From NCBI GenBank assembly GCA_947087265.1, contig CAMUBY010000002.1:124001-188000 (forward strand): DNA of 64,000 nucleotides. Reading direction: 5' to 3'. A program made the translations under genes and the position numbers. The notes below the pieces were generated by a model. The model was given only the letters and a program-made list of their open reading frames with translations. It did no database searches and was not told the DNA's origin. This document shows, in pieces, positions 1 to 64,000 of the stretch. The stretch comes from an uncultured Clostridia bacterium. GTDB lineage: Bacteria; Bacillota; Clostridia; Christensenellales; Borkfalkiaceae. How positions within the stretch are numbered: the stretch's first letter is position 1; every line of letters starts with the position of its first letter.

Positions 1-1
1 A

Positions 2-511
2 CGCGACGCAAGTTCCAAACTCCTCGGGCAGGCGCCCGATTCCTCGCTTACAGAACGTATTCGCGAGTCGGTTTTGAGTGCGGAGAACGTGCTGGGCGTT
101 CACGACTTACGCGTGTACAGTTTGGGGACGAACCGGTATTTTGCAATCGCGCATATCGAAATGGATGCGAGCCTGCCTGCGTTGCGCTCTCACGAAATCA
201 TCGACGCAATCGAACGGAAAGTTTGCAGCGAATTCGGCGTGGAGTTTACGGCGCACCTCGACCCCGTAGACCTTTCGGACGCAGAGGCGAAGGAATTGGA
301 AGAGCGTATCCGCGCCGCTACGGAGGGTATGGTGGAGGGGTTGAATCTGCACGATTTCCGTCTGGTGCGCGGCGCAAAAAAGAAAATTGTTTTTGAGGCG
401 GGCGTGCCTTTTTCCTGTCCTGAAAAGGACGCGGAAATCCGCAATAATTTAGAACGCGCGGCGCGGCTTCTCGGCGACTACGAGCCTGTCGTACGTGTCG
501 AAAGAGAATGA
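2..511 (+). CDS. Cation diffusion facilitator transporter, C-terminal part (5' end outside window)
   Basis: The reading frame is open from base 2, so the gene starts upstream of the window and only the last 169 codons are seen. The visible part matches the soluble C-terminal domain of CDF metal transporters: GVHDLRVYSLG, the HEIIDAIERK helix and a conserved HLDP. In CDF proteins this ferredoxin-like cytoplasmic domain follows six membrane helices and helps dimerise the transporter and sense metal. The transported ion (Zn, Fe, Mn or Co) cannot be told from this piece. A hairpin terminator follows the stop codon, so it is probably not cotranscribed with plsX. The family call is fairly sure. Confidence 0.82.
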   Translation, partial: RDASSKLLGQAPDSSLTERIRESVLSAENVLGVHDLRVYSLGTNRYFAIAHIEMDASLPALRSHEIIDAIERKVCSEFGVEFTAHLDPVDLSDAEAKELEERIRAATEGMVEGLNLHDFRLVRGAKKKIVFEAGVPFSCPEKDAEIRNNLERAARLLGDYEPVVRVERE

Positions 512-525
512 ACGCAATGACTTCG

Positions 526-549
526 GGCGCGGGAAACCGCGCCTTTTTT
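526..549 (+). terminator. Intrinsic terminator after the CDF gene
   Basis: Stem GGCGCGG/CCGCGCC with loop GAAA, followed directly by six T. Confidence 0.85.
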
Positions 550-584
550 CTGCAAAGTTTTTTTTGCACAGTGCCTTGAAAGAA

Positions 585-613
585 TTGTTTTTTTCTTCGG
601 AAAATGGTATAAT
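585..613 (+). promoter_or_regulatory. Sigma-A promoter of the plsX operon
   Basis: -35 TTGTTT (585-590), 17-bp spacer, perfect -10 TATAAT (608-613). It lies about 35 bases before the plsX start codon. Confidence 0.8.
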
Positions 614-647
614 CAATTCGTATGGCTTTTGCCTCTAAGAGGGTAAT

Positions 648-1679
648 ATGATTAAAATTGTAGTAGACGCAATGGGCGGCGACAACGCTCCCGTTGAAAT
701 CGTAAAGGGCGCTCTCCTCGCACTGGAAAAGAGGAACGGTTTTTCGGTTATCTTCACGGGTCACGAAGAACTTGTGACCGCCGAATTAAACAAATATAAG
801 TACGACGCTTCGCGCGTGGAAGTGGTGCATTGCAGCGAAGTGATTACGAACGACGATTCTCCCGCGCACGCCGTGCGCGCTAAACGCGACAGTTCGCTCA
901 CGGTGGGCTTGAAACTTCTGAAAGAACGCGCCGACGCGGTTGCCTTTCTCTCGGCAGGCTCTACGGGCGCGGTGCTTACGGGCGGCATAATGTATGCGGG
1001 CAGAATCAAGGGCGTTTTACGACCCGCGCTTTGCCCTGCCGTTCCCAACGTGAACGGCACGCGTACGCTACTTTGCGACTGCGGCGCTAACGCGGAATGC
1101 AAACCCCAATATCTCGCGCAATTCGGTTTAATGGCTTCGGCTTACGCAAAGGCGGCGTTCGGCGTAAAAGAGCCGCGTGTGGGACTGCTCACCAACGGTA
1201 CGGAAGAACACAAGGGCGATTCTCTTCATCAGGAAGCGCACGCGCTTTTAAAGGAATTGAAAGGCATTCATTTTATCGGTAATATCGAAGGGCGCGACAT
1301 TATGTACGGCAATATCGACGTTGCGGTTGCAGACGGTTTTTCGGGCAATATTGCATTAAAATCGATGGAGGGCTGCGCGAAAACCGTTTCCGATATTCTG
1401 GCTCAGTCTTTCCGCAAATCGTTTGGCAGCAGAATCAGCTATCTGTTTGCAAAGAAGCATATCGGCAAACTCAAATCTATGCTCGACTATAACGCAATGG
1501 GCGGTACAATCTTTTTAGGACTCAATAAGATTGTAATTAAATCGCACGGTTCTTCCACTGCGAAGAGCATTACCCCCTCCGTGTTGCAGGCGGTAGACGC
1601 CTACCAAGGCAGACTGATTGAAACGCTGACGGAAGCATTCCGCGATGCGGGAATTTCGGAGGAGCGCGGCGATGAATAG
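648..1679 (+). CDS. plsX: Phosphate acyltransferase PlsX
   Basis: PlsX makes acyl-phosphate from acyl-ACP, the acyl donor used by PlsY in the first step of membrane phospholipid synthesis; it is a peripheral membrane enzyme. The 343-residue protein has the family N-terminus MIKIVVDAMGGDNAP, the SAGSTGAVLTGG segment, and the C-terminal GGTIFLGLNK and KSHGSS motifs, and is of normal length. It is the first gene of an operon with rnc, smc and ftsY and overlaps rnc by 8 bases. The usual neighbour acpP, often between plsX and rnc, is absent here, as are rpmF and fapR upstream. Confidence 0.96.
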   Translation: MIKIVVDAMGGDNAPVEIVKGALLALEKRNGFSVIFTGHEELVTAELNKYKYDASRVEVVHCSEVITNDDSPAHAVRAKRDSSLTVGLKLLKERADAVAFLSAGSTGAVLTGGIMYAGRIKGVLRPALCPAVPNVNGTRTLLCDCGANAECKPQYLAQFGLMASAYAKAAFGVKEPRVGLLTNGTEEHKGDSLHQEAHALLKELKGIHFIGNIEGRDIMYGNIDVAVADGFSGNIALKSMEGCAKTVSDILAQSFRKSFGSRISYLFAKKHIGKLKSMLDYNAMGGTIFLGLNKIVIKSHGSSTAKSITPSVLQAVDAYQGRLIETLTEAFRDAGISEERGDE

Positions 1680-2331
1680 CGGCGAGGACTGGACGGAGCA
1701 AACGCTGCGGGAAGCCGAAGAAAGTATCGGTTACTGCTTCCGCGATAAAGCCCTGCTCAAAACCTGTTTTACGCACACGTCGTTTACCAACCATTGCGGC
1801 GAGGAGAATAACGAACGGTTGGAGTTTTTGGGCGATGCGGTGCTGGGGCTTGCGGTCACCGAAACGCTGTTCCGCGAGAAGCGCGACGACGAGGGGAAAC
1901 TCACCGAACTCAGAAAGCAGTTCGTTTCCAAACCGGCACTCGAACAGGCGGAAAAACGCGCGCGGCTCATGCGGTTTCTGCGCTACTTCGGCGGCACGGA
2001 AAACGTGCGCGGAAAAACGGCTTCTAACTTATTCGAGGCGGTTACCGCAGGGATTTATCTCGACGGCGGACTCGAAGAAGTCAGGCGGTTTTTAGCGCGT
2101 TATTTAACGGAAATCGAAACGGAAAATTATAAAACGATATTACAGGAATACGTGCAGGAGCGAACGAAAGGCACGCCCGCATATTCGGTAAGAGAGAAAG
2201 GCGGAACGTTCTTTTGCCGCGTCACGGCGCTCGGCAGCGAGGCAAGCGGCGAGGGCGAAAGTAAAAAGGCGGCGGAAACGCAAGCCGCAAAAAATCTTTT
2301 TTGCAAATTAACGAAGAGGAAATCAACGTGA
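1672..2331 (+). CDS. rnc: Ribonuclease III
   Basis: RNase III cuts double-stranded RNA and processes rRNA precursors and some mRNAs. The 219-residue protein has the catalytic signature NERLEFLGDAVLGL near residue 44, a second acidic cluster (SNLFEAVTAGIYLDGG), and a C-terminal double-stranded RNA-binding domain ending in ASGEGESKKAAETQAAK. I chose ATG 1672 over an in-frame upstream start at 1645 because GGAGGAG lies a short distance before it. It overlaps plsX upstream and shares a GTGA junction with smc, so the three genes are translationally coupled. Confidence 0.95.
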   Translation: MNSGEDWTEQTLREAEESIGYCFRDKALLKTCFTHTSFTNHCGEENNERLEFLGDAVLGLAVTETLFREKRDDEGKLTELRKQFVSKPALEQAEKRARLMRFLRYFGGTENVRGKTASNLFEAVTAGIYLDGGLEEVRRFLARYLTEIETENYKTILQEYVQERTKGTPAYSVREKGGTFFCRVTALGSEASGEGESKKAAETQAAKNLFCKLTKRKST

Positions 2332-5300
2332 ACTTTAAGGAAATCAGACTGGTCGGATTCAAATCATTCGCAGATAAAACTTCGGTAAAATTCGACGACG
2401 GCGTTACCTGTATCGTCGGTCCCAACGGTTGCGGCAAAAGTAACGTTGCCGACGCGGTGCGCTGGGTGCTCGGCGAACAGTCGGCAAAGACCCTGCGCGG
2501 TACGAGTATGCAGGACGTCATCTTCAACGGCACGGAATCGCGCCGCCAACTTTCCTATTGCGAAGTAACGCTCGTGTTCGACAATACCGAGAAAATTTTC
2601 GATATCGAATACGACGAAGTCGCCATGACGCGCCGCTTGTACCGTTCGGGCGAGAGCGAATATCTGCTTAATATGCAGCCCTGCCGCCTCAAAGACATCG
2701 TGCTTTTGCTGCACGGCGTGGGTATCGGCAAAGAGGGGTATTCCATCATCGGACAGGGCAAGGTCGAACAGATTATGAACGCGAAGCCCGAAGACAGACG
2801 CGCCATTTTCGAGGAAGCGACGGGCGTCATGAAGTTCAAGGGCGAAAAGGCGGAAATCGAGCGGAAACTCGAAAACTCGCTCGGCAACCTTTCAACGCTC
2901 AACCAGAGAATCGACGAACTCGAACGCCAGCGCGGACCCTTGGAAAAGCAGTCGGCAACGGCGCGGAAATACAAAGAATATTCCGAACAACTCCGTTATG
3001 AGGAAGTCAACTCTTACCTCGTGCATTACGATTCGTTCGCCGTGGAAACGGAAAAATACCGTATCCGCATTGCGGAGGCGGCGGAAAAACTTAACGAAGT
3101 CGAATCGCGCCTTTCCGAACTCGACGGCGAGGAAGAAAAGGGCAGAGAGGAAATCAATAAGGCGGACGAGCAGCTTCGCTCGCTTAACGAAAAACTGCGT
3201 ATCTTTGAAGTCGGCATGGAGCATAAATCGGGCGAGGCGAAAGTCATCAATACCCGAATCGAATCGTACAAGCACCAGCTTTCGCAGGCGGCGGACGACA
3301 TCGAATATTCCATTCGCAGAACGCAGGAAATCGATACGCTTATCGCGCAGAACGAAATCAAACAAAAAGCGTGCGCCGAGCGCAGTAAAGAAATCGAGGC
3401 GGAAAGCAAAGAACTTTTCGGAAAATTGCAGGAAGCGGATGCGCGCGTCGCGGCTTACGAGCGCATTATGAACGAACAGCGCCAGAGCGAACTTTCCTCT
3501 GTGGAAAATTTGGCGGACGTCCGCGCAAACGTAGGAAGTCTGTCCGCACGGCGCGACGCAGCGAGCGAACGCATTTCCGAAGTCAAAAACGCTATTGAAA
3601 AGGCGGTTGCGCGAAAGAGCGATTTCAGCCGCCAGCTTGAAGAATGCCGCGCGGAAAAAACGGCGTGCGAAAATTTTCTGAACGCAAAATCCGACCGCGA
3701 ACAAACGCTCCGCAGCGAGATTGCGGAACTCACCCGTTCGCGCCAGAAACTCACGGAAGAAATCGTCGACTGCAACACTTCCGTTTTGAATCTTACCAAC
3801 AATTTAGAACTCTATAAAAACCTGAAAAACCGTTTCGACGGCTACCGCGACTCGGTGCGCAAGCTTCAACTCACGGCAAAGGAAAACCCAGACATCGACT
3901 CCAAAATCAAAGGCTCGATTGCGGATATCGTTACCACCGAAAAGAAGTACGAAGTGGCAATCGAAACGGCGTTCGGTGCGGCAATGCAAAACCTCGTCAC
4001 CGCCGATTCGGACGACGCGCGCTATCTCATCGAATACTTAAAGCGTACGGGCGGCGGTATCGTCACCTTCCTGCCCGTCAGCGGAATGCGCCCCCGCGGC
4101 AACGCGCGCGAACTCACAAGCGCACTTCATGAAAACGGCGCGCTCGGTCTTGCCGAGGAACTCGTCAAATACGACCCGTATTACGATAACGTCATTAAGA
4201 ACCTGCTCGGCAATACCCTCATCTGCGATACCATTGCAAGCGCAACGCAGATTTCCAAAAAGTATCCGCGCGTGTTCAAAATCGTAACGCTCGACGGCGA
4301 CACCATTGCAACGAGCGGCGCCATGACGGGCGGTTCGCGCCGCAAAGAGAGCGGTAACCTGCTCGCAGGCGAACGCCATATCAAGGAATGCGAAGAGGGC
4401 ATTGCGCGCAAGAACGCCACGCTGGAAAAACTCAAAGCCGCGCTTGCGGACTGCGAAGAGGAACTCGATAAGGCGCAAAAAGCTTTCGACGAATTCCGCG
4501 TAAAAGTGCAGGAAGAAACGGCGAATTTCGCCGCGGTTTCGCAGAGGGAAATTGCTATTTCCTCGCTTGTGTCGGACGCGGAACGAGATACGGAAGAGTA
4601 CAACGGCTTGCTTGCACGGCTTACACAACAGATAGACGATATCGAAAGCGAAGTGCTTTCTTCCGAAGAGAACGAAGATTTGCTCAACAAAATCCGTTCG
4701 GAAGCGGCGCAGGAAGCAAGTAAGCGCGAGGAAGAGGCGCAGAAACTCAAAGCCGAGCGCGACGCGCTCTCCGAAAAATTCCACAACTTGCAGGTGGAGA
4801 GCGCGTCGCTCAAAAGTATCCGCGAAGCGGACGAAGAAACGGTGCGCCGCCTGAACGCGGAAAAACTCCAGCTCGACGAAAAGGTGAGCATGAGCCGCAA
4901 GGCAATCGGCGAAACGGAATCGCTCATCGAACAACTCAAACGGCAGGAAGAAAAGGTCGCGCTCACCGAAGAGGAACAGCACACGGTGGCGGCGCTGAGA
5001 AACCGCATTGCGGAAACGGAAGAGGGCAAGCGCACGCAGAACGAGCGTCAGATGAAACTCACCGAAGAAAAGCGCGGACTCCTCTCGCGGCAGATGACGC
5101 TCGGCGACGAAAAACATACATACGAACTCGAAATTTCCAAAACGGAAGCCAACCTCGAAAACCTCAAACAGCGTATCAACGAGGCTTACGAACTCGACTA
5201 CGAGAGCGCGCAGCAGTACCGCGACGCCGAATTTGAAATCAGCGGCGCGCAGACGAGAATTACAACGCTCAAACGCAATATCACCATGCTCGGACCCATC

Positions 5301-5924
5301 AACCACAACGCGGAGGAGAGTTATAACGAACTCACCGAGCGCAGTAACGAGATGACGGGGCAGAGAGACGACCTCACCAAAGCCATCGAAGATTCGCAGT
5401 TTATTCTCAACGAATTGAAGAATAAAATGCAGGAGCAGTTCGATAAAGGCTTCAACGAAATCAACCAGAACTTTACGCAGATTTTCCGCGAACTGTTCGG
5501 CGGCGGCAGAGCGGAAATGCAGCTCGACTATGAAAATTGCGACGACCCCCTCAATGCGGGCGTGGAAATCGTGGCTTGCCCTCCCGGCAAGAAACTCACG
5601 AAAATTTCCCTGCTTTCGGGCGGCGAGCGCGCATTCACCGCAATCGCGATTCTGTTCTCTATTTTGAAATCGCGCCCCATGCCGTTTTGTATTCTCGACG
5701 AAATCGAGGCGGCGCTCGACGAAGCGAACGTAGACCGCTTTGCGAAATACTTAAAGAAATTCTCGCGCGAAACGCAGTTCATTGTTATTACGCACAGAAA
5801 ACCCACCATGAACCAGGCGGACACGCTGTTCGGCGTTACCATGGAAGAAAAGGGCGTGAGTAAAATCGTTTCGGTAAAACTTTCCGAAGTCGAATCGCGC
5901 CTCGGCGGCGACACGGTCATCTAA
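2328..5924 (+). CDS. smc: Chromosome segregation ATPase SMC
   Basis: SMC is the ATPase of the bacterial condensin complex with ScpA and ScpB; it organises and separates chromosomes. The 1198-residue protein has Walker A GPNGCGKSN (about residues 31-39), long coiled coils on both sides of a hinge (roughly 510-660, containing GSIADIVTTEKKYEVAIE), the signature LSGGERAF and Walker B CILDEIEAALDEAN near the C-terminus. GTG at 2328 is the likely start: it overlaps the rnc stop as GTGA and has AGAGGAAA upstream. An in-frame TTG at 2301 lies inside rnc and is less likely. Confidence 0.96.
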   Translation: MNFKEIRLVGFKSFADKTSVKFDDGVTCIVGPNGCGKSNVADAVRWVLGEQSAKTLRGTSMQDVIFNGTESRRQLSYCEVTLVFDNTEKIFDIEYDEVAMTRRLYRSGESEYLLNMQPCRLKDIVLLLHGVGIGKEGYSIIGQGKVEQIMNAKPEDRRAIFEEATGVMKFKGEKAEIERKLENSLGNLSTLNQRIDELERQRGPLEKQSATARKYKEYSEQLRYEEVNSYLVHYDSFAVETEKYRIRIAEAAEKLNEVESRLSELDGEEEKGREEINKADEQLRSLNEKLRIFEVGMEHKSGEAKVINTRIESYKHQLSQAADDIEYSIRRTQEIDTLIAQNEIKQKACAERSKEIEAESKELFGKLQEADARVAAYERIMNEQRQSELSSVENLADVRANVGSLSARRDAASERISEVKNAIEKAVARKSDFSRQLEECRAEKTACENFLNAKSDREQTLRSEIAELTRSRQKLTEEIVDCNTSVLNLTNNLELYKNLKNRFDGYRDSVRKLQLTAKENPDIDSKIKGSIADIVTTEKKYEVAIETAFGAAMQNLVTADSDDARYLIEYLKRTGGGIVTFLPVSGMRPRGNARELTSALHENGALGLAEELVKYDPYYDNVIKNLLGNTLICDTIASATQISKKYPRVFKIVTLDGDTIATSGAMTGGSRRKESGNLLAGERHIKECEEGIARKNATLEKLKAALADCEEELDKAQKAFDEFRVKVQEETANFAAVSQREIAISSLVSDAERDTEEYNGLLARLTQQIDDIESEVLSSEENEDLLNKIRSEAAQEASKREEEAQKLKAERDALSEKFHNLQVESASLKSIREADEETVRRLNAEKLQLDEKVSMSRKAIGETESLIEQLKRQEEKVALTEEEQHTVAALRNRIAETEEGKRTQNERQMKLTEEKRGLLSRQMTLGDEKHTYELEISKTEANLENLKQRINEAYELDYESAQQYRDAEFEISGAQTRITTLKRNITMLGPINHNAEESYNELTERSNEMTGQRDDLTKAIEDSQFILNELKNKMQEQFDKGFNEINQNFTQIFRELFGGGRAEMQLDYENCDDPLNAGVEIVACPPGKKLTKISLLSGGERAFTAIAILFSILKSRPMPFCILDEIEAALDEANVDRFAKYLKKFSRETQFIVITHRKPTMNQADTLFGVTMEEKGVSKIVSVKLSEVESRLGGDTVI

Positions 5925-5942
5925 CCCGTAAAAGGAGCAGGT

Positions 5943-6839
5943 ATGAGTTTTTTCGGAAAAATCAGAGACGCCTTGAAAAAGACCAAAGACAGCGTCGCGC
6001 ACAAAATGCGCCAGCTGTTTCTGAAGAATAAAATCGGCAACGAGTTTTACGACGAACTGGAAGAAATTTTAATTTCGGCGGACGTTTCCGTGCGTACCGC
6101 GGAAGACGTTGTGGAGCAGGTAAAAGAGGAAGCAATCGGCAATAAAGTCAAGGACGAAAATTTTGTTGTCGATTTGCTCAAAGATATTTTGGAAGATACG
6201 CTCAACGAGGCGCCCGTTCCCGAACTCAAATACCCCTGCGTTATCATGTTCGTGGGCGTAAACGGCGTGGGAAAAACGACGACCATCGGCAAAGTGGCAA
6301 ACTACTTCGCACGGCAGAAAAAGAGTGTGACCGTGGCGGCGGCGGATACCTTCCGCGCGGCGGCAATCGACCAACTCAACGTGTGGGCGGACCGCGCCAA
6401 AGTGCGTATCGTTAAGCACGAGGAGGGGAGCGACCCTTCGGCGGTGGTGTTCGACGCGGTGTCCTCTGCAAAGGCAAAGGGGACGGACGTCGTTCTCGTC
6501 GATACGGCAGGCAGATTGCACGTGAAAGAAAATTTGATGAACGAACTCAAAAAAATGGACAGAGTCGTTTTGCGCGAATATCCCGAAGCGGCGTTCTATA
6601 AATTTTTGGTGCTGGACGCAACCACGGGTCAAAACGCCGTCAACCAGGCGCGCGTATTCAACGAGGCGGTTGATTTGGACGGAATTGTACTTACGAAGTT
6701 AGACGGCACTGCAAAGGGCGGCTTCGTGTTCTCGCTCTGCGGCGAACTCAACGTGCCCGTCGTGTTCGCAGGCGTTGGCGAAAAGATAGACGATTTGGAA
6801 CTGTTCGACGCCGAACAGTTCGTAGAAGGGTTTGTATAA
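5943..6839 (+). CDS. ftsY: Signal recognition particle receptor FtsY
   Basis: FtsY is the membrane-associated GTPase that receives ribosome-SRP complexes and hands them to the Sec translocon. At 298 residues it holds only the NG domains, without the long acidic A domain of the E. coli protein, as is normal in Bacillota. GTPase motifs: GVNGVGKTTTIGK (G1, about 101-113), DTFRAAAIDQL, DTAGRLHVKENLM (G3) and TKLDGTAKGG (G4). It follows smc after 18 bases with AAGGAG before the ATG and ends the plsX operon. Its partners ffh and the SRP RNA are also in this window. Confidence 0.96.
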   Translation: MSFFGKIRDALKKTKDSVAHKMRQLFLKNKIGNEFYDELEEILISADVSVRTAEDVVEQVKEEAIGNKVKDENFVVDLLKDILEDTLNEAPVPELKYPCVIMFVGVNGVGKTTTIGKVANYFARQKKSVTVAAADTFRAAAIDQLNVWADRAKVRIVKHEEGSDPSAVVFDAVSSAKAKGTDVVLVDTAGRLHVKENLMNELKKMDRVVLREYPEAAFYKFLVLDATTGQNAVNQARVFNEAVDLDGIVLTKLDGTAKGGFVFSLCGELNVPVVFAGVGEKIDDLELFDAEQFVEGFV

Positions 6840-6852
6840 AAATATTTGCAAT

Positions 6853-6888
6853 AAAAAACAACTGCGTATTCCACGCAGTTGTTTTTTT
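6853..6888. terminator. Bidirectional intrinsic terminator between ftsY and the XRE gene
   Basis: Perfect 9-bp stem CAACTGCGT/ACGCAGTTG with loop ATTCC, a run of six A before it and seven T after it, so it can stop transcription from both sides. Confidence 0.88.
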
Positions 6889-6900
6889 ATAATTTCAGTT

Positions 6901-7122
6901 TTATTTTTTCAATGGTGTAGGGTCGTTCGTTCTCTCTAATAAATAATCAATGGAAACTCCGAAAAAATCGGCAAAAAGAATTAGCGTTTTATAATCCGCC
7001 TCATGTTCGCCTGTTTCATAGCGACTGATGCTGTTTTGGTTCAAATTTAACGCCATTGCCAACTGTAATTGGGAAAGATTTTTCTTTTTTCGTAATTCTT
7101 TAAGTCTTTTCATGCTTGACAA
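6901..7122 (-). CDS. Small XRE-family DNA-binding regulator
   Basis: A 73-residue protein that is almost entirely one Cro/C1-type helix-turn-helix domain (residues about 6-62): LKELRKKKNLSQLQLAMALN, then SISRYETGEHEADYKTL. Nothing beyond DNA binding is encoded, so it is probably a repressor. It is transcribed away from the small gene at 7180, and the intergenic region holds two similar 17-bp palindromes, one over the -10 box of the neighbour. I infer that this protein binds them and controls the neighbour and perhaps itself. Its lower GC content than its surroundings hints at an acquired module. Confidence 0.85.
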   Translation of the reverse strand: MSSMKRLKELRKKKNLSQLQLAMALNLNQNSISRYETGEHEADYKTLILFADFFGVSIDYLLERTNDPTPLKK

Positions 7123-7144
7123 TAATATACCATTTCGGTATAAT
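7116..7144 (+). promoter_or_regulatory. Sigma-A promoter of the 7180 gene
   Basis: Perfect consensus: TTGACA (7116-7121), 17 bp, TATAAT (7139-7144). The -35 box overlaps the start of the divergent XRE coding sequence. Confidence 0.85.
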
Positions 7145-7166
7145 AAAAATATCCCAAATCGGGATA
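7126..7166. promoter_or_regulatory. Paired 17-bp palindromes, probable operators of the XRE repressor
   Basis: TATACC-ATTTC-GGTATA (7126-7142) overlaps the -10 box. TATCCC-AAATC-GGGATA (7150-7166) lies about 24 bp further on, where transcription would start. The two agree at 13 of 17 positions, both with a 5-bp centre. Binding by the adjacent XRE protein is inferred. Confidence 0.7.
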
Positions 7167-7179
7167 AAAGGAGAATTTA

Positions 7180-7470
7180 ATGAAATCAATTACGGAAAAA
7201 ATATTTGATAACGAAGCAGGCTTTTTGGAAAGAACTCCTAAAAATGCCGAATATCAAAAGTGCCAAGACAATTATGATGAGGCGTGTAAAAAATTAGTAG
7301 GTACGTTAAATGAAGAACAAAAAAAATTAATGAATGCGCTGGATGATTATATGGGCGATATTCTCGGCGTAATCGAAAGCCTTTATTTCCGCAAAGGGTT
7401 TGTCACGGGGCTTCGGCTTGGGTTTGAAGCGTGCCAAGAAACGGATGTTCTCGATATGGACGAACTGTAA
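7180..7470 (+). CDS. Small uncharacterised protein (DUF6809-like)
   Basis: A 96-residue, Glu/Lys-rich, probably all-helical soluble protein with no signal peptide. The pattern EEQKKLMNALDDYMGDILGV followed by YFRKGFVTGLRLGFE resembles short Bacillota proteins grouped as DUF6809, whose function is not known; this match is from memory and moderate. AAGGAG precedes the ATG. It is driven by a consensus promoter that contains the palindromes next to the divergent XRE gene, so it is probably the regulated target of that repressor. Confidence 0.7.
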   Translation: MKSITEKIFDNEAGFLERTPKNAEYQKCQDNYDEACKKLVGTLNEEQKKLMNALDDYMGDILGVIESLYFRKGFVTGLRLGFEACQETDVLDMDEL

Positions 7471-7481
7471 AAAAAATTTGT

Positions 7482-7514
7482 CTGTCAGGTAAAATTACTT
7501 GACAGTCTTTTTTT
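7482..7514 (+). terminator. Intrinsic terminator overlapping the ylxM promoter
   Basis: Inverted repeat CTGTCAGGTAA/TTACTTGACAG (one G-T pair) followed by TCTTTTTTT. Its 3' arm contains the TTGACA of the next promoter. Confidence 0.7.
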
Positions 7515-7527
7515 CATCGGATATAAT
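7499..7527 (+). promoter_or_regulatory. Sigma-A promoter of the ylxM-ffh operon
   Basis: TTGACA (7499-7504), 17 bp, TATAAT (7522-7527). Confidence 0.88.
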
Positions 7528-7552
7528 ACAGAAGAACAAAGGGAGCGGCGCA

Positions 7553-7858
7553 ATGGAAGAATTACATTTTTTAAGGTTATGGGATACTTACCGTTCGCTT
7601 CTCACTTCCACACAGCAGGAAATTACCAACCTCTATTTTAACTGCGATTTATCGCTCGCGGAAATTGCGGAAGAAAAGGGGTGCTCGCGGCAGAGCGTTT
7701 CCGATTGTCTTACAACCTGCCGCAAACAACTCGGAGAATACGAAGAAAAATTGCACTTCGCGGCGCTCACGGAAGCGCTCGAAGCGTTCGCGCAGTCTCA
7801 CCCCGAACACGGGCAGGAGATAGAACGTATCTTAGAAAGCGGAAAAGGGGGAGAATAA
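7553..7858 (+). CDS. ylxM: YlxM/p13-like helix-turn-helix protein
   Basis: A 101-residue member of the UPF0122 family, always found just before ffh and thought to belong to the SRP pathway, although its exact role is unsettled. It has a sigma-region-4-like helix-turn-helix: SLAEIAEEKGCSRQSVSDCL (about residues 33-52), preceded by LTSTQQEITNLYF. The start at 7553 has GGGAG upstream; a longer in-frame start at 7499 would lie within the promoter and is rejected. It ends 3 bases before ffh, so the two are coupled. Confidence 0.9.
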   Translation: MEELHFLRLWDTYRSLLTSTQQEITNLYFNCDLSLAEIAEEKGCSRQSVSDCLTTCRKQLGEYEEKLHFAALTEALEAFAQSHPEHGQEIERILESGKGGE

Positions 7859-7861
7859 AAA

Positions 7862-9181
7862 ATGGCGTTGTTTTCATCGCTCTCGGAGCGGCTCAACCAT
7901 ATCTTCAGCAAACTCACCAAGCGCGGCAAACTTACCGAACTTGAAATCCGCACGGCAATGCGCGAAGTGCGTATCGCGCTTTTGGAGGCGGACGTCAACT
8001 TAAAAGTCGCCAAGCAGTTCATTGCCGAAGTTTCCGAAAAGGCGGTCGGGCAGCAGGTGCTCGAATCGCTCAACCCTGCCCAGCAGGTTATTAAAATCGT
8101 CAACGACGAGCTCATTGCGCTCATGGGTTCGGGCAACGCCAAGTTAGAAGTTTCGCCCAAACCTCCCACGGTCATTATGATGTGCGGGTTGCAGGGCGCG
8201 GGCAAAACCACCATGTGCGGCAAGCTTGCCGTTCAACTCAAAAAGCAGGGCAAAAAACCGTTGCTCGTTGCGTGCGATATTTACCGTCCTGCGGCAATCG
8301 AGCAGCTGAAAGTCGTAGGCGGCAAGGCGGACACCGAAGTGTTTGAAAAGGGCACGCAGAACCCTGCCAAAACCGCAAAACAGGCTATCGATTACGCGGG
8401 CAGAATGGGTTACGATACCGTTGTTATCGATACGGCGGGGCGGCTTCATATCGACGACGCGCTCATGAAAGAACTCGAAGAGGTAAAGAAAGCCGTAGAC
8501 GTAACGGAAATTCTGCTCACGGTGGACGCCATGACCGGTCAGGACGCCGTGAACGTTGCCGAAACGTTCAACGCTCGGTTAGACGTCACGGGCATTATCC
8601 TCACCAAACTCGACGGCGATACGCGCGGCGGCGCCTGCCTTTCGATTAAGGCGGTGACGGGCAAACCCATTAAATTTATCGGCGTAGGCGAAAAACTCAC
8701 CGATTTGGAGCCCTTCTATCCCGACCGCATGGCTTCGAGAATTCTGGGCATGGGCGACGTGCTCTCCCTCATCGAGAAGGCGCAGGAGGCGGTCACGGAG
8801 CAGCAGGCGAAAGAGATGGAGCGCAAAATGCGCGAAGCGTCTTTCACGCTCACCGACTATTTGCAGCAGTTCGAGGCGCTCAAAAAAATGGGCGGCGCGG
8901 GCGCGCTCATGAGTATGCTCCCCGGCGCGGGAAAAATGAAACTCAACGAAAAAGATTTGGACGAAAAGCGTATCGAGCGCACGAAGGCGATTATTCTTTC
9001 CATGACGCCGCGCGAGAGGGAAGCGCCGCAAATCATCAACTCGCAGAGAAAGCGCAGAATTGCGCTCGGTTCGGGCACGACCGTGCAGGAAATCAACCAG
9101 CTTCTGAAACAGTTCGACCAGACGAAACAGCTCATGAAGCAATTTAAGGGCGGCAAACTGAGAGGAAAACTTCCTTTCTGA
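7862..9181 (+). CDS. ffh: Signal recognition particle protein Ffh (SRP54)
   Basis: Ffh binds signal sequences as they leave the ribosome and, with the SRP RNA, docks on FtsY. The 439-residue protein has an N domain, GTPase motifs [13 protein letters not shown] (G1), [13 protein letters not shown] (G3) and [10 protein letters not shown] (G4), and a C-terminal M domain including [20 protein letters not shown] and the RNA-binding segment [27 protein letters not shown] precedes the ATG. It sits in the usual ylxM-ffh-rpsP order. Confidence 0.97.
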
Positions 9182-9212
9182 AAATAAAACAAATTTACGG
9201 AGGTATATAGGT

Positions 9213-9503
9213 ATGGTTAAAATGAGATTGGTAAGACTCGGCGACAAGAAGTCCCCTGTTTACCGCATCGTGGTAGTGGACGCGCGCAAGGCGGCTACGG
9301 GCGAGTACATCGAGAAAATCGGTTATTATGACCCGAAGTCGACTCCCGTTACGCTTACCGTTGACGTGGAAAAGGCGAAAAACTGGCTCTCCAAAGGCGT
9401 TCAGCCCACCGAAACGGTGAAGTCTTTGCTTGTAAAAGCAGGCGCTATGGAACAGTCCAAGAAACTCAGCCCGTCCAAGACCAAGACGAAGAAAAAGAAG
9501 TAA
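9213..9503 (+). CDS. rpsP: 30S ribosomal protein bS16
   Basis: A 96-residue small-subunit protein with the family N-terminus [20 protein letters not shown] and the internal [18 protein letters not shown]. It has a basic C-terminal tail ([13 protein letters not shown]). A strong GGAGGT ribosome binding site precedes it. It lies in the ffh operon and is followed by khpA; the rimM, trmD and rplS genes that usually follow are not here because the operon ends after khpA. Confidence 0.96.
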
Positions 9504-9523
9504 TTTCGGCTGAAAGGTGAACT

Positions 9524-9766
9524 ATGTTAGATTTAATTAAATATGTCGTGGAACAGTTTGCGGAGGACAAAGCGAATATCGAATACAAGGTAGAGGAAAC
9601 GGACGAAGCAATTAACGTTACCGTTCTTCTTGCCGATTCGGATATGGGCAAAGTTATCGGCAAACAGGGCAAAATTGCAAAAGCGCTCCGCACGCTGGTG
9701 CGCTACGCCACCCCCAAGGGTTCTAAAAAGTACACGCTCGAAATCAGAGAAAAGAGCGCGGAATAA
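9524..9766 (+). CDS. khpA: RNA-binding KH-domain protein KhpA
   Basis: An 80-residue protein made of a single KH domain with the GxxG loop GKQG in DSDMGKVIGKQGKIAKALRT (about residues 44-63). KhpA forms a heterodimer with KhpB in Bacillota, binds many RNAs and affects cell division and shape. It follows rpsP after 20 bases with GAAAGGTG upstream and is the last gene of the operon, ending before a clear terminator. Confidence 0.92.
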   Translation: MLDLIKYVVEQFAEDKANIEYKVEETDEAINVTVLLADSDMGKVIGKQGKIAKALRTLVRYATPKGSKKYTLEIREKSAE

Positions 9767-9775
9767 TTGAAAAGT

Positions 9776-9805
9776 AAAAAACTTCCCGAAAAGGGAAGTT
9801 TTTTT
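9776..9805. terminator. Bidirectional terminator after khpA
   Basis: Stem AACTTCCC/GGGAAGTT, loop GAAAA, A-run before and T-run after. It also serves the convergent XRE gene, whose stop codon lies at its edge. Confidence 0.88.
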
Positions 9806-10079
9806 ATTTGCGTAAATCTTGTATTAAAAATTTGATGTGAGCGATTTCTTTTTCGGAAAGTCCTTCCACTGAAATTTGGTTACAAGATTGTAAATCTAAA
9901 AGGTAGTCCGTCGTCACGCCGAAATAGCGCGCAAGTTTTATCAGCATATCTACGGACGGCTGAATGTAATCGTTTTCCCAATTTGAAACGCATTGTTTGC
10001 TTACGTTTAATTCTTTTGCTAATTCCACCTGACTGATTCCCTGCGCTAATCTTAATTTTTTGATATTTTCATTTAACAT
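9804..10079 (-). CDS. XRE-family regulator
   Basis: A 91-residue protein with an N-terminal Cro/C1 helix-turn-helix (IKKLRLAQGISQVELAKELN, then KQCVSNWENDYIQPSVDMLI) and a short C-terminal stretch ending EIAHIKFLIQDLRK that may help dimerisation. AAGGAG precedes the ATG. It is divergent from the lipoprotein gene at 10198, and the shared region has a 6-3-6 palindrome that could be its operator. The layout repeats that of the XRE pair at 6.9-7.5 kb, but the two regulators are not close copies. Confidence 0.85.
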   Translation of the reverse strand: MLNENIKKLRLAQGISQVELAKELNVSKQCVSNWENDYIQPSVDMLIKLARYFGVTTDYLLDLQSCNQISVEGLSEKEIAHIKFLIQDLRK

Positions 10080-10111
10080 AATTTCTCCTTATTGATATTT
10101 TGGTCAATTTT

Positions 10112-10126
10112 TACAATACAATTGTA
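10112..10126. promoter_or_regulatory. Palindrome between XRE gene and lipoprotein gene, possible operator
   Basis: Perfect inverted repeat TACAAT-ACA-ATTGTA. A second symmetric pair, TTGGTC (10100-10105) and GACCAA (10173-10178), frames the promoter region. The role as operator is inferred. Confidence 0.45.
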
Positions 10127-10135
10127 CAAAATTAC

Positions 10136-10165
10136 TTGACAAAAATAACAATACTTTGGTATATT
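10136..10165 (+). promoter_or_regulatory. Promoter of the 10198 lipoprotein gene
   Basis: TTGACA (10136-10141), 18 bp, TATATT (10160-10165). Confidence 0.75.
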
Positions 10166-10197
10166 AAAAATAGACCAACAAAAAGGAGAAAATAAAA

Positions 10198-10905
10198 ATG
10201 AAAAAGAAGTTAGCGGTTTTATCGGCGGGTGCGCTCGCAGCGGCAATGTGTGCAGGCTTTGTTGCCTGCGGCGACGGAAGTAGCGATTTGGGCATCGAAG
10301 AAAACATTCCGTTTTCGGAGATTGTTTCCGATAAAGTTACGGAAAAACAGTGGAACGACGCATTCGAGATAGGTGAAGATTACGTTCCTGTGATGGCGAA
10401 AAATTATCGGTATATTTATACAACTTCGTATGAAAATGAGAAATCGACATTTGAAATAAGCGTCGACAGGAATAAAGCGCATCTCAAATTATCCGATAGC
10501 GAAGATGAGGCTTATGCGGAGTGGTTTTATAAGGGTGGTGACGGTATCCGCCACTCTTATGGGTATTTTTATACCTGTGAAAACGGTGTTTGGTCGAAAG
10601 GAGAGGATAATAACGGTGCAGTTTATTGGCAATATGCTTATGCATTCGATTATTCAGGCGTATATGAGGGCGGTGAAGATATAACGGAAAAGAAAATCCG
10701 AGCATTTTCCGACTATACATACAGCGAAGAAAAGAAAGGTTATGTGTGTACAAACACCGATGAGGAAGGAGAAGAATATACACCTGTCATAAAATTCAAA
10801 GACGGAAAATATTGCGGTTATGAGTGGTATAACGAAGACAGTTATGAGGGAGTTATCATTTACTCCTACGGAACCGAAAAGGTAACGCTTCCTGAAGTGA
10901 AATAA
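10198..10905 (+). CDS. Uncharacterised lipoprotein
   Basis: A 235-residue exported protein. The N-terminus MKKKLAVLSAGALAAAMCAG ends in a lipobox-like FVAC, so Cys-24 is probably lipidated and the protein anchored on the outer face of the membrane. The rest is acidic and rich in Tyr, Glu and Asp (for example YAYAFDYSGVYEGGED), with no family I recognise. AAGGAG precedes the ATG. It is alone in its transcript, with a promoter and terminator of its own, and is divergent from an XRE regulator that may control it. Confidence 0.8.
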   Translation: MKKKLAVLSAGALAAAMCAGFVACGDGSSDLGIEENIPFSEIVSDKVTEKQWNDAFEIGEDYVPVMAKNYRYIYTTSYENEKSTFEISVDRNKAHLKLSDSEDEAYAEWFYKGGDGIRHSYGYFYTCENGVWSKGEDNNGAVYWQYAYAFDYSGVYEGGEDITEKKIRAFSDYTYSEEKKGYVCTNTDEEGEEYTPVIKFKDGKYCGYEWYNEDSYEGVIIYSYGTEKVTLPEVK

Positions 10906-10921
10906 TGAAAAAAATAAAACA

Positions 10922-10954
10922 AAAAAAGCGGACTTTGTTAAAGTCCGCTTTTTT
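10922..10954 (+). terminator. Intrinsic terminator after the lipoprotein gene
   Basis: Stem GCGGACTTT/AAAGTCCGC, loop GTT, A-run before and six T after. Confidence 0.9.
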
Positions 10955-10990
10955 GTCATTGCGAGGCTACGCTATGCGTTGCCGTGACAA
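10953..10990. repeat. REP-like imperfect palindrome
   Basis: TTGTCATTGCGAGGC near one end and GCCGTGACAA near the other form an imperfect inverted repeat between a terminator and the pgi stop codon. Similar extragenic repeats starting GTCATTGCGAGG occur in many bacterial genomes (recalled, not searched). I see no second copy in this window. Confidence 0.4.
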
Positions 10991-11007
10991 TCTTATCACT
11001 TTTCCAA

Positions 11008-12444
11008 TCAAACCACGTAATCGGGGTTGCTTGCCGCGCCGTCGAGTTCTTTTTTCTGTTCTTCGTAACCGGATTTGCCCAAGAGAGCAAACGTCGCTTT
11101 CTTGCCCGCCTCTACGCCGGGCTGATTGAACGGGTCAATGTGCAGCATCGCGCCTGCGTAAGCCGTCTGTAACTCGAACAGATAGAGAAGCTGACCGAGC
11201 GTAAATTCGTTCACTTCGGGCAGGTTAATGGTGTAGTTCATTCTGCCTGCTTTGGTCAGCGCGTACGCCGTTGCCTTGTTCTCCGCCTGAATGAGCTCTT
11301 CCATCGTGTGTCCGCAGAGGAAGTTCACGTCGGGAATTTTCTCGCAACCCTGAGGAATGGGCGTCTTTTCCTTATAACTTCCTACCGAAAGGAAGGTGAA
11401 CACTTTGTCGAAGGGACCTTCGGTGTAGAGTTGCACCTGCGAATGCTGGTCGGTTACGCCGAGCGCCTTCACGGGCGTCTGTCCTACGTTGCAGGGCGTG
11501 CCGTCGAGCGTGATGTTCTTGCCGAGCGATTCCGCCCACAGTTGCGCGTACCAGTCGGAAACGTAGCGCAGGTTATCCGAATAGGGCATGAGCACGCCGA
11601 TATTCTTTCCCTCGTTCATACAGATGTATTGCAAAGTAGCGCAGAGGAGAGCGGGGTTCTTGTCGAGTTCGGGCGTCTTGCAGAGTTTATCCATGTACGC
11701 CGCGCCCTTCAAAAGCGTTTTAATGTCGATGCCAACTACCGCCGCAGGAAGCAGACCGACGGGGCTCAGTTCGGAAAATCTTCCGCCCACGCCGTCGGGC
11801 AAAACGTAAGACTTTACTTTACCGAGTTCTTTGGAAATTTTCACAAGGTTGCCGCGCTTTGCGTCGGTCGTGAAAATGACGTGGTCCTTTACTTTCTCGC
11901 CCGCCTGTTTCAGAAGGTCGGCGATGATGAGGTACTGCGCCATCGTTTCGCTCGTTGCGCCCGACTTGCTGATAACGTTGAAGCAGGTCTTTTTCACGTC
12001 GATGACGTCGAGCAATTCTTTCATACGAACGGGGTCTACGTTGTCTTCTACGAAGAAACGGGGACCGCCTCTCTTCTTGCGCGGCAGGTCGTTATAGTGC
12101 AGGTGGCAAAGTGCGTTGAACGCCATGATGGGGCCGAGCGCGCTGCCGCCGATGCCGAGCACGACGAAGTTTTCAAACTTCTTGCGGATATTCTTTGCCG
12201 TAGCGAGAATGTCGTTAACAATTTCGTTTTGGTTGTAGGGCAGTTCCGTCCAGCCCATGTAAAGTTCGTCTTTTCCGCGGTTTTTGGAAACGTATGTATG
12301 TGCGTCCTTTGCGGTTTTTTTGTAGGATTCGAGTTTTCTCTGCGAAATACCTTTATCGCCGATATCGGGCAGATATTTGTCCGTCATGTTCGTGTAATCC
12401 ACGGTAATGCGTAAAGATTTGCGTTGTTCTTCCGTCAGTTTCAT
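11008..12444 (-). CDS. pgi: Glucose-6-phosphate isomerase
   Basis: Interconverts glucose 6-phosphate and fructose 6-phosphate in glycolysis and gluconeogenesis. The 478-residue protein has the sugar-phosphate-binding segments VVLGIGGSALGP (about residues 99-110) and VISKSGATSETMAQY, and the C-terminal FNQPGVEAGKK. GGAGGAACCC precedes the ATG. It is transcribed from its own promoter, whose -35 box touches the stop codon of the SpoVB-like gene upstream on the same strand. Confidence 0.95.
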   Translation of the reverse strand: MKLTEEQRKSLRITVDYTNMTDKYLPDIGDKGISQRKLESYKKTAKDAHTYVSKNRGKDELYMGWTELPYNQNEIVNDILATAKNIRKKFENFVVLGIGGSALGPIMAFNALCHLHYNDLPRKKRGGPRFFVEDNVDPVRMKELLDVIDVKKTCFNVISKSGATSETMAQYLIIADLLKQAGEKVKDHVIFTTDAKRGNLVKISKELGKVKSYVLPDGVGGRFSELSPVGLLPAAVVGIDIKTLLKGAAYMDKLCKTPELDKNPALLCATLQYICMNEGKNIGVLMPYSDNLRYVSDWYAQLWAESLGKNITLDGTPCNVGQTPVKALGVTDQHSQVQLYTEGPFDKVFTFLSVGSYKEKTPIPQGCEKIPDVNFLCGHTMEELIQAENKATAYALTKAGRMNYTINLPEVNEFTLGQLLYLFELQTAYAGAMLHIDPFNQPGVEAGKKATFALLGKSGYEEQKKELDGAASNPDYVV

Positions 12445-12475
12445 TGGGTTCCTCCGTTCAAATTTATCTGCAAAT

Positions 12476-12504
12476 ATTGTATGCTTATTTCATTGGAAAG
12501 TCAA
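12476..12504 (-). promoter_or_regulatory. Sigma-A promoter of pgi
   Basis: On the minus strand TTGACT (12504-12499), 17 bp, TACAAT (12481-12476). Confidence 0.75.
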
Positions 12505-14033
12505 GACCGCGCGCGCGCTTTTTTGCTTTTTTTTCGGAAAATGCGCGAGAAAATCTGTTTGCAGATTTGTCTGAGGTCGATGAACTTGCAAGCCCACAGT
12601 AAAAGCACTTCACAAACCGCTACAAAGAGCATTGTCAGCACGGTTGCCGAGATATAATCGAGGCACGTCATAAAGAGGGTTTTCAATCCCACCCCCAGCG
12701 CGGCGGAGGGTACGGCAACAAGTGCAATGCGGAGCAACGTTTTGAACGAACAGAGTTTTTTCGCTTTCTTTTTGAGGAGAATGAGGGAGCAAACGGCGGT
12801 GATGCAGAAATCGCAAGCCATGCCGAGGAGCAATGCGCCGCTGCCAAGGTAGGCGGGCAGGAACCACACGCATAGCAGCATTACCGCGGAACCGAAGAGG
12901 AAAATGAAAAGGGTTTGGCGTTCGCAGTGCATGGAATTTAACAGGCTTGTCGTAATCATGGTAATGCTCATCGGCAACAGTACCAAAGCACAGTTGCGTA
13001 GCATTTTACCGCTTTCTGCATTCGAGAACAGGAAAATTCCCACGTTTTCGCCGCACGAAATAAAAAACGGAATGAGTATGCACGCAATGAGCAGGGTTGT
13101 TCCGATTGCCTTTTCTACCAGTTTTCCCACTTCGTCCGTCTGTTTGCGGTAATAACATTCGGCAAGCGTCGGCACGAGCACGACTGCAAGCGAGCCGATA
13201 AAAGAGCCGGGCGTCATAAGTACGGGCACTACCATGCCGTAAACGACGCCGTATTCGCTCATCGCCTGCGAGGCGGAGAAACCTGCCGCAATCAGTCGCA
13301 TGGGGAATACGACGGAGATGAGCGAATTGAGAAGGGAAGAGGAAGTACGCATCGCCGTTACGGGCAGAGAAGATTTGAGAATGGGCAAAAATTCTCCTTT
13401 GGGCGAACGCAGTTTTCCGCCTTTGATAATGAAATAAACGACGGCAATTGCAAAAGAACACAAATAAGAAACGAGCACGGCAATCGCCGCCTTGTTTACG
13501 TCTGCAAAGCCCGCGGTAATGCCGAGTAGCAAAAATACGCCCACGGCAATCTTGATGATTTCTTCAATAAGTTCGATTACCGAATAGGCAAAAAAGCGTT
13601 TGTTGCCCCAGAAGAAGCCGCGGATAATCGCGTAAACCGAGGTAAACGAAAGTCCGAAAATGAGGATATAGAAGAGGTCAGCACAACGCGGGTCGGAAAA
13701 AATTGTGGAGAATTGCGCGCGGAAAAGGAAGAGGAGCAGCGTAATCGGCACGCTGAACATTAAGGCGATTAAAATAGCGGCAGTCGTTGCGGACTGTTCC
13801 CCTTTGAGCGAGCCTTTCGCACGGTGTTTGGAAATGACGCGCGAGAGGGTGATGGGCAGACCGCTCGAAGATATGGTGAGAAAAACTGCGAAAACGGTGA
13901 GTGCAACCTGATAAATGCCCAGCCCTTCCGAGCCGAGTAAGCGCGAAAGAATAATGCGGTATAAAAAGCCGAGAAAATGCTCGAATACGGCGAACACCGT
14001 GACGACGGCCGCGGAACGGTATAAATTATGCAT
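12501..14033 (-). CDS. SpoVB-like polysaccharide/lipid flippase (MOP superfamily)
   Basis: A 510-residue integral membrane protein with about 14 predicted helices. It starts MHNLYRSAAVVTVFAVFEHF and has the MATE/SpoVB-type segment SRLLGSEGLGIYQVALTVFA, LPITLSRVISK and a long central FFWGNKRFFAYSVIELIEE. Related proteins include SpoVB, needed for spore cortex synthesis, and other lipid-linked sugar flippases; which one this is cannot be decided here. No ribosome binding site is obvious before the ATG. It is divergent from the LysM gene. Confidence 0.85.
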   Translation of the reverse strand: MHNLYRSAAVVTVFAVFEHFLGFLYRIILSRLLGSEGLGIYQVALTVFAVFLTISSSGLPITLSRVISKHRAKGSLKGEQSATTAAILIALMFSVPITLLLFLFRAQFSTIFSDPRCADLFYILIFGLSFTSVYAIIRGFFWGNKRFFAYSVIELIEEIIKIAVGVFLLLGITAGFADVNKAAIAVLVSYLCSFAIAVVYFIIKGGKLRSPKGEFLPILKSSLPVTAMRTSSSLLNSLISVVFPMRLIAAGFSASQAMSEYGVVYGMVVPVLMTPGSFIGSLAVVLVPTLAECYYRKQTDEVGKLVEKAIGTTLLIACILIPFFISCGENVGIFLFSNAESGKMLRNCALVLLPMSITMITTSLLNSMHCERQTLFIFLFGSAVMLLCVWFLPAYLGSGALLLGMACDFCITAVCSLILLKKKAKKLCSFKTLLRIALVAVPSAALGVGLKTLFMTCLDYISATVLTMLFVAVCEVLLLWACKFIDLRQICKQIFSRIFRKKSKKARARS

Positions 14034-14088
14034 AAATTATTTTATTCTGCGCCGTCACGCTTTTATGTGCTTTCACATACAATGATTT

Positions 14089-14373
14089 GTGAAACTTTCG
14101 TTAAATCAGCCGAAATTTTACCGTGTGAAAAAAGGACAGACTCTTTCCGAAATTGCGTCCGTCTTCCGTTTGACTCCCTGCTTTCTTGCCCGCGAGAACG
14201 GACTTCATGAAGAGGTGCGCGAAGGGCAGGTACTTGTCATTCCGAAATGCTCGCGCAATCTTTACGTCGTGCGCGGCGGAGAGAGTAAGACGCTGCTTTG
14301 CGGGTCGAAAGAAAATTTTGAAAAACGCAATGCTACGAAGTGCCTCTATCCTACGCAGACTATTTTTTTATAA
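14089..14373 (+). CDS. Small LysM-domain protein
   Basis: A 94-residue protein with one LysM peptidoglycan-binding motif (about residues 9-52): FYRVKKGQTLSEIASVFRLT, CFLARENGLHEEVREGQVLVIP. The C-terminal part LYVVRGGESKTLLCG may be a second, degenerate LysM. It has no signal peptide, as in several spore cortex and coat LysM proteins that are made in the mother cell, so a spore role is possible but inferred. GTG at 14089 is the earliest sensible start; no ribosome binding site is seen. Confidence 0.75.
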   Translation: MKLSLNQPKFYRVKKGQTLSEIASVFRLTPCFLARENGLHEEVREGQVLVIPKCSRNLYVVRGGESKTLLCGSKENFEKRNATKCLYPTQTIFL

Positions 14374-14459
14374 AAGGTGCGGGGAGACGGCACAAATAAG
14401 GCGGGGCGGCGCATAACATGCAATAGGAACTGATACGGTTCTTTACACGGAGGTAACAA

Positions 14460-15113
14460 ATGTCATTTTTTTCCAATTTTTCATCGGACCACTGCCCCGG
14501 CACGATTTCGGGCAATCCGTTGAACGGTCTTTGCGAAAAGGTGTGTATTCAGGCGGAAAAAATCTTTGACGCAGGCATCATTCAAACGCGCCTCGAAAAC
14601 TATTCCGTCGGGCTTGAAAATCCCGTGCCTGCCAATCCTACATATCCGCTTACCTTTATCAGCGCGCGTTCCACTTCATCCGTCGGAACTGTCTCCAACG
14701 TCAACGTAGAGCGTCAGGCAGACGGCTGCAACGCACGCGTTCAGGTAACGGTCACCATTCCCATTGAAATCGTCTACGTCGACGCAAACGGCGTAGAGGG
14801 CAAGGCTACGAGCAGCATCGTACTGAATGAGGATGTGCTTATGTTCGTGCCGCCTGCATCGATTATGCCTTTTTCGGTCACTTCCATCGCGTCGTGCGTA
14901 TCCCCCGAGGGTACGTTCAACTCCGAATCGGGTACGTTCGCTATCAATGCGTGCGTTACCTGCATTCTGAAAGTGTCCATGCAAGTCGAACTCCTCGTGC
15001 CGAGTTACGGCTATTGCGCCATTCCGCCTGCGCAGGAGTATTCGCAGGAAGTCTGCACGGGCTTCTTCGAACTGCCCCTCTATCCGCAAGGCAAGGCTTG
15101 CAGCAAAAAGTAA
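14460..15113 (+). CDS. Conserved protein, probably spore-associated
   Basis: A 217-residue Cys-containing protein of beta-rich appearance with no signal peptide or membrane segment. The start (CPGTISGNPLNGLCEKVCIQ), the middle (YPLTFISARSTSSVGT) and the end (LLVPSYGYCAIPPAQEYSQE) look like a conserved Clostridia family of unknown function. I recognise the pattern but cannot give a family name. It is preceded by GGAGGT at ideal distance. Upstream, GCATAACATG lacks a matching sigma-A -35, so a sporulation sigma factor may drive it. The spore link is inferred. Confidence 0.75.
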   Translation: MSFFSNFSSDHCPGTISGNPLNGLCEKVCIQAEKIFDAGIIQTRLENYSVGLENPVPANPTYPLTFISARSTSSVGTVSNVNVERQADGCNARVQVTVTIPIEIVYVDANGVEGKATSSIVLNEDVLMFVPPASIMPFSVTSIASCVSPEGTFNSESGTFAINACVTCILKVSMQVELLVPSYGYCAIPPAQEYSQEVCTGFFELPLYPQGKACSKK

Positions 15114-15138
15114 CTTTTTCACTATTACGGAATCGGAA

Positions 15139-15164
15139 AGCCGACGAATGCTCGTCGGCTTTTT
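15139..15164 (+). terminator. Intrinsic terminator
   Basis: Stem AGCCGACGA/TCGTCGGCT, loop ATGC, then T-run. Confidence 0.85.
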
Positions 15165-15187
15165 ACTATTATTTTTTTGTATTTGCG

Positions 15188-15216
15188 TTGATTTTTAGAA
15201 ACCGTTGTGCTATAAT
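15188..15216 (+). promoter_or_regulatory. Sigma-A promoter of the M18 aminopeptidase gene
   Basis: TTGATT (15188-15193), 17 bp, TATAAT (15211-15216). Confidence 0.8.
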
Positions 15217-15253
15217 ATTCCTCGAATAATATTAAATAACTCGGAGGTAATCT

Positions 15254-16651
15254 ATGGTTGAAAAGAGCAAAGCAAAAAAGTTACAGGAAGAACTTTCTTA
15301 CCAGAAAAAAAATTATTTTGAAACGGCGGACGAAAAAGAACGCAAAGCAATTTACGCCTATGCGGAAGGGTATAAAGCCTATCTCGACGCGGCAAAGACG
15401 GAACGCGAAGCGTGCGCTCTTTCCGTGGAACTTGCAAAGAAAGCAGGGTTCAGCGAGTATCATTTCGGCGATAAACTCAAAGCGGGCGATAAAAAATATT
15501 TTATCAACCGCGGTAAGAGCGTCGTCGTATTCCGCGTGGGCAAAAAAAATCTCGAAGAGGACGGTATGCGTCTCATCGCTTCGCATATCGATGCGCCCCG
15601 TATCGACGTCAAGCAGAACCCTCTGTACGAAGATTCGGGAATGTGCTTCCTGAAAACGCACTACTACGGCGGCATTAAAAAATATCAGTGGACGGCAATT
15701 CCGCTCGCATTGCACGGCGCGGTTGTTTTGAAAAACGGCAAGAAAATCGAAATTTCCGTCGGCGAAAAAGAGAGCGACCCCGTGTTCTATATCAACGATT
15801 TGCTTCCGCACCTCGGTGGGGACCAGATGGGCGGCAAGGCAGGCAAGATTATCGAGGGAGAACAACTCAACGTCGTTGTAGGTGGTCTTCCCTATGCGGA
15901 CGAGGAGGTAAGCGACAAAATCAAACTCGGCGTGCTTGCCTATCTTCACGAGCAGTACGGAATGTGCGAGGAGGATTTCCTGTCAGCGGAAATTTCCGCA
16001 GTTCCCGCAGATAAGGCGCGCGACGTCGGCTTTGACCGCGCACTCATCGGCGCGTACGGACATGACGACCGTGTTTGCGCTTATCCCGCGCTTACGGCGG
16101 TACTCAATGAGGAGAGCGACCATACCGTGCTTGCCATGCTCGTCGATAAAGAAGAAATCGGCAGCGAGGGCACGACGGGAATGCAGTGCAAAGTTTACGA
16201 AGATTTAATGGAAGAAATTTCCATTGCGCTCGGCGCGAATTTCAGAAAGGTGCGCGCACATTCTAAGTGCCTTTCTTCGGACGTAACGGCGGCTTACGAC
16301 CCCAACTTTGCAAGCGTATACGAGAAGATGAATTCGGCGATTTTGTCCTGCGGTACCTGTATGTGCAAGTTCACGGGCGCGCGCGGCAAGAGCGGTGCAA
16401 GCGACGCTTCGGCGGAATTTGTAGGCGAAGTGCGTAAAATGTTTGCGGAGGGCGGCGTTGTCTGGCAGACGGCGGAGCTCGGCAAAGTGGATGCGGGCGG
16501 CGGCGGAACGGTTGCAAAATTCCTTGCGAATCTGAATATCGACACGGTGGATTTGGGCGTGCCCGTCATTTCTATGCATGCGCCCTGGGAAGTTATTTCC
16601 AAAGCCGACTTGTATTCCAACTATAAAGCGTTCTTGGCGTTTATGAAATAA
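15254..16651 (+). CDS. M18 family aminopeptidase
   Basis: A 465-residue cytoplasmic metallo-aminopeptidase that removes N-terminal residues from peptides, with acidic residues preferred by some relatives. Visible family motifs: the zinc ligand region SHIDAPRID (about residues 109-117), NDLLPHLGGDQMGG, GAYGHDDRVCAY, VDKEEIGSEGTTGMQ with the catalytic glutamates, and the late PVISMHAPWEV with another ligand His. CGGAGGT precedes the ATG. It has its own promoter and is followed 20 bases later by a zinc-ribbon membrane protein gene with no terminator between. Confidence 0.93.
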   Translation: MVEKSKAKKLQEELSYQKKNYFETADEKERKAIYAYAEGYKAYLDAAKTEREACALSVELAKKAGFSEYHFGDKLKAGDKKYFINRGKSVVVFRVGKKNLEEDGMRLIASHIDAPRIDVKQNPLYEDSGMCFLKTHYYGGIKKYQWTAIPLALHGAVVLKNGKKIEISVGEKESDPVFYINDLLPHLGGDQMGGKAGKIIEGEQLNVVVGGLPYADEEVSDKIKLGVLAYLHEQYGMCEEDFLSAEISAVPADKARDVGFDRALIGAYGHDDRVCAYPALTAVLNEESDHTVLAMLVDKEEIGSEGTTGMQCKVYEDLMEEISIALGANFRKVRAHSKCLSSDVTAAYDPNFASVYEKMNSAILSCGTCMCKFTGARGKSGASDASAEFVGEVRKMFAEGGVVWQTAELGKVDAGGGGTVAKFLANLNIDTVDLGVPVISMHAPWEVISKADLYSNYKAFLAFMK

Positions 16652-16671
16652 GAAAGCGGAAAGGGGAAGTT

Positions 16672-17169
16672 ATGGACGAACGGCAACATAAGGCAACAAA
16701 GAAGAAGTTAAAAATTTTCGGATTTATTTTGCTGATACTCGGCGCGGCTTGTATGGTTACGGGGTTTGTTGATTTCGGTCTGTCGATGAACTCCGATAGT
16801 GATATGCCTTCGTTGTTTTTCCTTATCTTTATCGGTTCGCCGATGTTATTCATTGGAATTTCGCTGGTCGTTTTCGGTTACAAAAAAGAGATAACCACTT
16901 ATGTAAAAAACGAATCCGTTCCTGTGATAAACGAAGCGGCAGAGGAGTTAAAACCCGCCGTAAAATCGGTTGTGGGTGCGGTGAAAGAGGAATTGCAGGG
17001 AGGCGAAACGCATATGGTAACCTGTCCGAGATGCGGAGCGAAAAACCCTGTGGGACACAAGTTCTGCCCCGAGTGCGGCGGTTCGCTTGAAAAAATTTGT
17101 CCCGAATGCGGCGCCAAGCAAGAGGCGGACGATAAGTTCTGCGGTAACTGCGGCGCAAAATTTGAATAG
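16672..17169 (+). CDS. Two-helix membrane protein with C-terminal double zinc ribbon
   Basis: 165 residues. Two membrane helices (about 14-37 and 46-68; FGFILLILGAACMVTGF and FFLIFIGSPMLFIGISL) are followed by a linker and two CxxC-type zinc ribbons: CPRCGAKNPVGHKFCPECG and CPECGAKQEADDKFCGNCG. Such ribbons are common in Bacillota membrane proteins and may mediate protein contacts; the function is unknown. The long BspA-like protein at 57248 starts with the same kind of double ribbon. It is probably cotranscribed with the M18 aminopeptidase. Confidence 0.82.
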   Translation: MDERQHKATKKKLKIFGFILLILGAACMVTGFVDFGLSMNSDSDMPSLFFLIFIGSPMLFIGISLVVFGYKKEITTYVKNESVPVINEAAEELKPAVKSVVGAVKEELQGGETHMVTCPRCGAKNPVGHKFCPECGGSLEKICPECGAKQEADDKFCGNCGAKFE

Positions 17170-17180
17170 AGTAATAATAA

Positions 17181-17207
17181 AAGCCCGCGAGTTTTGCTCG
17201 CGGGCTT
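17181..17207. terminator. Hairpin between the zinc-ribbon gene and the SRP RNA 3' end
   Basis: Perfect 11-bp stem AAGCCCGCGAG/CTCGCGGGCTT with a 5-base loop. It lacks a strong T-run on the plus strand, so it is a weak or factor-aided terminator, or a bidirectional barrier. Confidence 0.55.
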
Positions 17208-17216
17208 AACATATAC

Positions 17217-17490
17217 AAAAAAACTGTGAGGGCTTTTTTTGTTGCCGATTGCCGAAGCGTTAACACGGCAGGTGACTCCGACAAAGCTACCTTATGGCAC
17301 ACGCACCTGTCTGTTTAGTGCTGCTGTATCCCTACCCTGACACGGTTCGCAGGGGTGCGTTGCATAAGACCTTGTTATCAACATCCCTTGCCGTATGCTG
17401 CCTTCCACGATCGGCACCGAGAAAAGCGTTCGGTTCTGCTATAGCGGATTGCAGATACAGGGCACCGCTAACTCCCCACCTATCACAGCC
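17217..17490 (-). ncRNA. ffs: Signal recognition particle RNA, large bacterial type with Alu domain
   Basis: The minus strand reads as a large SRP RNA of about 270 nt, like the Bacillus subtilis scRNA. Near the 5' end it has GGGGAGTTAGCGGTGCC followed by CTGTATCTGCAATCCGCT, the Alu-domain region. Domain IV, read from 17340 to 17321, has CAGG, a GTA/TAC stem, a GGGA tetraloop and AGCAG. This is the Ffh-binding hairpin with a GNRA-type GGGA in place of the common GGAA. The terminal helix pairs CTGTGA near 17487 with TCACAG near 17224 and is followed by seven T, a terminator. Short plus-strand open frames here are shadows. Confidence 0.93.
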
Positions 17491-17495
17491 CTTAC

Positions 17496-17524
17496 AGTAT
17501 ACTCCAAATCAACGGAAAAATCAA
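17496..17524 (-). promoter_or_regulatory. Sigma-A promoter of the SRP RNA gene
   Basis: Minus strand TTGATT (17524-17519), 17 bp, TATACT (17501-17496). The -35 box contains the stop codon of rqcH (17521-17523). Confidence 0.82.
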
Positions 17525-19182
17525 GCGTTTTTATCGGCGGAAACCGTCGAATCTTCGAGCGGTTCAACAAGGATTGTCTGATAATCGGTATATACTACAA
17601 ACCCTGCCTTTGACTTGGGCGGTTTTTTCACATATTTCAGTTTGCAATAATCTACGGGAATGCGTCCGCCTTTGCTGCTCGAATACCGCGCGCAGACGCT
17701 TGCCGCAAATTCCAGAACGGCGTCGGGCACTTTTTGATTGTCCGTTTTAATCAGTACATGGCAGGAGTGGTACTTCTGTGCATGAAGCCACAAATCGTCG
17801 GGCGCACCCGATTTTACGAGTCGGTCGTTCTGTAAATTATTTCTTCCTGCAAAAATGCGGAAGCCGTCTTTTTCAAATGTGCGGAAGGGAATTTCGGTTT
17901 TCTTTTTCCGCATTTTTTCCTGCGGTTGACGCATGAGTTCCGCGCCGAGCATTTCTTCTTCGAGCGAACGCAAATCGTCTATCGAATCCGCCGCAAAGAT
18001 AGCGGCAAGCAAACTTTCGGCATAGTCGAGTTCGGCGCGTACTTCCTGTTCCTGCGGCGCGAGTGCTTCCAGGGTGCGCTTTTGTTTGCGGTATTTTTTA
18101 TAGTACTGCTGTGCGTTCTGGGTGGGGGAGAGCATACTGTCCAGCACAATTTTCGTCTGCGAGCCGTCGTAATAATTATCGAGCACGCAGGAGTTCATTC
18201 CCTTTTCGAGGCGGTATAAGTTGGCGGTAATCAGTTCCCCCTTGATGCGGTTTTCCTCTGAATCGGAAGCGGCAATTTTTCTTTCTAAAATTTGCGCCAG
18301 CCGCTTTTCGTGTTTTTTCCGTGCCGCCGTTGCCGCCGTTTCGAGTCTGCGTTTTAACTGCGCGAATTGTTGTTTCGCGCGTTTTTCGGTATAGAAGAAA
18401 GTCTGCGCCGCCGAAAGGGTAGGGAAGGGCGTTGCGCCCTCTACGCGCCGTGCAAAGAAATCTACGGGTTCGCCCGCGCGTGTCAGCACGCAGGGCGCAC
18501 ACTCGTCGGAAAAAATAAAATCATATACGTGTCTTGCCAAATCTCCGCCGCAATAGGTTGCGGCAATCATCTCTGCGGTCGAGGGCGCAAGCCCCGAAAC
18601 GTGCGTAAAAAGAAAATGCCCCCAATCTCCCTGCGCTTCTTTGCATACGGTTTGCAGAGCGGAAAAATCGGATGGGTTGACTTTGTCCTGCGGTGCAGGA
18701 AGCATATATTTCGCGCCCGTAAATACGGTGCGTTTGCAGTTCTCGTCGAGCGAGGTTGTTTTCAACGCTCCTAAAATCACGCCGTTTTCGGTGAGAATGA
18801 GGTTAGAATACTTGCCCATTATTTCGGCGTAAAGCACGCGTTCACAGGCGGAAAAATCGCTTGTACAATGCAATCTGAAACACAGGATGCGTTCAAAGCC
18901 GATTGTGGAAATTTCGAGAATTTCCGCGTTTTGCAAGTGTTTTCTCAACAGCATACAGAAATTAGGCGCAACAAGCGGATTTTCCCGTTCGTCGTCCGTA
19001 AAATAAACGCCGCTATTGCTTGCATTCGTATTGAGAACAAGTTTCAAAGTGCGCGTGCCGGTGTATATAATAAAAGAGAGTTCTTCGCGCGAGGGCTGAT
19101 TGACGCGGTTAATTCTGCCGCCTTTGAGCGCGGCATTTAATTCCAAAGCGTTTATTCTCAACGTAAAAGCGTCTTGCGGCAT
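17521..19182 (-). CDS. rqcH: Rqc2/RqcH-type ribosome quality control protein (NFACT, FbpA family)
   Basis: RqcH binds stalled 50S subunits and adds C-terminal alanine tails that mark truncated proteins for ClpXP; older annotations call it fibronectin-binding protein. The 553-residue protein has an NFACT-N domain (LELNAALKGGRINRVNQPSR), central coiled coils and the NFACT-R domain near the C-terminus (NDRLVKSGAPDDLWLHAQKY). I chose the ATG at 19182, preceded by AAGGAG, over an in-frame ATG 48 bases upstream. The neighbouring ClpXP genes fit its pathway. Confidence 0.9.
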   Translation of the reverse strand: MPQDAFTLRINALELNAALKGGRINRVNQPSREELSFIIYTGTRTLKLVLNTNASNSGVYFTDDERENPLVAPNFCMLLRKHLQNAEILEISTIGFERILCFRLHCTSDFSACERVLYAEIMGKYSNLILTENGVILGALKTTSLDENCKRTVFTGAKYMLPAPQDKVNPSDFSALQTVCKEAQGDWGHFLFTHVSGLAPSTAEMIAATYCGGDLARHVYDFIFSDECAPCVLTRAGEPVDFFARRVEGATPFPTLSAAQTFFYTEKRAKQQFAQLKRRLETAATAARKKHEKRLAQILERKIAASDSEENRIKGELITANLYRLEKGMNSCVLDNYYDGSQTKIVLDSMLSPTQNAQQYYKKYRKQKRTLEALAPQEQEVRAELDYAESLLAAIFAADSIDDLRSLEEEMLGAELMRQPQEKMRKKKTEIPFRTFEKDGFRIFAGRNNLQNDRLVKSGAPDDLWLHAQKYHSCHVLIKTDNQKVPDAVLEFAASVCARYSSSKGGRIPVDYCKLKYVKKPPKSKAGFVVYTDYQTILVEPLEDSTVSADKNA

Positions 19183-19210
19183 AATCACTCCTTGTTTGTA
19201 AGACGAGGGT

Positions 19211-19239
19211 ATCATACCATAAAAAACCAAAATTGTAAA
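19211..19239 (-). promoter_or_regulatory. Sigma-A promoter of rqcH
   Basis: Minus strand TTTACA (19239-19234), 17 bp, TATGAT (19216-19211). Confidence 0.7.
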
Positions 19240-19315
19240 TAAAATCGCTTTTCTTTTCCGTGGCGATATGATAAAATAAAAGATACAAAATCAGTATCAG
19301 TACAGGAGTAAAATC

Positions 19316-20827
19316 ATGAAGTACGAAGTGGCAACAGCCGAAAAGAGCACGGTAAAAATTACAATGACGTTTTCGTCCGACGAATGGAAGCAGGCAAACG
19401 ATAAAGCCTATCTTCAAACGCGCAGCAAATATGCGGTAAACGGATTCCGCAAGGGCAAAGCGCCCAAGCACGTTCTCGAACTGTATTACGGAAAGGGTCT
19501 TTTCTATGAAGACGCGCTCAATTTGCTTTACAACGAACATTACGGAAAAGTTCTGGAAAGCGAAAAAGCAAAGTTTAAGCCCGTCGGCGAACCCTCGCTC
19601 TCGGTAGAGGATATTTCCGAAGAAAAAGTTGTGCTTGTTGCCGTTACGCCCGTGAAACCCGACGTGAAAATCGAAACTTACAAGGGTATAAAAATCAACA
19701 AATATGAGTATACTGTTACGGACGCCGACGTGGACGCTGAAATCAACGGTATCCGCGAACGCGTTGCCGAAAAGGTGGAAATCACCGACCGTGCGGCAGA
19801 AATGAAAGATACTGCGAATATCGATTTCGTAGGTAAACTGAACGGAAAAGAATTCGAGGGCGGTTCTGGCAAAGGGTTCGATTTAACGCTCGGTTCGCAC
19901 CAGTTTATTCCCGGATTCGAGGAACAAATCGTCGGCATGAAACTCGGCGAAACCAAAGACCTCGAAGTCACGTTCCCCGAAGATTATCAGGCGGAAGACT
20001 TGAAGGGCAAGAAAGCGGTGTTTACCGTAACGCTTCATAAACTGACGGGCACTAAACTTCCCGAACTCAACGACGAGTTTGCAAAGAAAATGGGCAGCGA
20101 CAGCGAGCAAGCGTACAAGGCTAAGGTGCGCGAACGCCTTGAAACGAATGCGGCAAACCGTTCGAGAAACGAAACGGAGAACGCAATCATCAGTGAAATT
20201 GCAAAGACGGCAACCGCTGAAATTCCCGACGCCATGATTGAAGCGCAGGAAGATTATTCCTTGCAGAAGATGGAATACAATCTCATGTATCAGGGAATTA
20301 AGCTGGACGACTACCTTGCTTACCTGGGCACAACGCGCGAAGAATACAAAAAGAGCATGGAAGAAGACGCACGCAGAAACGTGTTGCAGCAACTTGTCGT
20401 AGAAAAAATTATCGAGCTCGAAAAAATCAAAGCAACCGAAAAGGAGATTTCCGCAAAGGTTGCCGAGCAGGCAAAGAGCGTCGGAAAATCGGCAGAAGAA
20501 TATAAAAAGACGATGGACCCCAGACAGCTCGAATATATCGAGAACGATATTAAAGTGACGAAACTGTTTGACTTTTTGACGGCAAACAACGAAATGGTTG
20601 TTTATCAGGAAGAAAAGAAAGCGTCGAAGCCCGCGGCTAAGAAAACGACCGCAAAGAAGAGCGAAGGCGAAACCGAAGCAAAACCTGCGACGAAAAAGGC
20701 GGCGGCTCCCAAAGCGGCGAAACCGACTACGGCAAAAACTACAACGGCGAAACCTGCGGCAGAAAAGAAGACGGCCGCAAAATCTTCGGCGGCGAAATCG
20801 ACCGCAAAAAAAGAAGGAGATAAGTAA
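19316..20827 (+). CDS. tig: Trigger factor with Lys/Ala-rich C-terminal tail
   Basis: Trigger factor binds the ribosome near the exit tunnel and folds nascent chains. The 503-residue protein has the ribosome-docking signature [13 protein letters not shown] (about residues 42-54), an FKBP-type prolyl isomerase domain (about 150-240, [19 protein letters not shown]), and the helical C-domain to about 434. Unlike typical trigger factors of about 430-450 residues, it ends in about 68 residues of low-complexity Lys, Ala, Thr and Pro ([25 protein letters not shown]), similar to histone H1-like tails. It shares a TAATG junction with clpP. Confidence 0.95.
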
Positions 20828-21420
20828 TGCAGGAAAAGAACGTACTCATTCCTTACGTTGTGGAACGCACGTCGGGCGGTGAAAGAAGTTACGATTTGTA
20901 TTCCCGTCTGTTAGAGGATAGAATCATCTTTTTGAGCGGCGAAATCGACGACGCGGTTGCAAATACCGTTGTGGCGCAACTCATCTACCTCGAGGGGAAA
21001 GACCCCACGAAGGATATCAGCCTTTACATCAACAGCCCCGGCGGTTCCGTTACTGCGGGCATGGCGATTTACGATACCATGAACTATATTAAGTGCGACG
21101 TATCTACAATTTGTATCGGGCTTGCGGCGAGCATGGGCGCGTTCCTGCTTTCTTCGGGTACGAAGGGCAAGCGTTATGCTTTGAAAAACAGCGAGATTAT
21201 GATTCACCAGCCTTTGGGCGGTGCGCAGGGTCAGGCAAGCGACATTCAGATTCAGGCGGAACACATTCTCCGCATTAAGAAGAAGATGACGCAAATCCTT
21301 TCGGAAAACACGGGTAAGCCCGTGGAAACGGTGGAAAGGGATACCGACCGCGATAATTATCTCACTGCGGACGAAGCCCTCGAATACGGCTTGATTGACA
21401 GAGTGTACGTCAGAAGATAA
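20827..21420 (+). CDS. clpP: ATP-dependent Clp protease proteolytic subunit ClpP
   Basis: ClpP forms a double heptamer that degrades proteins fed by ClpX or ClpC. The 197-residue protein has the catalytic Ser in [14 protein letters not shown], the His in [13 protein letters not shown] and the Asp in [11 protein letters not shown], and normal length. The N-terminus ([20 protein letters not shown]) is short, without a clear propeptide. The start codon overlaps the tig stop codon, so tig, clpP and clpX form one operon. Confidence 0.97.
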
Positions 21421-21440
21421 TTCAAAAATTCGGAGTAATA

Positions 21441-22676
21441 ATGGCAAATAAATACCAGGAAAACTGTTCTTTCTGCGGCAAAGAAAAAGCGAGAACCAAA
21501 AAATTGATAGCAGGCCCCGACGGAATTTTTATCTGCGACGAATGTATTGCGTTGTGCAACGACATGCTCGCAAAAATTCCCTCATCTTCCGCCTCCGAAC
21601 AGGTGGAACTCAAAAAACCTGCCGAAATTAAAGAGGAACTCGACCAGTACATTATCGGTCAGGATAAGGCGAAACGCGTGTTATCGGTGGCGGTGTATAA
21701 CCACTATAAGCGCATTAACGCCATGGCGGCAGGAAAGAAAGACGACGATGTAGAAATCGAAAAGAGCAACATTTTATTGTTAGGCCCTACGGGCAGCGGA
21801 AAAACGCTGCTTGCGCGTACTCTAGCAAAAATTCTGAACGTGCCGTTCGCAACGAGCGACGCAACCACGCTCACCGAGGCAGGGTACGTCGGCGAAGACG
21901 TCGAGAACATCCTTCTGAAACTTATTCAGAATGCTGATTATGATATCGAGCGCGCCCAGCGCGGCATTATCTATATTGACGAAATCGATAAAATTGCGCG
22001 CAAAGGCGAAAACGTTTCGATAACGCGCGACGTTTCGGGCGAGGGCGTACAGCAGGCGCTTTTGAAGATTATCGAAAGTACGGTGGCGAACGTTCCTCCG
22101 CAGGGCGGCAGAAAGCACCCCCAACAGGATTGTATGAGAATCGACACCACGAACATTCTCTTTATTTGCGGCGGCGCGTTTGTTGGCTTGGATAAGATTG
22201 TGGGCGCGAGAAAGGACGATTCCGGTTTAGGCTTCGGCGGCAAAGTTAAACTCGGCGAACACGAAGTCGATTATACGCTTTTAGACGACGTGAAACCGCA
22301 GGATTTAACCAAGTTCGGGCTCATTCCCGAATTTGTGGGGCGCGTTCCCATTGTGGTGAGTTTGCAGCAGCTCGACGAAGCCGCGCTCGTGAATATTCTC
22401 ACGCAGCCCAAAAACGCGATTATCAAGCAGTATCAGAAACTCGTGGGACTGGACGGCGTAAAACTTACGGTAGAGGACGGCGCGGTGCGCGAGATTGCCA
22501 ACACCGCCATTCGCTTAAAGACGGGCGCGAGGGGCTTACGCACGATTATCGAAGGAATTATGACGGACGTCATGTACGATATTCCCACGCAGAAGAACGT
22601 GGAAGAAGTGATTATCACGCGCGAATGCGTGGAAAAGGGCGCAAAACCTAAACTTGTCTATAAAAAATCCGCGTAA
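21441..22676 (+). CDS. clpX: ATP-dependent Clp protease ATPase subunit ClpX
   Basis: ClpX unfolds substrates and threads them into ClpP. The 411-residue protein has the N-terminal zinc-binding domain ([11 protein letters not shown] and CDECIALC), Walker [13 protein letters not shown], Walker [12 protein letters not shown], and the ClpP-docking LGF loop in [11 protein letters not shown]. It follows clpP after 20 bases with CGGAGT upstream and ends in a strong terminator. Confidence 0.97.
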
Positions 22677-22686
22677 ATACGGTTAG

Positions 22687-22716
22687 AAAAAACGCTTCCC
22701 GACGGAAGCGTTTTTT
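22687..22716 (+). terminator. Terminator of the tig-clpP-clpX operon
   Basis: Stem AACGCTTCC/GGAAGCGTT, loop CGAC, A-run before and six T after. Confidence 0.9.
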
Positions 22717-22747
22717 GTTTGTAGTTTGCAGTGCAGTGCGGAAGTTG

Positions 22748-23554
22748 TTAAGCGTTTTCTGCCAGAGTATAAATTAAATTCATGGTAACGCCTTGATTGG
22801 TAATGCTTAAAGTTAGTTGATTGTTCGATAAAGTAGCGTTTTGCGCCTCGCCGTTTACGGTCATCACTAGCGCCGCTGAGTTCTGCGTATAGGTACCCGT
22901 TGCCGTGTTTCCCATAACGCTCATCGTAAAGCCGCCGTTCGAATCGAATGCGACGGTTGAATCTGCGTACCCTGCTTTTAACGCTGCAAGCGAGTTGTTT
23001 AATTCGTCTTTCACTTCTTGGTTAACCGAACTGTTAAACGAAACCGACAAATCGGAAAAGTTGAACGTTTTTCCTGCAACGGTAATCACACTTGCATCGC
23101 CCTCGTCTTCGTTTTCGTTATCTCCGCCGCTGATTTCGCCGACGCTCGATTTATCTAATCGATAAGTAAGTTTGAAAGAAAGTCCTTCTTCGGAACCGCT
23201 CATCGTGATAGAATTGCCCGAAACTTTGAAATTCTGGTCTTCGCCGTACAGGGTCGCCGTTACGGTTGCGCCGCTTTGCGTATAGGTGCCGTTTACCGCG
23301 GTACCCATCATGACCATCTTAAATTCACCGTTTTGCCCGAATTCGAGATAACCGTCTTCATACATTTCGTTCAGCATTTCCTCTGCCAATTCTTTTTCTG
23401 CGCCGGTTGCGCCTTGGGTGATTTCAGCTTTTTCGAAATTGTACTTCTTTCCTGCTACGGAGTCTGCATTTCCGTCGCCGCAAGCGGCAAGCCCGAGTAC
23501 GCAGGCAACGCAAGCAATGAGTGCGATAAGTGTGGTGACAAATCTTTTTTTCAT
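22748..23554 (-). CDS. Lipoprotein with two tandem repeat domains
   Basis: 268 residues. The signal MKKRFVTTLIALIACVACVLG ends in lipobox LAAC, so it is an outer-surface lipoprotein. Two related domains follow, starting VAGKKYNFEKAEI and VAGKTFNFSDLSV; each has a GTYTQ stretch before a short beta-rich end. A linker rich in Asp, Glu and Gly separates them. The neighbour at 23846 has the same architecture, so they are paralogues. The start at 23554 is fixed by AAGGAGAATC. The transcript leader carries the structured RNA at 23577-23735. Function unknown. Confidence 0.85.
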   Translation of the reverse strand: MKKRFVTTLIALIACVACVLGLAACGDGNADSVAGKKYNFEKAEITQGATGAEKELAEEMLNEMYEDGYLEFGQNGEFKMVMMGTAVNGTYTQSGATVTATLYGEDQNFKVSGNSITMSGSEEGLSFKLTYRLDKSSVGEISGGDNENEDEGDASVITVAGKTFNFSDLSVSFNSSVNQEVKDELNNSLAALKAGYADSTVAFDSNGGFTMSVMGNTATGTYTQNSAALVMTVNGEAQNATLSNNQLTLSITNQGVTMNLIYTLAENA

Positions 23555-23576
23555 GTTTTGATTCTCCTTGTAAAAT

Positions 23577-23735
23577 AAAAAAAGTGTGTTTCCAAACCGA
23601 AAACACACTGCACTGCATCTCCGATTTGTCACCACACAAATGATACCGATAAGACACAACACAAAGGTATAAAGAGATACACAATGCCTAATGATTGTGA
23701 CCCCTCGTGTCGTGTTTTATTCACTTGTGTGGTGT
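23577..23735 (-). ncRNA. Structured leader RNA, copy 1 (two stems, pseudoknot, terminator)
   Basis: Read on the minus strand from about 23735. P1 pairs 23725-23734 with 23630-23639 (CACCACACAA/TTGTGTGGTG). P2 pairs 23707-23715 with 23654-23662 (one G-T). In the loop, GTATCTC (23680-23674) and GCAT (23687-23684) can pair with GAGATGC and GTGC at 23621-23615 and 23613-23610, just 3' of P1, as a pseudoknot. A terminator follows (stem GTGTGTTT/AAACACAC, T-run to 23577), 22 bases before the lipoprotein start. Same plan as the copies at 43547 and 60231. Confidence 0.75.
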
Positions 23736-23741
23736 ACTTGC

Positions 23742-23770
23742 AGTATAGCATAAAATTTTCAGAATTACAA
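23742..23770 (-). promoter_or_regulatory. Sigma-A promoter of leader RNA copy 1
   Basis: Minus strand TTGTAA (23770-23765), 17 bp, TATACT (23747-23742). The expected transcription start coincides with the 5' end of stem P1. Confidence 0.75.
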
Positions 23771-23795
23771 GCAAAACGCCCGAAAAAAGCGGCAA

Positions 23796-23823
23796 TAAAA
23801 ACGCTCCCGCAAAAGGAGCGTTT
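23796..23823 (-). terminator. Terminator of the 23846 lipoprotein gene
   Basis: Minus strand stem AAACGCTCC/GGAGCGTTT with a 7-base loop and a T-run. Confidence 0.82.
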
Positions 23824-23845
23824 CACTGCATATAAGAAATTAATT

Positions 23846-24628
23846 TCAGTAATTTCGTAACTTGTATATATAGGTATATATAGAATCGGAAAGGCCAGTT
23901 TTCTCGTAGCGGATTGTATCCTCGACAACAGTAATCTTGATAAGATTGTTGGAACTGTCGGTCAGTTCGAGACTTGTGTTGTTTTGGATATAAGTACCCG
24001 TTTGGGTGGAGCCGCTGTACGAATAATATTGCTTGTAGCCGCCGTTGTTGTCGAATGCAAAATATGATCCTACGTAATCATACTGAATCAATATAAGTTG
24101 TCGTTTCATTTCTTCTGCCGTTTCTTTATTCACAGAATCGGCAATCTCTAATTTAACGTCTGAAAAAACGAATTTCTTTCCTGCAACCTTCATTCCGGTG
24201 CTTCCGATTTCGCCTGTGTTTTCGCTCACGAACCGATAGGTTAGTTTCGTCACTTTGTTGTAATTGTCGGTTAAATACCACGAAACGGTATCGCCTTTCA
24301 CCTTAAAATCAAACTCGAAGGGGATGTTGTCAAGGTCTATCTGAACGCTTTTGCCTTTCTGTTTGTAAATGCCGATATAAGATTGACTGTCGATACCCAT
24401 TTCGCAGTAGTTGCCGTTGCCGAACGCGATGTAACTTCCTTTACAACTTTCGTTCAAGGCGGAATCAGGAACATAGCCGATGGCGCCTTCGCTTTTTACG
24501 AGTGCCTTTTCAAAAACGTATTTCTTACCCGCAACGGGTTCGGCGCTGTTTCCGCAGGCAACCAGCCCGATAACGCACGCCGCGCAAGCAATCAACGCAA
24601 CGAGTATTTTTACGATTTTCTTTTTCAT
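23846..24628 (-). CDS. Lipoprotein paralogous to the 22748 gene product
   Basis: 260 residues. Signal MKKKIVKILVALIACAACVIG with lipobox LVAC. As in its neighbour, two domains begin with a shared motif: VAGKKYVFEKALV and VAGKKFVFSDVKL, the second followed by EIADSVNKETAEEMKRQL, which parallels NSSVNQEVKDELNNSL in the neighbour. Both have GTYIQN or GTYTQN near the end. AAGGAG precedes the ATG. Its promoter is framed by an 8-bp inverted repeat. Unlike its paralogue it has no structured leader RNA. Function unknown. Confidence 0.83.
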   Translation of the reverse strand: MKKKIVKILVALIACAACVIGLVACGNSAEPVAGKKYVFEKALVKSEGAIGYVPDSALNESCKGSYIAFGNGNYCEMGIDSQSYIGIYKQKGKSVQIDLDNIPFEFDFKVKGDTVSWYLTDNYNKVTKLTYRFVSENTGEIGSTGMKVAGKKFVFSDVKLEIADSVNKETAEEMKRQLILIQYDYVGSYFAFDNNGGYKQYYSYSGSTQTGTYIQNNTSLELTDSSNNLIKITVVEDTIRYEKTGLSDSIYTYIYKLRNY

Positions 24629-24653
24629 TCTCTTAAAACTCCTTAAAAATTCA

Positions 24654-24690
24654 GCGGTTTTATTATATCAGAATTTGACAAAAACCGCAA
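24654..24690 (-). promoter_or_regulatory. Promoter of the 23846 lipoprotein gene with flanking inverted repeat
   Basis: Minus strand TTGCGG (24690-24685), 17 bp, TATAAT (24667-24662). GCGGTTTT (24654-24661) and AAAACCGC (24681-24688) form a perfect inverted repeat around the -10 region, a possible operator. Confidence 0.6.
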
Positions 24691-24742
24691 TAGGGGCAGG
24701 GAAAAAATATCCGAACTATTTTCGGAAGTGTCCGCATTCCGA

Positions 24743-24784
24743 TTGTAATTTTTTTCGTTTTCGTGTATAATGAGAATACTTATC
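24743..24784 (+). promoter_or_regulatory. Sigma-A promoter with overlapping Fur-box-like site
   Basis: TTGTAA (24743-24748), 17 bp, TATAAT (24766-24771). The 19 bases at 24766-24784 match the classical Fur box GATAATGATAATCATTATC at 15 positions, covering the -10 box and start point, so an iron (Fur-type) repressor is likely. Confidence 0.65.
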
Positions 24785-24804
24785 ATTCTTTCAGAGGAAA
24801 ATCA

Positions 24805-25932
24805 ATGCCCGAACTGGTACTGAAAAACGTTGAAAAAATATATCCCGACGGCACGAAGGCGGTTTCAAATTTCAATCTTACCGTCCGCAACGGAGAATTG
24901 CTCGTATTAACGGGACCTTCGGGGAGCGGTAAAACTACGCTGCTCCGCATGATTGCAGGGCTGGAAGAGGTTACAAACGGTGAGATACTGCTCGACGGAA
25001 AGCCGCTCAACGACGTCACCGTAAAGAACAGAGATTTTGCCATGCTGTTCCAGAGCCAAACGCTCCATTCGCATTTATCCGTTTACGATAATATTGCATA
25101 CGGTTTGAAAGCGCGCAAATATCCCAAAGAAATCATCGACCCGAAGGTGAATGCGGTGGCGGAAATTTTCGGGTTAACCGAATTATTACAGCGCAAGCCC
25201 AAAGTGCTTACGAGTATACAGCGTCAGCGCGTAGCGCTCTGCCGCATGATTGTGCGCGAGCCGAAAATCATTCTTTTGGACGAACCGCTTTCGGGGTTGG
25301 ACGAGAAACTCCGCGTTCAGATGAAATCGGAAATCGTGAAACTTCACGCGCGTCTCAACACCACCGTAATTTACGTCGCGCATGACCAGTCCGAAGCGCT
25401 GACGATGGGCGCGCGCGTTGCCGTTCTCAAAGACGGCGTTCTGCATCAAACGGATACGCCCCGCAATTTATACGATAATTCCGCGAATACTTTTGTTGCG
25501 GACTTTATCGGCTCGCCCGCTATCAATTTCTTGTGCGGCGCACATATTTCGGAAGAAGAGGGGCGGACCTGCGTGTTATGGAACGGCAACAAACTTGTGC
25601 TCGGCGAAACGCTTAAAAAACGCATTCAAAATCTTGGCGAATATAAGAACACGGAGAAACCGTTGACGCTCGGCGTGCGCCCCGAAGACGTGCGTTTGCA
25701 AACGGCGCAATCGGAACAGTCGGGTGGCTGGCGTGCGAACGTTTGCGCGGTAGAAAAATGCGGCGGTGCGGTTTTGGTTTCCTGTGATTTGGGCGGCGGA
25801 AATTCCGTCAACGCGATTGCAAAGTCTGCGCCCGAAACGGAAGAAGTTGCGCTTTCCTTCGATACGGAGCATTTGCAGTTGTTTGACGGCGAGACGGGTA
25901 TTGCGCTTCTGGCGCACGAAGCTAACAAATAA
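24805..25932 (+). CDS. ABC transporter ATP-binding subunit of the MalK/PotA/FbpC group, orphan
   Basis: 375 residues: a nucleotide-binding domain (Walker A GPSGSGKT about residues 37-44, Q-loop LFQSQTLHSHLS, Walker B IILLDEPLSGLD, switch VAHDQSEAL) followed by a C-terminal TOBE-like region (GVRPEDVRL). The signature is LTSIQ in place of LSGGQ, an unusual change in the loop that contacts ATP. No permease or binding protein lies next to it. The Fur-box-like promoter suggests iron uptake (FbpC type) over sugar uptake. ATG 24805 follows AGAGGAAA. The family is sure, the substrate is not. Confidence 0.85.
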   Translation: MPELVLKNVEKIYPDGTKAVSNFNLTVRNGELLVLTGPSGSGKTTLLRMIAGLEEVTNGEILLDGKPLNDVTVKNRDFAMLFQSQTLHSHLSVYDNIAYGLKARKYPKEIIDPKVNAVAEIFGLTELLQRKPKVLTSIQRQRVALCRMIVREPKIILLDEPLSGLDEKLRVQMKSEIVKLHARLNTTVIYVAHDQSEALTMGARVAVLKDGVLHQTDTPRNLYDNSANTFVADFIGSPAINFLCGAHISEEEGRTCVLWNGNKLVLGETLKKRIQNLGEYKNTEKPLTLGVRPEDVRLQTAQSEQSGGWRANVCAVEKCGGAVLVSCDLGGGNSVNAIAKSAPETEEVALSFDTEHLQLFDGETGIALLAHEANK

Positions 25933-25948
25933 ACTCATTCAGTTACAA

Positions 25949-25985
25949 AAGAGCGTTGCCGCAGCGGCATGCGCTCTTATATTTT
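25949..25985 (+). terminator. Terminator of the ABC ATPase gene
   Basis: Two-part stem AAGAGCG-TGCCG/CGGCA-CGCTCTT with small bulges, followed by ATATTTT. Confidence 0.72.
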
Positions 25986-26000
25986 ACGGACGGAAAAAAG

Positions 26001-26029
26001 TTGACAAACGTTTCAAAATGGACTAAGAT
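26001..26029 (+). promoter_or_regulatory. Sigma-A promoter of the metal exporter gene
   Basis: TTGACA (26001-26006), 17 bp, TAAGAT (26024-26029). Confidence 0.75.
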
Positions 26030-26066
26030 ATAGGCTCGAAGAAAAAAAAGGGGGAGGAATACACCG

Positions 26067-27056
26067 ATGTGGGACGTCGTGCTCGACGCATTTTTAGATA
26101 CGCTCATTCTTCTTCCTTTTTTGTTTTTACTCTATATTCTCATTGAATTGTTGGAACACAAAACGCAGGTGGGGAAGCCGAACGGCGCGTTGAGCGGAAA
26201 GTTTGCGCCGCTCCTCGGCTCGGTGACGGGTTTGGTGCCCATGTGCGGTTTTTCGGTGATGGCGGCAAAACTTTACCGTCACCGCCATATTACTATCGGC
26301 ACGCTTCTTGCCGTATTTATCGCCACGAGCGACGAGGCGTTTATCGTGCTTGTTCTTTCCGAACTGTCCGTGCCCGATAAAATTTATTCGGTGCTCGCGC
26401 TCTGCGGTCTGAAAATCTTTTTCGGTGCGGCGGTCGGGTATATGTTAGACGCTATCTCCGCGAAACGCAAACCTGCGCTTTCGCCTATTCCCGAATTTCA
26501 CGATGCGGAACACGGACACGAGCATGAGCATGGGCATCACCGTGAACGCGCGCACGAGGAGGATACCCCGTGCGAGGCGGGGGAGTTTACCGTTTGCGAG
26601 CACAAGCACGGCAAGAAAGAGGCATTTTCGCTGTATCTGGTTGCGCCGCTTTTGCACGCGCTGAAAATTGCCGCGTTCATACTAGTTTGCAATCTTGCGT
26701 TCGGGTTTCTGTTTTTCGGAATCGGAAACGGGAACTCCGAAGCGGGGGAAGAAAAAGTAATCGACTTTTTGCAGGGGGCAGGTTATTGGTATCAACCGCT
26801 TTTGTGCTGCCTTGTCGGTTTCATTCCCAACTGTGCTTCCAGCGTGGTGCTCACGGAAACGTTCGCCGTTGGCGGAATTGCGTTCGGCAGCTGCCTTGCG
26901 GGGTTGATTGTCAACGCGGGGCTGGGGTATCTCGTTCTCTTGCGCGACGTCAAAAAATGGAAAGAAAGTTTGTTGATTGTTGGCGTTATGTTGCTGGTAG
27001 GCATCGCCGCGGGGTATGCCGTGAACGCCGTGGATATTGCGGCGCATCTTTCATAG
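26067..27056 (+). CDS. Putative 10-helix heavy-metal or manganese exporter (ArsP_2/DUF2899 type)
   Basis: A 329-residue polytopic membrane protein. Two halves each have a polar helix end with a Cys: GLVPMCGFSVMAAKLYR and GFIPNCASSVVLTETFA, the pattern of the putative metal exporter family related to ArsP permeases. Between them is a cytoplasmic His-rich loop (EHGHEHEHGHHRERAHEE, about residues 149-166) that could bind metal. GGGGAGG precedes the ATG and a promoter lies upstream. The substrate is not known; NCBI names for relatives vary between arsenic and manganese. Confidence 0.82.
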   Translation: MWDVVLDAFLDTLILLPFLFLLYILIELLEHKTQVGKPNGALSGKFAPLLGSVTGLVPMCGFSVMAAKLYRHRHITIGTLLAVFIATSDEAFIVLVLSELSVPDKIYSVLALCGLKIFFGAAVGYMLDAISAKRKPALSPIPEFHDAEHGHEHEHGHHRERAHEEDTPCEAGEFTVCEHKHGKKEAFSLYLVAPLLHALKIAAFILVCNLAFGFLFFGIGNGNSEAGEEKVIDFLQGAGYWYQPLLCCLVGFIPNCASSVVLTETFAVGGIAFGSCLAGLIVNAGLGYLVLLRDVKKWKESLLIVGVMLLVGIAAGYAVNAVDIAAHLS

Positions 27057-27151
27057 CGGTTGCATTTGCGTTGCCCGATGGAAAGGCGGGGCGGATTGCG
27101 CCGCGGAACGGATTAAAATTTCATAAATAATTTCAGATAGAGGAAAATGTT

Positions 27152-28243
27152 ATGCGGCTCGCCGAACATTCCTTACCAAAGAGTAAACCCGAAGAATACG
27201 GGGGTGGGGAAAATACGGTCGGGCTTTCATTTTGCCCGTTGGACGAGGGGGTGGAATGTGCGCAGCGGCGGTTCGGGGGAAAGACCTTATTTGTATCCGA
27301 CGCGCGTTCTATGCACTGTTTTGCGCCTTTTGCACGCAGTTTAAGGGCAATTTCCGTCGTGTTCGAGGCGGACGCTCTGCCGCTGTTCAGTATGCCCGAC
27401 GGCGTAGGTTCGGTGTTTGCGGCAGGCGGAGAAAACACCTTAAAAGCCGCGCGGTTTTTTGCGTACGTGCGGCGCATTCCCTGCGTACTCTTTCCGTCCG
27501 AGGCGGACCTGCGCGGCGTGTTGGAGGACAGGGCGGAAATTTTGCTGTGCGGTAAACAAACGGTGTTGCCGCTTTCGCAAGGAGAGTTGATTTTTGACGT
27601 TTCGCTTTTAACGCCGTCGCTTGCCGAAGCGTTTGCTTCGCTCCTGCTTGCGCGGCTCGCGCTTATCGAAGAACACGCGCTCCGTATTTTTCGCCGCCTT
27701 GAAAAACATCCGCTTTCCGAAAAAATGTTTCTGCTGACGCAATCGCCGCAAAGCGACGCGCGCGATTTGGTGTTGAGAAATTTCGCACTGCAAACGTTTC
27801 GTAAAAACGGCGCGCCGACAGGAGAGGGCGAAACGCTTGCGGCGTTACATAAGGCGGCGGGCGATGATTTTCCCGTCTGGCGCGCGTTTTGGGAGTTACT
27901 CGCGCTGTACACGGCGTTTTTTGAATGCGGAAAACCCCGTAAATATTTCGTGTCCGATTACGAAGCGCGTGCCCGAAAGGCGCACACGAAGTATTGCGAA
28001 GTACGTGTTCCGTCCGTTGAAGAGTACCGATTCCGTGCGGCAACACTGGAACAAATGCGCGGCGGTTTTTCCGCCGAGTTGCAATCCTTGCAATTACAAA
28101 GAGAACATTTTGAAGACGTATTCCGAGCGCTTTCGGGGGAAGAGGCGCCGCAGACGGATTTCAGACGCTTAAAAATACTGCCCGAACACGCGCCCGAAGG
28201 ACTTTCGGCAATCATACGCGATTTTGGGTTGATGGAATTTTAG
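27152..28243 (+). CDS. Unrecognised 363-residue protein
   Basis: A soluble protein, rich in Ala, Arg and Phe, with no signal peptide or membrane helices. VGSVFAAGGENTLKAARFFAYVRRIPCVLFPSEADLRGVLE (at about residues 90-130, given in two parts here: VGSVFAAGGENTLKAARFF, then YVRRIPCVLFPSEADLRGVL) has the look of the nucleotide-binding region of iron-alcohol or glycerol-1-phosphate dehydrogenases (GGG-type turn, helix, IP strand). The metal ligands of that family are not evident, so this is only a hint. AGAGGAAA precedes the ATG. It follows the metal exporter after 95 bases with no terminator between, so it may share its transcript. Confidence 0.7.
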   Translation: MRLAEHSLPKSKPEEYGGGENTVGLSFCPLDEGVECAQRRFGGKTLFVSDARSMHCFAPFARSLRAISVVFEADALPLFSMPDGVGSVFAAGGENTLKAARFFAYVRRIPCVLFPSEADLRGVLEDRAEILLCGKQTVLPLSQGELIFDVSLLTPSLAEAFASLLLARLALIEEHALRIFRRLEKHPLSEKMFLLTQSPQSDARDLVLRNFALQTFRKNGAPTGEGETLAALHKAAGDDFPVWRAFWELLALYTAFFECGKPRKYFVSDYEARARKAHTKYCEVRVPSVEEYRFRAATLEQMRGGFSAELQSLQLQREHFEDVFRALSGEEAPQTDFRRLKILPEHAPEGLSAIIRDFGLMEF

Positions 28244-28249
28244 AAACGG

Positions 28250-28285
28250 AAAGGGCGGAGTATTCGGTAATCCGCTCTTTCTTTT
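28250..28285 (+). terminator. Intrinsic terminator
   Basis: Ten-pair stem AAAGGGCGGA/TCCGCTCTTT (one G-T), 11-base loop, then CTTTT. Confidence 0.7.
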
Positions 28286-28316
28286 GAATTTTTTTCAACG
28301 GATTTTGAAAAAAGCG

Positions 28317-28345
28317 TTTCAAAACAGGTTAAAAAGTGTTACAAT
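28317..28345 (+). promoter_or_regulatory. Promoter of the partner-switch sigma operon
   Basis: TTTCAA (28317-28322), 17 bp, TACAAT (28340-28345). A small hairpin GCCGC-ACT-GCGGC lies directly before the GGAGGAA ribosome binding site. Whether sigma-A or the operon's own sigma reads this promoter cannot be told. Confidence 0.5.
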
Positions 28346-28381
28346 ATAAGAAAAGGAAGCCGCACTGCGGCGGAGGAAATT

Positions 28382-28690
28382 ATGCAGGAAGTGAAACTCA
28401 TTCAGTCAGGACGGGAAACCGTGTTTGCGCTTTCAAAAGAAATCGATTCGGGAAACGCGGACGAATTTTATGAGGTAGTATCGGCAGCCTATGCGGCAAA
28501 TCCTTGTAACCTCGTGTTCGACTGCGCCGAGTTGGAATTTATCGATTCTACGACGCTCGGCACGTTCGTGAAAATTCTCAAAAAGGCAAAACAGGACGGA
28601 TTTACGCTCCGTATTATTAACATTCAGCCGCGGCTGAAAAAACTGTTCGTCATCTGCGCGCTCGATAAAATTATGGAGATAGAGCCATGA
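28382..28690 (+). CDS. STAS-domain anti-sigma factor antagonist (SpoIIAA/RsbV type)
   Basis: 102 residues, a single STAS domain. It carries LEFIDSTTLGTFVKIL, where Ser-56 is the residue that the partner anti-sigma kinase phosphorylates in SpoIIAA and RsbV. When unphosphorylated, such proteins pull the anti-sigma factor off its sigma factor. GGAGGAA precedes the ATG. It is the first of four overlapping genes and its end overlaps the next start (ATGA). Whether it is the sporulation SpoIIAA or a stress RsbV cannot be decided from sequence alone. Confidence 0.88.
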   Translation: MQEVKLIQSGRETVFALSKEIDSGNADEFYEVVSAAYAANPCNLVFDCAELEFIDSTTLGTFVKILKKAKQDGFTLRIINIQPRLKKLFVICALDKIMEIEP

Positions 28691-29052
28691 ACGAAATTAC
28701 GCTGGAATTTCCCCTGCACAGTGCGCTCAATACTACCGCACGGCTGACGACGGGCGGCGTCTGTTCGTTTGCGGGGCTGAGTTTCGATGATGCAGAAGAC
28801 TGCAAAGTCTGCGTGACCGAGAGTCTGATTTTACTTACACGCTGCGGATTTCAGCGCGCTTGTATTACCTTTTCGGGCGAAACGGGTTTGAAAGTTGTTA
28901 TCGAAGGGAAAAATCAAACGTCCGTTGCAAAGAAGTCGGCGGAGGACGAAATCTCTGCCGCGCTCATTGCCGCGCTTGCGGAAAACGTCGTCATGGAAAA
29001 AAAGAACGGCGAAATTGAAAAAATCGCGTTTGAATTCGGGCTGGCAAAATGA
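28687..29052 (+). CDS. Degenerate RsbW/SpoIIAB-like protein lacking ATP-binding residues
   Basis: 121 residues. The N-terminal part LTTGGVCSFAGLSFDDAEDC, then CVTESLILLTRCGF, follows the first helices of the GHKL anti-sigma kinases. In those kinases the N-box is E-x-x-x-N; here it is E-S-L-I-L, so the Mg-ATP-binding Asn is missing, and no glycine-rich G1 or G2 box follows. It is therefore probably a non-catalytic relative that may still bind the STAS or sigma protein. It overlaps both neighbours by 4 bases. The assignment rests on position and weak pattern. Confidence 0.65.
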   Translation: MNEITLEFPLHSALNTTARLTTGGVCSFAGLSFDDAEDCKVCVTESLILLTRCGFQRACITFSGETGLKVVIEGKNQTSVAKKSAEDEISAALIAALAENVVMEKKNGEIEKIAFEFGLAK

Positions 29053-29771
29053 ACGACGAAGAACTTTTCGCAAAATTCAGGGAAACGGGCGATTTGGAAA
29101 TCCGCAATCAGATTGTGGAAAAATATTTACATATCGCCGCCGTTCTCGCAAGAAAATTCGTCGGGCGCGGCGTGGAGTATGACGACTTGTATCAGATTGC
29201 GTCTCTTGCGCTCGTCAAGGGGGTTTCCCGCTTCGACGAGACGAAAGGAATACAGTTTTCCACATTTATCACGCCGACCATTACGGGCGAAATTAAAAAT
29301 TATTTCCGCGACCGTTCACGGCTCATTCACCTTCCGCGGAAGGTTTCGGAACTGCGCGTAGGGTTAAAAAAGCTGTCTGCGGAAATTTTTGCGGAAACGG
29401 GAAAAAAGCCGACGGCAAAGGAACTTGCGGAGAAATTAGGGGTTTCGGAAGAAGAAGTGTTGCGCTGTGCGGAAGCCGGGGGCGTGGTTTCGCTTGACCG
29501 TCCTGCGGGGAACGACGAGGGTATGAGTTATCACGACGTGCTTGCCACGGAGGACGTATTCGAGGAATTGGAGAACCGTGACGTGGTGAACAGTGCGCTC
29601 AATACGCTTTCGGACGCCGAACGCGCGCTCGTATCTTACCGTTTCGGGCAGGAACTTTCCCAAACGGAAACCGCAAGCCGCATGGGGGTTTCGCAGATGA
29701 ACGTATCGCGCATGGAGCGCAAAATTTTGCAAAAACTAAAAGAAACGCTGAATAAAAGCACGGTGGAATGA
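29049..29771 (+). CDS. RNA polymerase sigma factor of the SigB/SigF/SigG group
   Basis: 240 residues with sigma-70 regions 2 (VEYDDLYQIASLALVKGV, FSTFITPTITGEIKNYFRD), 3 (LIHLPRKVSEL, KKPTAKELAEKLGVSEEEVL) and 4 (SDAERALVSYRFGQELSQTE, RMGVSQMNVSRMERK). These are the hallmarks of the SigB/SigF/SigG family controlled by partner switching. It lies between a degenerate and an intact anti-sigma gene, all overlapping by 4 bases, in one operon with a STAS protein. It could be the forespore factor SigF or a general stress SigB; the unusual gene order leaves this open. Confidence 0.88.
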   Translation: MNDEELFAKFRETGDLEIRNQIVEKYLHIAAVLARKFVGRGVEYDDLYQIASLALVKGVSRFDETKGIQFSTFITPTITGEIKNYFRDRSRLIHLPRKVSELRVGLKKLSAEIFAETGKKPTAKELAEKLGVSEEEVLRCAEAGGVVSLDRPAGNDEGMSYHDVLATEDVFEELENRDVVNSALNTLSDAERALVSYRFGQELSQTETASRMGVSQMNVSRMERKILQKLKETLNKSTVE

Positions 29772-30136
29772 TGTTCTTTGAAGTTAACAGTATGATATCG
29801 CTTGACGAGGCGGTCGCAAAGATGTGCGCGGATTTTCGGAATGACGCGATTCCGGAAAGCGCGGTGTTCGATTGCAAACTGGTTGCAAGAGAACTGCTTT
29901 CCAATGCGCTCCGCCACGGCGGCGGTAAGGCAAAATTTACGGTGGAACGTGCGGGCGGTGAAATCCGTATCAGCGTGAAGAGTGCGCAGGACTTTGTTCC
30001 GCCCGCGGTGAGCGTGTGCTCGGAAGTTACCGCAGAGCGCGGCAGGGGGCTGTTTTTGGTGGATTCCGTGAGCGACAGACGGCTTTACAGCAAAGAGGAC
30101 GGCATTTGCGTTATCGTAAGAATTTTTGAACAATAA
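29768..30136 (+). CDS. GHKL-type anti-sigma kinase (RsbW/SpoIIAB-like)
   Basis: 122 residues with an intact N-box, CKLVARELLSNALRHGGG (Glu and Asn four apart), and a G2-like RGRGLFLVDSVSD. This is the ATP-binding core of anti-sigma serine kinases that hold a sigma factor and phosphorylate a STAS antagonist. The G1 box is weak. It comes after the sigma gene, the reverse of the usual spoIIAA-spoIIAB-sigF order, and overlaps it by 4 bases (ATGA). An alternative start is the internal ATG of MISLDEA. Confidence 0.8.
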   Translation: MMFFEVNSMISLDEAVAKMCADFRNDAIPESAVFDCKLVARELLSNALRHGGGKAKFTVERAGGEIRISVKSAQDFVPPAVSVCSEVTAERGRGLFLVDSVSDRRLYSKEDGICVIVRIFEQ

Positions 30137-30148
30137 TATCCGAATATT

Positions 30149-30174
30149 ACCGCCTTGAACACGGGGCGGTTTTT
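30149..30174 (+). terminator. Terminator of the sigma operon
   Basis: Stem ACCGCC/GGCGGT with a 10-base loop, then five T. Confidence 0.75.
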
Positions 30175-30176
30175 AA

Positions 30177-30205
30177 TTTACTTTTTCATTCATGCATGAT
30201 ATGAT
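30177..30205 (+). promoter_or_regulatory. Promoter of the EFR1 gene
   Basis: TTTACT (30177-30182), 17 bp, TATGAT (30200-30205). A perfect palindrome TCATGCATGA lies in the spacer. Confidence 0.6.
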
Positions 30206-30238
30206 AAGAAGACAGAAAATTAAAAACGGAGTCAACGA

Positions 30239-31006
30239 ATGAGGCTTGCGGGTATCTATTTCAGCGGTACGGGAAATACAAAGCATTGCGTGGAAAAATT
30301 AACGTCGTTACTCGATAGCACGGCAGTGACTTTGCCGTTAGAGAGTGAAAATGCGCTGTCGCAAATACAGACTTGCGATACGGTTATATTGGGTTATTCC
30401 GTTCAATTTTCCAATCTGCCTTTCCATGTGCGGAATTTTATTGTTTCCAATGCTTCGGTATGGAAGGGCAAAAGAGTATTTTGTTTGGCAACGATGGGGT
30501 TGTTCAGCGGCGACGGCGCAGGCTGTGCGGCTCGCCTACTGAAAAAATACGGCGCCGAAATTGCGGGCGGATTACATATCAGAATGCCTGACAGTATTTC
30601 AGATAATAAACTGCTCAAATATTCCGAAGAGAAAAACAGGAAAATCATTTCGGACGCAGATAAAAAAATAGAAAGAGCCGCGAAAATGATACGCGGCGGA
30701 AAATATTCGAAGGACGGATTGTCCGTTTTTGCGCGTCTTGCAGGGCTGTTCGGGCAGAGACTGTGGTTCTACGGGAAAACCGCAGGCTATTCAAAAAAAC
30801 TGAAAATCAGCGATAAATGTATCGCTTGCGGGAAATGCGTTACGCTTTGCCCGACGCAAAATCTACGCGCAGAAGACGGAAAAATCATTACGAAAAACCG
30901 ATGCACGCAATGTTACAGGTGCGTAAATAACTGTCCGCAAAAAGCAATTACGTTGCTCGGAAAGAAAGTGGTTTCCCAGTATCGGTTTGAAGATTACGGT
31001 TCGTAA
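30239..31006 (+). CDS. EFR1-family flavodoxin-ferredoxin fusion
   Basis: 255 residues. The N-terminal half is a flavodoxin-like domain with the FMN phosphate loop YFSGTGNT (residues 7-14) and LATMGLFSGDGAG. The C-terminal part has two 4Fe-4S ferredoxin clusters, CIACGKCVTLCP and CTQCYRCVNNCP. This combination is the EFR1 ferredoxin family of anaerobic bacteria, an electron carrier whose partner is unknown. GGAG precedes the ATG. It stands alone between terminators. Confidence 0.9.
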   Translation: MRLAGIYFSGTGNTKHCVEKLTSLLDSTAVTLPLESENALSQIQTCDTVILGYSVQFSNLPFHVRNFIVSNASVWKGKRVFCLATMGLFSGDGAGCAARLLKKYGAEIAGGLHIRMPDSISDNKLLKYSEEKNRKIISDADKKIERAAKMIRGGKYSKDGLSVFARLAGLFGQRLWFYGKTAGYSKKLKISDKCIACGKCVTLCPTQNLRAEDGKIITKNRCTQCYRCVNNCPQKAITLLGKKVVSQYRFEDYGS

Positions 31007-31035
31007 ATTTTATAATAAAAATTTTGGAATACATA

Positions 31036-31064
31036 AAAGCGCAGAGATGAAATCTCTGCGCTTT
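31036..31064. terminator. Bidirectional hairpin between convergent genes
   Basis: Perfect 13-bp stem AAAGCGCAGAGAT/ATCTCTGCGCTTT with loop GAA. It separates the EFR1 gene from the convergent membrane protein gene. Confidence 0.75.
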
Positions 31065-31081
31065 GTGATTGTTTTTGTCTG

Positions 31082-32776
31082 TTACAGCTTGCTTACATAG
31101 AGGTAAATCTTTTCCAGAAGTTCCTGCGAAATGTAATTACGGTAGCAACCGAGGTAAATGAATACACGGTCAAAGAACGCCTTATTGTCGCCGCCGATGA
31201 CGTAAGTGGGCAGGTACGAACGCAAGCCGTAAATGTTTGCAATAAACAAATCGCCGAATTCGTTTCTTTCCTGTACGTTGAGCGTTTTAATGAAGGGGTC
31301 GTATACATATTGCGAGCCTTCGTAAACATAGGAGTTGGAAGGATTGCTCTGCTTTTTTCCTTTGCGCTGTTTCTCGTAAGGCGCGTTGCCTTCCGCATAC
31401 ATTTTCTGTTCGGAAACGGGAACGGGCTTTGCATCGTAAACGGACGTTTCCCCGCGTGCCAAAGACTGCATTTTCCGTTCAAACTCTGTAACGGGAACGT
31501 CGGGTCTTTCCGCTTGCTGTACATAGACGTGCGTCTGCGAAGGCTGCGGTTGCGGTTGAGGCTGGGGTTGGGGCACTGGCTGCTGATAAACAGGCTGTTG
31601 ATAAACGGGCTGAACGGGCGGTTGGGCAATCACAACCGGCTGGATAATCGGGGCATACGCTTCCGTAGGAGATACGCGGACGTAAGTCGGCTCGTAAACG
31701 GGCGTTGTCGGATGGTCGGAAACAACAACTTCCTGCGTCAATACTTCTTTCTTTCTTGCAAGCAGCGTTTCAAGCAACGCAACCACGAACGTTGCAATCG
31801 AGGCAACGAGCAGAATGACGGTAGCAAGTGTTTGTCCGTCCATAGTGAAGATGCTCCAGGTTTCGGGCGAGAATGTTTTGGAAACCAGGAACGCGATAAT
31901 CATAAGAATGACAACGATGAGTTGAAGTCCGTAGCGGATAGCGTCAAACAAGAATTTCTTTCTCGGGCAAATGCGAACCGATGAAACAACAAAGTTGAAT
32001 CCGAGCACGACAACGGTAAGCGTCATGGCAATGCCGAGGAACATGTCTGCGTTGTACAGATTGAACGTCGTGAGCGCCGCGCCGCGGGTAAGAAGCGCGG
32101 ACGAATAGTTGAGCATCATAATCGCAATCATCGTAAGCACAAGAAGCAGAGAGGAGAGAAGTCCGTAAATCTTTTTTCTTGCAATTGCGGTGATGATGAG
32201 CGTTAACAGAATGAGCCCGCCGATAAGTGCGGAAGGCGCGTCAACGGCGCCACCGATAGCATAGGTGAGAAGGAAATGACCGCCGTACACCAGGAACAAA
32301 ACGATTCCGCTTGCCATTGCGCTGCTTCTTGCAAGGTTTTTCGATTTCGTCGCAAGCGCGATAATCATGAGAATGAGTGCAAGAATTGCAACAAACGTTG
32401 CTCCGAATACCAGGAAAAGATAAGAAATGAACCAAATCTTTCCCGATACAGTCATTGCGGACAAACTTTGGGAAATGAGTTTATCACCGAACAAATCGGC
32501 AAATATGGCAACGAGTTTCCCCAGCATACTCTGGCTGAACAACTTATCGCCGTACGAGATGTTCGGGTCAAAAGAGGTTATATTAAACTGTTGGAATGCG
32601 CTCCACACAGAAGTGAGCATACCGATAAAGAGCCCGCCCAAAGCAAGGATAAAGAAGAAAACCGCTAAAAAAGGCCATGCGCCTTTATTGGTGCGTGTTT
32701 CCTCGGTTTCCACTGCAATCACCGGCTCGCTATTATACAGGTATTCCGTAGTCATGTTTTCGTCAAGATTACTCAT
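31082..32776 (-). CDS. Multi-helix membrane protein with Pro/Gln-rich cytoplasmic segment
   Basis: 564 residues of unknown function. An acidic N-terminus is followed by eight to ten membrane helices between about residues 30 and 345 (for example GAWPFLAVFFFILALGGLFI and FVAILALILMIIALATKS). A disordered stretch rich in Pro, Gln, Val and Tyr follows (about 375-440, VYQQPVYQQPVPQPQPQPQP), then a conserved-looking C-terminal helical domain (NEFGDLFIANIYGLRSYLPT). No family recognised. It has its own promoter and is convergent with the EFR1 gene. Confidence 0.78.
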   Translation of the reverse strand: MSNLDENMTTEYLYNSEPVIAVETEETRTNKGAWPFLAVFFFILALGGLFIGMLTSVWSAFQQFNITSFDPNISYGDKLFSQSMLGKLVAIFADLFGDKLISQSLSAMTVSGKIWFISYLFLVFGATFVAILALILMIIALATKSKNLARSSAMASGIVLFLVYGGHFLLTYAIGGAVDAPSALIGGLILLTLIITAIARKKIYGLLSSLLLVLTMIAIMMLNYSSALLTRGAALTTFNLYNADMFLGIAMTLTVVVLGFNFVVSSVRICPRKKFLFDAIRYGLQLIVVILMIIAFLVSKTFSPETWSIFTMDGQTLATVILLVASIATFVVALLETLLARKKEVLTQEVVVSDHPTTPVYEPTYVRVSPTEAYAPIIQPVVIAQPPVQPVYQQPVYQQPVPQPQPQPQPQPSQTHVYVQQAERPDVPVTEFERKMQSLARGETSVYDAKPVPVSEQKMYAEGNAPYEKQRKGKKQSNPSNSYVYEGSQYVYDPFIKTLNVQERNEFGDLFIANIYGLRSYLPTYVIGGDNKAFFDRVFIYLGCYRNYISQELLEKIYLYVSKL

Positions 32777-32825
32777 AACGTTGCTCCCGAAACGAGATTT
32801 CTATTACATAATATATATCACGCTA

Positions 32826-32855
32826 ATTATAGCATGAAACAGGCGCGAATGTCAA
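32826..32855 (-). promoter_or_regulatory. Sigma-A promoter of the 31082 gene
   Basis: Minus strand TTGACA (32855-32850), 18 bp, TATAAT (32831-32826). The rest of the 286-base divergent region up to 33062 shows nothing beyond the two promoters. Confidence 0.78.
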
Positions 32856-33000
32856 CATCAATTACGCCAAAAAACAAGCAAAACACCGATTTTTTTCGCA
32901 TATTTCTTATTTAGTGTCTGTCTTTTCTATGAAATATTGCGGCGCGGCGCAGAAAATTATTTGTTTTTTGCACGGAAATTGAAAGAAAATGGAAAAACTG

Positions 33001-33029
33001 TTGAATTTTTCCTTTCTTTTGTTTATAAT
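33001..33029 (+). promoter_or_regulatory. Sigma-A promoter of the S41 protease gene
   Basis: TTGAAT (33001-33006), 17 bp, TATAAT (33024-33029). Confidence 0.75.
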
Positions 33030-33062
33030 TTTCGTTAGTATCGTGCAACAAGGAGTGATTTT

Positions 33063-34406
33063 ATGTCCGACAATCAACAGAATCATCAACAAAATACCGA
33101 CTTCGGGCGTACGGGGGAGAGCGCGCAAAAGAATAAAGTTGCGCGTACGGTAATCAGCGTGATGTGCGCGTTGGTGTTGGTCGTTGCAGTGTTTTTTGCG
33201 GGTTGGTTTGCACAGTATTTTTCTGTCGATTCCCGTGCGCGCACGCTGCTTTGGCTCATCGATAAGATTGACGACAACTACGAAACGGAAATCACAGAAG
33301 AGGAATGGAATCAGCTTTACGATAAACTGTACAATACTGTATTGCCGAACGACGGGTTCTGTACTTTTTATACTCCCGAAGAGTACAAAACGCTCGTCGG
33401 CGAGAGCAACGGCAATAACAAGGATTCGGGCTTATCCGCCGTGGACGAGGGCGACGCGCTCCGCGTGTACAACGTTATCGGAAATTCGCCCGCCGCAATC
33501 GCGGGCTTGAAAAGCGGAATGTATATCTACCGCTTCGGCACGGCGGAGGATAACTTACAGGAGGGCAACCGCAAGGACTTGTACGCGACGAAAGGCAACC
33601 CGATTTACCTCGAATGCGGTTACGGCGAAGAAGATAAAAAAGTTTACACGATTGAAAGCAAAAAATATCTCGCTTCCTACTGTTCTTACCGCGACAGCGA
33701 AACTTCCTTCGATTTCCGCACGGACAGTAACGGCAAACTTGCTCCCGTCGATACCGCAAATCCTCTGACGGCACTGGATAGCAAAACGGCGTATCTCTCT
33801 CTTTCCCAGTTCGACGGCAACGCGGACGACGAGTTTGTTGCGCTTTTGAAAATCATGAAAGAGCGCGGCAGAGAAAATCTTGTGCTCGATTTGCGGCGGA
33901 ACGGCGGCGGGTATCTTTCTACGTTCCAGTCGATTTCCGCGCATCTGCTCAGAAATGCGGAGGGTTCCAAACCGCTCGTCGCTACGGCAAAATACCGCGG
34001 CGGCAAAACGACGCGGTTTCAGGCGTACGGCAACGACTTTGCCGCGTATTTTACTTCATCTTCGCGCGTCTGCGTACTTGCGGACGAGCGGTCGGCTTCC
34101 GCTTCCGAATGCTTAATCGGCGCGCTTGTCGATTACGGTACCGTCGGATTTTCGGATATATATCTCCGCAAGTCGGAAGACGGCACGGCGCGTTCCTACG
34201 GCAAGGGCGTCATGCAGACGACGTTCGTTGCTCCCGACGGCAGTGCGGCGCGCATTACCACGGCAAAAATTTACTGGCCCGTGAGCGAAAGGAACATTCA
34301 CGGCACGGGCGTGACCGAACAGCTCGGCGCAACGGGCATTTCCGCGCCCCTGCTTCCCGGCGTAACGGACGTTATGCTCGAAGAAGTCATTGCGCGCATT
34401 TCTTAA
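33063..34406 (+). CDS. S41-family C-terminal processing peptidase (CtpA type)
   Basis: 447 residues. An N-terminal signal anchor (VISVMCALVLVVAVFFAGWFA, about residues 30-50, written here as two overlapping parts: VISVMCALVLVVAVFF and FFAGWFA) puts the protease outside the membrane. A PDZ-like region (VYNVIGNSPAAIAGLKSGMY) precedes the tail-specific protease domain, with NLVLDLRRNGGGYL, catalytic Ser in ADERSASASECL and Lys in SYGKGVMQTT. Such enzymes trim or signal through envelope proteins, including spore signalling proteases of the CtpB type. AAGGAG precedes the ATG. It overlaps the convergent 34403 gene by 4 bases. Confidence 0.92.
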   Translation: MSDNQQNHQQNTDFGRTGESAQKNKVARTVISVMCALVLVVAVFFAGWFAQYFSVDSRARTLLWLIDKIDDNYETEITEEEWNQLYDKLYNTVLPNDGFCTFYTPEEYKTLVGESNGNNKDSGLSAVDEGDALRVYNVIGNSPAAIAGLKSGMYIYRFGTAEDNLQEGNRKDLYATKGNPIYLECGYGEEDKKVYTIESKKYLASYCSYRDSETSFDFRTDSNGKLAPVDTANPLTALDSKTAYLSLSQFDGNADDEFVALLKIMKERGRENLVLDLRRNGGGYLSTFQSISAHLLRNAEGSKPLVATAKYRGGKTTRFQAYGNDFAAYFTSSSRVCVLADERSASASECLIGALVDYGTVGFSDIYLRKSEDGTARSYGKGVMQTTFVAPDGSAARITTAKIYWPVSERNIHGTGVTEQLGATGISAPLLPGVTDVMLEEVIARIS

Positions 34407-34663
34407 ACGGCGGCGCGTTTTAAGTATTCCTCTAAAATTTTCATAGAGTCGGACGTTTCTTCGGGCGTTCGGCTCTCTTTCTTTTCGCCGCCGCTCTCCT
34501 CTTCGCGGGAGGGCGGCGTTTTCTTTGCCGCCGCGCTGTTTGTAAACATGGTAATGAGTTCCCGATTCTGGCGGTAAAAATCCAGCGCGGAACGGAGTTT
34601 TTGCGATAATTCGGAATTGTTGTCTAACGAGGTAAGTAAGAGCAGAACAACGATGATTTCCAT
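34403..34663 (-). CDS. Small uncharacterised protein
   Basis: 86 residues. A hydrophobic N-terminus (MEIIVVLLLLTSLDN) is followed by a charged helix (LSQKLRSALDFYRQNRELIT) and a low-complexity Lys/Glu-rich region, ending in a short helix (KILEEYLKRAAV). It could be membrane-attached. No ribosome binding site is seen, but TAAAAT (34670-34675) lies six bases before the ATG, so the transcript may be leaderless; the -35 is weak. It is divergent from the small gene at 34728, which it may accompany functionally. Confidence 0.65.
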   Translation of the reverse strand: MEIIVVLLLLTSLDNNSELSQKLRSALDFYRQNRELITMFTNSAAAKKTPPSREEESGGEKKESRTPEETSDSMKILEEYLKRAAV

Positions 34664-34727
34664 ACGGATATTTTATGCCGCTGTCAAAAAATGCGTTCGC
34701 GTCATAGCATGGTAGCGTGAGGTGTTT

Positions 34728-35012
34728 ATGAATGATTTTGCCGGATATACCGGAAAAAACAAGACGAACGACAAAGCAGAAAAGACCGCCGAAGATTGGA
34801 TGTCGGAAGCGAAAGAGGTAGCAAGCAGGTATCAGGGCAAGAGCGAGAACGACATTATGAAAGCCATTTACGCGCAGGCGGTGGAAGGAAAGCGGAACGG
34901 TACGCTCACCAACGACCAGATTGACGCGTTTTACCGCCAGTTCTCTCCCATGCTCGATAGCGGCAAACGCAAGAAACTTGCAAAATTAGTGGAACAGTTG
35001 AAAAAGATGTAA
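34728..35012 (+). CDS. Small helical protein of unknown function
   Basis: 94 residues, soluble, highly charged and probably all helical (KTAEDWMSEAKEVASRYQGK, DAFYRQFSPMLDSGKRKKLA). I do not recognise a family. GAGGTG precedes ATG 34728; a GTG six bases earlier is possible but less well placed. It ends one base before the convergent cysteine desulfurase gene. Confidence 0.7.
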   Translation: MNDFAGYTGKNKTNDKAEKTAEDWMSEAKEVASRYQGKSENDIMKAIYAQAVEGKRNGTLTNDQIDAFYRQFSPMLDSGKRKKLAKLVEQLKKM

Positions 35013-35013
35013 T

Positions 35014-36126
35014 TCAGATACGGCGCAACGCGCTGACGAGCGCATTCACTTCGCGCATGGATTGGAACGCGGAGAAGGAGGCGCGCACCAAACCTTCGGG
35101 GAAAGTGCCGAGCGCTTTATGGATAAGCGGCGCGCAGTGCAGTCCGCCGCGCACGGCAATCCCGAAGCGTTCGGAGAGAATTTCCGCAAGTTCCTGAGAG
35201 GGAATTTTACTGCTCGCAAACGAGGCGATTCCGCACGGATTGGGCTGAAAATAAGGGGTATAGTCGGGCTCTGCGGCAAGCGCGGTATAGACCGCGCCCG
35301 TCAGCTTGGTAAGAATCTGCGCGTCGCGCTGTTGTCGCGCTTTCACCAGCAACGCGCCCTCGAACAGGGAACAGATTGCGGGATAGTTGAGTGTGCCGCT
35401 TTCGAGAGCGTCGGGGTAATATTCGGGCATTCCCAAATTGAAACTCTCGCTGCCCGTGCCGCCGAAGAGGACGGGACGCGGATTGATGCGCTCGGAAAAC
35501 AACAGCGCGCCTGCGCCCTGTACGGCGCCCATTCCTTTGTGACCCGCAAGCGCCAAAGCGTCGATGCCGAGCGCCTTCATGGGGAGGGGGAGATGACCCG
35601 CTCCCTGTGCGCCGTCTACCGCGAACAGCACCTGTTCGGGCAGGCGTTTGCGCACGGCGAGAAGGTCGGGGCTGTAACCCGTTACGTTGGAAGCGGAAGT
35701 CATGCAGCACATTTTCGTATTGCTTTTCACGAGCGCGGCAACCGTTTCGGGCAGGATTTTACCGTTTTCGAGCGGAGCCACGGAGTATTCGATGACGCCC
35801 GAACGTTTCAGATATTCGAGGGGACGCAGTACCGAATTGTGTTCGAGGCAGGTAGTAATCACATGGTCGCCCTTTTCGAGCATGCCGAGGAGCGCGAGGT
35901 TGAGCGCCTCGGTACAGTTTTTCGTAAATACGACGCGTTCAAAGCCGTAACCGTCGAAGAGTTCGGAAAGCAAGGTTCTGCAAGCGAACACGCGCTCGGC
36001 GCAGGCAAGAGAAAGGCTGTGTCCGCTTCTGCCGGGGTTGGCGCAGGTTTTCACGGCGGCAAGCACGGCGTTTTGTACGGCGGCGGTTTTGTATCCTCCC
36101 GTTGCCGCGTGGTCGAGATATATCAT
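35014..36126 (-). CDS. Cysteine desulfurase family protein (class V aminotransferase)
   Basis: 370 residues, a PLP enzyme of the NifS/SufS group that moves sulfur (or selenium) from cysteine (or selenocysteine) to acceptors. It has the N-terminal IYLDHAAT, the cofactor His/Lys in ALAGHKGMGAVQG and the active-site Cys loop in RGGLHCAPLIHKALGT. The start at 36126 has GGAG at better spacing than the ATG six bases earlier. Divergent from it is a DUF3343 protein, a family linked to sulfur or selenium transfer, which supports that role. Confidence 0.9.
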   Translation of the reverse strand: MIYLDHAATGGYKTAAVQNAVLAAVKTCANPGRSGHSLSLACAERVFACRTLLSELFDGYGFERVVFTKNCTEALNLALLGMLEKGDHVITTCLEHNSVLRPLEYLKRSGVIEYSVAPLENGKILPETVAALVKSNTKMCCMTSASNVTGYSPDLLAVRKRLPEQVLFAVDGAQGAGHLPLPMKALGIDALALAGHKGMGAVQGAGALLFSERINPRPVLFGGTGSESFNLGMPEYYPDALESGTLNYPAICSLFEGALLVKARQQRDAQILTKLTGAVYTALAAEPDYTPYFQPNPCGIASFASSKIPSQELAEILSERFGIAVRGGLHCAPLIHKALGTFPEGLVRASFSAFQSMREVNALVSALRRI

Positions 36127-36148
36127 ATTCATTCTCCAAAGAAAAGAC

Positions 36149-36168
36149 CTTGCCCGTCGTCGGGCAAG
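36149..36168. repeat. Perfect inverted repeat between the desulfurase and DUF3343 genes
   Basis: CTTGCCCG-TCGT-CGGGCAAG. It could be an RNA hairpin in the desulfurase leader or a shared operator. No clear T-run follows. Confidence 0.5.
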
Positions 36169-36201
36169 AATAATTTATTATACGAAGGCAGGAAAACAAA
36201 C

Positions 36202-36450
36202 ATGACAATGTTATCGGTGTTTCGTTCGCGTGCGCAAACGCTCGATTTCGTCGCCCGACTGCGGGCGGCGGGCGTTCCCGTTCAAACGGTTTCCACTCCC
36301 GCCGAGGCAAGAGTCGGCTGCGGCATTTCCGCTAAATTCGAGGAAAAATTTTTCCCGCGCGTCCGCATTCTGTTGGGGAAGAAACCTTATTCATCCTTTT
36401 CGGGGTTTATGAAAGATTCGGGCAACGGTTACTTTTATTACGGCGGATAG
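36202..36450 (+). CDS. DUF3343 protein, putative sulfur/selenium carrier
   Basis: 82 residues. The pattern FRSRAQTLDFVARLRAAGVP, then PAEARVGCGISAKFEE, matches the DUF3343 family, described as putative Se/S carrier-like proteins with a single conserved Cys (VGCGIS, Cys-41). A much longer in-frame open reading frame from 35062 is only the shadow of the desulfurase gene; ATG 36202 with AGGA upstream is the real start. The divergent pairing with a cysteine desulfurase suggests that the Cys receives the sulfur. The transfer role is inferred. Confidence 0.8.
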   Translation: MTMLSVFRSRAQTLDFVARLRAAGVPVQTVSTPAEARVGCGISAKFEEKFFPRVRILLGKKPYSSFSGFMKDSGNGYFYYGG

Positions 36451-36479
36451 TTGATTCGGCGTTTGATTTGTGCTATAAT
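36451..36479 (+). promoter_or_regulatory. Sigma-A promoter of nth, placed for a leaderless transcript
   Basis: TTGATT (36451-36456), 17 bp, TATAAT (36474-36479). The nth ATG begins nine bases after the -10 box and no ribosome binding site is present. Confidence 0.75.
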
Positions 36480-36487
36480 TTTTTTGT

Positions 36488-37111
36488 ATGAACAGAAACG
36501 AAGAAATTTTAGAAGAACTTGCGCGGCTCTATCCCGATGCCAAGCCCGCGCTTCATTTCCGCTCGCCCTACGAACTGCTCGTGGCGGTGGTGCTTTCGGC
36601 GCAGTGTACGGACGAGCGAGTCAATAAGGTGACGGCGGTGTTGTTTGAAACATACAATACGCCCGAAAAAATGCTCACGCTCACGCAGGAGGAGTTGGAA
36701 AGGTATATCTTCTCCTGCGGTTTTTACCGAAATAAAGCAAAGCACATCCTTTCCGCCTCCGCGGATATTTTAACGCGGTACGGCGGCAAAGTGCCCGATA
36801 CGCTTGAAGAGTTGCAGACGCTTGCGGGCGTGGGGCGCAAAACGGCGAACGTTGTCTACGCCGTCGCGTTCGGCGGCGACGCGATTGCGGTCGATACGCA
36901 CGTCTTCCGCGTTTCCAACCGTTTGGGGCTTGCCGAGGGGAAGACGCCCGAAAAGGTGGAAGAAGGCTTGATGGCGGTAATTCCGAAATCGCAATGGTCG
37001 GATGCGCACCATTTTTTGATTTGGCACGGCAGAAAGGTATGCCATTCGCAAAGACCTGCCTGCGCCGAATGTACGCTTAAAGCGTTCTGTAAAAAATATG
37101 AAAACGAATAA
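36488..37111 (+). CDS. nth: Endonuclease III
   Basis: A base-excision DNA glycosylase/AP lyase for oxidised pyrimidines. The 207-residue protein has the helix-hairpin-helix with the catalytic Lys (LAGVGRKTANVVYAVAFG), the catalytic Asp in VDTHVFRV, and a C-terminal 4Fe-4S cluster with the C-x6-C-x2-C-x5-C spacing in CHSQRPACAECTLKAFC. The ATG lacks a ribosome binding site and sits just after a strong -10 box, so translation probably starts from a leaderless mRNA. Confidence 0.95.
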   Translation: MNRNEEILEELARLYPDAKPALHFRSPYELLVAVVLSAQCTDERVNKVTAVLFETYNTPEKMLTLTQEELERYIFSCGFYRNKAKHILSASADILTRYGGKVPDTLEELQTLAGVGRKTANVVYAVAFGGDAIAVDTHVFRVSNRLGLAEGKTPEKVEEGLMAVIPKSQWSDAHHFLIWHGRKVCHSQRPACAECTLKAFCKKYENE

Positions 37112-37118
37112 AAAGGAA

Positions 37119-37154
37119 CTCCTCCGTCAATAACAGTGCGGAGGAGGTTTTTTT
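37119..37154 (+). terminator. Terminator hairpin whose 3' arm is the ribosome binding site of the next gene
   Basis: Stem CTCCTCCG (37119-37126)/CGGAGGAG (37139-37146), then G and seven T, then directly ATG 37155. The same GGAGGAGG is the ribosome binding site of the 37155 gene, so the hairpin both ends the nth transcript and would hide that site. Confidence 0.8.
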
Positions 37155-37349
37155 ATGACCAATCTGACGGCAAAAGATTTAGACGTACTCTGTCACATTC
37201 TTACGGGAGAAGAAATGGCGTGTAAAAAAGCGCGGGTTTATTCCAACACGCTCACGGATACCGCGCTGGCGGAAGAAATGGAACGGATTGCAAGCGCGCA
37301 CGCGGAACGGTTTTCCGCGCTTTACCGCATGATAGGAGGAACGAAATGA
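37155..37349 (+). CDS. Small helical protein before a CotF-like gene
   Basis: 64 residues, two predicted helices (TAKDLDVLCHILTGEEMACK and ALAEEMERIASAHAERFSAL). This resembles one half of the ferritin-like four-helix fold of CotF proteins, so it may pair with the next gene product. It overlaps that gene by 4 bases. Its ribosome binding site lies in the arm of a terminator hairpin. A spore coat role is inferred from its neighbour. Confidence 0.72.
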   Translation: MTNLTAKDLDVLCHILTGEEMACKKARVYSNTLTDTALAEEMERIASAHAERFSALYRMIGGTK

Positions 37350-37639
37350 AACAGTCGAAAAAGGATATTACGCTTTCGGAAAAAGACGCGTTACAGGATA
37401 TGCTCGATATCGAAAAACTACTCATGAACTATTATAACGCCGCACTTACCGAGGGGAGCTGCAAACCTTTCCGCAAAGAAATTCTGAAAAATTTTACTTC
37501 GCACGCCGAAACGCAGTTTACGATTTTCGAGCAAATGCTGTCGCGCGGATATTACGAGTTGCAGCCCGCAGAACAAAAGACGGTAGACGAAAAATCGGAA
37601 ACTTACAAAAAAGTGTTGAAACAGATTAAAGCGTGTTAA
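37346..37639 (+). CDS. CotF-like spore coat protein
   Basis: 97 residues with the pattern of Coat F domain proteins: LSEKDALQDMLDIEKLLMNY, YNAALTEGSCKPFRKEILK, FTIFEQMLSRGYYEL. These are ferritin-like helical proteins found in Bacillota spore coats, often as small paralogous pairs. AGGAGG lies upstream within the preceding gene. It overlaps the 37155 gene, and the small gene at 37696 follows in the same transcript. Confidence 0.82.
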   Translation: MKQSKKDITLSEKDALQDMLDIEKLLMNYYNAALTEGSCKPFRKEILKNFTSHAETQFTIFEQMLSRGYYELQPAEQKTVDEKSETYKKVLKQIKAC

Positions 37640-37695
37640 AGTTAAGAAGCATGGATTTCCACTTATTGCACATACTCATTGCGGAGGGAAAAATA

Positions 37696-37833
37696 ATGCC
37701 CGATACGAAAAAGAGTCAATTGAACGGCAAGCGCGACGACGTAAAATACGCGCACAATCCCCGTTACTGTATGATACTTCCCGACGCCGACGAAGCGGAC
37801 GAGGAGAATATTATCTCAACGGGGCAATCGTAA
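37696..37833 (+). CDS. Very small protein downstream of the CotF-like gene
   Basis: 45 residues, hydrophilic (KKSQLNGKRDDVKYAHNPRY), no family recognised. I place the start at ATG 37696, which has GGAGGG seven bases upstream, and not at in-frame starts from 37633, which lack one. It is the last gene before a terminator, so it may belong to the coat-like operon. Confidence 0.6.
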   Translation: MPDTKKSQLNGKRDDVKYAHNPRYCMILPDADEADEENIISTGQS

Positions 37834-37840
37834 AAAAAGA

Positions 37841-37870
37841 AAGACTTCTCCGCACGGGGAAGTCTTTTTT
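37841..37870 (+). terminator. Terminator of the coat-like operon
   Basis: Stem AAGACTTCTCC/GGGGAAGTCTT (one G-T), loop GCAC, six T. Confidence 0.88.
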
Positions 37871-37909
37871 GGCAATGCTTTCAAAAAACGGGAAATATGC
37901 GCGAAAAAT

Positions 37910-37939
37910 TTGACACGCAGTCCGTTTCCGTGCTAAAAT
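37910..37939 (+). promoter_or_regulatory. Sigma-A promoter of the Wzz-like gene
   Basis: TTGACA (37910-37915), 18 bp, TAAAAT (37934-37939). Confidence 0.75.
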
Positions 37940-37977
37940 AAACGAGCAGTCAAAATTACCGTTTACGGAGAAACACA

Positions 37978-39213
37978 GTGGAAGAACAACAACAGGAAGA
38001 ATTCAGATTCAGTGATTATTTATCTATCGTCTGGAAGCGTATTATCTGGATACTTGCAATATCCGCGCTTGCGGCGATTGTTTGCGCTTTGGTCACGCAT
38101 TACGTTATCAGTCCGTCAAAAGAAATATACGGGCTTTCTTTTTCGATTGAGTATCCCAATCAGTACGCAACGGATAAAGACGGAAATCTGACGAATAAAA
38201 TGCTGTATCCGGACGGAACGGAATTCCGTGTGGAATCCGTCGTCTATATCGACCGTTTGAATTCGGCAAAAAAGACAGACGAATCGTTCCAAAATATCGA
38301 TTGCGAAAAAATGGTCAATCAAAATAAGATTACCGTTACGCAAAAGCAGAGTTCGGTTTCGTCCGCTTCGGGCGGTGTTTATACCGTTACCGTTTCGGCA
38401 AACTGTTTCAACAGCCGCGAGCAGGCGACTAAATTCCTGAGAGCGGTTTTCGATGAAAACAAAAAGGTAATCGTCGATAAGGCGGAGCGCAAAGAACAGT
38501 TATTACCGTTTTCTAATTACAACAGCGTTAACGTCGAAAAAAAGCTTAATATTCTGAAAACGCGCCATAACGAAGTATTAGGAATATACTCGCGGTATCT
38601 TTCGAAATACAGAAATTTTATGTTTCAGGAAAAGAAACTCGGAACTTATTATTCTAACGCAGCCGTTCTCAGTTTGGATTTGGTGAACGCATACGATTTG
38701 GAAAACGAACGGGTTAAAAATATTGCGGCAATCAAAGTGCTGGAAGAAAAACTGCCGTCCGTTACGGCAAACAGCAATGCAAGCGACCCCATTACGCAGG
38801 AAATTGTGAAGTATACGGTTCGCAACTCGCAAATCGATTTGGAACTCGGGCGTATCTACCGCACGTTCGGTTATAGCGGAGAATTGGGAACATTCAACGG
38901 GTCCGAATTGTTTGCAACAAAACTTTCCGAACTGAAAACGGAAATCGAAGCGGAAACGGATACGTTGAACGATTTGATTAGTGCGCTTTATAACAGTGAG
39001 ACCGTGTTCGAGGAACAGAGCGGCGTGCTTGTTACGGGCGGTTCCAATACGCTTATATTTACTGTTTTGATTTTCGTTGTTGCGTTCTTGGCGGCGTCCT
39101 TTGTGTTCAGTGCGGTTGAAGGATTCCGTAAGCGCAAGGCGCACAGAATTGCCGCTGCGGCGCAACCGCAAGAAGAGCAGACGGCAGAAACGGAAGAAAA
39201 AGAAGAAAAATAA
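37978..39213 (+). CDS. Wzz/YveK-like chain-length determinant protein
   Basis: 411 residues with a helix near each end: IIWILAISALAAIVCALVTH (about 21-40) and LIFTVLIFVVAFLAASFVFS (about 361-380), and a large extracytoplasmic coiled region between. This is the layout of Wzz-type polysaccharide co-polymerases that set polymer length, often partnered with a tyrosine kinase. No polysaccharide genes or kinase lie beside it. The acidic tail is cytoplasmic. GTG start preceded by CGGAG. Confidence 0.8.
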   Translation: MEEQQQEEFRFSDYLSIVWKRIIWILAISALAAIVCALVTHYVISPSKEIYGLSFSIEYPNQYATDKDGNLTNKMLYPDGTEFRVESVVYIDRLNSAKKTDESFQNIDCEKMVNQNKITVTQKQSSVSSASGGVYTVTVSANCFNSREQATKFLRAVFDENKKVIVDKAERKEQLLPFSNYNSVNVEKKLNILKTRHNEVLGIYSRYLSKYRNFMFQEKKLGTYYSNAAVLSLDLVNAYDLENERVKNIAAIKVLEEKLPSVTANSNASDPITQEIVKYTVRNSQIDLELGRIYRTFGYSGELGTFNGSELFATKLSELKTEIEAETDTLNDLISALYNSETVFEEQSGVLVTGGSNTLIFTVLIFVVAFLAASFVFSAVEGFRKRKAHRIAAAAQPQEEQTAETEEKEEK

Positions 39214-39230
39214 TTTGATAAAAATAAGAA

Positions 39231-39257
39231 AAACGCGGCTGACTGCCGCGTTTTTTT
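39231..39257. terminator. Bidirectional terminator between the Wzz-like gene and ychF
   Basis: Stem AAACGCGGC/GCCGCGTTT, loop TGACT, seven T on the plus side. Confidence 0.85.
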
Positions 39258-39272
39258 GTGTCTTATAAATTC

Positions 39273-40373
39273 TTAAACGTTAAAGCGGAATAATACGACG
39301 TCGCCGTCTTTCATGACATATTCCTTGCCTTCGGAGCGTACCTTGCCTTTTTCGCGCGCGCCCGTAAGCCCGCCGCATTCGAGCAGGGTTTCCCATTCCA
39401 CCACTTCGGCGCGGATAAAACCTTTTTCAAAATCAGTATGAATTTTTCCTGCCGCTTGCGGCGCTTTCGTGCCTTTTGTAATCGTCCAGGCGCGCGTTTC
39501 CTTTTCGCCTGCCGTGAGATAGGAGATGAGCCCCAACAGCGAATAGGAAGCGCGGATGAGTTTACTCAGTCCGCTCTCTTTCAAACCGAATTCTTCGAGG
39601 AACATGGCGCGGTCGTCCTCGTCCATCTGCGAAAGTTCCTCTTCCGTTTTGGCGCAAACCACAATCACGCCCGCGTTGTGTTTTGCGGCATACTCTTTCA
39701 CTTCTTTGACGAGCGGAATTTCTTCCTCGCCCGCGCCCATGTCCTTTTCGGAAATGTTTGCACAGTAAATAACGGGCTTGCTCGAAAGCAGGAATAAATT
39801 ATCCATGAGCGGCTGTTCTTCGTCTGCAAGAGGAAAGCAGTTTGCGGGCAGTTCCTTTTCAAGGTGCTCCGAAAGACGCGTCAAAAACGCAAACTCCTGC
39901 GCCGCCGCCTTGTCTGCGCCGCCGCGCGCCGCGTTTTTAATTCTGTCCATACGCTTTCCCACGGCTTCGATGTCCGAAAGAATGAGTTCGAGCGTAATCG
40001 TTTCGATGTCGCGCACGGGCTCCACCGTACTTTCCACGTGCGTAATGTTTTCGTCCTCGAAACAGCGCACCACGTGCACGACGGCGTCCACTTCGCGGAT
40101 ATGGGAAAGGAATTTATTGCCCAAGCCCTCGCCGCGGCTCGCGCCTTTCACAAGCCCTGCAATGTCTACGAATTCGATGACGGCGGGCGTCACTTTCTTG
40201 CTGTTATACAGCGCGGCAAGTTTGTCGAGCCGTTCGTCGGGCACTGCCACGACGCCCACGTTGGGTTCGATGGTGCAGAAGGGGTAGTTCGCCGCCTCTG
40301 CGCCTGCGTGCGTAATTGCATTGAATAGAGTGGACTTGCCTACGTTGGGAAGTCCTACTACACCGAGTTTCAT
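39273..40373 (-). CDS. ychF: Redox-regulated ATPase YchF
   Basis: A 366-residue Obg-family protein that prefers ATP and binds ribosomes. It has G1 GLPNVGKSTLFNAI, the NYPFCTIEPNVGVV switch, DIAGLVKGASRGEGLGNKFL and a C-terminal TGS domain (AWTITKGTKAPQAAGKIHTD, DGDVVLFRFNV). Length is normal. It has its own promoter, back to back with that of argS. Confidence 0.96.
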   Translation of the reverse strand: MKLGVVGLPNVGKSTLFNAITHAGAEAANYPFCTIEPNVGVVAVPDERLDKLAALYNSKKVTPAVIEFVDIAGLVKGASRGEGLGNKFLSHIREVDAVVHVVRCFEDENITHVESTVEPVRDIETITLELILSDIEAVGKRMDRIKNAARGGADKAAAQEFAFLTRLSEHLEKELPANCFPLADEEQPLMDNLFLLSSKPVIYCANISEKDMGAGEEEIPLVKEVKEYAAKHNAGVIVVCAKTEEELSQMDEDDRAMFLEEFGLKESGLSKLIRASYSLLGLISYLTAGEKETRAWTITKGTKAPQAAGKIHTDFEKGFIRAEVVEWETLLECGGLTGAREKGKVRSEGKEYVMKDGDVVLFRFNV

Positions 40374-40405
40374 AGATAATCTCTCCGTTTTGCTTTTCGC
40401 AGTTT

Positions 40406-40434
40406 ATTATATAATATTTCCGCGGAATGGGCAA
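40406..40434 (-). promoter_or_regulatory. Sigma-A promoter of ychF
   Basis: Minus strand TTGCCC (40434-40429), 17 bp, TATAAT (40411-40406). Confidence 0.75.
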
Positions 40435-40443
40435 GCCTTTCGT

Positions 40444-40472
40444 TTGCAATTCGGCAAAAATTGTGTTAGAAT
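40444..40472 (+). promoter_or_regulatory. Sigma-A promoter of argS
   Basis: TTGCAA (40444-40449), 17 bp, TAGAAT (40467-40472). It lies next to the divergent ychF promoter. Confidence 0.72.
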
Positions 40473-40506
40473 TGTTTTCGGAAATAAAGCCCGTAAGGAA
40501 AAGGAA

Positions 40507-42198
40507 ATGGATTACAAACGTTATATTGCAAAACATTTAACGATAGAAGGAATTTCGGAGGAAGAAATCGCGGAGGCAGTCGCCGTGCCGCCCAACACCG
40601 ACATGGGCGATTACGCTCTGCCCTGTTTCAAGTTTGCCAAATTCATGAGAAAGAGCCCCGTGCAGATAGCGGAAGACCTCAAAAACGCTTACCCCGCGGA
40701 CGAAGTTATTTCGGAAGTTTCGGCAGTGAACGGGTACCTCAATTTCAAAGTTAACCGCAAAGGTCTTGCAAAGGACGTTCTGGAACGAATCGGAAGAGAA
40801 GGGGAACGTTACGGCGCTTTCGACCTCGGCGGCGGAAAGGTCATCTGCCTCGACTACTCTTCGGTAAACATTGCAAAGCCTTTCCATATCGGGCATCTTT
40901 CCACAACCGTTTTGGGCGGCGCACTGTACCGCATTTTCAACTTTCTCGGCTATAAGGCGGTGGGCATTAACCACCTCGGCGACTACGGCACGCAGTTCGG
41001 CAAACTCATTTCCGCCTACAATCGTTGGGGAAATAAAGAGCTTATCGAACAGGGCGGAATCCGTGCGCTGAACGAACTTTACGTCCGCTTTCACCGCGAG
41101 GCGGAAAAGCACCCTGAACTCGAAGACGAAGCGCGCGCCTATTTCAAGAAAATCGAGGACGGCGACAAGGAATGCCTTGCGCTCTTCGACTGGTTCAAGG
41201 AACTCACGCTCAAAGACGTAAACAAAGTCTACGAGCGGCTGGGCATCAAGTTCGATTCTTACGCAGGCGAAAGTTTTTATCAGGACAAAATGCAACCCGT
41301 CGTTGACGAATTGCGCGAAAAGGGCTTGCTGAAAGAGAGTCGCGGCGCACAGATTGTCGATTTGGAAGAATACGGAATGTCGCCGTGCATTATCTTAAAA
41401 TCGGACGGCTCGTCGCTTTACGCCACGCGCGACATGGCGGCGGCAATCTACCGCAAACAGACTTACGATTTTGAAAAATGCCTTTACGTCGTTGCCTATC
41501 AGCAGAACCTGCATTTCAAGCAGTTTTTCAAGGTGCTCGAACTCATGGGCAAGGAATGGGCGAAAGATTTGGTGCACGTCGCTTACGGCATGGTATCGCT
41601 TGAAGACGGCGCCATGTCCACACGCAAGGGGAACGTTATTTTCCTTGAAGACGTCATCAACCAGTGCGTGGAAAAGGCATACCGCATTATCGATGAAAAG
41701 AATGCGGCGCTCGAAAACAAGGCGGACGTCGCGGAAAAGGTGGGCGTCGGCGCAGTGGTGTTCGGCGCGCTCTATAACAGCAAGATTAAAGACATTGTAT
41801 TTTCTTACGATAAGGCGCTCAATTTCGACGGCGAAACGAGCGTATATGTACAGTACACCTGCGCGCGCGCCGCGTCCGTGCTGGCGAAAGCCGCGGCGGC
41901 GGGGTACAAGTCTTCGGACGAAGTCTGCGAGCCCTCTGCGCAAGAGTTTGAACTTCTCAAAGCGCTCGCAAGTTTTCCTGACTGCGTGCAGGCGGCGGCG
42001 AGCGCTTACGAGCCGAGTTACATTGCGCGTTTCTGCGTGGATACGGCGCAAAAGTTTAATAAATTTTATCTCGATTGCAAAATCTTACAGGCGGAGGACG
42101 AAACGCGCGCGTTCCGTTTGCGCCTCACGCAGGCAACGCTTACAACGCTGAAAAATGCGCTCGGCTTGCTCGGAATTGCCGTGCCTGAAAAAATGTAA
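40507..42198 (+). CDS. argS: Arginyl-tRNA synthetase
   Basis: Charges tRNA-Arg. The 563-residue class I enzyme has an N-terminal Add domain, the HIGH motif in IAKPFHIGHLSTT, the KMSKS equivalent MSTRKG, and the C-terminal anticodon-binding domain (ARFCVDTAQKFNKFYLDCKI). The start is ATG 40507 with AAGGAAAAGG upstream; the frame is open further upstream but that part overlaps the ychF region. The phosphatase gene gph follows after 28 bases. Confidence 0.96.
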   Translation: MDYKRYIAKHLTIEGISEEEIAEAVAVPPNTDMGDYALPCFKFAKFMRKSPVQIAEDLKNAYPADEVISEVSAVNGYLNFKVNRKGLAKDVLERIGREGERYGAFDLGGGKVICLDYSSVNIAKPFHIGHLSTTVLGGALYRIFNFLGYKAVGINHLGDYGTQFGKLISAYNRWGNKELIEQGGIRALNELYVRFHREAEKHPELEDEARAYFKKIEDGDKECLALFDWFKELTLKDVNKVYERLGIKFDSYAGESFYQDKMQPVVDELREKGLLKESRGAQIVDLEEYGMSPCIILKSDGSSLYATRDMAAAIYRKQTYDFEKCLYVVAYQQNLHFKQFFKVLELMGKEWAKDLVHVAYGMVSLEDGAMSTRKGNVIFLEDVINQCVEKAYRIIDEKNAALENKADVAEKVGVGAVVFGALYNSKIKDIVFSYDKALNFDGETSVYVQYTCARAASVLAKAAAAGYKSSDEVCEPSAQEFELLKALASFPDCVQAAASAYEPSYIARFCVDTAQKFNKFYLDCKILQAEDETRAFRLRLTQATLTTLKNALGLLGIAVPEKM

Positions 42199-42226
42199 TG
42201 CTCAATCCCTTACATAAGGAGAGTTT

Positions 42227-42871
42227 ATGTTGAAAGCAGTATTATTCGATTTGGACGGCACTCTTTTAGATACGCTGCCCGATATCCGTTTCGTACTCAA
42301 CGAAACGCTGAAAAAGTATTCCTATCCCACGATTACCGTAGAACAGACGCGCGCCTATATCGGCGAGGGCGCCTATCGGCTGGTGGAGCGCGCGCTTCCC
42401 GAAAACGCCGAAAATACCGATAAGTTTTTCGAGGATTTCAAGCAGGTTTATGCGGCTTGCGCGAATGCGAACACCCGCGTTTACGAGGGAATGTACGAAC
42501 TTATCGACCGTTTGAAAAAACAGGGTGTGAAACTCGGTATCGTCACCAATAAACCGCAGGCGGCAACCGAAGAGTGCGTCAAGCGGTTTTTCGGGAATAC
42601 GTTCGACTTTGTGGGCGGCGACAGCGGAGATTTCCCCTGTAAGCCAGACCCTTCTCTTGCGCGCTATGCTGCGCTCACGCTCAAAGTATCGCCCGAAGAA
42701 TGCGCGTTTGTCGGCGACGGCGAAACGGACGCGCTTACGGCAATCCGTGCCGGCATGAAAGGGATTTCGGTACTGTGGGGGTATCGCACGCGGCAGCAAC
42801 TCGAACAGGCAGGGGCAACGCGGTTTGCTCAAACCGTGAAAGAGTTGGAAAATTTTTTGGAAAATACTTGA
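42227..42871 (+). CDS. HAD-family phosphatase, phosphoglycolate phosphatase-like
   Basis: 214 residues with all HAD motifs: DLDGTLLDT (motif I, residues 8-16), VTNKPQ (II), KPDPS (III) and FVGDGETDA (IV). The cap domain makes it subfamily IA, like phosphoglycolate phosphatase Gph or PpaX; the true substrate is unknown. AAGGAG precedes the ATG. Its stop codon overlaps the -35 box of the next promoter. Confidence 0.87.
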   Translation: MLKAVLFDLDGTLLDTLPDIRFVLNETLKKYSYPTITVEQTRAYIGEGAYRLVERALPENAENTDKFFEDFKQVYAACANANTRVYEGMYELIDRLKKQGVKLGIVTNKPQAATEECVKRFFGNTFDFVGGDSGDFPCKPDPSLARYAALTLKVSPEECAFVGDGETDALTAIRAGMKGISVLWGYRTRQQLEQAGATRFAQTVKELENFLENT

Positions 42872-42896
42872 AATTCGCATCTGCTTGTGCTATAAT
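42868..42896 (+). promoter_or_regulatory. Sigma-A promoter of the rubrerythrin gene
   Basis: TTGAAA (42868-42873), 17 bp, TATAAT (42891-42896). The -35 overlaps the stop codon of the upstream gene. Confidence 0.82.
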
Positions 42897-42930
42897 GCGA
42901 AAAACCTAATGAAAGAGGAGATAATTTAAG

Positions 42931-43455
42931 ATGAAAAGATGTGCAGTATGCGGCGAAATCGTTGCAGATGAAGTGGAAGTTTGCCCCGTATGCAAGGCAA
43001 AGAAGTTTGTGCCCGTGGAGGAAGCGGCGTTTGCTTGCGAGCACCACGTAGGCGACGGCGTTGTCGAAGATAAGGAAGTCATGGAGGGGCTTCGCGCGAA
43101 CTTTTCGGGCGAATGCACCGAAGTGGGAATGTACCTTGCCATGGCGCGCGTTGCGGAGCGCGAAGGCTATCCTGAAATCGCGGAGGCTTACAAGCGTTAC
43201 GCTTACGAAGAAGCGGAACACGCAAGCAAATTTGCGGAACTGCTCGGCGAAGTGGTAACGAACTCCACGCAGAAGAATTTGGAATTGCGTGCGGCGGCGG
43301 AAACGGGCGCTTGCGCAGGCAAGTTGGAACTTGCAAAGCGCGCGAAGCAACTCGGTTACGATGCAATCCACGATACCGTGCACGAAATGGCAAAAGATGA
43401 AGCGCGCCACGGCGCAGGTTTCAAAGGTCTTTTGAAACGCTACTTCGGCAAATAA
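42931..43455 (+). CDS. Reverse-type rubrerythrin
   Basis: 174 residues. A rubredoxin-like iron site is at the N-terminus (CAVCGEI and [13 protein letters not shown], residues 5-26), then the diiron four-helix domain with [26 protein letters not shown] and [10 protein letters not shown]. This order, rubredoxin first, is that of the reverse rubrerythrins of Clostridium, which work as NADH-dependent peroxide reductases against oxygen stress in anaerobes. GAGGAG precedes the ATG. The gene stands alone between its promoter and a strong terminator. Confidence 0.92.
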
Positions 43456-43473
43456 TTTTTGTAAAGAAATTAA

Positions 43474-43503
43474 AAAAAGGGCGAATTTATTCGCCCTTTT
43501 TAT
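43474..43503 (+). terminator. Terminator of the rubrerythrin gene
   Basis: Stem AAAAAGGGCGAA/TTCGCCCTTTTT, loop TTTA. Confidence 0.88.
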
Positions 43504-43512
43504 TTTGTCCGC

Positions 43513-43541
43513 TTGACATTTCGATAGACGTATGCTAAGAT
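43513..43541 (+). promoter_or_regulatory. Sigma-A promoter of leader RNA copy 3
   Basis: TTGACA (43513-43518), 17 bp, TAAGAT (43536-43541). The expected start is the first base of stem P1. Confidence 0.8.
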
Positions 43542-43546
43542 ACCTA

Positions 43547-43690
43547 TGCTACACAATTTTATAATCGACACGAGGCGTATAATGCGAAATTTGTACCGCC
43601 TTTCTTACCTCGTGTCGAGAAATTGTGTAGCAACAATCAGGCGGTTGCATTTTCGGGGTGTGCCTCTTGATTGGGGCACACTTTTTTTTA
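43547..43690 (+). ncRNA. Structured leader RNA, copy 3 (two stems, pseudoknot, terminator)
   Basis: P1 pairs 43547-43559 with 43620-43632 (13 perfect pairs, TGCTACACAATTT). P2 pairs 43565-43575 with 43608-43618 (11 perfect pairs, TCGACACGAGG). In the P2 loop, AATGC (43581-43585) and ACCGCCT (43595-43601) pair with AGGCGGT (43639-43645) and GCATT (43647-43651) just after P1, making a two-part pseudoknot. A terminator follows (GTGTGCC/GGCACAC, eight T), 18 bases before the small membrane protein gene. Same plan as the copies at 23577 and 60231. Confidence 0.8.
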
Positions 43691-43707
43691 TTGGAAGGAG
43701 GTATCTC

Positions 43708-43929
43708 ATGTTTCAAAAAAACAAGAATTTATTATTTGCCGCACAGTGCATTATGTATACAATTCTTGTCCTCATCGCTTGTGGCGCAGCTGTTTCCGGA
43801 GTAATATGCATGGCGTATGTTAGCATTAAGCTCGGCATTATTACTATAATAATGGGATTGGTAGTTTTTGCCGTTTTGTTTAGTTTTTGGTTTTGTTTAG
43901 TTTTTGGTTTTGTTTATTTGAGTTTCTGA
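43708..43929 (+). CDS. Small two-helix membrane protein, C-terminus frameshifted by a tandem repeat
   Basis: As it stands this codes for 73 residues with two membrane helices (LLFAAQCIMYTILVLIACG and LGIITIIMGLVVFAVLFSFW). Inside the second helix a perfect 17-bp tandem duplication shifts the frame and leads to an early stop. Removing one copy restores an open frame of 109 residues whose hydrophilic tail ends KTEKPIDIYNKD with a stop at 44052. AAGGAGG precedes the ATG, and the transcript leader is RNA copy 3. No family recognised. Confidence 0.75.
   Translation: MFQKNKNLLFAAQCIMYTILVLIACGAAVSGVICMAYVSIKLGIITIIMGLVVFAVLFSFWFCLVFGFVYLSF
43874..43916 (+). repeat. 17-bp tandem repeat, two full copies and a partial third
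   Basis: TTTTGTTTAGTTTTTGG at 43874-43890 and again, identical, at 43891-43907, followed by TTTTGTTTA. 17 is not a multiple of 3, so copy number decides the reading frame. Confidence 0.95.
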
Positions 43930-44054
43930 AACACTTAAACAATAAAGTGTTCGGCGAAAACAACGATAATTTCGACAAAGGAATTCCGAAAACAGAAAAG
44001 GTTTCAAAAGTAGGGAAAACCGAAAAACCGATTGATATATACAATAAAGATTAA
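43917..44054 (+). other. Detached out-of-frame tail of the 43708 gene
   Basis: Read in the frame that would follow with one repeat copy, this stretch encodes 45 residues starting FEFLKHLNNKVFGENN and ending in TAA at 44052-44054. No other gene is seen here. Confidence 0.7.
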
Positions 44055-44093
44055 CGGGATAAATAGTTTGAGGGGTTTATAGAAATTCTTTTC

Positions 44094-44122
44094 TTGACAT
44101 TCTTCTTTTGTTATGCTATCGT
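44094..44122 (+). promoter_or_regulatory. Promoter of the phosphoribosyltransferase gene, nearly leaderless
   Basis: TTGACA (44094-44099), 17 bp, TATCGT (44117-44122). The ATG at 44132 is ten bases after the -10 box and has no ribosome binding site. Confidence 0.65.
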
Positions 44123-44131
44123 AAACGCGTG

Positions 44132-44713
44132 ATGGAAACTTATACGTTCAGATATAAAAACTTTGTGCGGGAACTTCCCGTGTACGAAGTGAAAGAAGGT
44201 TTGAAAATCGCTTATCTCGACACGCTGTCCGACTACGGACTCGTTACGGCGCTCTCGGAAGAAATGGCGCAGCTGCTTTGCGGAAACGAAGCGGTACTTT
44301 GCGCGGAGCGCGTTGTGCTGTTTACTGCCGAAAACAAAGGCGTTCCGTTTGCCTATGCCGTTGTGCACGCATTGCAACAAAAGTTCAATGGAAAGACCGT
44401 GGAACTTGCAATTGCGCGGAAACAGAAAAAGAAGTTTTTCGGCGCTTGTCTGGAAACGCAGAAATCTTCCATTACAACCGAAGCGAAAGAAGAACGGCTT
44501 TTTCTTCCCGAAAGCGATTGCAAAAAATTGCAGAATGCGGCGGTGGTCTTGGTGGATGATTTTTATTCGACGGGCGCTTCCATGAACGCGCTTGAAACGC
44601 TTGCAAATAAATGCGGGGCGAAGGTGCTCGATAAAATCGTAGCCGTATGGGAAAGGGGAAACGAACAAGATAAGCCGAACGTGAAATACGTTACCACATT
44701 GCCCGTGTTGTAA
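44132..44713 (+). CDS. Phosphoribosyltransferase-like protein
   Basis: 193 residues. The segment AAVVLVDDFYSTGASMNAL (about residues 139-157) is the PRPP-binding motif of type I phosphoribosyltransferases (two acidic residues then TGA/TG). The overall size and C-terminus fit adenine or xanthine phosphoribosyltransferase relatives that salvage purines, but the base specificity cannot be read. No ribosome binding site precedes the ATG, and the promoter lies so close that the mRNA would have almost no leader. Confidence 0.8.
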   Translation: METYTFRYKNFVRELPVYEVKEGLKIAYLDTLSDYGLVTALSEEMAQLLCGNEAVLCAERVVLFTAENKGVPFAYAVVHALQQKFNGKTVELAIARKQKKKFFGACLETQKSSITTEAKEERLFLPESDCKKLQNAAVVLVDDFYSTGASMNALETLANKCGAKVLDKIVAVWERGNEQDKPNVKYVTTLPVL

Positions 44714-44750
44714 TCAAAACGTGATTCAAAATGAAAATAATATTTTTGTG

Positions 44751-44776
44751 CAGCCCGCGCTGAAAAGCGCGGGCTG
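44751..44776 (+). terminator. Hairpin after the phosphoribosyltransferase gene
   Basis: Perfect 10-bp stem CAGCCCGCGC/GCGCGGGCTG with loop TGAAAA. The T-run is poor (TCCTCTCGTTT). Confidence 0.55.
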
Positions 44777-44804
44777 TCCTCTCGTTTCGACAGAGTACGA
44801 CGCA

Positions 44805-44830
44805 GTAGAGTGGGTTATTTCACACTCTAC
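44805..44830. promoter_or_regulatory. Inverted repeat upstream of the XRE-membrane gene, possible operator
   Basis: GTAGAGTG (44805-44812) and CACTCTAC (44823-44830), ten bases apart, ending 14 bases before the -35 box. Confidence 0.45.
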
Positions 44831-44844
44831 TCACAGTAGAATTA

Positions 44845-44873
44845 TTGACAACACGGGCAAAACAGCGTATAAT
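44845..44873 (+). promoter_or_regulatory. Consensus promoter of the XRE-membrane gene, leaderless placement
   Basis: TTGACA (44845-44850), 17 bp, TATAAT (44868-44873). The seventh base after the -10 box is the A of the ATG (44880). Confidence 0.85.
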
Positions 44874-44879
44874 AGCGGT

Positions 44880-45500
44880 ATGGAAACAGATACGCTTGCC
44901 GTAACAATCGGAAAAAACATTACGCGTCTTCGCAGAATTGCGAACATGACGCAGCTCGAACTTGCGGAAAAACTGAATTATTCGGATAAATCCGTTTCCA
45001 AATGGGAACAGGGAAACGGCGTTCCCGACGTGCGCATTCTCGTACAGCTTGCCGACTTGTTTCAGGTTTCGGTAGACGATTTGGTGCGCGAACATACGAA
45101 ACAGGAAATCATGCCGAAGAAGGCGCGCAATATGCGCCGTATGATAATTATGCTCTGCTCGGTGGGGCTTTGCTGGCTGGTTGCCGTTGCGGCGTTTGTG
45201 TTCATTGGAATTGCCGCGCCGCAGCTCCATAATTTATGGCTGTCCTTTCTTTTTGCCGTGCCCGCTTCCGCAATCGTCGTACTCGTATTCAGTTGTATCT
45301 GGCAATACAAAGCCGTGCGCGTCGTTTCGATTTCCGTTCTTATCTGGTCGCTTCTCGGCTGTATTTTCGCTACGGCATACTTCTGCGGCGTGCGGGAAAA
45401 TATGTGGCTCATTTTTTTGCTCGGCATTCCGCTTCAAATTCTTGCGCTCGTCTTCTTTGTCTGGTGGAAGAGAATTCGCTTATTCAAACACAAACATTAA
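44880..45500 (+). CDS. XRE helix-turn-helix protein with four membrane helices
   Basis: 206 residues. The N-terminal Cro/C1 domain (GKNITRLRRIANMTQLELAE, SDKSVSKWEQGNGVPDVRIL) is joined to four hydrophobic helices (about residues 95-200; for example WLVAVAAFVFIGIA and WLIFLLGIPLQILALVFFVW). This makes a membrane-bound regulator that may sense an envelope signal. I chose ATG 44880, and not the open frame from 44721, because the start fits a leaderless mRNA from a consensus promoter. The gene at 45519 follows after 18 bases. Confidence 0.85.
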   Translation: METDTLAVTIGKNITRLRRIANMTQLELAEKLNYSDKSVSKWEQGNGVPDVRILVQLADLFQVSVDDLVREHTKQEIMPKKARNMRRMIIMLCSVGLCWLVAVAAFVFIGIAAPQLHNLWLSFLFAVPASAIVVLVFSCIWQYKAVRVVSISVLIWSLLGCIFATAYFCGVRENMWLIFLLGIPLQILALVFFVWWKRIRLFKHKH

Positions 45501-45518
45501 AGTTTTTCGGAGAATCTT

Positions 45519-46592
45519 ATGAAAAATTCGGAAATTCCGTCTGACGAATCGGTTCGGAACAAGAAATCCGCCGCGCTTACAAGAAATCGCAAAACGTGCG
45601 GCATTTTTTCCTTTTCTTTTGCAATTATCGGAATTATCTGCCTCATAGGCTCGGTCGTATGTATCGTGCTTACGGAAGTGGGCGAGCGCAGCGAAACTAC
45701 CAAAAATCTGTTATATATTTTGTCGGGCTCCCTGCTTGGCGGCACGCTCATCATCGAATCGGTTGCCGTGCTCTTTTCGCGGCTGATGCAATCCGCGCAT
45801 AAAAAAGAACTCGACTACCGCGAGCGGTGCGACAGTGAAAACAGTTTCTTCGTCGGCAAGGGTACGCTCGCCACATTCGGTGCGGACTCCGTAACCGTGC
45901 ATGCGGAACAGGGCGGAGAAAAACAGATTGTCATTCCCTATTCGGAAATGCGTTTCTTTTCGGTGTGTACGCGCCGCCGTCCCCGCGAAAAGGGGGAATG
46001 GAGCGTCGTCATGGAAATTCCCGTAAAGTATCTTTCCAAAGAGGAAGCGCCGCAGGGCAAATTCGCTTATGTGCAAACGGACGCCAAAGAACGTTTGTAC
46101 CGCTGTCTGGAAGAGAGGGGATTACCGCTTTTAGGCGAAGAGCGACAGACGGACGCGAAAAAGAAATTCCGTAAAATTCAAAAATTTCCGTTCCGCAACG
46201 CTACCGCGAAAAAACGCTTTCTCATTCAGCTTGCCGTAGGTATTGCGCTTGCGGGCGCAGGAACGGGGGTTGCGTTCTGGCAGGTTACGTTCGGTGCCAT
46301 TCTCGTCGTGTTCGGGGCGTTTGTCATCGGACGGGCAGTGAACGGATATCTCGGCAAAAAGTGCGAACTTTCTTTTTACGATGAGGGCATTTTCTGGAAG
46401 GACGAAAACCCTGCCGATAACGTGTTCCTCAAATGGGAAGAAATTCAATCGGTTTCTCCCGAAGAACAAAAGGGCGTTTCGCTCATCAAAGTGAATTGCG
46501 CTTACGGCTCGTTTTTCTTTTTGAACCGTGAAGGCATTTTGGAATATATCAAAGAAAATCATTCCGAAAAGTGCGCAGAAAACAATCTATGA
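45519..46592 (+). CDS. Membrane protein of unknown function before mcsA
   Basis: 357 residues. Two helix pairs, one near residues 28-90 (SFSFAIIGIICLIGSVVCIV, LYILSGSLLGGTLIIESVAV) and one near 232-275, each followed by a soluble domain of PH-like appearance (FGADSVTVHAEQGGEKQIVI; CELSFYDEGIFWKDENPADN). No family named. It overlaps mcsA by ATGA and so sits where the repressor gene ctsR normally leads the mcsA-mcsB-clpC operon. CGGAG precedes the ATG. Confidence 0.75.
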   Translation: MKNSEIPSDESVRNKKSAALTRNRKTCGIFSFSFAIIGIICLIGSVVCIVLTEVGERSETTKNLLYILSGSLLGGTLIIESVAVLFSRLMQSAHKKELDYRERCDSENSFFVGKGTLATFGADSVTVHAEQGGEKQIVIPYSEMRFFSVCTRRRPREKGEWSVVMEIPVKYLSKEEAPQGKFAYVQTDAKERLYRCLEERGLPLLGEERQTDAKKKFRKIQKFPFRNATAKKRFLIQLAVGIALAGAGTGVAFWQVTFGAILVVFGAFVIGRAVNGYLGKKCELSFYDEGIFWKDENPADNVFLKWEEIQSVSPEEQKGVSLIKVNCAYGSFFFLNREGILEYIKENHSEKCAENNL

Positions 46593-47089
46593 ACACAAAG
46601 ATTTGCAGCAACTGCGGGAAAAACGCCGCAAAAGAATATGTAAAAAAAACGGACGGGAAAGAACTTAAACTCTACCTGTGTCCGTCCTGTTACGAAGCGC
46701 TCTATCCCGACGCGGGCGAGGATGATTTTTTCACTTCTTTTTTGGGGAACGTGGGTGCAAAGCGGTCTTGTCCTGCCTGCGGCACCACGCTCGACGGATT
46801 CCGCAGTACGGGGCTTTTAGGTTGCGCGTATTGCTATACGGCATTTCGCGAAGAACTCATGCCGACCGTAAAGTATATCCAAGGCAAACTCCATCACGAG
46901 GGCAAGGCGCCCGATACAGGTGCGGAGGAGCGTTACGATACGGTGCGCGCGCTCGTGCGTGAACAGGAAGAAACTAAGAAAAATCTGGAACGCGCCATGC
47001 AGGAACACGATTATGCGAGTGCAGACCGCTACCGTGAACTTCTCAAAGAAGTAAACCGTAAACTGTACGGTGGGGAGGGAAAACGTTGA
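46589..47089 (+). CDS. mcsA: Protein-arginine kinase activator McsA
   Basis: 166 residues. Four CxxC motifs form two zinc-binding sites (CSNCG, CPSC, CPACG, CAYC), and a C-terminal UvrB/UvrC-like motif (ERAMQEHDYASADRYRELLK) follows. McsA switches on the arginine kinase McsB. The start at 46589 overlaps the stop of the upstream gene; the earlier in-frame start is not needed. It couples to mcsB by a TTGA overlap. Confidence 0.94.
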   Translation: MNTKICSNCGKNAAKEYVKKTDGKELKLYLCPSCYEALYPDAGEDDFFTSFLGNVGAKRSCPACGTTLDGFRSTGLLGCAYCYTAFREELMPTVKYIQGKLHHEGKAPDTGAEERYDTVRALVREQEETKKNLERAMQEHDYASADRYRELLKEVNRKLYGGEGKR

Positions 47090-48129
47090 GTATCAGCCAA
47101 AAATACGAAAGCGTCGCCGTTTCCTCTCGTATCCGTCTGGCACGCAATTTTGCCGATTATCCGTTTCCCGCGCGGTTGCTGCGCGACGCGCACGCCGAGG
47201 AGCAGGCGCAGGAGATGATACAGTTGGTGTCCGCAAAACTTGCCATGCTGGATGCGTTCGTGCTTTATGAAATGAAGAATCTTTCGGATGAGCGCGCTTC
47301 TTTTCTCGTCGAACGCCATTTAATCAGCCGCGACCTTATCTCCAACCGCCGCATTTCCGCCGCGCTCATGCTGCGCGACGAAAGTATGTCGGTAATGATT
47401 AACGAAGAAGACCATATCCGCGCGCAGTACTTTATCCGCGGTTTCGATTTGGAAAAAGCGTTCGAGCGCATTTCGGGAATTGACGACGCGATTTCCGAAT
47501 CCATACCCTTTGCTTACGACGAAACGTTCGGGTACCTCACCGCCTGCCCCACTAATTTAGGAACGGGGCTCCGTGCGTCCGTCATGCTATTTCTGCCCGC
47601 GGTTTCGCGGCGCGGTCTCATGCGCCGCATTTCGCCCGAACTCACACGGCTGGGGCTTACCGTGCGCGGCGCGTTCGGCGAGGGAAGCGGCGCGGAAGGA
47701 GATTTATTCCAAATCAGCAACGAAGTAACGCTCGGACTTACGGAGAGTGAAATTCTTTCCGTCGTCGAACGCGCGGTTTCCACGGTTGTGGAGTTTGAAC
47801 TGCGCGAACGCGACCGCATGAAGGCGGAGGAGGGAATTGCTCTCAAAGATAAAATCATGCGTTCGTACGGCGTGCTTACCAATGCGTGTAAAATGGATTT
47901 GCGCGAGTTTTCCGCGCGGATATCGGATTTGAAACTCGGCTTGGCGCTCGGCTATTTTAAGGAAGAGGAAGAAAGCGAGAGCATGAGCGAGCTCGACGAT
48001 TTGTTTGTGGAAATGCGCCCCGCCAACGTCAACCGCTTAAACGGCGCACCGCTTTCCAAAGAGGAACAGGACGAATACCGTGCGGAGTATGCGTCCGTTA
48101 AAATCCGCAAAATGCAATTAAAAGCGTAA
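47086..48129 (+). CDS. mcsB: Protein-arginine kinase McsB
   Basis: McsB phosphorylates arginines on damaged proteins, which marks them for ClpC-ClpP. The 347-residue protein has the phosphagen kinase features SSRIRLARNFADYPFP, VMINEEDHIRAQYF and the active-site Cys segment ACPTNLGTGLRASVMLFLP. TTG at 47086 is the start, with GGGAGGG upstream and overlapping the mcsA stop. In the order mcsA-mcsB-clpC without ctsR. Confidence 0.95.
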   Translation: MSISQKYESVAVSSRIRLARNFADYPFPARLLRDAHAEEQAQEMIQLVSAKLAMLDAFVLYEMKNLSDERASFLVERHLISRDLISNRRISAALMLRDESMSVMINEEDHIRAQYFIRGFDLEKAFERISGIDDAISESIPFAYDETFGYLTACPTNLGTGLRASVMLFLPAVSRRGLMRRISPELTRLGLTVRGAFGEGSGAEGDLFQISNEVTLGLTESEILSVVERAVSTVVEFELRERDRMKAEEGIALKDKIMRSYGVLTNACKMDLREFSARISDLKLGLALGYFKEEEESESMSELDDLFVEMRPANVNRLNGAPLSKEEQDEYRAEYASVKIRKMQLKA

Positions 48130-48142
48130 AGGGGAGACTGCT

Positions 48143-50599
48143 TTGAATCATTCTAACTATACGGGTTCGTTACAAGACGTGATTACCGCTTCGGAAGAGG
48201 CGGCAAAACTCTACAAAACCACTTACATCGGTACGGAACACTTGCTGCTCGGTATGCTTTGCGTGACCGACAGCACGGCGGCAAAACTTCTTGCGGAGGC
48301 AGGAGTATCGCTTTCCGCATACAAAAACGTATTCCGCCGCAGCGTTCAGCATAATTTTACTTACTACGGTCAAACGCCCCGCGTCAAGGCAATTTTATTT
48401 CAGGCGCGGGAATACGCGCTCAACAGCAGCCGCAGTACGCTCACCGATACCGAGCACGTTCTTCTTGCGCTTCTCAATATCGAGGACTGTCTTGCGGTGG
48501 ATATTCTCAGGAGTCTGAATATCGATATCGATAAACTGATTGCACGCTGCGAACAGTTTGTAGAACCGCTCGAAGACGACGAGGACGAAACGGAATCTAA
48601 CGCTTACAGCGCGAGAGCGGTGAGCGCGAACACAGAAGACGCCGCCCTCAGCGAAGACATTTTGCAGTACGGGTTAGATTTAACCCAAAAAGCCAGAGAG
48701 GGGAAGTTAGACCCCGTTATCGGGCGGCGGAACGAAATCGAAAAAGTCATTCAGATTCTTTCGCGCCGTTCCAAAAACAATCCCGTCCTCATCGGTGAGC
48801 CGGGTGTGGGCAAGAGCGCGGTCATCGAAGGGCTTGCACAGGAAATCGTTGCAGGCAACGTGCCCGAATTATTGCGCGGGAAAATCGTGTTTTCGCTCAA
48901 TCTTACGGGGCTGATTGCCGGCGCGAAGTACCGCGGCGAATTTGAGGAACGACTCAAAAAAGTGATGGACGAAATCGTCAGAAACCGCAATATCATTCTC
49001 TTTATCGACGAGATACATATGATTGTCGGTGCAGGCGGCACGGCGGAAAGCAAAATGGACGCTTCCAATATTTTAAAGCCTATGCTTGCGCGCGGCGAAT
49101 TACAGACGGTCGGCGCGACGACACTCGAAGAATATCGGAAATACATCGAAAAGGACGCGGCGCTCGAACGCCGATTCACGCCCGTTCTGGTCGACCAGCC
49201 GAGCGTGGAAGATACGGTTGTCATTCTGCGCGGACTGAAAGACAAATATGAGGCGCATCACAACGTGGTGATTACGGAGGAGGCAATTCGGGCGGCGGCA
49301 AGTCTTTCCGACCGCTATATTACCGACCGCTTTTTGCCCGATAAAGCAATTGATTTGATTGACGAGGCGGCGTCGCGTGCGCGGCTCAATTCGTATAACG
49401 GCCCCGCGCAGATTCGGGAAAAGGAAGACCAACTCACCCGACTGAGCACCGATTACGAAAAGGCGCGCAAGTGGAAAGAATTTTCGCGCGCAGACGCGAT
49501 TGCCGAACAAATTGATAAACTTTCCGACGAGCTCGACGAATTGCGCGGCGAGTGGCGCAGCAAACGCAACGCGACGCATTTGTCCATCGGCACGGAAGAC
49601 ATTGCGGAAATCATCAGCAGCTGGACGGGCGTTCCCGTTTCCAAACTCACCGAGGAGGAGAGCGCGAAACTCATGCACCTCGAAGAGGAACTGCATGCGC
49701 GAATCGTGGGGCAGGAAGAGGCGGTAAGCGCGGTTTCCAAGGCAATCCGCAGAGCGCGCGCGGGGCTCAAAGACCCGAATAAACCCATCGGTTCGTTTAT
49801 CTTCGTCGGACCTACCGGCGTGGGAAAAACCGATTTAACGAAAGCGCTGGCGGAGAGTATGTTCGGCGACGAACGGCTGATGATTCGCCTCGATATGTCG
49901 GAATATATGGAAAAGAGTTCGGTGGCGAAACTTATCGGCGCGCCTCCCGGATACGTCGGCTACGACGATAACCAGAGCGGTCAGCTCACCGAGCGTATCC
50001 GCAGAAAACCCTATTCGGTCGTGCTGTTCGACGAAATCGAAAAAGCGCACCCCGACGTGTTCAACGTGTTGTTGCAAATTTTAGACGACGGTCGTTTGAC
50101 GGACAGCCGCGGGAAAGAAGTGTCCTTTAAGAATACGCTGATTATCATGACTTCCAACGTCGGCGCGCACGAAGTCAAGAGTGTGAACACGCTCGGTTTC
50201 GGGTTCGGCGAAGAGAACGAATACGAGGAAATGAAAGACCGTATCGAAGACGCGTTAAAGACGCACTTCCGTCCTGAATTTTTGAACCGTTTGGACGATA
50301 TTATTATCTTCCATAAACTTTCGCGCGAAGACGCGGTGCTCATCTGCGGCAAGATTTTAGACGGACTTGCAAAGCGCATGGAGGGCAAGGGCATCGGCTT
50401 GAAAGTGAGTTCGCGCGCGCGCATGAAATTAGTGGAAGAGGGGTACAGTGAGGAATTCGGCGCACGCCCCTTGAAACGGGTGGTACAAAAACAGGTGGAA
50501 GACAAACTTTCGGAAGAAATTTTGCTCGGACATATCAGCGTCGGTCACGCCGTGATTGTAGACGAGGAAAACGGCGAACTGACCTTTACGGAAGAATAA
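48143..50599 (+). CDS. clpC: Clp ATPase ClpC
   Basis: An 818-residue Hsp100 unfoldase that feeds ClpP and works with McsB-marked substrates. It has an N-terminal repeat domain ([24 protein letters not shown]), first AAA domain with [13 protein letters not shown], a middle coiled coil carrying a UvrB/C-like motif ([20 protein letters not shown]), and second AAA domain with [16 protein letters not shown]. The ClpP loop is near [11 protein letters not shown] start at 48143 with GGGGAG upstream. Confidence 0.96.
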
Positions 50600-50619
50600 C
50601 GATTTTTAGTACATAAAAG

Positions 50620-50645
50620 GCGCCCCGTTCCTCGGAACGGGGCGC
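50620..50645 (+). terminator. First hairpin after clpC
   Basis: Perfect 12-bp stem GCGCCCCGTTCC/GGAACGGGGCGC with a two-base centre (loop is larger in RNA), no T-run. Confidence 0.55.
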
Positions 50646-50655
50646 AGCATTTATT

Positions 50656-50697
50656 AAACCGCCGCGCCCGATTTATAATCGGGCGCGGCGGTTTTTA
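50656..50697. terminator. Strong bidirectional terminator between clpC and ung
   Basis: Perfect 17-bp stem AAACCGCCGCGCCCGAT/ATCGGGCGCGGCGGTTT with loop TTATA, T-run after. The ung stop codon lies in the T-run. Confidence 0.9.
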
Positions 50698-51363
50698 TTC
50701 ACACAAATTCCAGTCAATCGGCGCAATGCCGTGGGCGGTTAAATATTCGTTCGTTTTCGAGAAGTGTCTGTTTCCGAAAAATCCGTTGTATGCGGAGAGG
50801 GGGGAAGGGTGCGCGCTCTCTAAAATGCAGTGTTTGCGCCTGTCAATCAAGGGAACTTTCCTGCGTGCGTTTCCGCCCCAGAGAATGAATACCAGGTGTT
50901 CCTTTTCCTCGCTTAACAGAGAAATGACGGAATCGGTAAACCAACTCCAACCGCAGTTCGCGTGCGAGTTCGCCTGATGCGCGCGAACGGTGAGCGCGGT
51001 ATTCATAAGCAGCACGCCCTCTTTCGCCCATTTGGTAAGGTTTCCGCTTTCGGGCGCGTCGAAGCCCAAATCGCTTTTGAGCTCCTTCATCATATTTTCA
51101 AGCGAGGGCGGTTTGCGCACGCCGTCCTGCACTGAAAAGCACAGCCCGTGCGCCTGGCGCGGCTCATGGTAGGGGTCCTGCCCCAACAGCACCGCTTTCA
51201 CGCTCCCGAAAGGCGTATAGCGGAAGCAGTTGAAAATATCGTACATATCGGGATAAACGGTATGCTCCGAATATTCCTTTTTCAGAAATTCCCGAATTTT
51301 CAAATAACGCGCGTCCGCAAACAGGGGCGCGAGCGGTTCTTTCCAATCGCCGAGGTCAATCAT
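50695..51363 (-). CDS. ung: Uracil-DNA glycosylase
   Basis: Removes uracil from DNA in base-excision repair. The 222-residue family 1 enzyme has the catalytic motif LLGQDPYHEPRQAHGLCFSV and the DNA-intercalating HPSPLSAYNGFFG. The start at 51363 is preceded by GGAG; the frame is open further upstream into luxS. It is the third gene of the mtnN-luxS-ung operon and overlaps luxS by 4 bases. Confidence 0.95.
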   Translation of the reverse strand: MIDLGDWKEPLAPLFADARYLKIREFLKKEYSEHTVYPDMYDIFNCFRYTPFGSVKAVLLGQDPYHEPRQAHGLCFSVQDGVRKPPSLENMMKELKSDLGFDAPESGNLTKWAKEGVLLMNTALTVRAHQANSHANCGWSWFTDSVISLLSEEKEHLVFILWGGNARRKVPLIDRRKHCILESAHPSPLSAYNGFFGNRHFSKTNEYLTAHGIAPIDWNLCE

Positions 51364-51788
51364 AAGTTCTCCAAAATTTGTAAGTATTTTTTCAGTTCTT
51401 CTTTTGCGCCGTCTAAATCGTGTTCGAGGTAGTTGCCGCACTCCTCGCGTTTGCTGCCGGGAACGTTGTCAAGCGCGAGCGCAACGGGAATGCACTCCTT
51501 GAGCAGCGTAACGACTTCCGCGTAGGTAAGGCGTAACGTCAACAAATAAAATCCCGTGCGGCAGCCCATCGGTCCGAAATAGACGATATTCTGTTTCTCC
51601 CGACTGTTTCTGAGTACCGTTGCCATCATGTGTTCCACCGTGTGCAGCGCTTCGGGCGTAATATAGTCGCCTGCGTTCGGTTTCTTGAAACGCAAATCAA
51701 AGGTGGTGATGCCGTTGCTGTCCGTCTGTGCGTGAAGCCCGACGGAAAGCGTATCGTGGTTTTTTTGAAAGGAAGGTATTTTATCCAT
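51360..51788 (-). CDS. luxS: S-ribosylhomocysteine lyase LuxS
   Basis: Cleaves S-ribosylhomocysteine to homocysteine and DPD, the precursor of autoinducer-2. The 142-residue protein has the metal-binding HTVEHMMATVLR and the catalytic Cys in GPMGCRTGFYL; the third ligand is in the later KREECGNYLEHDLDGAK region. It follows mtnN with a one-base overlap, so the two enzymes of the activated methyl cycle are made together. Confidence 0.95.
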   Translation of the reverse strand: MDKIPSFQKNHDTLSVGLHAQTDSNGITTFDLRFKKPNAGDYITPEALHTVEHMMATVLRNSREKQNIVYFGPMGCRTGFYLLTLRLTYAEVVTLLKECIPVALALDNVPGSKREECGNYLEHDLDGAKEELKKYLQILENL

Positions 51789-52447
51789 TATGATATACTC
51801 TCTAAAATTTCTTTGAGGAAGGCTTTGAGGTTGAGTAGCGCAAGTTTGAGATTTTTCTTGAACTGCTCGGTTGTACTGCCTGCGCCGTACACGTCGGAAA
51901 TCGCTTTTACCGAAACAAAGGGCATACCAGCATTCTTACATACCTCGGCGATAGCCGCACCCTCCATGTCGCGGATATCCGCGCCTAATTCCATGAGCAG
52001 GCTGTGGTCGGCGGCGGAGTCGTTAAAGCGGTCGCCCGAAGCGAGTGCGCGGTGCAAAAAGTCGAGTGCGGAGGGCGTTTCGAGGGGGAAGTAGTTTTCC
52101 GTTTCTCCGTCGAGCGTGCCTATTTTCCCGCCATTTAACTGCGTTAAATCGAAATCGTACTGCACGGCTTTTTCAATGAGGTAAACTTCGGAAACTTCCG
52201 TTCGGTTCGGAGAAAGTCCGCCCGCGACGCCGAAGTTGAAAATCAAGTCCGCGCCTTTGAGAATTGCCGCGCACGCGCCCGTTGCCGCGTTGACTTTGCC
52301 TACGCCGCAGACGACGAGAAGCACGTCTTTGCCGAATGCCTTGCCGAAATGTACGGTCTTTCCGTACACCGTCTGAATGTTCTCTATCTCCATGTTTTCG
52401 AGCAGAATTTCCGCTTCGCTGTCCATGGCTACTACACAACCTATCAT
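51788..52447 (-). CDS. mtnN: 5'-methylthioadenosine/S-adenosylhomocysteine nucleosidase
   Basis: Removes adenine from S-adenosylhomocysteine and methylthioadenosine; its product S-ribosylhomocysteine is the LuxS substrate. The 219-residue protein has MIGCVVAMDSEAEILLEN, GVGKVNAATGACAAI, FNFGVAGGLSPN, and the catalytic end DMEGAAIAEVCKN, SVKAISDVYG. The start at 52447 has GGGAG upstream; the frame extends further but without support. Confidence 0.95.
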   Translation of the reverse strand: MIGCVVAMDSEAEILLENMEIENIQTVYGKTVHFGKAFGKDVLLVVCGVGKVNAATGACAAILKGADLIFNFGVAGGLSPNRTEVSEVYLIEKAVQYDFDLTQLNGGKIGTLDGETENYFPLETPSALDFLHRALASGDRFNDSAADHSLLMELGADIRDMEGAAIAEVCKNAGMPFVSVKAISDVYGAGSTTEQFKKNLKLALLNLKAFLKEILESIS

Positions 52448-52480
52448 ACCGCCGCTCCCGAATATTTTTTTCTGTTTAAG

Positions 52481-52509
52481 ATTATAACAATTTTTACGAA
52501 AAAAAGCAA
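52481..52509 (-). promoter_or_regulatory. Sigma-A promoter of mtnN-luxS-ung
   Basis: Minus strand TTGCTT (52509-52504), 17 bp, TATAAT (52486-52481). Confidence 0.78.
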
Positions 52510-52561
52510 TCCTGCGAATACTTTTTTTTGCGTTGTCTATAATCACGGCAAAGGAGGATTT

Positions 52562-53809
52562 ATGAATCCGTTTGAATTAAAGCCGCAGAAAGCGGACAAG
52601 ATTTTTACCAGTTGGAATAAAGTTCTCGTAAAACCCTACGACAAGAACACGGTGGACCCCTATACGCGCCTCAGAGTGATTCTCATGTCAGGCACGGAGT
52701 TTGAATCGGTGCGCTACTCGCACGCATTTCAGCGTATGTGTCCGAATAACGACGTGCGTCGCCGTCTTGCCTATATGCGCCGCGGCGAGCAGATTCAGCA
52801 AAAGCGCGTAGCAGGTTTGAAACCTGCGAACGAAACAATTCTGGAACACACCATCGGCTATGAACAGCTTGCCGTCGATTTAACCGCAAACCTTGCGTTG
52901 AGCGAAAAAAATTCTTATGTGAAGAAACAGCTCGATTTCGCGCTTCTCGAAGATTTCGACCATTTGTACCGTTATTCGGACTTAATGGAACTCGAAAAGA
53001 GCGGCGACCCTGCGCGGCTCGTCGGCAATTACACCGAGATTATGCCGGGGCGTCCTACAGTTGCCGAATACCGTCACCCCTCGGACGACGTCAGTTTCTA
53101 TATCAACAATTATCTCAACGACTTAAAGACAAAGCTCAATATCAACATCATTACGGCGGCGGAACAGCAGACCATGAACTTTTATATGAACGTTGCAAAT
53201 CTCTATGTAACGCCGCTCGGCAGAAAACTGTATAACGAAATCGCCATGATTGAGGAACAGCACGTCACGGGTTACGGAAGTCTGAAAGACCCCTCCGCAA
53301 CGTTCTGGGAGGGGCTCCTCATGAACGAATACACGGAATGCTATCTTTACTATTCGTGCTATCAGGACGAAACGGACGAGCGCATCAAAAAGATTTGGGA
53401 AATGCACTTTGAAGAGGAAGTCGCACACCTGCACGAGGCGGCGGAGATTCTCAAAACTTACGAGGGCAAAGTATGGCAGCAGTGCTTCCCCGAGGGCGGC
53501 GAATTCCCCGAACTTCTGAAATTCCGTTCACAGAAAGATTATATCCGCGAAGTGTTGAAGAGCGTGCGCCTTACGGGCGTAGAAGAGGGCTGGGAAGAAC
53601 TCGATAAAGTACCCGATTCTTTCCGTTACTTCGGCTATAACTCCAAAATCAACGGCAATATTGCTACGGTGGGCACGCACGTCGTTATCGACAGGGCAAT
53701 CAAAGAATTACAGCAGGATTGGCGGTTGCAGAACAAGGAACACCCCGTTCGCGTGTTAACCGACCGCAAGAAAGACAACGTAGACGTCGGCAGAGTCAAA
53801 GGGAAGTAA
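52562..53809 (+). CDS. Ferritin-like protein of unknown function
   Basis: 415 residues, soluble and largely helical. Two stretches look like ferritin-type diiron ligand helices: NEIAMIEEQHVTGYGS (about residues 232-247) and MHFEEEVAHLHEAAEILK (about 281-298), both with E-x-x-H. I recognise no named family; an oxidoreductase or ferritin-like role is inferred. AAGGAGG precedes ATG 52562, and the frame upstream is the shadow of mtnN. TATAAT lies at 52538 without a good -35, so another sigma factor may be used. Confidence 0.75.
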   Translation: MNPFELKPQKADKIFTSWNKVLVKPYDKNTVDPYTRLRVILMSGTEFESVRYSHAFQRMCPNNDVRRRLAYMRRGEQIQQKRVAGLKPANETILEHTIGYEQLAVDLTANLALSEKNSYVKKQLDFALLEDFDHLYRYSDLMELEKSGDPARLVGNYTEIMPGRPTVAEYRHPSDDVSFYINNYLNDLKTKLNINIITAAEQQTMNFYMNVANLYVTPLGRKLYNEIAMIEEQHVTGYGSLKDPSATFWEGLLMNEYTECYLYYSCYQDETDERIKKIWEMHFEEEVAHLHEAAEILKTYEGKVWQQCFPEGGEFPELLKFRSQKDYIREVLKSVRLTGVEEGWEELDKVPDSFRYFGYNSKINGNIATVGTHVVIDRAIKELQQDWRLQNKEHPVRVLTDRKKDNVDVGRVKGK

Positions 53810-53826
53810 CCCTGCGGAAAAAGAAT

Positions 53827-53855
53827 AAAAAAAGAGGCATAGTGCCTCTTTTTTT
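53827..53855. terminator. Bidirectional terminator between convergent genes
   Basis: Stem AAAAAAAGAGGCA/TGCCTCTTTTTTT with loop TAG. Confidence 0.88.
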
Positions 53856-53878
53856 GTTTGAATATAATATTCCGTGTG

Positions 53879-54367
53879 TTATAATCGTATCAATGTTACA
53901 GGCTCGTGAACGGCGGTGCAGATACAAACAGCGCAGGTTTCCAATTCCTTAAACGTAAGTTGCGCCGAAACGGGTACGCCTTTTTCATACAGAATGCCGT
54001 CGCGGTATTCGAGCGCCGAAAGCATTTTTGCGAGCGTGCCGCCCCGATACTTAATATAGGCTTCTTTCGCCGTCCACACCTTGAAAAAATCTTCATTTTG
54101 TTCGTCGGCGGAAAGTCTGCGCGTAATCGCTTGCGTGTTGCGGGGAGTGCGCCGCTCGATGTCCAGCCCGATTTCCTGATTTGCAAAAACGGCGGCGGTA
54201 AAGCTTCCGCTGTGCGAAAGATTAAACCGAAGCGGGCAGTCCGCTAAAAAGGGTTTGCCGTTTTGGGTTTCGGAAAACTGCGGCGCGGAAATTCCGTAAT
54301 GCGCTTGCAAAATTCTTTCAAGGAATGCGCGGCTGTCCGTCGGCTCGCAAGTATAAAAAAGTTTCAT
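53879..54367 (-). CDS. 4'-phosphopantetheinyl transferase (Sfp-like)
   Basis: Attaches the phosphopantetheine arm of CoA to carrier proteins. The 162-residue protein has the family motifs LRFNLSHSG, EIGLDIERR and FKVWTAKEAYIKYRGG with the Mg and CoA ligands. It is shorter than Sfp of B. subtilis (about 224), mostly at the N-terminus. The ATG at 54367 has no ribosome binding site and lies seven bases after a perfect -10 box, so the mRNA is probably leaderless. Confidence 0.87.
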   Translation of the reverse strand: MKLFYTCEPTDSRAFLERILQAHYGISAPQFSETQNGKPFLADCPLRFNLSHSGSFTAAVFANQEIGLDIERRTPRNTQAITRRLSADEQNEDFFKVWTAKEAYIKYRGGTLAKMLSALEYRDGILYEKGVPVSAQLTFKELETCAVCICTAVHEPVTLIRL

Positions 54368-54373
54368 AAAAAA

Positions 54374-54402
54374 ATTATAACAGAAAAAAGGGAGAAAGTA
54401 AA
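54374..54402 (-). promoter_or_regulatory. Promoter of the Sfp-like gene, leaderless placement
   Basis: Minus strand TTTACT (54402-54397), 17 bp, TATAAT (54379-54374), then six T and the ATG. The promoter lies within the leader and ribosome binding site of the divergent 54403 gene. Confidence 0.75.
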
Positions 54403-54849
54403 ATGACGCGTGCAGAATTAGCAAAAAACAATTTTTTAGGCGGTTACAACTGTTCGCAATCGGTGTTGCTTGCCTTTGCCGATTTATTGGAGGTGCCCGA
54501 AGAAACGCTCAAAGCCGTGGGGCTTCCCATGGGCGGCGGAATGGGCAGACTCCGCCAGACGTGCGGCGGCGTTTCGGGCGCGGTGATTTGCGCGGGGCTG
54601 TTATTCCCCGAACTTTCCAAAAGCGAAATGTACGCGCTCGTTCAGGAAATTGCGCGCAGATTTCAGGAAAAGAACGGAAGTTATAACTGCGGCGAACTGC
54701 TTTCGGGCGCAGGGGTAAAGGCAGACGCCTCTGCCAAAGCCGAAGAGCGGACAACGGCATATTACAAAAAACGCCCGTGCGGCGACCTTGTTGCCGACGC
54801 GGCGGAAATTCTGGAAGCTGTCTGCAAAGAGCGGGGCAGAATCGTATGA
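54403..54849 (+). CDS. C_GCAxxG_C_C family putative redox protein
   Basis: 148 residues with the family's spaced cysteines: GGYNCSQSVLLAF, LRQTCGGVSGAVICAG, GSYNCGELLSGAG and RPCGDLVADAAEIL. The family is thought to be redox-active, possibly metal-binding, but its function is unproven. GGGAG precedes the ATG. It overlaps the GNAT acetyltransferase gene by 4 bases. Confidence 0.88.
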   Translation: MTRAELAKNNFLGGYNCSQSVLLAFADLLEVPEETLKAVGLPMGGGMGRLRQTCGGVSGAVICAGLLFPELSKSEMYALVQEIARRFQEKNGSYNCGELLSGAGVKADASAKAEERTTAYYKKRPCGDLVADAAEILEAVCKERGRIV

Positions 54850-55352
54850 AACGCTATATCGAAACGGAGCGGCTGATTCTGAAACCCATGACGAAAGAGG
54901 ACGCGCCTGCCGCGTTTATTTGGCTGAGCGATAAGGAAGTCAACCGCTATATGATTTATACGCGGTACTCCTCGGTGGAAGAGGCGGAAGCGTGGATATC
55001 TTCTATAAAAGAAGAGGAAAACGTATTCGGGTTTTACTTAAAAGACGGTCTGCTCATCGGGTCGGGGCACGTCTGCCACGAGAAAACGGAAGAACGCGCC
55101 TGGGTAGTCGGCTATAATCTTCGCCGCGACTGCTGGGGCAAGGGGTATGCGACGGAAGCCGTGAAGGGTATGATAAAATGGGCGCACGAAAATTTCGGCG
55201 TAACGGAATTTGTTTCTTCGCACGCCCTGCAAAATACTGCGTCGGGGCGCGTACAGGAAAAGTGCGGTTTCCATGCAGACGGGTATCGGGAATACCGAAA
55301 GGCGGACGGAAGCGAAACGTTTACGGCGCAGGTTGTGCGTTTGAAACTATAA
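54846..55352 (+). CDS. GNAT-family N-acetyltransferase (RimJ/RimL type)
   Basis: 168 residues starting MKRYIETERLILKPMTKED, the usual opening of RimJ/RimL-like acetyltransferases. The acetyl-CoA-binding motif is DCWGKGYATEAVKGMIKWA (about 98-116) and the later QNTASGRVQEKCGF is typical. The acetylated target is unknown. It is coupled to the upstream redox protein by an ATGA overlap. Confidence 0.9.
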   Translation: MKRYIETERLILKPMTKEDAPAAFIWLSDKEVNRYMIYTRYSSVEEAEAWISSIKEEENVFGFYLKDGLLIGSGHVCHEKTEERAWVVGYNLRRDCWGKGYATEAVKGMIKWAHENFGVTEFVSSHALQNTASGRVQEKCGFHADGYREYRKADGSETFTAQVVRLKL

Positions 55353-55359
55353 AAACACG

Positions 55360-55383
55360 GGGCGCAGACGCGCCTCTTTTATA
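55360..55383 (+). terminator. Intrinsic terminator after the GNAT gene
   Basis: Stem GGGGCGC/GCGCCTC (one G-T), loop AGAC, four T. Confidence 0.65.
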
Positions 55384-55420
55384 TTTTACATATATTATTT
55401 CCCGAAGTTGCGTTTCAGGC

Positions 55421-55864
55421 ATGAAAAAGCGTAAAATTGCAAATAATTTATCTATGCGGAAAAGACTGTTGGGTTTGGCAATATTGTTTGCGTGCACGCT
55501 GTGTCTGTGCGCGTGCGACGTTTCTCAAATGAGTTCGCTTTACGACCTCTCCAAACCGTATTTAGGTTTTTACGAATGCGAAAGCATTTCGCTCGGCGGC
55601 GAGGACTATACGGAAAAATTTGATTATCTTCGTTTGGAGCTTGGCTATGACGGAACGTTTGAACTTTCCTACCGTGAAAAGTCGGGCGGTAAAGGCGGCT
55701 ACAACGGTACTTATCAAGTCGATTCGGAAGCGGAGGAAATTACATTTTCCGCAAAGTACGGCTTGATGCAAAAGTCGTTTACCTTCCCCATGAAAAAGGG
55801 CAGAATTTACGTTGAATATATGCTGGGCGGAAAATTACTCCACGCCGTATTCTCCATGCCTTGA
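55421..55864 (+). CDS. Small uncharacterised lipoprotein
   Basis: 147 residues. A basic start (MKKRKIANNLSMRKR) leads to a hydrophobic signal (LLGLAILFACTLC) with lipobox LCAC, so it is probably lipidated at Cys-32. The rest is a small beta-rich domain (YDGTFELSYREKSGGKGGYN, GTYQVDSEAEEITFSAKYGL) like the GTY-type domains of the lipoproteins at 22.7-24.6 kb, which suggests a distant relation. The ribosome binding site is weak; an internal ATG (MRKRLLG) is an alternative start. Confidence 0.75.
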   Translation: MKKRKIANNLSMRKRLLGLAILFACTLCLCACDVSQMSSLYDLSKPYLGFYECESISLGGEDYTEKFDYLRLELGYDGTFELSYREKSGGKGGYNGTYQVDSEAEEITFSAKYGLMQKSFTFPMKKGRIYVEYMLGGKLLHAVFSMP

Positions 55865-55894
55865 AATAAAATTATATAAAAGCAAAACAAACGT

Positions 55895-55923
55895 TTGCAT
55901 TCTTACTTGCGGTGTGCTATAAT
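55895..55923 (+). promoter_or_regulatory. Promoter of the RecD-like helicase gene, leaderless placement
   Basis: TTGCAT (55895-55900), 17 bp, TATAAT (55918-55923), then six bases and the ATG at 55930. Confidence 0.8.
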
Positions 55924-55929
55924 CGGAAT

Positions 55930-57198
55930 ATGAAACTTTGTGCAGTTCCGCCGCAAGTAACGCTTACGTCCGACCAGGAAGACGCCGCTGCTCTTGTAAG
56001 AGAGTGGTTTTTTCATCTTTCCAATCAAATTTTCGTACTGTGCGGATACGCGGGCACGGGCAAGACGTTTCTCATCAATTATATCGTGCGCGATTTGGGG
56101 CTTATCCCCGGTGAGAGCGCGGTGTTCGTTGCGCCCACAGGCAAAGCCGCTTCCGTTCTGGTGAGAAACGGTACGCCCGCAGGTACGGTGCACAGTTTGA
56201 TTTATACGCGCGAGGAAGACATCGAAGTCGACGAAAACGGCGAAGTTATCTCCGAGCGGTTTCTGCGGTTTGTGAGAAAGGAAAAAATCGAACCGAAAAT
56301 CCGCTTGATTGTGGTGGACGAAACTTCGATGGTCAGCGACGAAGTACTGCGCGACTTGCTTTCCTACGGCGTAAAATGCCTGTTCTGCGGCGACCCTGCC
56401 CAGCTTCCGCCCGTGGGAGGGAGCAACACGCTTTTGAGTATGCCCTGCGCTACGCTCACGCAGATTGTGCGGCAGGAAGAAGATAACCCGATTGTGCGCC
56501 TTGCCGAACGTGCGCGCGCAGGTAAATATTTAGAATTCGGCGATTACGGAAACGGCGTTTCGGTGATTCCGCGCCGCTCGCTCGATAGCGCGAAAAGGGA
56601 AGAACTGTTTTTGGCGGCAGACCAGATTATCGTCGGCACGAATAAGACGCGCACCGCGCTCAACCGCGAAATGAGGGAATACCTCGGCATTTCACCGCTG
56701 GCGAAACTCCCCATTGACGGCGAAAAGCTTATTTGCACGCTCAACGATTGGAGCAAACCGCTGGACGAGAAGGGGAACTTCTACCTTGTAAACGGCATGA
56801 TTGGCAAGTGTTACCGCGTGCGCGAACAACTCGACGGGTTGGGGCAACTTGACTTTCAGCCCGATTTTACGGAGAAACCCGTCTATAATCTGCCCTTTGA
56901 CGCAGGCGTTTTTACGGAGGGGCGGTATCTGCACGGCTACGGCAATAAAGCGTATCTGTTGGAAAACGAGATGTTGGTACACGAAAACAACTACGAAATG
57001 TTAAGGCAGTTTAAGGTGAAGCGTGAAGATACCGTCTGCCGTTTCGAGTTCGCCTACGCCGTCACCTGCCATAAGGCGCAGGGCTCGGAGTACGACTTTG
57101 TTGTGGTGATAGACGAGAGCAACCTGTTCGAGGACGGACGGCAGTGGCTGTACACCGCTATCACGCGGGCAAAGAAAAAACTAGTCATAATAAGATAG
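55930..57198 (+). CDS. RecD-like superfamily 1 DNA helicase
   Basis: 422 residues, the motor core of a RecD2/TraA-like 5'-3' helicase without the long N-terminal part of full RecD2. Motifs: Walker A GYAGTGKTFLINY (motif I, about 40-52), APTGKAASVL (Ia), IVVDETSMV (II), CGDPAQLPPVG (III), and near the end AVTCHKAQGSEYDFVVVIDE (V) and YTAITRAKKKLVII (VI). It may act in repair or resemble phage-type helicases. No ribosome binding site; the ATG lies seven bases after a perfect -10 box. Confidence 0.88.
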   Translation: MKLCAVPPQVTLTSDQEDAAALVREWFFHLSNQIFVLCGYAGTGKTFLINYIVRDLGLIPGESAVFVAPTGKAASVLVRNGTPAGTVHSLIYTREEDIEVDENGEVISERFLRFVRKEKIEPKIRLIVVDETSMVSDEVLRDLLSYGVKCLFCGDPAQLPPVGGSNTLLSMPCATLTQIVRQEEDNPIVRLAERARAGKYLEFGDYGNGVSVIPRRSLDSAKREELFLAADQIIVGTNKTRTALNREMREYLGISPLAKLPIDGEKLICTLNDWSKPLDEKGNFYLVNGMIGKCYRVREQLDGLGQLDFQPDFTEKPVYNLPFDAGVFTEGRYLHGYGNKAYLLENEMLVHENNYEMLRQFKVKREDTVCRFEFAYAVTCHKAQGSEYDFVVVIDESNLFEDGRQWLYTAITRAKKKLVIIR

Positions 57199-57233
57199 CA
57201 GCGCGCGGGTTTTGCCCGCGCGCTGTGGTTTTT
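57199..57233. terminator. Terminator between the helicase gene and the convergent BspA-like gene
   Basis: Perfect 11-bp stem CAGCGCGCGGG/CCCGCGCGCTG, loop TTTTG, then TGGTTTTTG. Confidence 0.82.
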
Positions 57234-57247
57234 GTGTTGTTGGTTTT

Positions 57248-60184
57248 TTACTCTTTCGGCAAATCCCCGTCCGTACAGTGAACGGTGTAGTCAGGTGTAT
57301 TAAAATTCCAATGATAACCTTTTTTAATCGCGTTCCATTCCGCTTTCGTTCCTTTGAAGTGAATATCGGTAAGTTTCTCGCAACCACTGAACGCAGAATA
57401 TTCGATACTTTTTACGCCGTTTCCGATTGTAACGTTTGTAAGGGATTTACAATCATAGAACGCATACTGTCCGATACTTGTTACGCCGTCGGGAATTACA
57501 AGTTCACCCGATAATTCTTTGCCGTTGATATATAACGTTCGGCTACTTGACATTAAATAATCAAGTCCCGATATTCCGCACCAACTTGCAATATCGCCCG
57601 TATGGGTAATGCTTGTAAGGGAATCGCAATCATAGAACGCATCCTTTCCGATACTTGTAACACTATTCGGAATGGTAACGCTTGTAAGTTTACTGCAACC
57701 CAAGAACGCATACTGTCCGATACTTGTTACGCTGTTTCCAATTGTAACGCTTGTAAGAGATTGGCAATAATAGAACGCATAACTTCCGATACTAGTTACC
57801 CCATTTCCGATTGTAACGCTTGTAAGTTTACTGTAACCCCTGAACGCGTCCTTTCCGATAGTTGTTATGCTGTCAGGAATGGTAATTGCGCCGCTAAGTT
57901 TCGCAGGGATATATAAAAATTCCGTTTTATTTTTATTGTATAAAATTCCGTCTTGGCTTGCGTAGTTTGAGTTGTTTTCAGAAACCTTAATGCTTGCAAG
58001 GGAACTGCAATTCTCGAACGCAGAATCTCCGATACTTGTAACGCTGTTGGGAATGGAAATGCTTGTAAGAGATTTGCAATACTTGAACGCACTATCTCCG
58101 ATACTTGTAACGCTGTCGGGAATTGTAACGCTTGTAATTTTACTGCAATCCTCGAACGCAGAATATCCGATACTTGTTACGCTGTTGGGAATGGTAACGC
58201 TTGTAATTTTATTGCAACCATAGAACGCGCAATTTCCAATACTTGTTACGCCGTCGGGAATTACAAGTTCACCCGATAATTCATTGCCGTTGATATTTAA
58301 CGTTCGACTACTTGACATTAAATTGTTAAGTCCCGATATTCCGCACCAACTTGCAATATCGCCCGTATAATAAATGCTTGTAAGTTTACTGCAACCACTG
58401 AACGCATACTTTCCGATACTTGTAACGCTGTCGGGTATGGTAACGCTTGTAAGTTTACTGCAACCATTGAACGCAGAATTTCCGATATTTGTTACGCCGT
58501 CGGGAATGGTAATTGCGCCGCTGATTGCTTTTGGAATAAGAAGAAATTCTGTTTTGTCTTTATTGTATAAAATTCCATCTTGGCTTGCGTAGTTTGAGTT
58601 GTTTTCAGAAACCGTAATGCATGTTAGGTTACTGCAACCACTGAACGCGTCCTCTCCGATACTTGTAACGCCGTTTCCGATTGTAACGCTTGTAAGGGAA
58701 CTGCACCACATAAACGCAGAATTTCCGATATTTGTAACGCTGTTTCCGATTGTAACGCTTGTAAGGGAACTGCAACCTTCAAACGCAGAATTTCCGATAC
58801 TTGTTACATTGTTCGGAATTGTAATTTTCGTAATGTCGCAACCATAGAACGCAGAAGCTCCGATACTCGTTACGCTGTTGGGGATAATAATACTTTTCAG
58901 GGAAGAGCAATCCTTAAATGCAGAATCTGCAATCGTTAAAGTACCTTCCTTTATCATGTAGTCTTCGGGAAGGGTGTTTTTTGCCCGAATTAAATGCTTG
59001 CCGCTGTATAATACGCCGTCTTTCCAATTGCTTTCGTTTTTGTAGTATGGGGTACGGGATAGCGCGTTTTCTCCGACTCCTGTAATTCCGTCTCCGAGGA
59101 ATACCGTCTGAATTAAATTTTCATATTCTTTGGGAATTCCGTTGAATTTTCCGTTTCCCGAAACTTTGAGGGAGAAGGTTACGCCCTCATAGATATAGCC
59201 ATTGTATTCCCCGTCGGAAAGGGCGGTCAGCATTCCCAAAAAGCCGTTGCCAAAGTCTACCGTGAGTTTTGCTCCCGCTTTAATTTCTTTCCCGACCGTA
59301 GCAGACGTTTCGTAACTTCCGTATTTATCTTGCCAAATCACTTTACATTCATTTCTTACGCTTGAAGTATCGCCCTCCACCTCAGCGGTAGCGTAGCCTT
59401 TTTGGTAACTGCCGTCTTTGTATTTTATTTGATAGGCGATTTCCGCTTCGGTTGCGTACATGGGAACTATAATTTCTTCACCGTCCGCACTTTTTACGCT
59501 CGAAACTTTCTTTTCGGTATTCTCGGCGGAGCGGATGCGTTTCGCGTCGAACCAAACGTGGGTAACAAGCCCGTTTTCGTCGAACTTCACTTGAATATAT
59601 TTATGCTTTTGCGTTTCCAACTTCATGCCGTCCTCTAAAATCTGTTCGAGGTTGTTCATCATATCTTCCTCGCTCTCATTCAGGTGCATGAGTTTCAAGT
59701 AACTGTCGTTATAATATTCCCAAGTGCGCTCGTCTGAAAGGTCGGGCTTGCCGAGTACTTTTTGCACCGCCGCCTTGTCGTCGCCCAAATCGATTGCGGA
59801 AACTTTCCCCGAACGGAAAATGTTGGTTAAGTAGGGAATGACGGTGGAAAGAATAATCACCAATGCCAGAGCCAGCGCGGCAACTACGCTTATCACAATT
59901 TTGTGCCGTTTCAAAAAAGGCAGGAATTTCCCTTTCATACAGGGCACGAATTTGCCCTTGTACCAACTCACAATCGGGTTGGGCTTTTTCTCTTTCTGCG
60001 CCTGCGCTTCTTTGCTGTTCGGCACGGTGTAAAGGTCGGCGCCGCAGTTTCCGCAGAATTTTTTGCCCTCCGCAACTTCCGCGCCGCACCAGGGGCAGCG
60101 GTGTACGCCGCTTTCGGCAGGCGTTCCGCATTCGGGGCAGAAGTTGCTTTCAAATTCTGCGCCGCATTTTGTGCATTTGTTCAT
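57248..60184 (-). CDS. Zinc-ribbon, membrane-anchored BspA-type leucine-rich repeat protein
   Basis: 978 residues. Two zinc ribbons at the N-terminus (CTKCGAEFESNFCPECG; CPWCGAEVAEGKKFCGNCG) precede one membrane helix (about 95-119, VISVVAALALALVIILSTVI), an SmpA/PepSY-like region, and a long run of LRR_5 repeats of about 23 residues (pattern IPNSVTSIGASAFYGCSSLT). The ribbons should be cytoplasmic and the repeats outside, where BspA-type repeats often bind host or matrix proteins. Insert blocks starting VSENNSNYASQDGILYN and GDIASWCGISGL each occur twice. Start at 60184 with AAAGGAGAAG. The leader is RNA copy 2. Confidence 0.88.
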   Translation of the reverse strand: MNKCTKCGAEFESNFCPECGTPAESGVHRCPWCGAEVAEGKKFCGNCGADLYTVPNSKEAQAQKEKKPNPIVSWYKGKFVPCMKGKFLPFLKRHKIVISVVAALALALVIILSTVIPYLTNIFRSGKVSAIDLGDDKAAVQKVLGKPDLSDERTWEYYNDSYLKLMHLNESEEDMMNNLEQILEDGMKLETQKHKYIQVKFDENGLVTHVWFDAKRIRSAENTEKKVSSVKSADGEEIIVPMYATEAEIAYQIKYKDGSYQKGYATAEVEGDTSSVRNECKVIWQDKYGSYETSATVGKEIKAGAKLTVDFGNGFLGMLTALSDGEYNGYIYEGVTFSLKVSGNGKFNGIPKEYENLIQTVFLGDGITGVGENALSRTPYYKNESNWKDGVLYSGKHLIRAKNTLPEDYMIKEGTLTIADSAFKDCSSLKSIIIPNSVTSIGASAFYGCDITKITIPNNVTSIGNSAFEGCSSLTSVTIGNSVTNIGNSAFMWCSSLTSVTIGNGVTSIGEDAFSGCSNLTCITVSENNSNYASQDGILYNKDKTEFLLIPKAISGAITIPDGVTNIGNSAFNGCSKLTSVTIPDSVTSIGKYAFSGCSKLTSIYYTGDIASWCGISGLNNLMSSSRTLNINGNELSGELVIPDGVTSIGNCAFYGCNKITSVTIPNSVTSIGYSAFEDCSKITSVTIPDSVTSIGDSAFKYCKSLTSISIPNSVTSIGDSAFENCSSLASIKVSENNSNYASQDGILYNKNKTEFLYIPAKLSGAITIPDSITTIGKDAFRGYSKLTSVTIGNGVTSIGSYAFYYCQSLTSVTIGNSVTSIGQYAFLGCSKLTSVTIPNSVTSIGKDAFYDCDSLTSITHTGDIASWCGISGLDYLMSSSRTLYINGKELSGELVIPDGVTSIGQYAFYDCKSLTNVTIGNGVKSIEYSAFSGCEKLTDIHFKGTKAEWNAIKKGYHWNFNTPDYTVHCTDGDLPKE
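57350..58960 (-). repeat. Tandem 69-bp-scale leucine-rich repeat units with higher-order duplication
   Basis: About twenty units encoding the repeating TSIG-x-x-AF-x-x-C pattern. Two longer segments recur nearly identically: the one around 57950-57985 again at 58570-58606, and the one around 57500-57580 again at 58260-58370. This shows duplication of multi-repeat blocks. Confidence 0.85.
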
Positions 60185-60230
60185 CTTCTCTTCTCCTTTT
60201 TTTCGCAAGGTAAATACGGCAACGCAAAAT

Positions 60231-60378
60231 AAAAAAGGCGCGCCCTCAACCGAAGACGCGCCCTGCATTCCGTATCTCCGAGTTGTTACCACGCAACTAA
60301 ATTTAACCCCACAGGATAATAGAGATACAAACAATGCCATTTTGTACCTGAGGAGTAAAATTTATTCAGTTGCGTGGT
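60231..60378 (-). ncRNA. Structured leader RNA, copy 2 (two stems, pseudoknot, terminator)
   Basis: Read on the minus strand. P1 pairs 60368-60378 with 60288-60298 (11 perfect pairs, ACCACGCAACT). P2 pairs 60347-60360 with 60302-60315 (two mismatches). In the loop, GCATT (60337-60333) and GTATCTC (60328-60322) pair perfectly with GAGATAC (60278-60272) and AATGC (60269-60265), just 3' of P1, forming a pseudoknot. A GC-rich terminator follows (GGCGCG/CGCGCC, six T ending at 60231), 46 bases before the BspA-like start codon. Copy 1 shares GAATAAA after P1 and the GTATCTC element. Confidence 0.8.
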
Positions 60379-60384
60379 AGTTGC

Positions 60385-60413
60385 AGTATAGCAAACGGGC
60401 GGAAAAAAGTCAA
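60385..60413 (-). promoter_or_regulatory. Sigma-A promoter of leader RNA copy 2
   Basis: Minus strand TTGACT (60413-60408), 17 bp, TATACT (60390-60385). The expected start is the first base of stem P1. Confidence 0.82.
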
Positions 60414-60431
60414 CTCTTGCATTTTGTTTTG

Positions 60432-60460
60432 TTGACATTTTTTTTGCGAAGTGCTATCAT
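60432..60460 (+). promoter_or_regulatory. Sigma-A promoter of aspS
   Basis: TTGACA (60432-60437), 17 bp, TATCAT (60455-60460), back to back with the leader RNA promoter. Confidence 0.78.
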
Positions 60461-60485
60461 CAAAAAAAACGGAAGAAGGTTATTT

Positions 60486-62240
60486 ATGTATTACAGAACG
60501 CACCACTGCGGAGAACTGAGAAAAGAGGACGCAGGCAAAACGGTAAAACTTTCGGGCTGGCTGGATAGCAAGCGCGATAAAGGCGGTTTGCTGTTTGCCG
60601 TTCTGCGCGATTTTTACGGGGTCACGCAGGTCGTCTGTTCGGAAGAGCCGTGCCTCACGCAACTCCGCGAAATTCCCACCGAGAGTACCATTTCGGTAGA
60701 GGGAAAAGTTGTTTTGCGTTCCGCGCCCAACGATAAACTGCCCACGGGGCTCATTGAAATCGTGCCTGAAAAAGTGGAAGTGCTGGGGCGGAGGGTAACG
60801 CCTGCGCTGCCGTTTGAAATTTCGCATTCCACCGAGGCGGGCGAGGACGCGCGCCTGCGCTACCGTTTTCTCGATTTACGCAACGAGAAAGTGCGCGAGA
60901 AAATCGTGCTCCGCGCGAATATCATTCAGGACTTGCGCCGTCTTATGACGGAAGAGGGCTTTACGGAAATTTCCACGCCCATTCTTACGAGTTCTTCGCC
61001 TGAGGGCGCGCGCGACTATATTGTGCCCAGCCGTCTTTACCCCGGCGAATTTTACGCGCTGCCGCAGGCGCCCCAGCAGTACAAGCAACTGCTCATGTGT
61101 TCGGGGTTCGATAAGTATTTCCAGATTGCGCCCTGCTTCCGCGACGAAGACGCGCGCGCCGACCGTTCCCCCGGCGAGTTCTATCAACTCGATATCGAAA
61201 TGGCGTTCGCCACGCAGGAAGAAGTGTTTGCGGTGCTCGAAAAAGTGCTGCCGCCCGTGTTTGCCAAATATTCGGGCTGGGCGGCGGATAAGCCTCCGTT
61301 CAAGCGCATTCCCTATCTGGAAGCGCTCGAAACGTACGGCACGGATAAGCCTGATTTGCGTAACCCCCTCGTCGTGAAAGATATTTCCGATTTAATGCAG
61401 GGTTGCGGCTTCGAGCAGGTGCAGGGGAAAACGGTAAAAGCGATTGCGGTAAACGGCGTGAACGTGCCGCGCAAGTGGATTGATAAAACCGCGGAAGAGT
61501 TCAAAATCAAAACGGAAGGCGGCGCCATGTACTGGTTCAAGTTGGACGAGAACGGCGCGCCCGCAGGCGGCATTGCAAAATTCGTCGCCGAAAAGATTAA
61601 TTGTTACAAAGAGCGGCTTACGCTTACAAACGGCGCGTTCGTCGCGCTCGTTGCCGAAGAGAAAAAGGGCGCGGCGCAGAAACGCGCGGGCGTGTTGCGC
61701 ACCATGCTCGGCACGGGGCTCGATTTGCTGGAAAAGAACGTTTACCGTTTCTGCTGGATTGTCGATTTTCCCATGTACGAAATCGGCGAAGAGAGCGGTC
61801 AGCTCGAATTCTGCCACAACCCGTTCTCTATGCCGCAGGGCGGTTTACAGGCGCTCAACGAGAAAGACCCCCTTGAAGTGCTTGCCTATCAGTACGACAT
61901 CGTATGTAACGGCGTGGAGCTTTCTTCGGGCGCGGTTCGCAACCACGACCCTGAAATCATGCTCAAAGCGTTTTCGCTCGTAGGCTTAGGCAAAGAGGAA
62001 GTGGAAGGCAAGTTCCCCGCGCTCTATCACGCGTTCGAGTACGGCGCGCCGCCCCACGCAGGCGTTGCGCCCGGGGTGGACAGAATGGTCATGCTCATTT
62101 CCGATACGGTGAATATCCGCGAAGTTATCGCATTCCCCATGAACGCCAAGGCGCGCGATTTGCTCATGGACGCGCCCTCCAAAGTGGAACAAAAACAACT
62201 CGACGACGTGCATATTAAAATCGTCGAACAAAAGAAATAA
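60486..62240 (+). CDS. aspS: Aspartyl-tRNA synthetase
   Basis: Charges tRNA-Asp. The 584-residue class II enzyme has the OB-fold anticodon domain (VKLSGWLDSKRDKGGLLFAV), motif 2 (FRDEDARADRSPGEFYQLDI), a bacterial insertion (GAD) domain, and motif 3 (GVAPGVDRMVMLISD). The start at 60486 has GAAGAAGG upstream; the open frame before it is leader. Whether it also charges tRNA-Asn cannot be read from the sequence. Confidence 0.96.
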   Translation: MYYRTHHCGELRKEDAGKTVKLSGWLDSKRDKGGLLFAVLRDFYGVTQVVCSEEPCLTQLREIPTESTISVEGKVVLRSAPNDKLPTGLIEIVPEKVEVLGRRVTPALPFEISHSTEAGEDARLRYRFLDLRNEKVREKIVLRANIIQDLRRLMTEEGFTEISTPILTSSSPEGARDYIVPSRLYPGEFYALPQAPQQYKQLLMCSGFDKYFQIAPCFRDEDARADRSPGEFYQLDIEMAFATQEEVFAVLEKVLPPVFAKYSGWAADKPPFKRIPYLEALETYGTDKPDLRNPLVVKDISDLMQGCGFEQVQGKTVKAIAVNGVNVPRKWIDKTAEEFKIKTEGGAMYWFKLDENGAPAGGIAKFVAEKINCYKERLTLTNGAFVALVAEEKKGAAQKRAGVLRTMLGTGLDLLEKNVYRFCWIVDFPMYEIGEESGQLEFCHNPFSMPQGGLQALNEKDPLEVLAYQYDIVCNGVELSSGAVRNHDPEIMLKAFSLVGLGKEEVEGKFPALYHAFEYGAPPHAGVAPGVDRMVMLISDTVNIREVIAFPMNAKARDLLMDAPSKVEQKQLDDVHIKIVEQKK

Positions 62241-62246
62241 AAAATT

Positions 62247-62279
62247 CCCCCGAAGCAATCACTTCGGGGGTTGTTTTTT
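62247..62279 (+). terminator. Terminator of aspS
   Basis: Stem CCCCCGAAG/CTTCGGGGG, loop CAATCA, then TTGTTTTTT. Confidence 0.9.
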
Positions 62280-62286
62280 ATTGGTT

Positions 62287-63378
62287 TTAATTTTCGGCTT
62301 TCTCTTTTTTCTCTCTGCGAATAGTCGCAATCAGAGAGGGGATAAAGATGAACACCGAACCGAGGATTGCAACGAGTGCAAAGATAATTGTAGTAATCGC
62401 GTATATGATGACGGCGAGAATGCCGAGCAGAATTTTCGTAACGATAAGGGCGATGATTCCGTCGGGGCTGAACGTGAACAGCACGAGGGGAATTTTGAAG
62501 GTGAAGCCGCCGCAGGTGAAAATTTCACCGACAACGCCGCCCCAAAGGTATTGGCTGATAAACGTGAACGTGAGAAGCGTTCCGCCAATCATGAGCCCTA
62601 TCAAAAAAGTTTTTTCGCCGTCAGAATTTGTCGTAAGATACATGGTTAGCAATAATGCCAAGTAGACGAGCGAGAAGCACGCGGCAATGATGAGCGAGGC
62701 GCGGAGAGAAAGCACGTTTTCTTCTTTGTCGAACAAATCTTTCACTTTATTGACAATGGCGTGAATACCGCCGAATGCCGCAAGCGGCGCAAGAAATAAC
62801 AGCGCGCCGTAAATCATGCGGTCGTCGTTGGTGTCCAGAAAATAGAGCACGATAAAGAGGACGTACATGGCAACCGCGCCGAGAATCCCGAAGATGAATC
62901 CGAGTTTATTCCCCACGGCGCTCAGCCGTTCGCTTCTCTTTTCTTTTTTCTCACAATCGGGATTTTCCGCTTCCCAGCGTGCGAGTTCTTCTGCGCGTTT
63001 TTGTTCTACCTGCCGCTGAGATTCCCTTTTGCGCTCTAAGCACGCGCCGCACACAAGTTTGGGCTGCGTTTCGCATTCTTCGCCCTCGTAAACAACTCTG
63101 CCGCATTCCGTGCAAGTGCCGATAAAAGTTTTCTGCACGGGCGCCGCCGTCGCGTCCGAATAAGCAAATTGCGCCGATGCGTGTGCGCCGTCCTCGAAAT
63201 AACTGAGCGGAACGTTGAACAACTTTGCGATTTTCGACATTGTTTCAAAGTCCGGCTGCGATTCGTTGCGCTCCCACTTGGAAACCGCCTGATAGGAAAC
63301 GTTCATGGCTTTTCCCAAATCGTCCTGCGTCATGCCGTGCTTTCTGCGAAGTTCGGCTATTTTTTCTCCCGAATTCAT
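62287..63378 (-). CDS. XRE helix-turn-helix protein with zinc motif and membrane domain
   Basis: 363 residues. N-terminal Cro/C1 domain (GEKIAELRRKHGMTQDDLGK, YQAVSKWERNESQPDFETMS), then a zinc-ribbon-like pair of CxxC (CTECG and CGAC, about residues 89-120), a charged linker, and six or more membrane helices to the end. It looks like a membrane-bound regulator, similar in plan to the protein at 44880 but larger and with a zinc site. GAGGAGG precedes the ATG. It is divergent from sigK. Confidence 0.83.
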   Translation of the reverse strand: MNSGEKIAELRRKHGMTQDDLGKAMNVSYQAVSKWERNESQPDFETMSKIAKLFNVPLSYFEDGAHASAQFAYSDATAAPVQKTFIGTCTECGRVVYEGEECETQPKLVCGACLERKRESQRQVEQKRAEELARWEAENPDCEKKEKRSERLSAVGNKLGFIFGILGAVAMYVLFIVLYFLDTNDDRMIYGALLFLAPLAAFGGIHAIVNKVKDLFDKEENVLSLRASLIIAACFSLVYLALLLTMYLTTNSDGEKTFLIGLMIGGTLLTFTFISQYLWGGVVGEIFTCGGFTFKIPLVLFTFSPDGIIALIVTKILLGILAVIIYAITTIIFALVAILGSVFIFIPSLIATIRREKKEKAEN

Positions 63379-63545
63379 TTTTTTTGATTTCCTCCTCGTT
63401 ACGATACAAAAATTATATAAAATTCCCGTAAAAATTTCAAGAGAGTTTTCTCAACCGTTAGTTGAATTTCTATCTTTTTAATTGAATTATCGGAAATTTT
63501 GCATTATTCGGGCGCATTTTAGGGAATAGGACAAATTCTACCCGG

Positions 63546-63553
63546 CATATAAT
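63546..63553 (+). promoter_or_regulatory. Possible sporulation-type -10 element before sigK
   Basis: CATATAAT (63546-63553) has no sigma-A -35 at the right distance; GGAATA (63523-63528) stands there instead, as in mother-cell sigma-E promoters. This is an inference. The rest of 63379-63570 shows nothing else clear. Confidence 0.4.
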
Positions 63554-63570
63554 GTCGAAGAGGTGAGAAT

Positions 63571-64000
63571 ATGCTCGAAATGCTTTATGCCGTTCTGGGA
63601 CGGCTGTTTTTTTTCACGGGTTCCGTGCAGGACGGAAGTTCGTACCCAAAACCGCTCTCCGCGGCAGACGAGGAGAAATATCTCCGCCTTGCGCGCGAAG
63701 GCGATAAGCACGCCAAAGATATGCTCGTGAAACACAATATGCGCCTCGTTGCACATATCGTAAAAAAGTTTAACGGCGCGGCGGAAACGGACGATATGAT
63801 TTCGGTAGGAAGCATCGGGCTTATCAAGGCAATCAATACTTTTGAACCGGGGCGCGGCGTGCGGCTTGCAACTTATACCGCGCGCTGTATCGAAAACGAA
63901 ATTCTCATGCTCATCCGTTCGGGGAAAAAGCACAAGGCGAACGTTTCGCTCAACGACCCCGTGGGCACGGATAAAGACGGCAACGAACTCGTGCTCATGG
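63571..64000 (+). CDS. sigK: RNA polymerase sigma-K factor, N-terminal part (runs off the window)
   Basis: The frame is open from ATG 63571 (GAGGTGAG upstream) to the end of the window, 143 codons. It matches late mother-cell sigma-K: YPKPLSAADEEKYLRLAREG, HNMRLVAHIVKKFNG, DDMISVGSIGLIKAINTF (region 2), CIENEILMLIRSGKKHK and VSLNDPVGTDKDGNELVL. The first 25 or so residues (MLEMLYAVLGRLFFFTG) look like the pro-sequence that is removed by SpoIVFB. The visible part is not interrupted by a skin-type element; the rest is outside the window. Confidence 0.92.
   Translation, partial: MLEMLYAVLGRLFFFTGSVQDGSSYPKPLSAADEEKYLRLAREGDKHAKDMLVKHNMRLVAHIVKKFNGAAETDDMISVGSIGLIKAINTFEPGRGVRLATYTARCIENEILMLIRSGKKHKANVSLNDPVGTDKDGNELVLM

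Follow-up and report, generated by a model that had tools for sequence, protein, structure and literature searches.

A leader RNA of Clostridia with pseudoknot, antiterminator and terminator, a probable cis-acting transcription attenuator

Described switching RNAs and the element in the window

SAM-II, preQ1-II and c-di-GMP-II are pseudoknotted aptamers that overlap with their expression platform. c-di-GMP riboswitches precede surface genes in Clostridia. The EAR, put and LoaP leaders are structured RNAs for processive antitermination. In guanidine-IV (mepA) and HMP-PP (thiS) RNAs, discussed in PMC8632094, the switch includes the intrinsic terminator hairpin, whose loop region takes part in pairing. 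The raiA motif RNA is ModT in C. difficile (PMC11706538). Fremin and Bhatt (PMC8040213) described 3161 candidate structured RNAs from human microbiomes.

The window analysed here is a stretch of 64,000 nt from an uncultured Clostridia bacterium. It contains three copies of an RNA element, named copy 1 (23577-23735), copy 2 (43547-43690) and copy 3 (60231-60378). Judged from sequence comparison, the element is probably a cis-acting transcription attenuator, most likely of a new riboswitch-like class (probability about 0.8). As in an attenuator, an intrinsic terminator lies between promoter and gene and is opposed by a competing, covarying antiterminator helix (S1). As in a riboswitch, there is an aptamer-like domain, with a pseudoknot helix (PK1) that shares 5-6 nt with S1 in 124/184 copies.

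The terminator hairpin, loop region included, appears to take part in the switch as it does in guanidine-IV and HMP-PP. Those RNAs are short, whereas the present RNA has a separate 100-nt rod of helices P1, P2 and P3 with a long pseudoknot, and its R strand has both pseudoknot and antiterminator partners. As in SAM-II, preQ1-II and c-di-GMP-II, the 3' pseudoknot strand is common to a regulatory helix and the folds are mutually exclusive. The element differs from these three in giving no sequence or model match, in pseudoknot strands that are not conserved in sequence and in a host without detected GGDEF proteins. It resembles the EAR, put and LoaP leaders as a structured RNA near the transcript start, upstream of terminators and often of surface-associated genes, but it has a cis antiterminator helix and no Rfam match. 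Like the raiA motif it is a widespread structured Clostridia RNA of similar size. In contrast to that motif it gives no Rfam match, is multi-copy and precedes diverse genes with an antiterminator and a terminator.

No Rfam 15 match was found at the RNA copies of the window or at 32 related loci (20 related loci at the gathering threshold and 12 class-level loci under permissive settings). Permissive searches of the window copies up to E=10 gave chance-level matches only. The sequence-only reading had known no matching family and had proposed this check, and on that point it was upheld. Guanidine-IV and HMP-PP gave no match, provided both models belong to the set searched. T-box RNAs were rejected as a candidate, as no T-box match was obtained in the window, the 20 related loci or the 12 class-level loci. 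Elsewhere in the window Rfam matched nothing but a bacterial large SRP RNA at 17224-17488 on the minus strand (RF01854, 166 bits). No literature on Christensenellales riboswitches was found, and the searched parts of the 26- and 50-genome RNA discovery papers name no matching motif. The main text of PMC8040213 names no such class; the unnamed candidates of that set may contain fragments of the present class, and the family could be among the unnamed candidates of such earlier large surveys. The type of mechanism is thus known, while the RNA family is absent from Rfam 15 and unrecognised in the literature examined. It is quite improbable that the element belongs to a known Rfam class and has diverged too far for the model to recognise it. 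An aptamer-like rod with a pseudoknot followed by a terminator is a layout common to several riboswitch classes, and terminator-embedded switching is known for the guanidine-IV and HMP-PP types (PMC8632094), but Rfam 15 was matched by none of the many Clostridia subtypes tried, permissive searches included.

Layout of the three window copies

The three copies were read directly. They follow one common plan, as the sequence-only reading had proposed; their strands, which it had left unstated, are given in Table 1. In all three the order is promoter, P1, P2 inside P1, a two-part pseudoknot (PK1 and PK2), intrinsic terminator and same-strand gene. The promoters are of sigma-70 type with a 17-nt spacer each. 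P1 starts at the expected +1 of the promoter in 3/3 copies, in agreement with the earlier placement, which makes its first base the probable transcription start. The pseudoknot links the P2 interior with the strand directly 3' of P1 in each copy. Its strands were confirmed by sequence as originally given, including those of the 60231 copy. A swapped AATGC/GCATT also exists as described, but the copy that carries it, at 43547, is not third when the copies are ordered by coordinate. The distance from the terminator to the same-strand start codon is 20-50 nt. Folding energies were below those of 200 dinucleotide shuffles (z -6.7 for copy 3, -6.7 for copy 1 and -8.7 for copy 2). P2 of copy 1 was misaligned by MAFFT in the trimmed alignments A2 and A3, and alignment A1 with a hand-made structure was used.

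Directly upstream of copy 1 and on the same strand, a gene at 23846-24628 (minus) encodes a 260-aa weakly DUF5640-like protein. No RNA copy was detected before this gene. The lipoprotein encoded behind copy 1 has a weak match to the same domain.

Table 1. Coordinates of the RNA copies, their helices and the genes behind them, in window positions, with the loci of tandem pairs.
Feature	Position	Strand	Sequence or description	Evidence
Copy 3, reading direction	60378->60231	-	full pseudoknot GCATT..GTATCTC / GAGATAC..AATGC	direct reading
Copy 3 -35 element	60408..60413	-	TTGACT, 17-nt spacer to -10	sequence
Copy 3 -10 element	60385..60390	-	TATACT	sequence
Copy 3 P1 5' strand	60364..60378	-	from presumed transcription start	
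Copy 3 P1 3' strand	60288..60302	-		
Copy 3 P2 5' strand	60347..60356	-	9/10 pairs	
Copy 3 P2 3' strand	60306..60315	-		
Copy 3 PK2 5' strand	60333..60337	-	GCATT, in P3 loop	sequence; swap test
Copy 3 PK1 5' strand	60322..60328	-	GTATCTC	sequence; swap test
Copy 3 S1 5' strand	60274..60281	-	UCGGAGAU, overlapping PK1 3' strand	
Copy 3 PK1 3' strand	60272..60278	-	GAGATAC	sequence
Copy 3 PK2 3' strand	60265..60269	-	AATGC	sequence
Copy 3 terminator hairpin	60237..60262	-	T-run 60231-60236	
Copy 3 S1 3' strand	60250..60257	-	GUCUUCGG, within terminator 5' arm and loop	
Copy 3 downstream gene	57248..60184	-	978-aa zinc-ribbon and BspA-type LRR protein	Pfam LRR_5 6e-134, Zn_Ribbon_1 1e-8
Copy 1, reading direction	23735->23577	-	full pseudoknot GCATT..GTATCTC / GAGATGC-AGTGC	direct reading
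Copy 1 -35 element	23765..23770	-	TTGTAA	sequence
Copy 1 -10 element	23742..23747	-	TATACT	sequence
Copy 1 P1 5' strand	23721..23733	-		
Copy 1 P1 3' strand	23631..23643	-		
Copy 1 P2 5' strand	23703..23715	-		
Copy 1 P2 3' strand	23654..23667	-		
Copy 1 pseudoknot 5' strands	23674..23687	-	GCATT 23683-23687, GTATCTC 23674-23680	sequence
Copy 1 pseudoknot 3' strands	23610..23621	-	GAGATGC 23615-23621, AGTGC 23610-23614	sequence
Copy 1 antiterminator 5' strand	23617..23628	-	CAAAUCGGAGAU, 12 bp	
Copy 1 antiterminator 5' portion	23621-23628	-	CAAAUCGG; counterpart segment CCGGUUUG	
Copy 1 antiterminator 3' strand	23593..23604	-	GUUUUCGGUUUG	
Copy 1 terminator hairpin	23583..23609	-	T-run 23576-23582	
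Copy 1 downstream gene	22748..23554	-	268-aa lipoprotein, lipobox LAAC, lipocalin-like domain	
Copy 2, reading direction	43547->43690	+	full pseudoknot AATGC..ACCGCC / GGCGGT-T-GCATT	direct reading
Copy 2 -35 element	43513..43518	+	TTGACA	sequence
Copy 2 -10 element	43536..43541	+	TAAGAT	sequence
Copy 2 P1 5' strand	43548..43559	+		
Copy 2 P1 3' strand	43620..43631	+		
Copy 2 P2 5' strand	43565..43575	+		
Copy 2 P2 3' strand	43608..43618	+		
Copy 2 pseudoknot 5' strands	43581..43600	+	AATGC 43581-43585, ACCGCC 43595-43600	sequence
Copy 2 pseudoknot 3' strands	43640..43651	+	GGCGGT 43640-43645, GCATT 43647-43651	sequence
Copy 2 antiterminator 5' strand	43634..43641	+	CAAUCAGG	
Copy 2 antiterminator 3' strand	43666..43673	+	CUUGAUUG	
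Copy 2 terminator hairpin	43657..43682	+	T-run to 43689	
Copy 2 downstream gene	43708..43929	+	73-aa membrane protein	no Pfam match
Tandem-pair loci	L090, L078, L157, L179, L180, L181, L184, L186, L188, L225, L228, L233, L277, L282			

Covariation and distribution

P1, P2, the terminator and the pseudoknot covary strongly among 228 distinct copies. Alignment A6 holds 100 distinct genus and family copies, and in it standard pairs occupy 94.8% of the cells of P1, P2, PK1 and the terminator. A single position of P1 shows as many as five types of pair. These copies contain 965 double changes compared with 271 in shuffles (reached by 0/500 shuffles) and have a covariation score of 0.655 compared with 0.22. 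Pairing falls to 35-37% when the partner is slid by one column. Swap tests compared own-partner pairing with pairing to the partners of other copies. For 184 copies they gave z=49 for P1, 68 for P2, 27 for the terminator, 26 for S1 and 16 for PK1. Non-redundant representatives, which differ from each other by 2 nt or more on both strands (3 nt or more for PK1), gave z=21 for S1 (n=85), 11 for PK1 (n=56) and 6.8 for PK2 (n=45), values reached by 0/5000 permutations. Pair counts, shuffles and swap tests all point to the covariation in P1, P2 and pseudoknot that the sequence-only reading had put forward as its check.

PK1 is wholly different between subtypes (GUAUCUCU/GGAGAUAC, ACCGCC/GGCGGU, AAAAAUGC..CUC/GAG..GCAUUUUU and GUGUC/GACAC). 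Unpaired conservation is limited to AACAAU after P1 and GGCA/GGUA in the P3 loop. The spacing between promoter and P1 is nearly constant. An extended -10 is present in 220/228 copies, although this feature is partly built into the search model, and a terminator hairpin with a U-rich tract is present in all 228 aligned copies, the terminator likewise belonging to that model. The promoter statistics are partly circular because the model includes promoter and terminator columns. In the class-level subtypes (L261-L314) the R strand and the P3 3' strand are complementary (AAAAGGUGU / ACACUUUUU). Pseudoknot formation would thus displace P3 there; alternatively, a triple helix could form with the U-rich strand.

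The S1 antiterminator was missed in the sequence-only reading. It is formed by the segment directly 3' of P1, typically CAAUCGGAGAU, with the upper 5' arm and loop of the terminator, GUCUUCGGUUG. It is usually 8-13 bp long, with at least 8 bp in 137/184 copies, most commonly 11-12, and is weak (4-6 bp) in 35/184. Covarying S1 pairs include CAAAUUCGGAGAU/GUUUCCGAGUUUG, CAAUCGUGGGAU/GUUCCAUGAUUG, CAAUUAAGGGAU/GUCCCUUAAUUG, CUAUCGGGAC/GUUUCGGUAG and others. In 156/228 copies S1 occupies 5 nt or more of the 5' arm of the terminator. S1 and PK1 have 5-6 nt in common in 124 of the 184 copies, whereas in 32 they overlap by no more than 1 nt or not at all. Owing to these shared nucleotides the pseudoknot, the antiterminator and the terminator exclude each other.

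Two covariance models were used, R1 built on the three window copies and R2 built from 101 copies. R1 matched 84/101 genomes of the host genus with up to 14 copies per genome. R2 matched 115/151 genomes and 17/18 genera in the family, and 63/200 genomes and 35/102 genera in the order. In a Clostridia-wide draw it matched 71/291 genomes and 44/180 genera, often several times per genome, at E <= 1e-5, where E-values are rough owing to short model calibration. The proposed covariance-model search thus yielded hundreds of matches in related genomes. The family spans about a quarter of the sampled Clostridia genera, and structured RNA classes of such frequency would rarely be expected to be absent from Rfam. 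Among the contigs with matches are some of Candidatus Coproplasma, Borkfalkia and Gallimonas. Of 299 genomes drawn from the whole phylum, none but the host genome gave a match at E <= 1e-5. The promoter and terminator are part of the covariance model, and it could in principle match any promoter, hairpin and terminator by chance. This reading was refuted by the contrast between the phylum draw and the Clostridia draw and by the swap tests on S1 and the pseudoknot, whose pairs are absent from the structure of the model and thus test its matches independently.

Tandem RNA pairs occur at 14 loci, about 180-290 nt apart and before one gene. At the three pairs that were read (L157, L180, L181) each copy has its own promoter-like sequence and terminator. 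Two IMG/VR virus contigs of 61 and 64 kb (L273, L274) carry near-identical RNA copies before a 76-aa zinc-finger gene, and the RNA may travel with prophages. A blastn search with a single class-level copy found no copies on plasmids or in named phages.

Transposon-borne attenuators before unrelated genes have been described by Naville and Gautheret (PMC2965389). The number of copies in a genome, their position before unrelated genes and the copies on the two virus records would also suit a mobile or repeated element spread with transposons and lacking regulatory meaning. Such an origin is very improbable, as copies of the same genome differ throughout P1 and P2 yet keep pairing, and the gene calls showed no conspicuous link with transposases. 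The S1 strands also pair better within a copy than between copies of one genome (19.5 compared with 14.9). Trans cross-talk between copies is disfavoured by this difference, but own and cross pairing often tied (19/65), and some cross-talk may occur.

Proposed switching and downstream genes

The RNA shares its strand with the next gene for 177/181 genus, family and order copies and 41/44 class-level copies, together 218/225. The strand of the upstream gene is mixed (104/63 and 24/16, respectively). The start codon typically lies 25-40 nt beyond the terminator stem (median 39 nt in genus, family and order, 27 nt at class level). This leaves little space for a second promoter, and expression should therefore need read-through. 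A peptide-leader attenuator was rejected since uORFs of at least 8 codons led by an SD sequence occur in only 21/228 copies. The sequence-only reading had offered a riboswitch or attenuator and a free small RNA as options. In the latter the terminator would end an sRNA of about 145 nt and the adjoining gene would have another promoter. Every copy has its own promoter and terminator, and termination would release a stable, structured RNA. A free sRNA is nevertheless improbable in view of the same-strand genes at short distance, and the covarying antiterminator would have no role in it. As that helix is meaningful only in cis, the cis attenuator is favoured.

In the proposed attenuator the leader would be transcribed from the first base of P1 and fold first into the P1-P2-P3 rod. 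The R strand, about 22 nt directly 3' of P1, would then have competing partners. It could form PK1 and PK2 by docking inside P2/P3. Alternatively R could wait, and its 5' part would capture the emerging 5' arm and loop of the terminator as S1. If S1 did not form, the terminator hairpin would close and RNA polymerase would stop just before the gene. A stabilised pseudoknot would leave the terminator free (OFF), and in its absence S1 would form first and allow read-through (ON). The pseudoknot state should be OFF because PK1 and S1 share 5-6 nt, and this assignment is somewhat favoured over its reverse. An antiterminator commonly wins kinetically in attenuators. Here the median energies are -15.8 kcal/mol for the terminator, -11.0 for S1 and -9.0 for PK1. 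The terminator thus beats S1 at equilibrium, and antitermination would have to be kinetic. The antiterminator makes the switch directly testable by a simple in vitro transcription assay.

The signal is most likely a metabolite or ion, and a protein or an effect of elongation rate is possible. The genes under its control vary too much to point to any one signal. GGDEF proteins were found neither in the host genome (98% complete) nor in 21/24 genus relatives, and control genomes were positive. c-di-GMP is disfavoured as the ligand, given a host without GGDEF proteins and the lack of an Rfam match. Against a ligand stand the limited conservation of unpaired positions and the complete change of pseudoknot strands between subtypes, the latter being unusual for a small-molecule pocket. 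The same attenuator could instead sense a protein (ribosomal or associated with RNA polymerase) or a put-, EAR- or LoaP-like factor of processive antitermination, with no small molecule involved. This is a tentative alternative. The P1 sequence is conserved (ACACAA at 78-89% per position), which suggests duplex recognition at the very 5' end, the pseudoknot sequence is free to vary, and the genes are diverse and often long. Processive antitermination, however, acts on the polymerase and a dedicated covarying antiterminator would be unneeded; such leaders gave no Rfam match, EAR included provided its model belongs to the set searched.

A wider proposal has about an even chance of being right. 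The element would be a new, very common Clostridia riboswitch class that answers one widespread signal. It would switch sets of surface lipoprotein, zinc-ribbon and accessory genes through a three-way choice between pseudoknot, antiterminator and terminator, with tandem pairs acting as two-step or steeper switches. If the element is a riboswitch, its ligand would be a signal by which gut Clostridia control surface proteins, and hundreds of uncharacterised surface and accessory genes would gain one regulatory logic.

Among 109 downstream proteins, 46 have BspA-type LRR_5 and about 10 are zinc ribbons. Others include List_Bact_rpt, DUF6273, GIY-YIG nuclease, EcoRI-type methylase, AAA, ABC and Bmp proteins. 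A simple lipobox pattern marked 102/177 downstream proteins as lipoproteins. Class-level downstream genes also encode secreted, AbrB-like and many small uncharacterised proteins, as named from our reading of their sequences. The earlier statement that the RNA always precedes surface or membrane genes holds in the window but not family-wide, where nucleases and small uncharacterised proteins also follow it. Surface genes are a strong tendency and no rule.

The host genome has two further copies, at C15:7437-7624 and, divergent, at C2:20149-20382. The divergent fifth copy, 234 nt in length, directly follows a tRNA; its inner hairpin is long and its R strand is GACTATCGGAGTTTGCG. It resembles a subclass that precedes 284-aa proteins elsewhere (L257, L258), one of them with a GIY-YIG domain.
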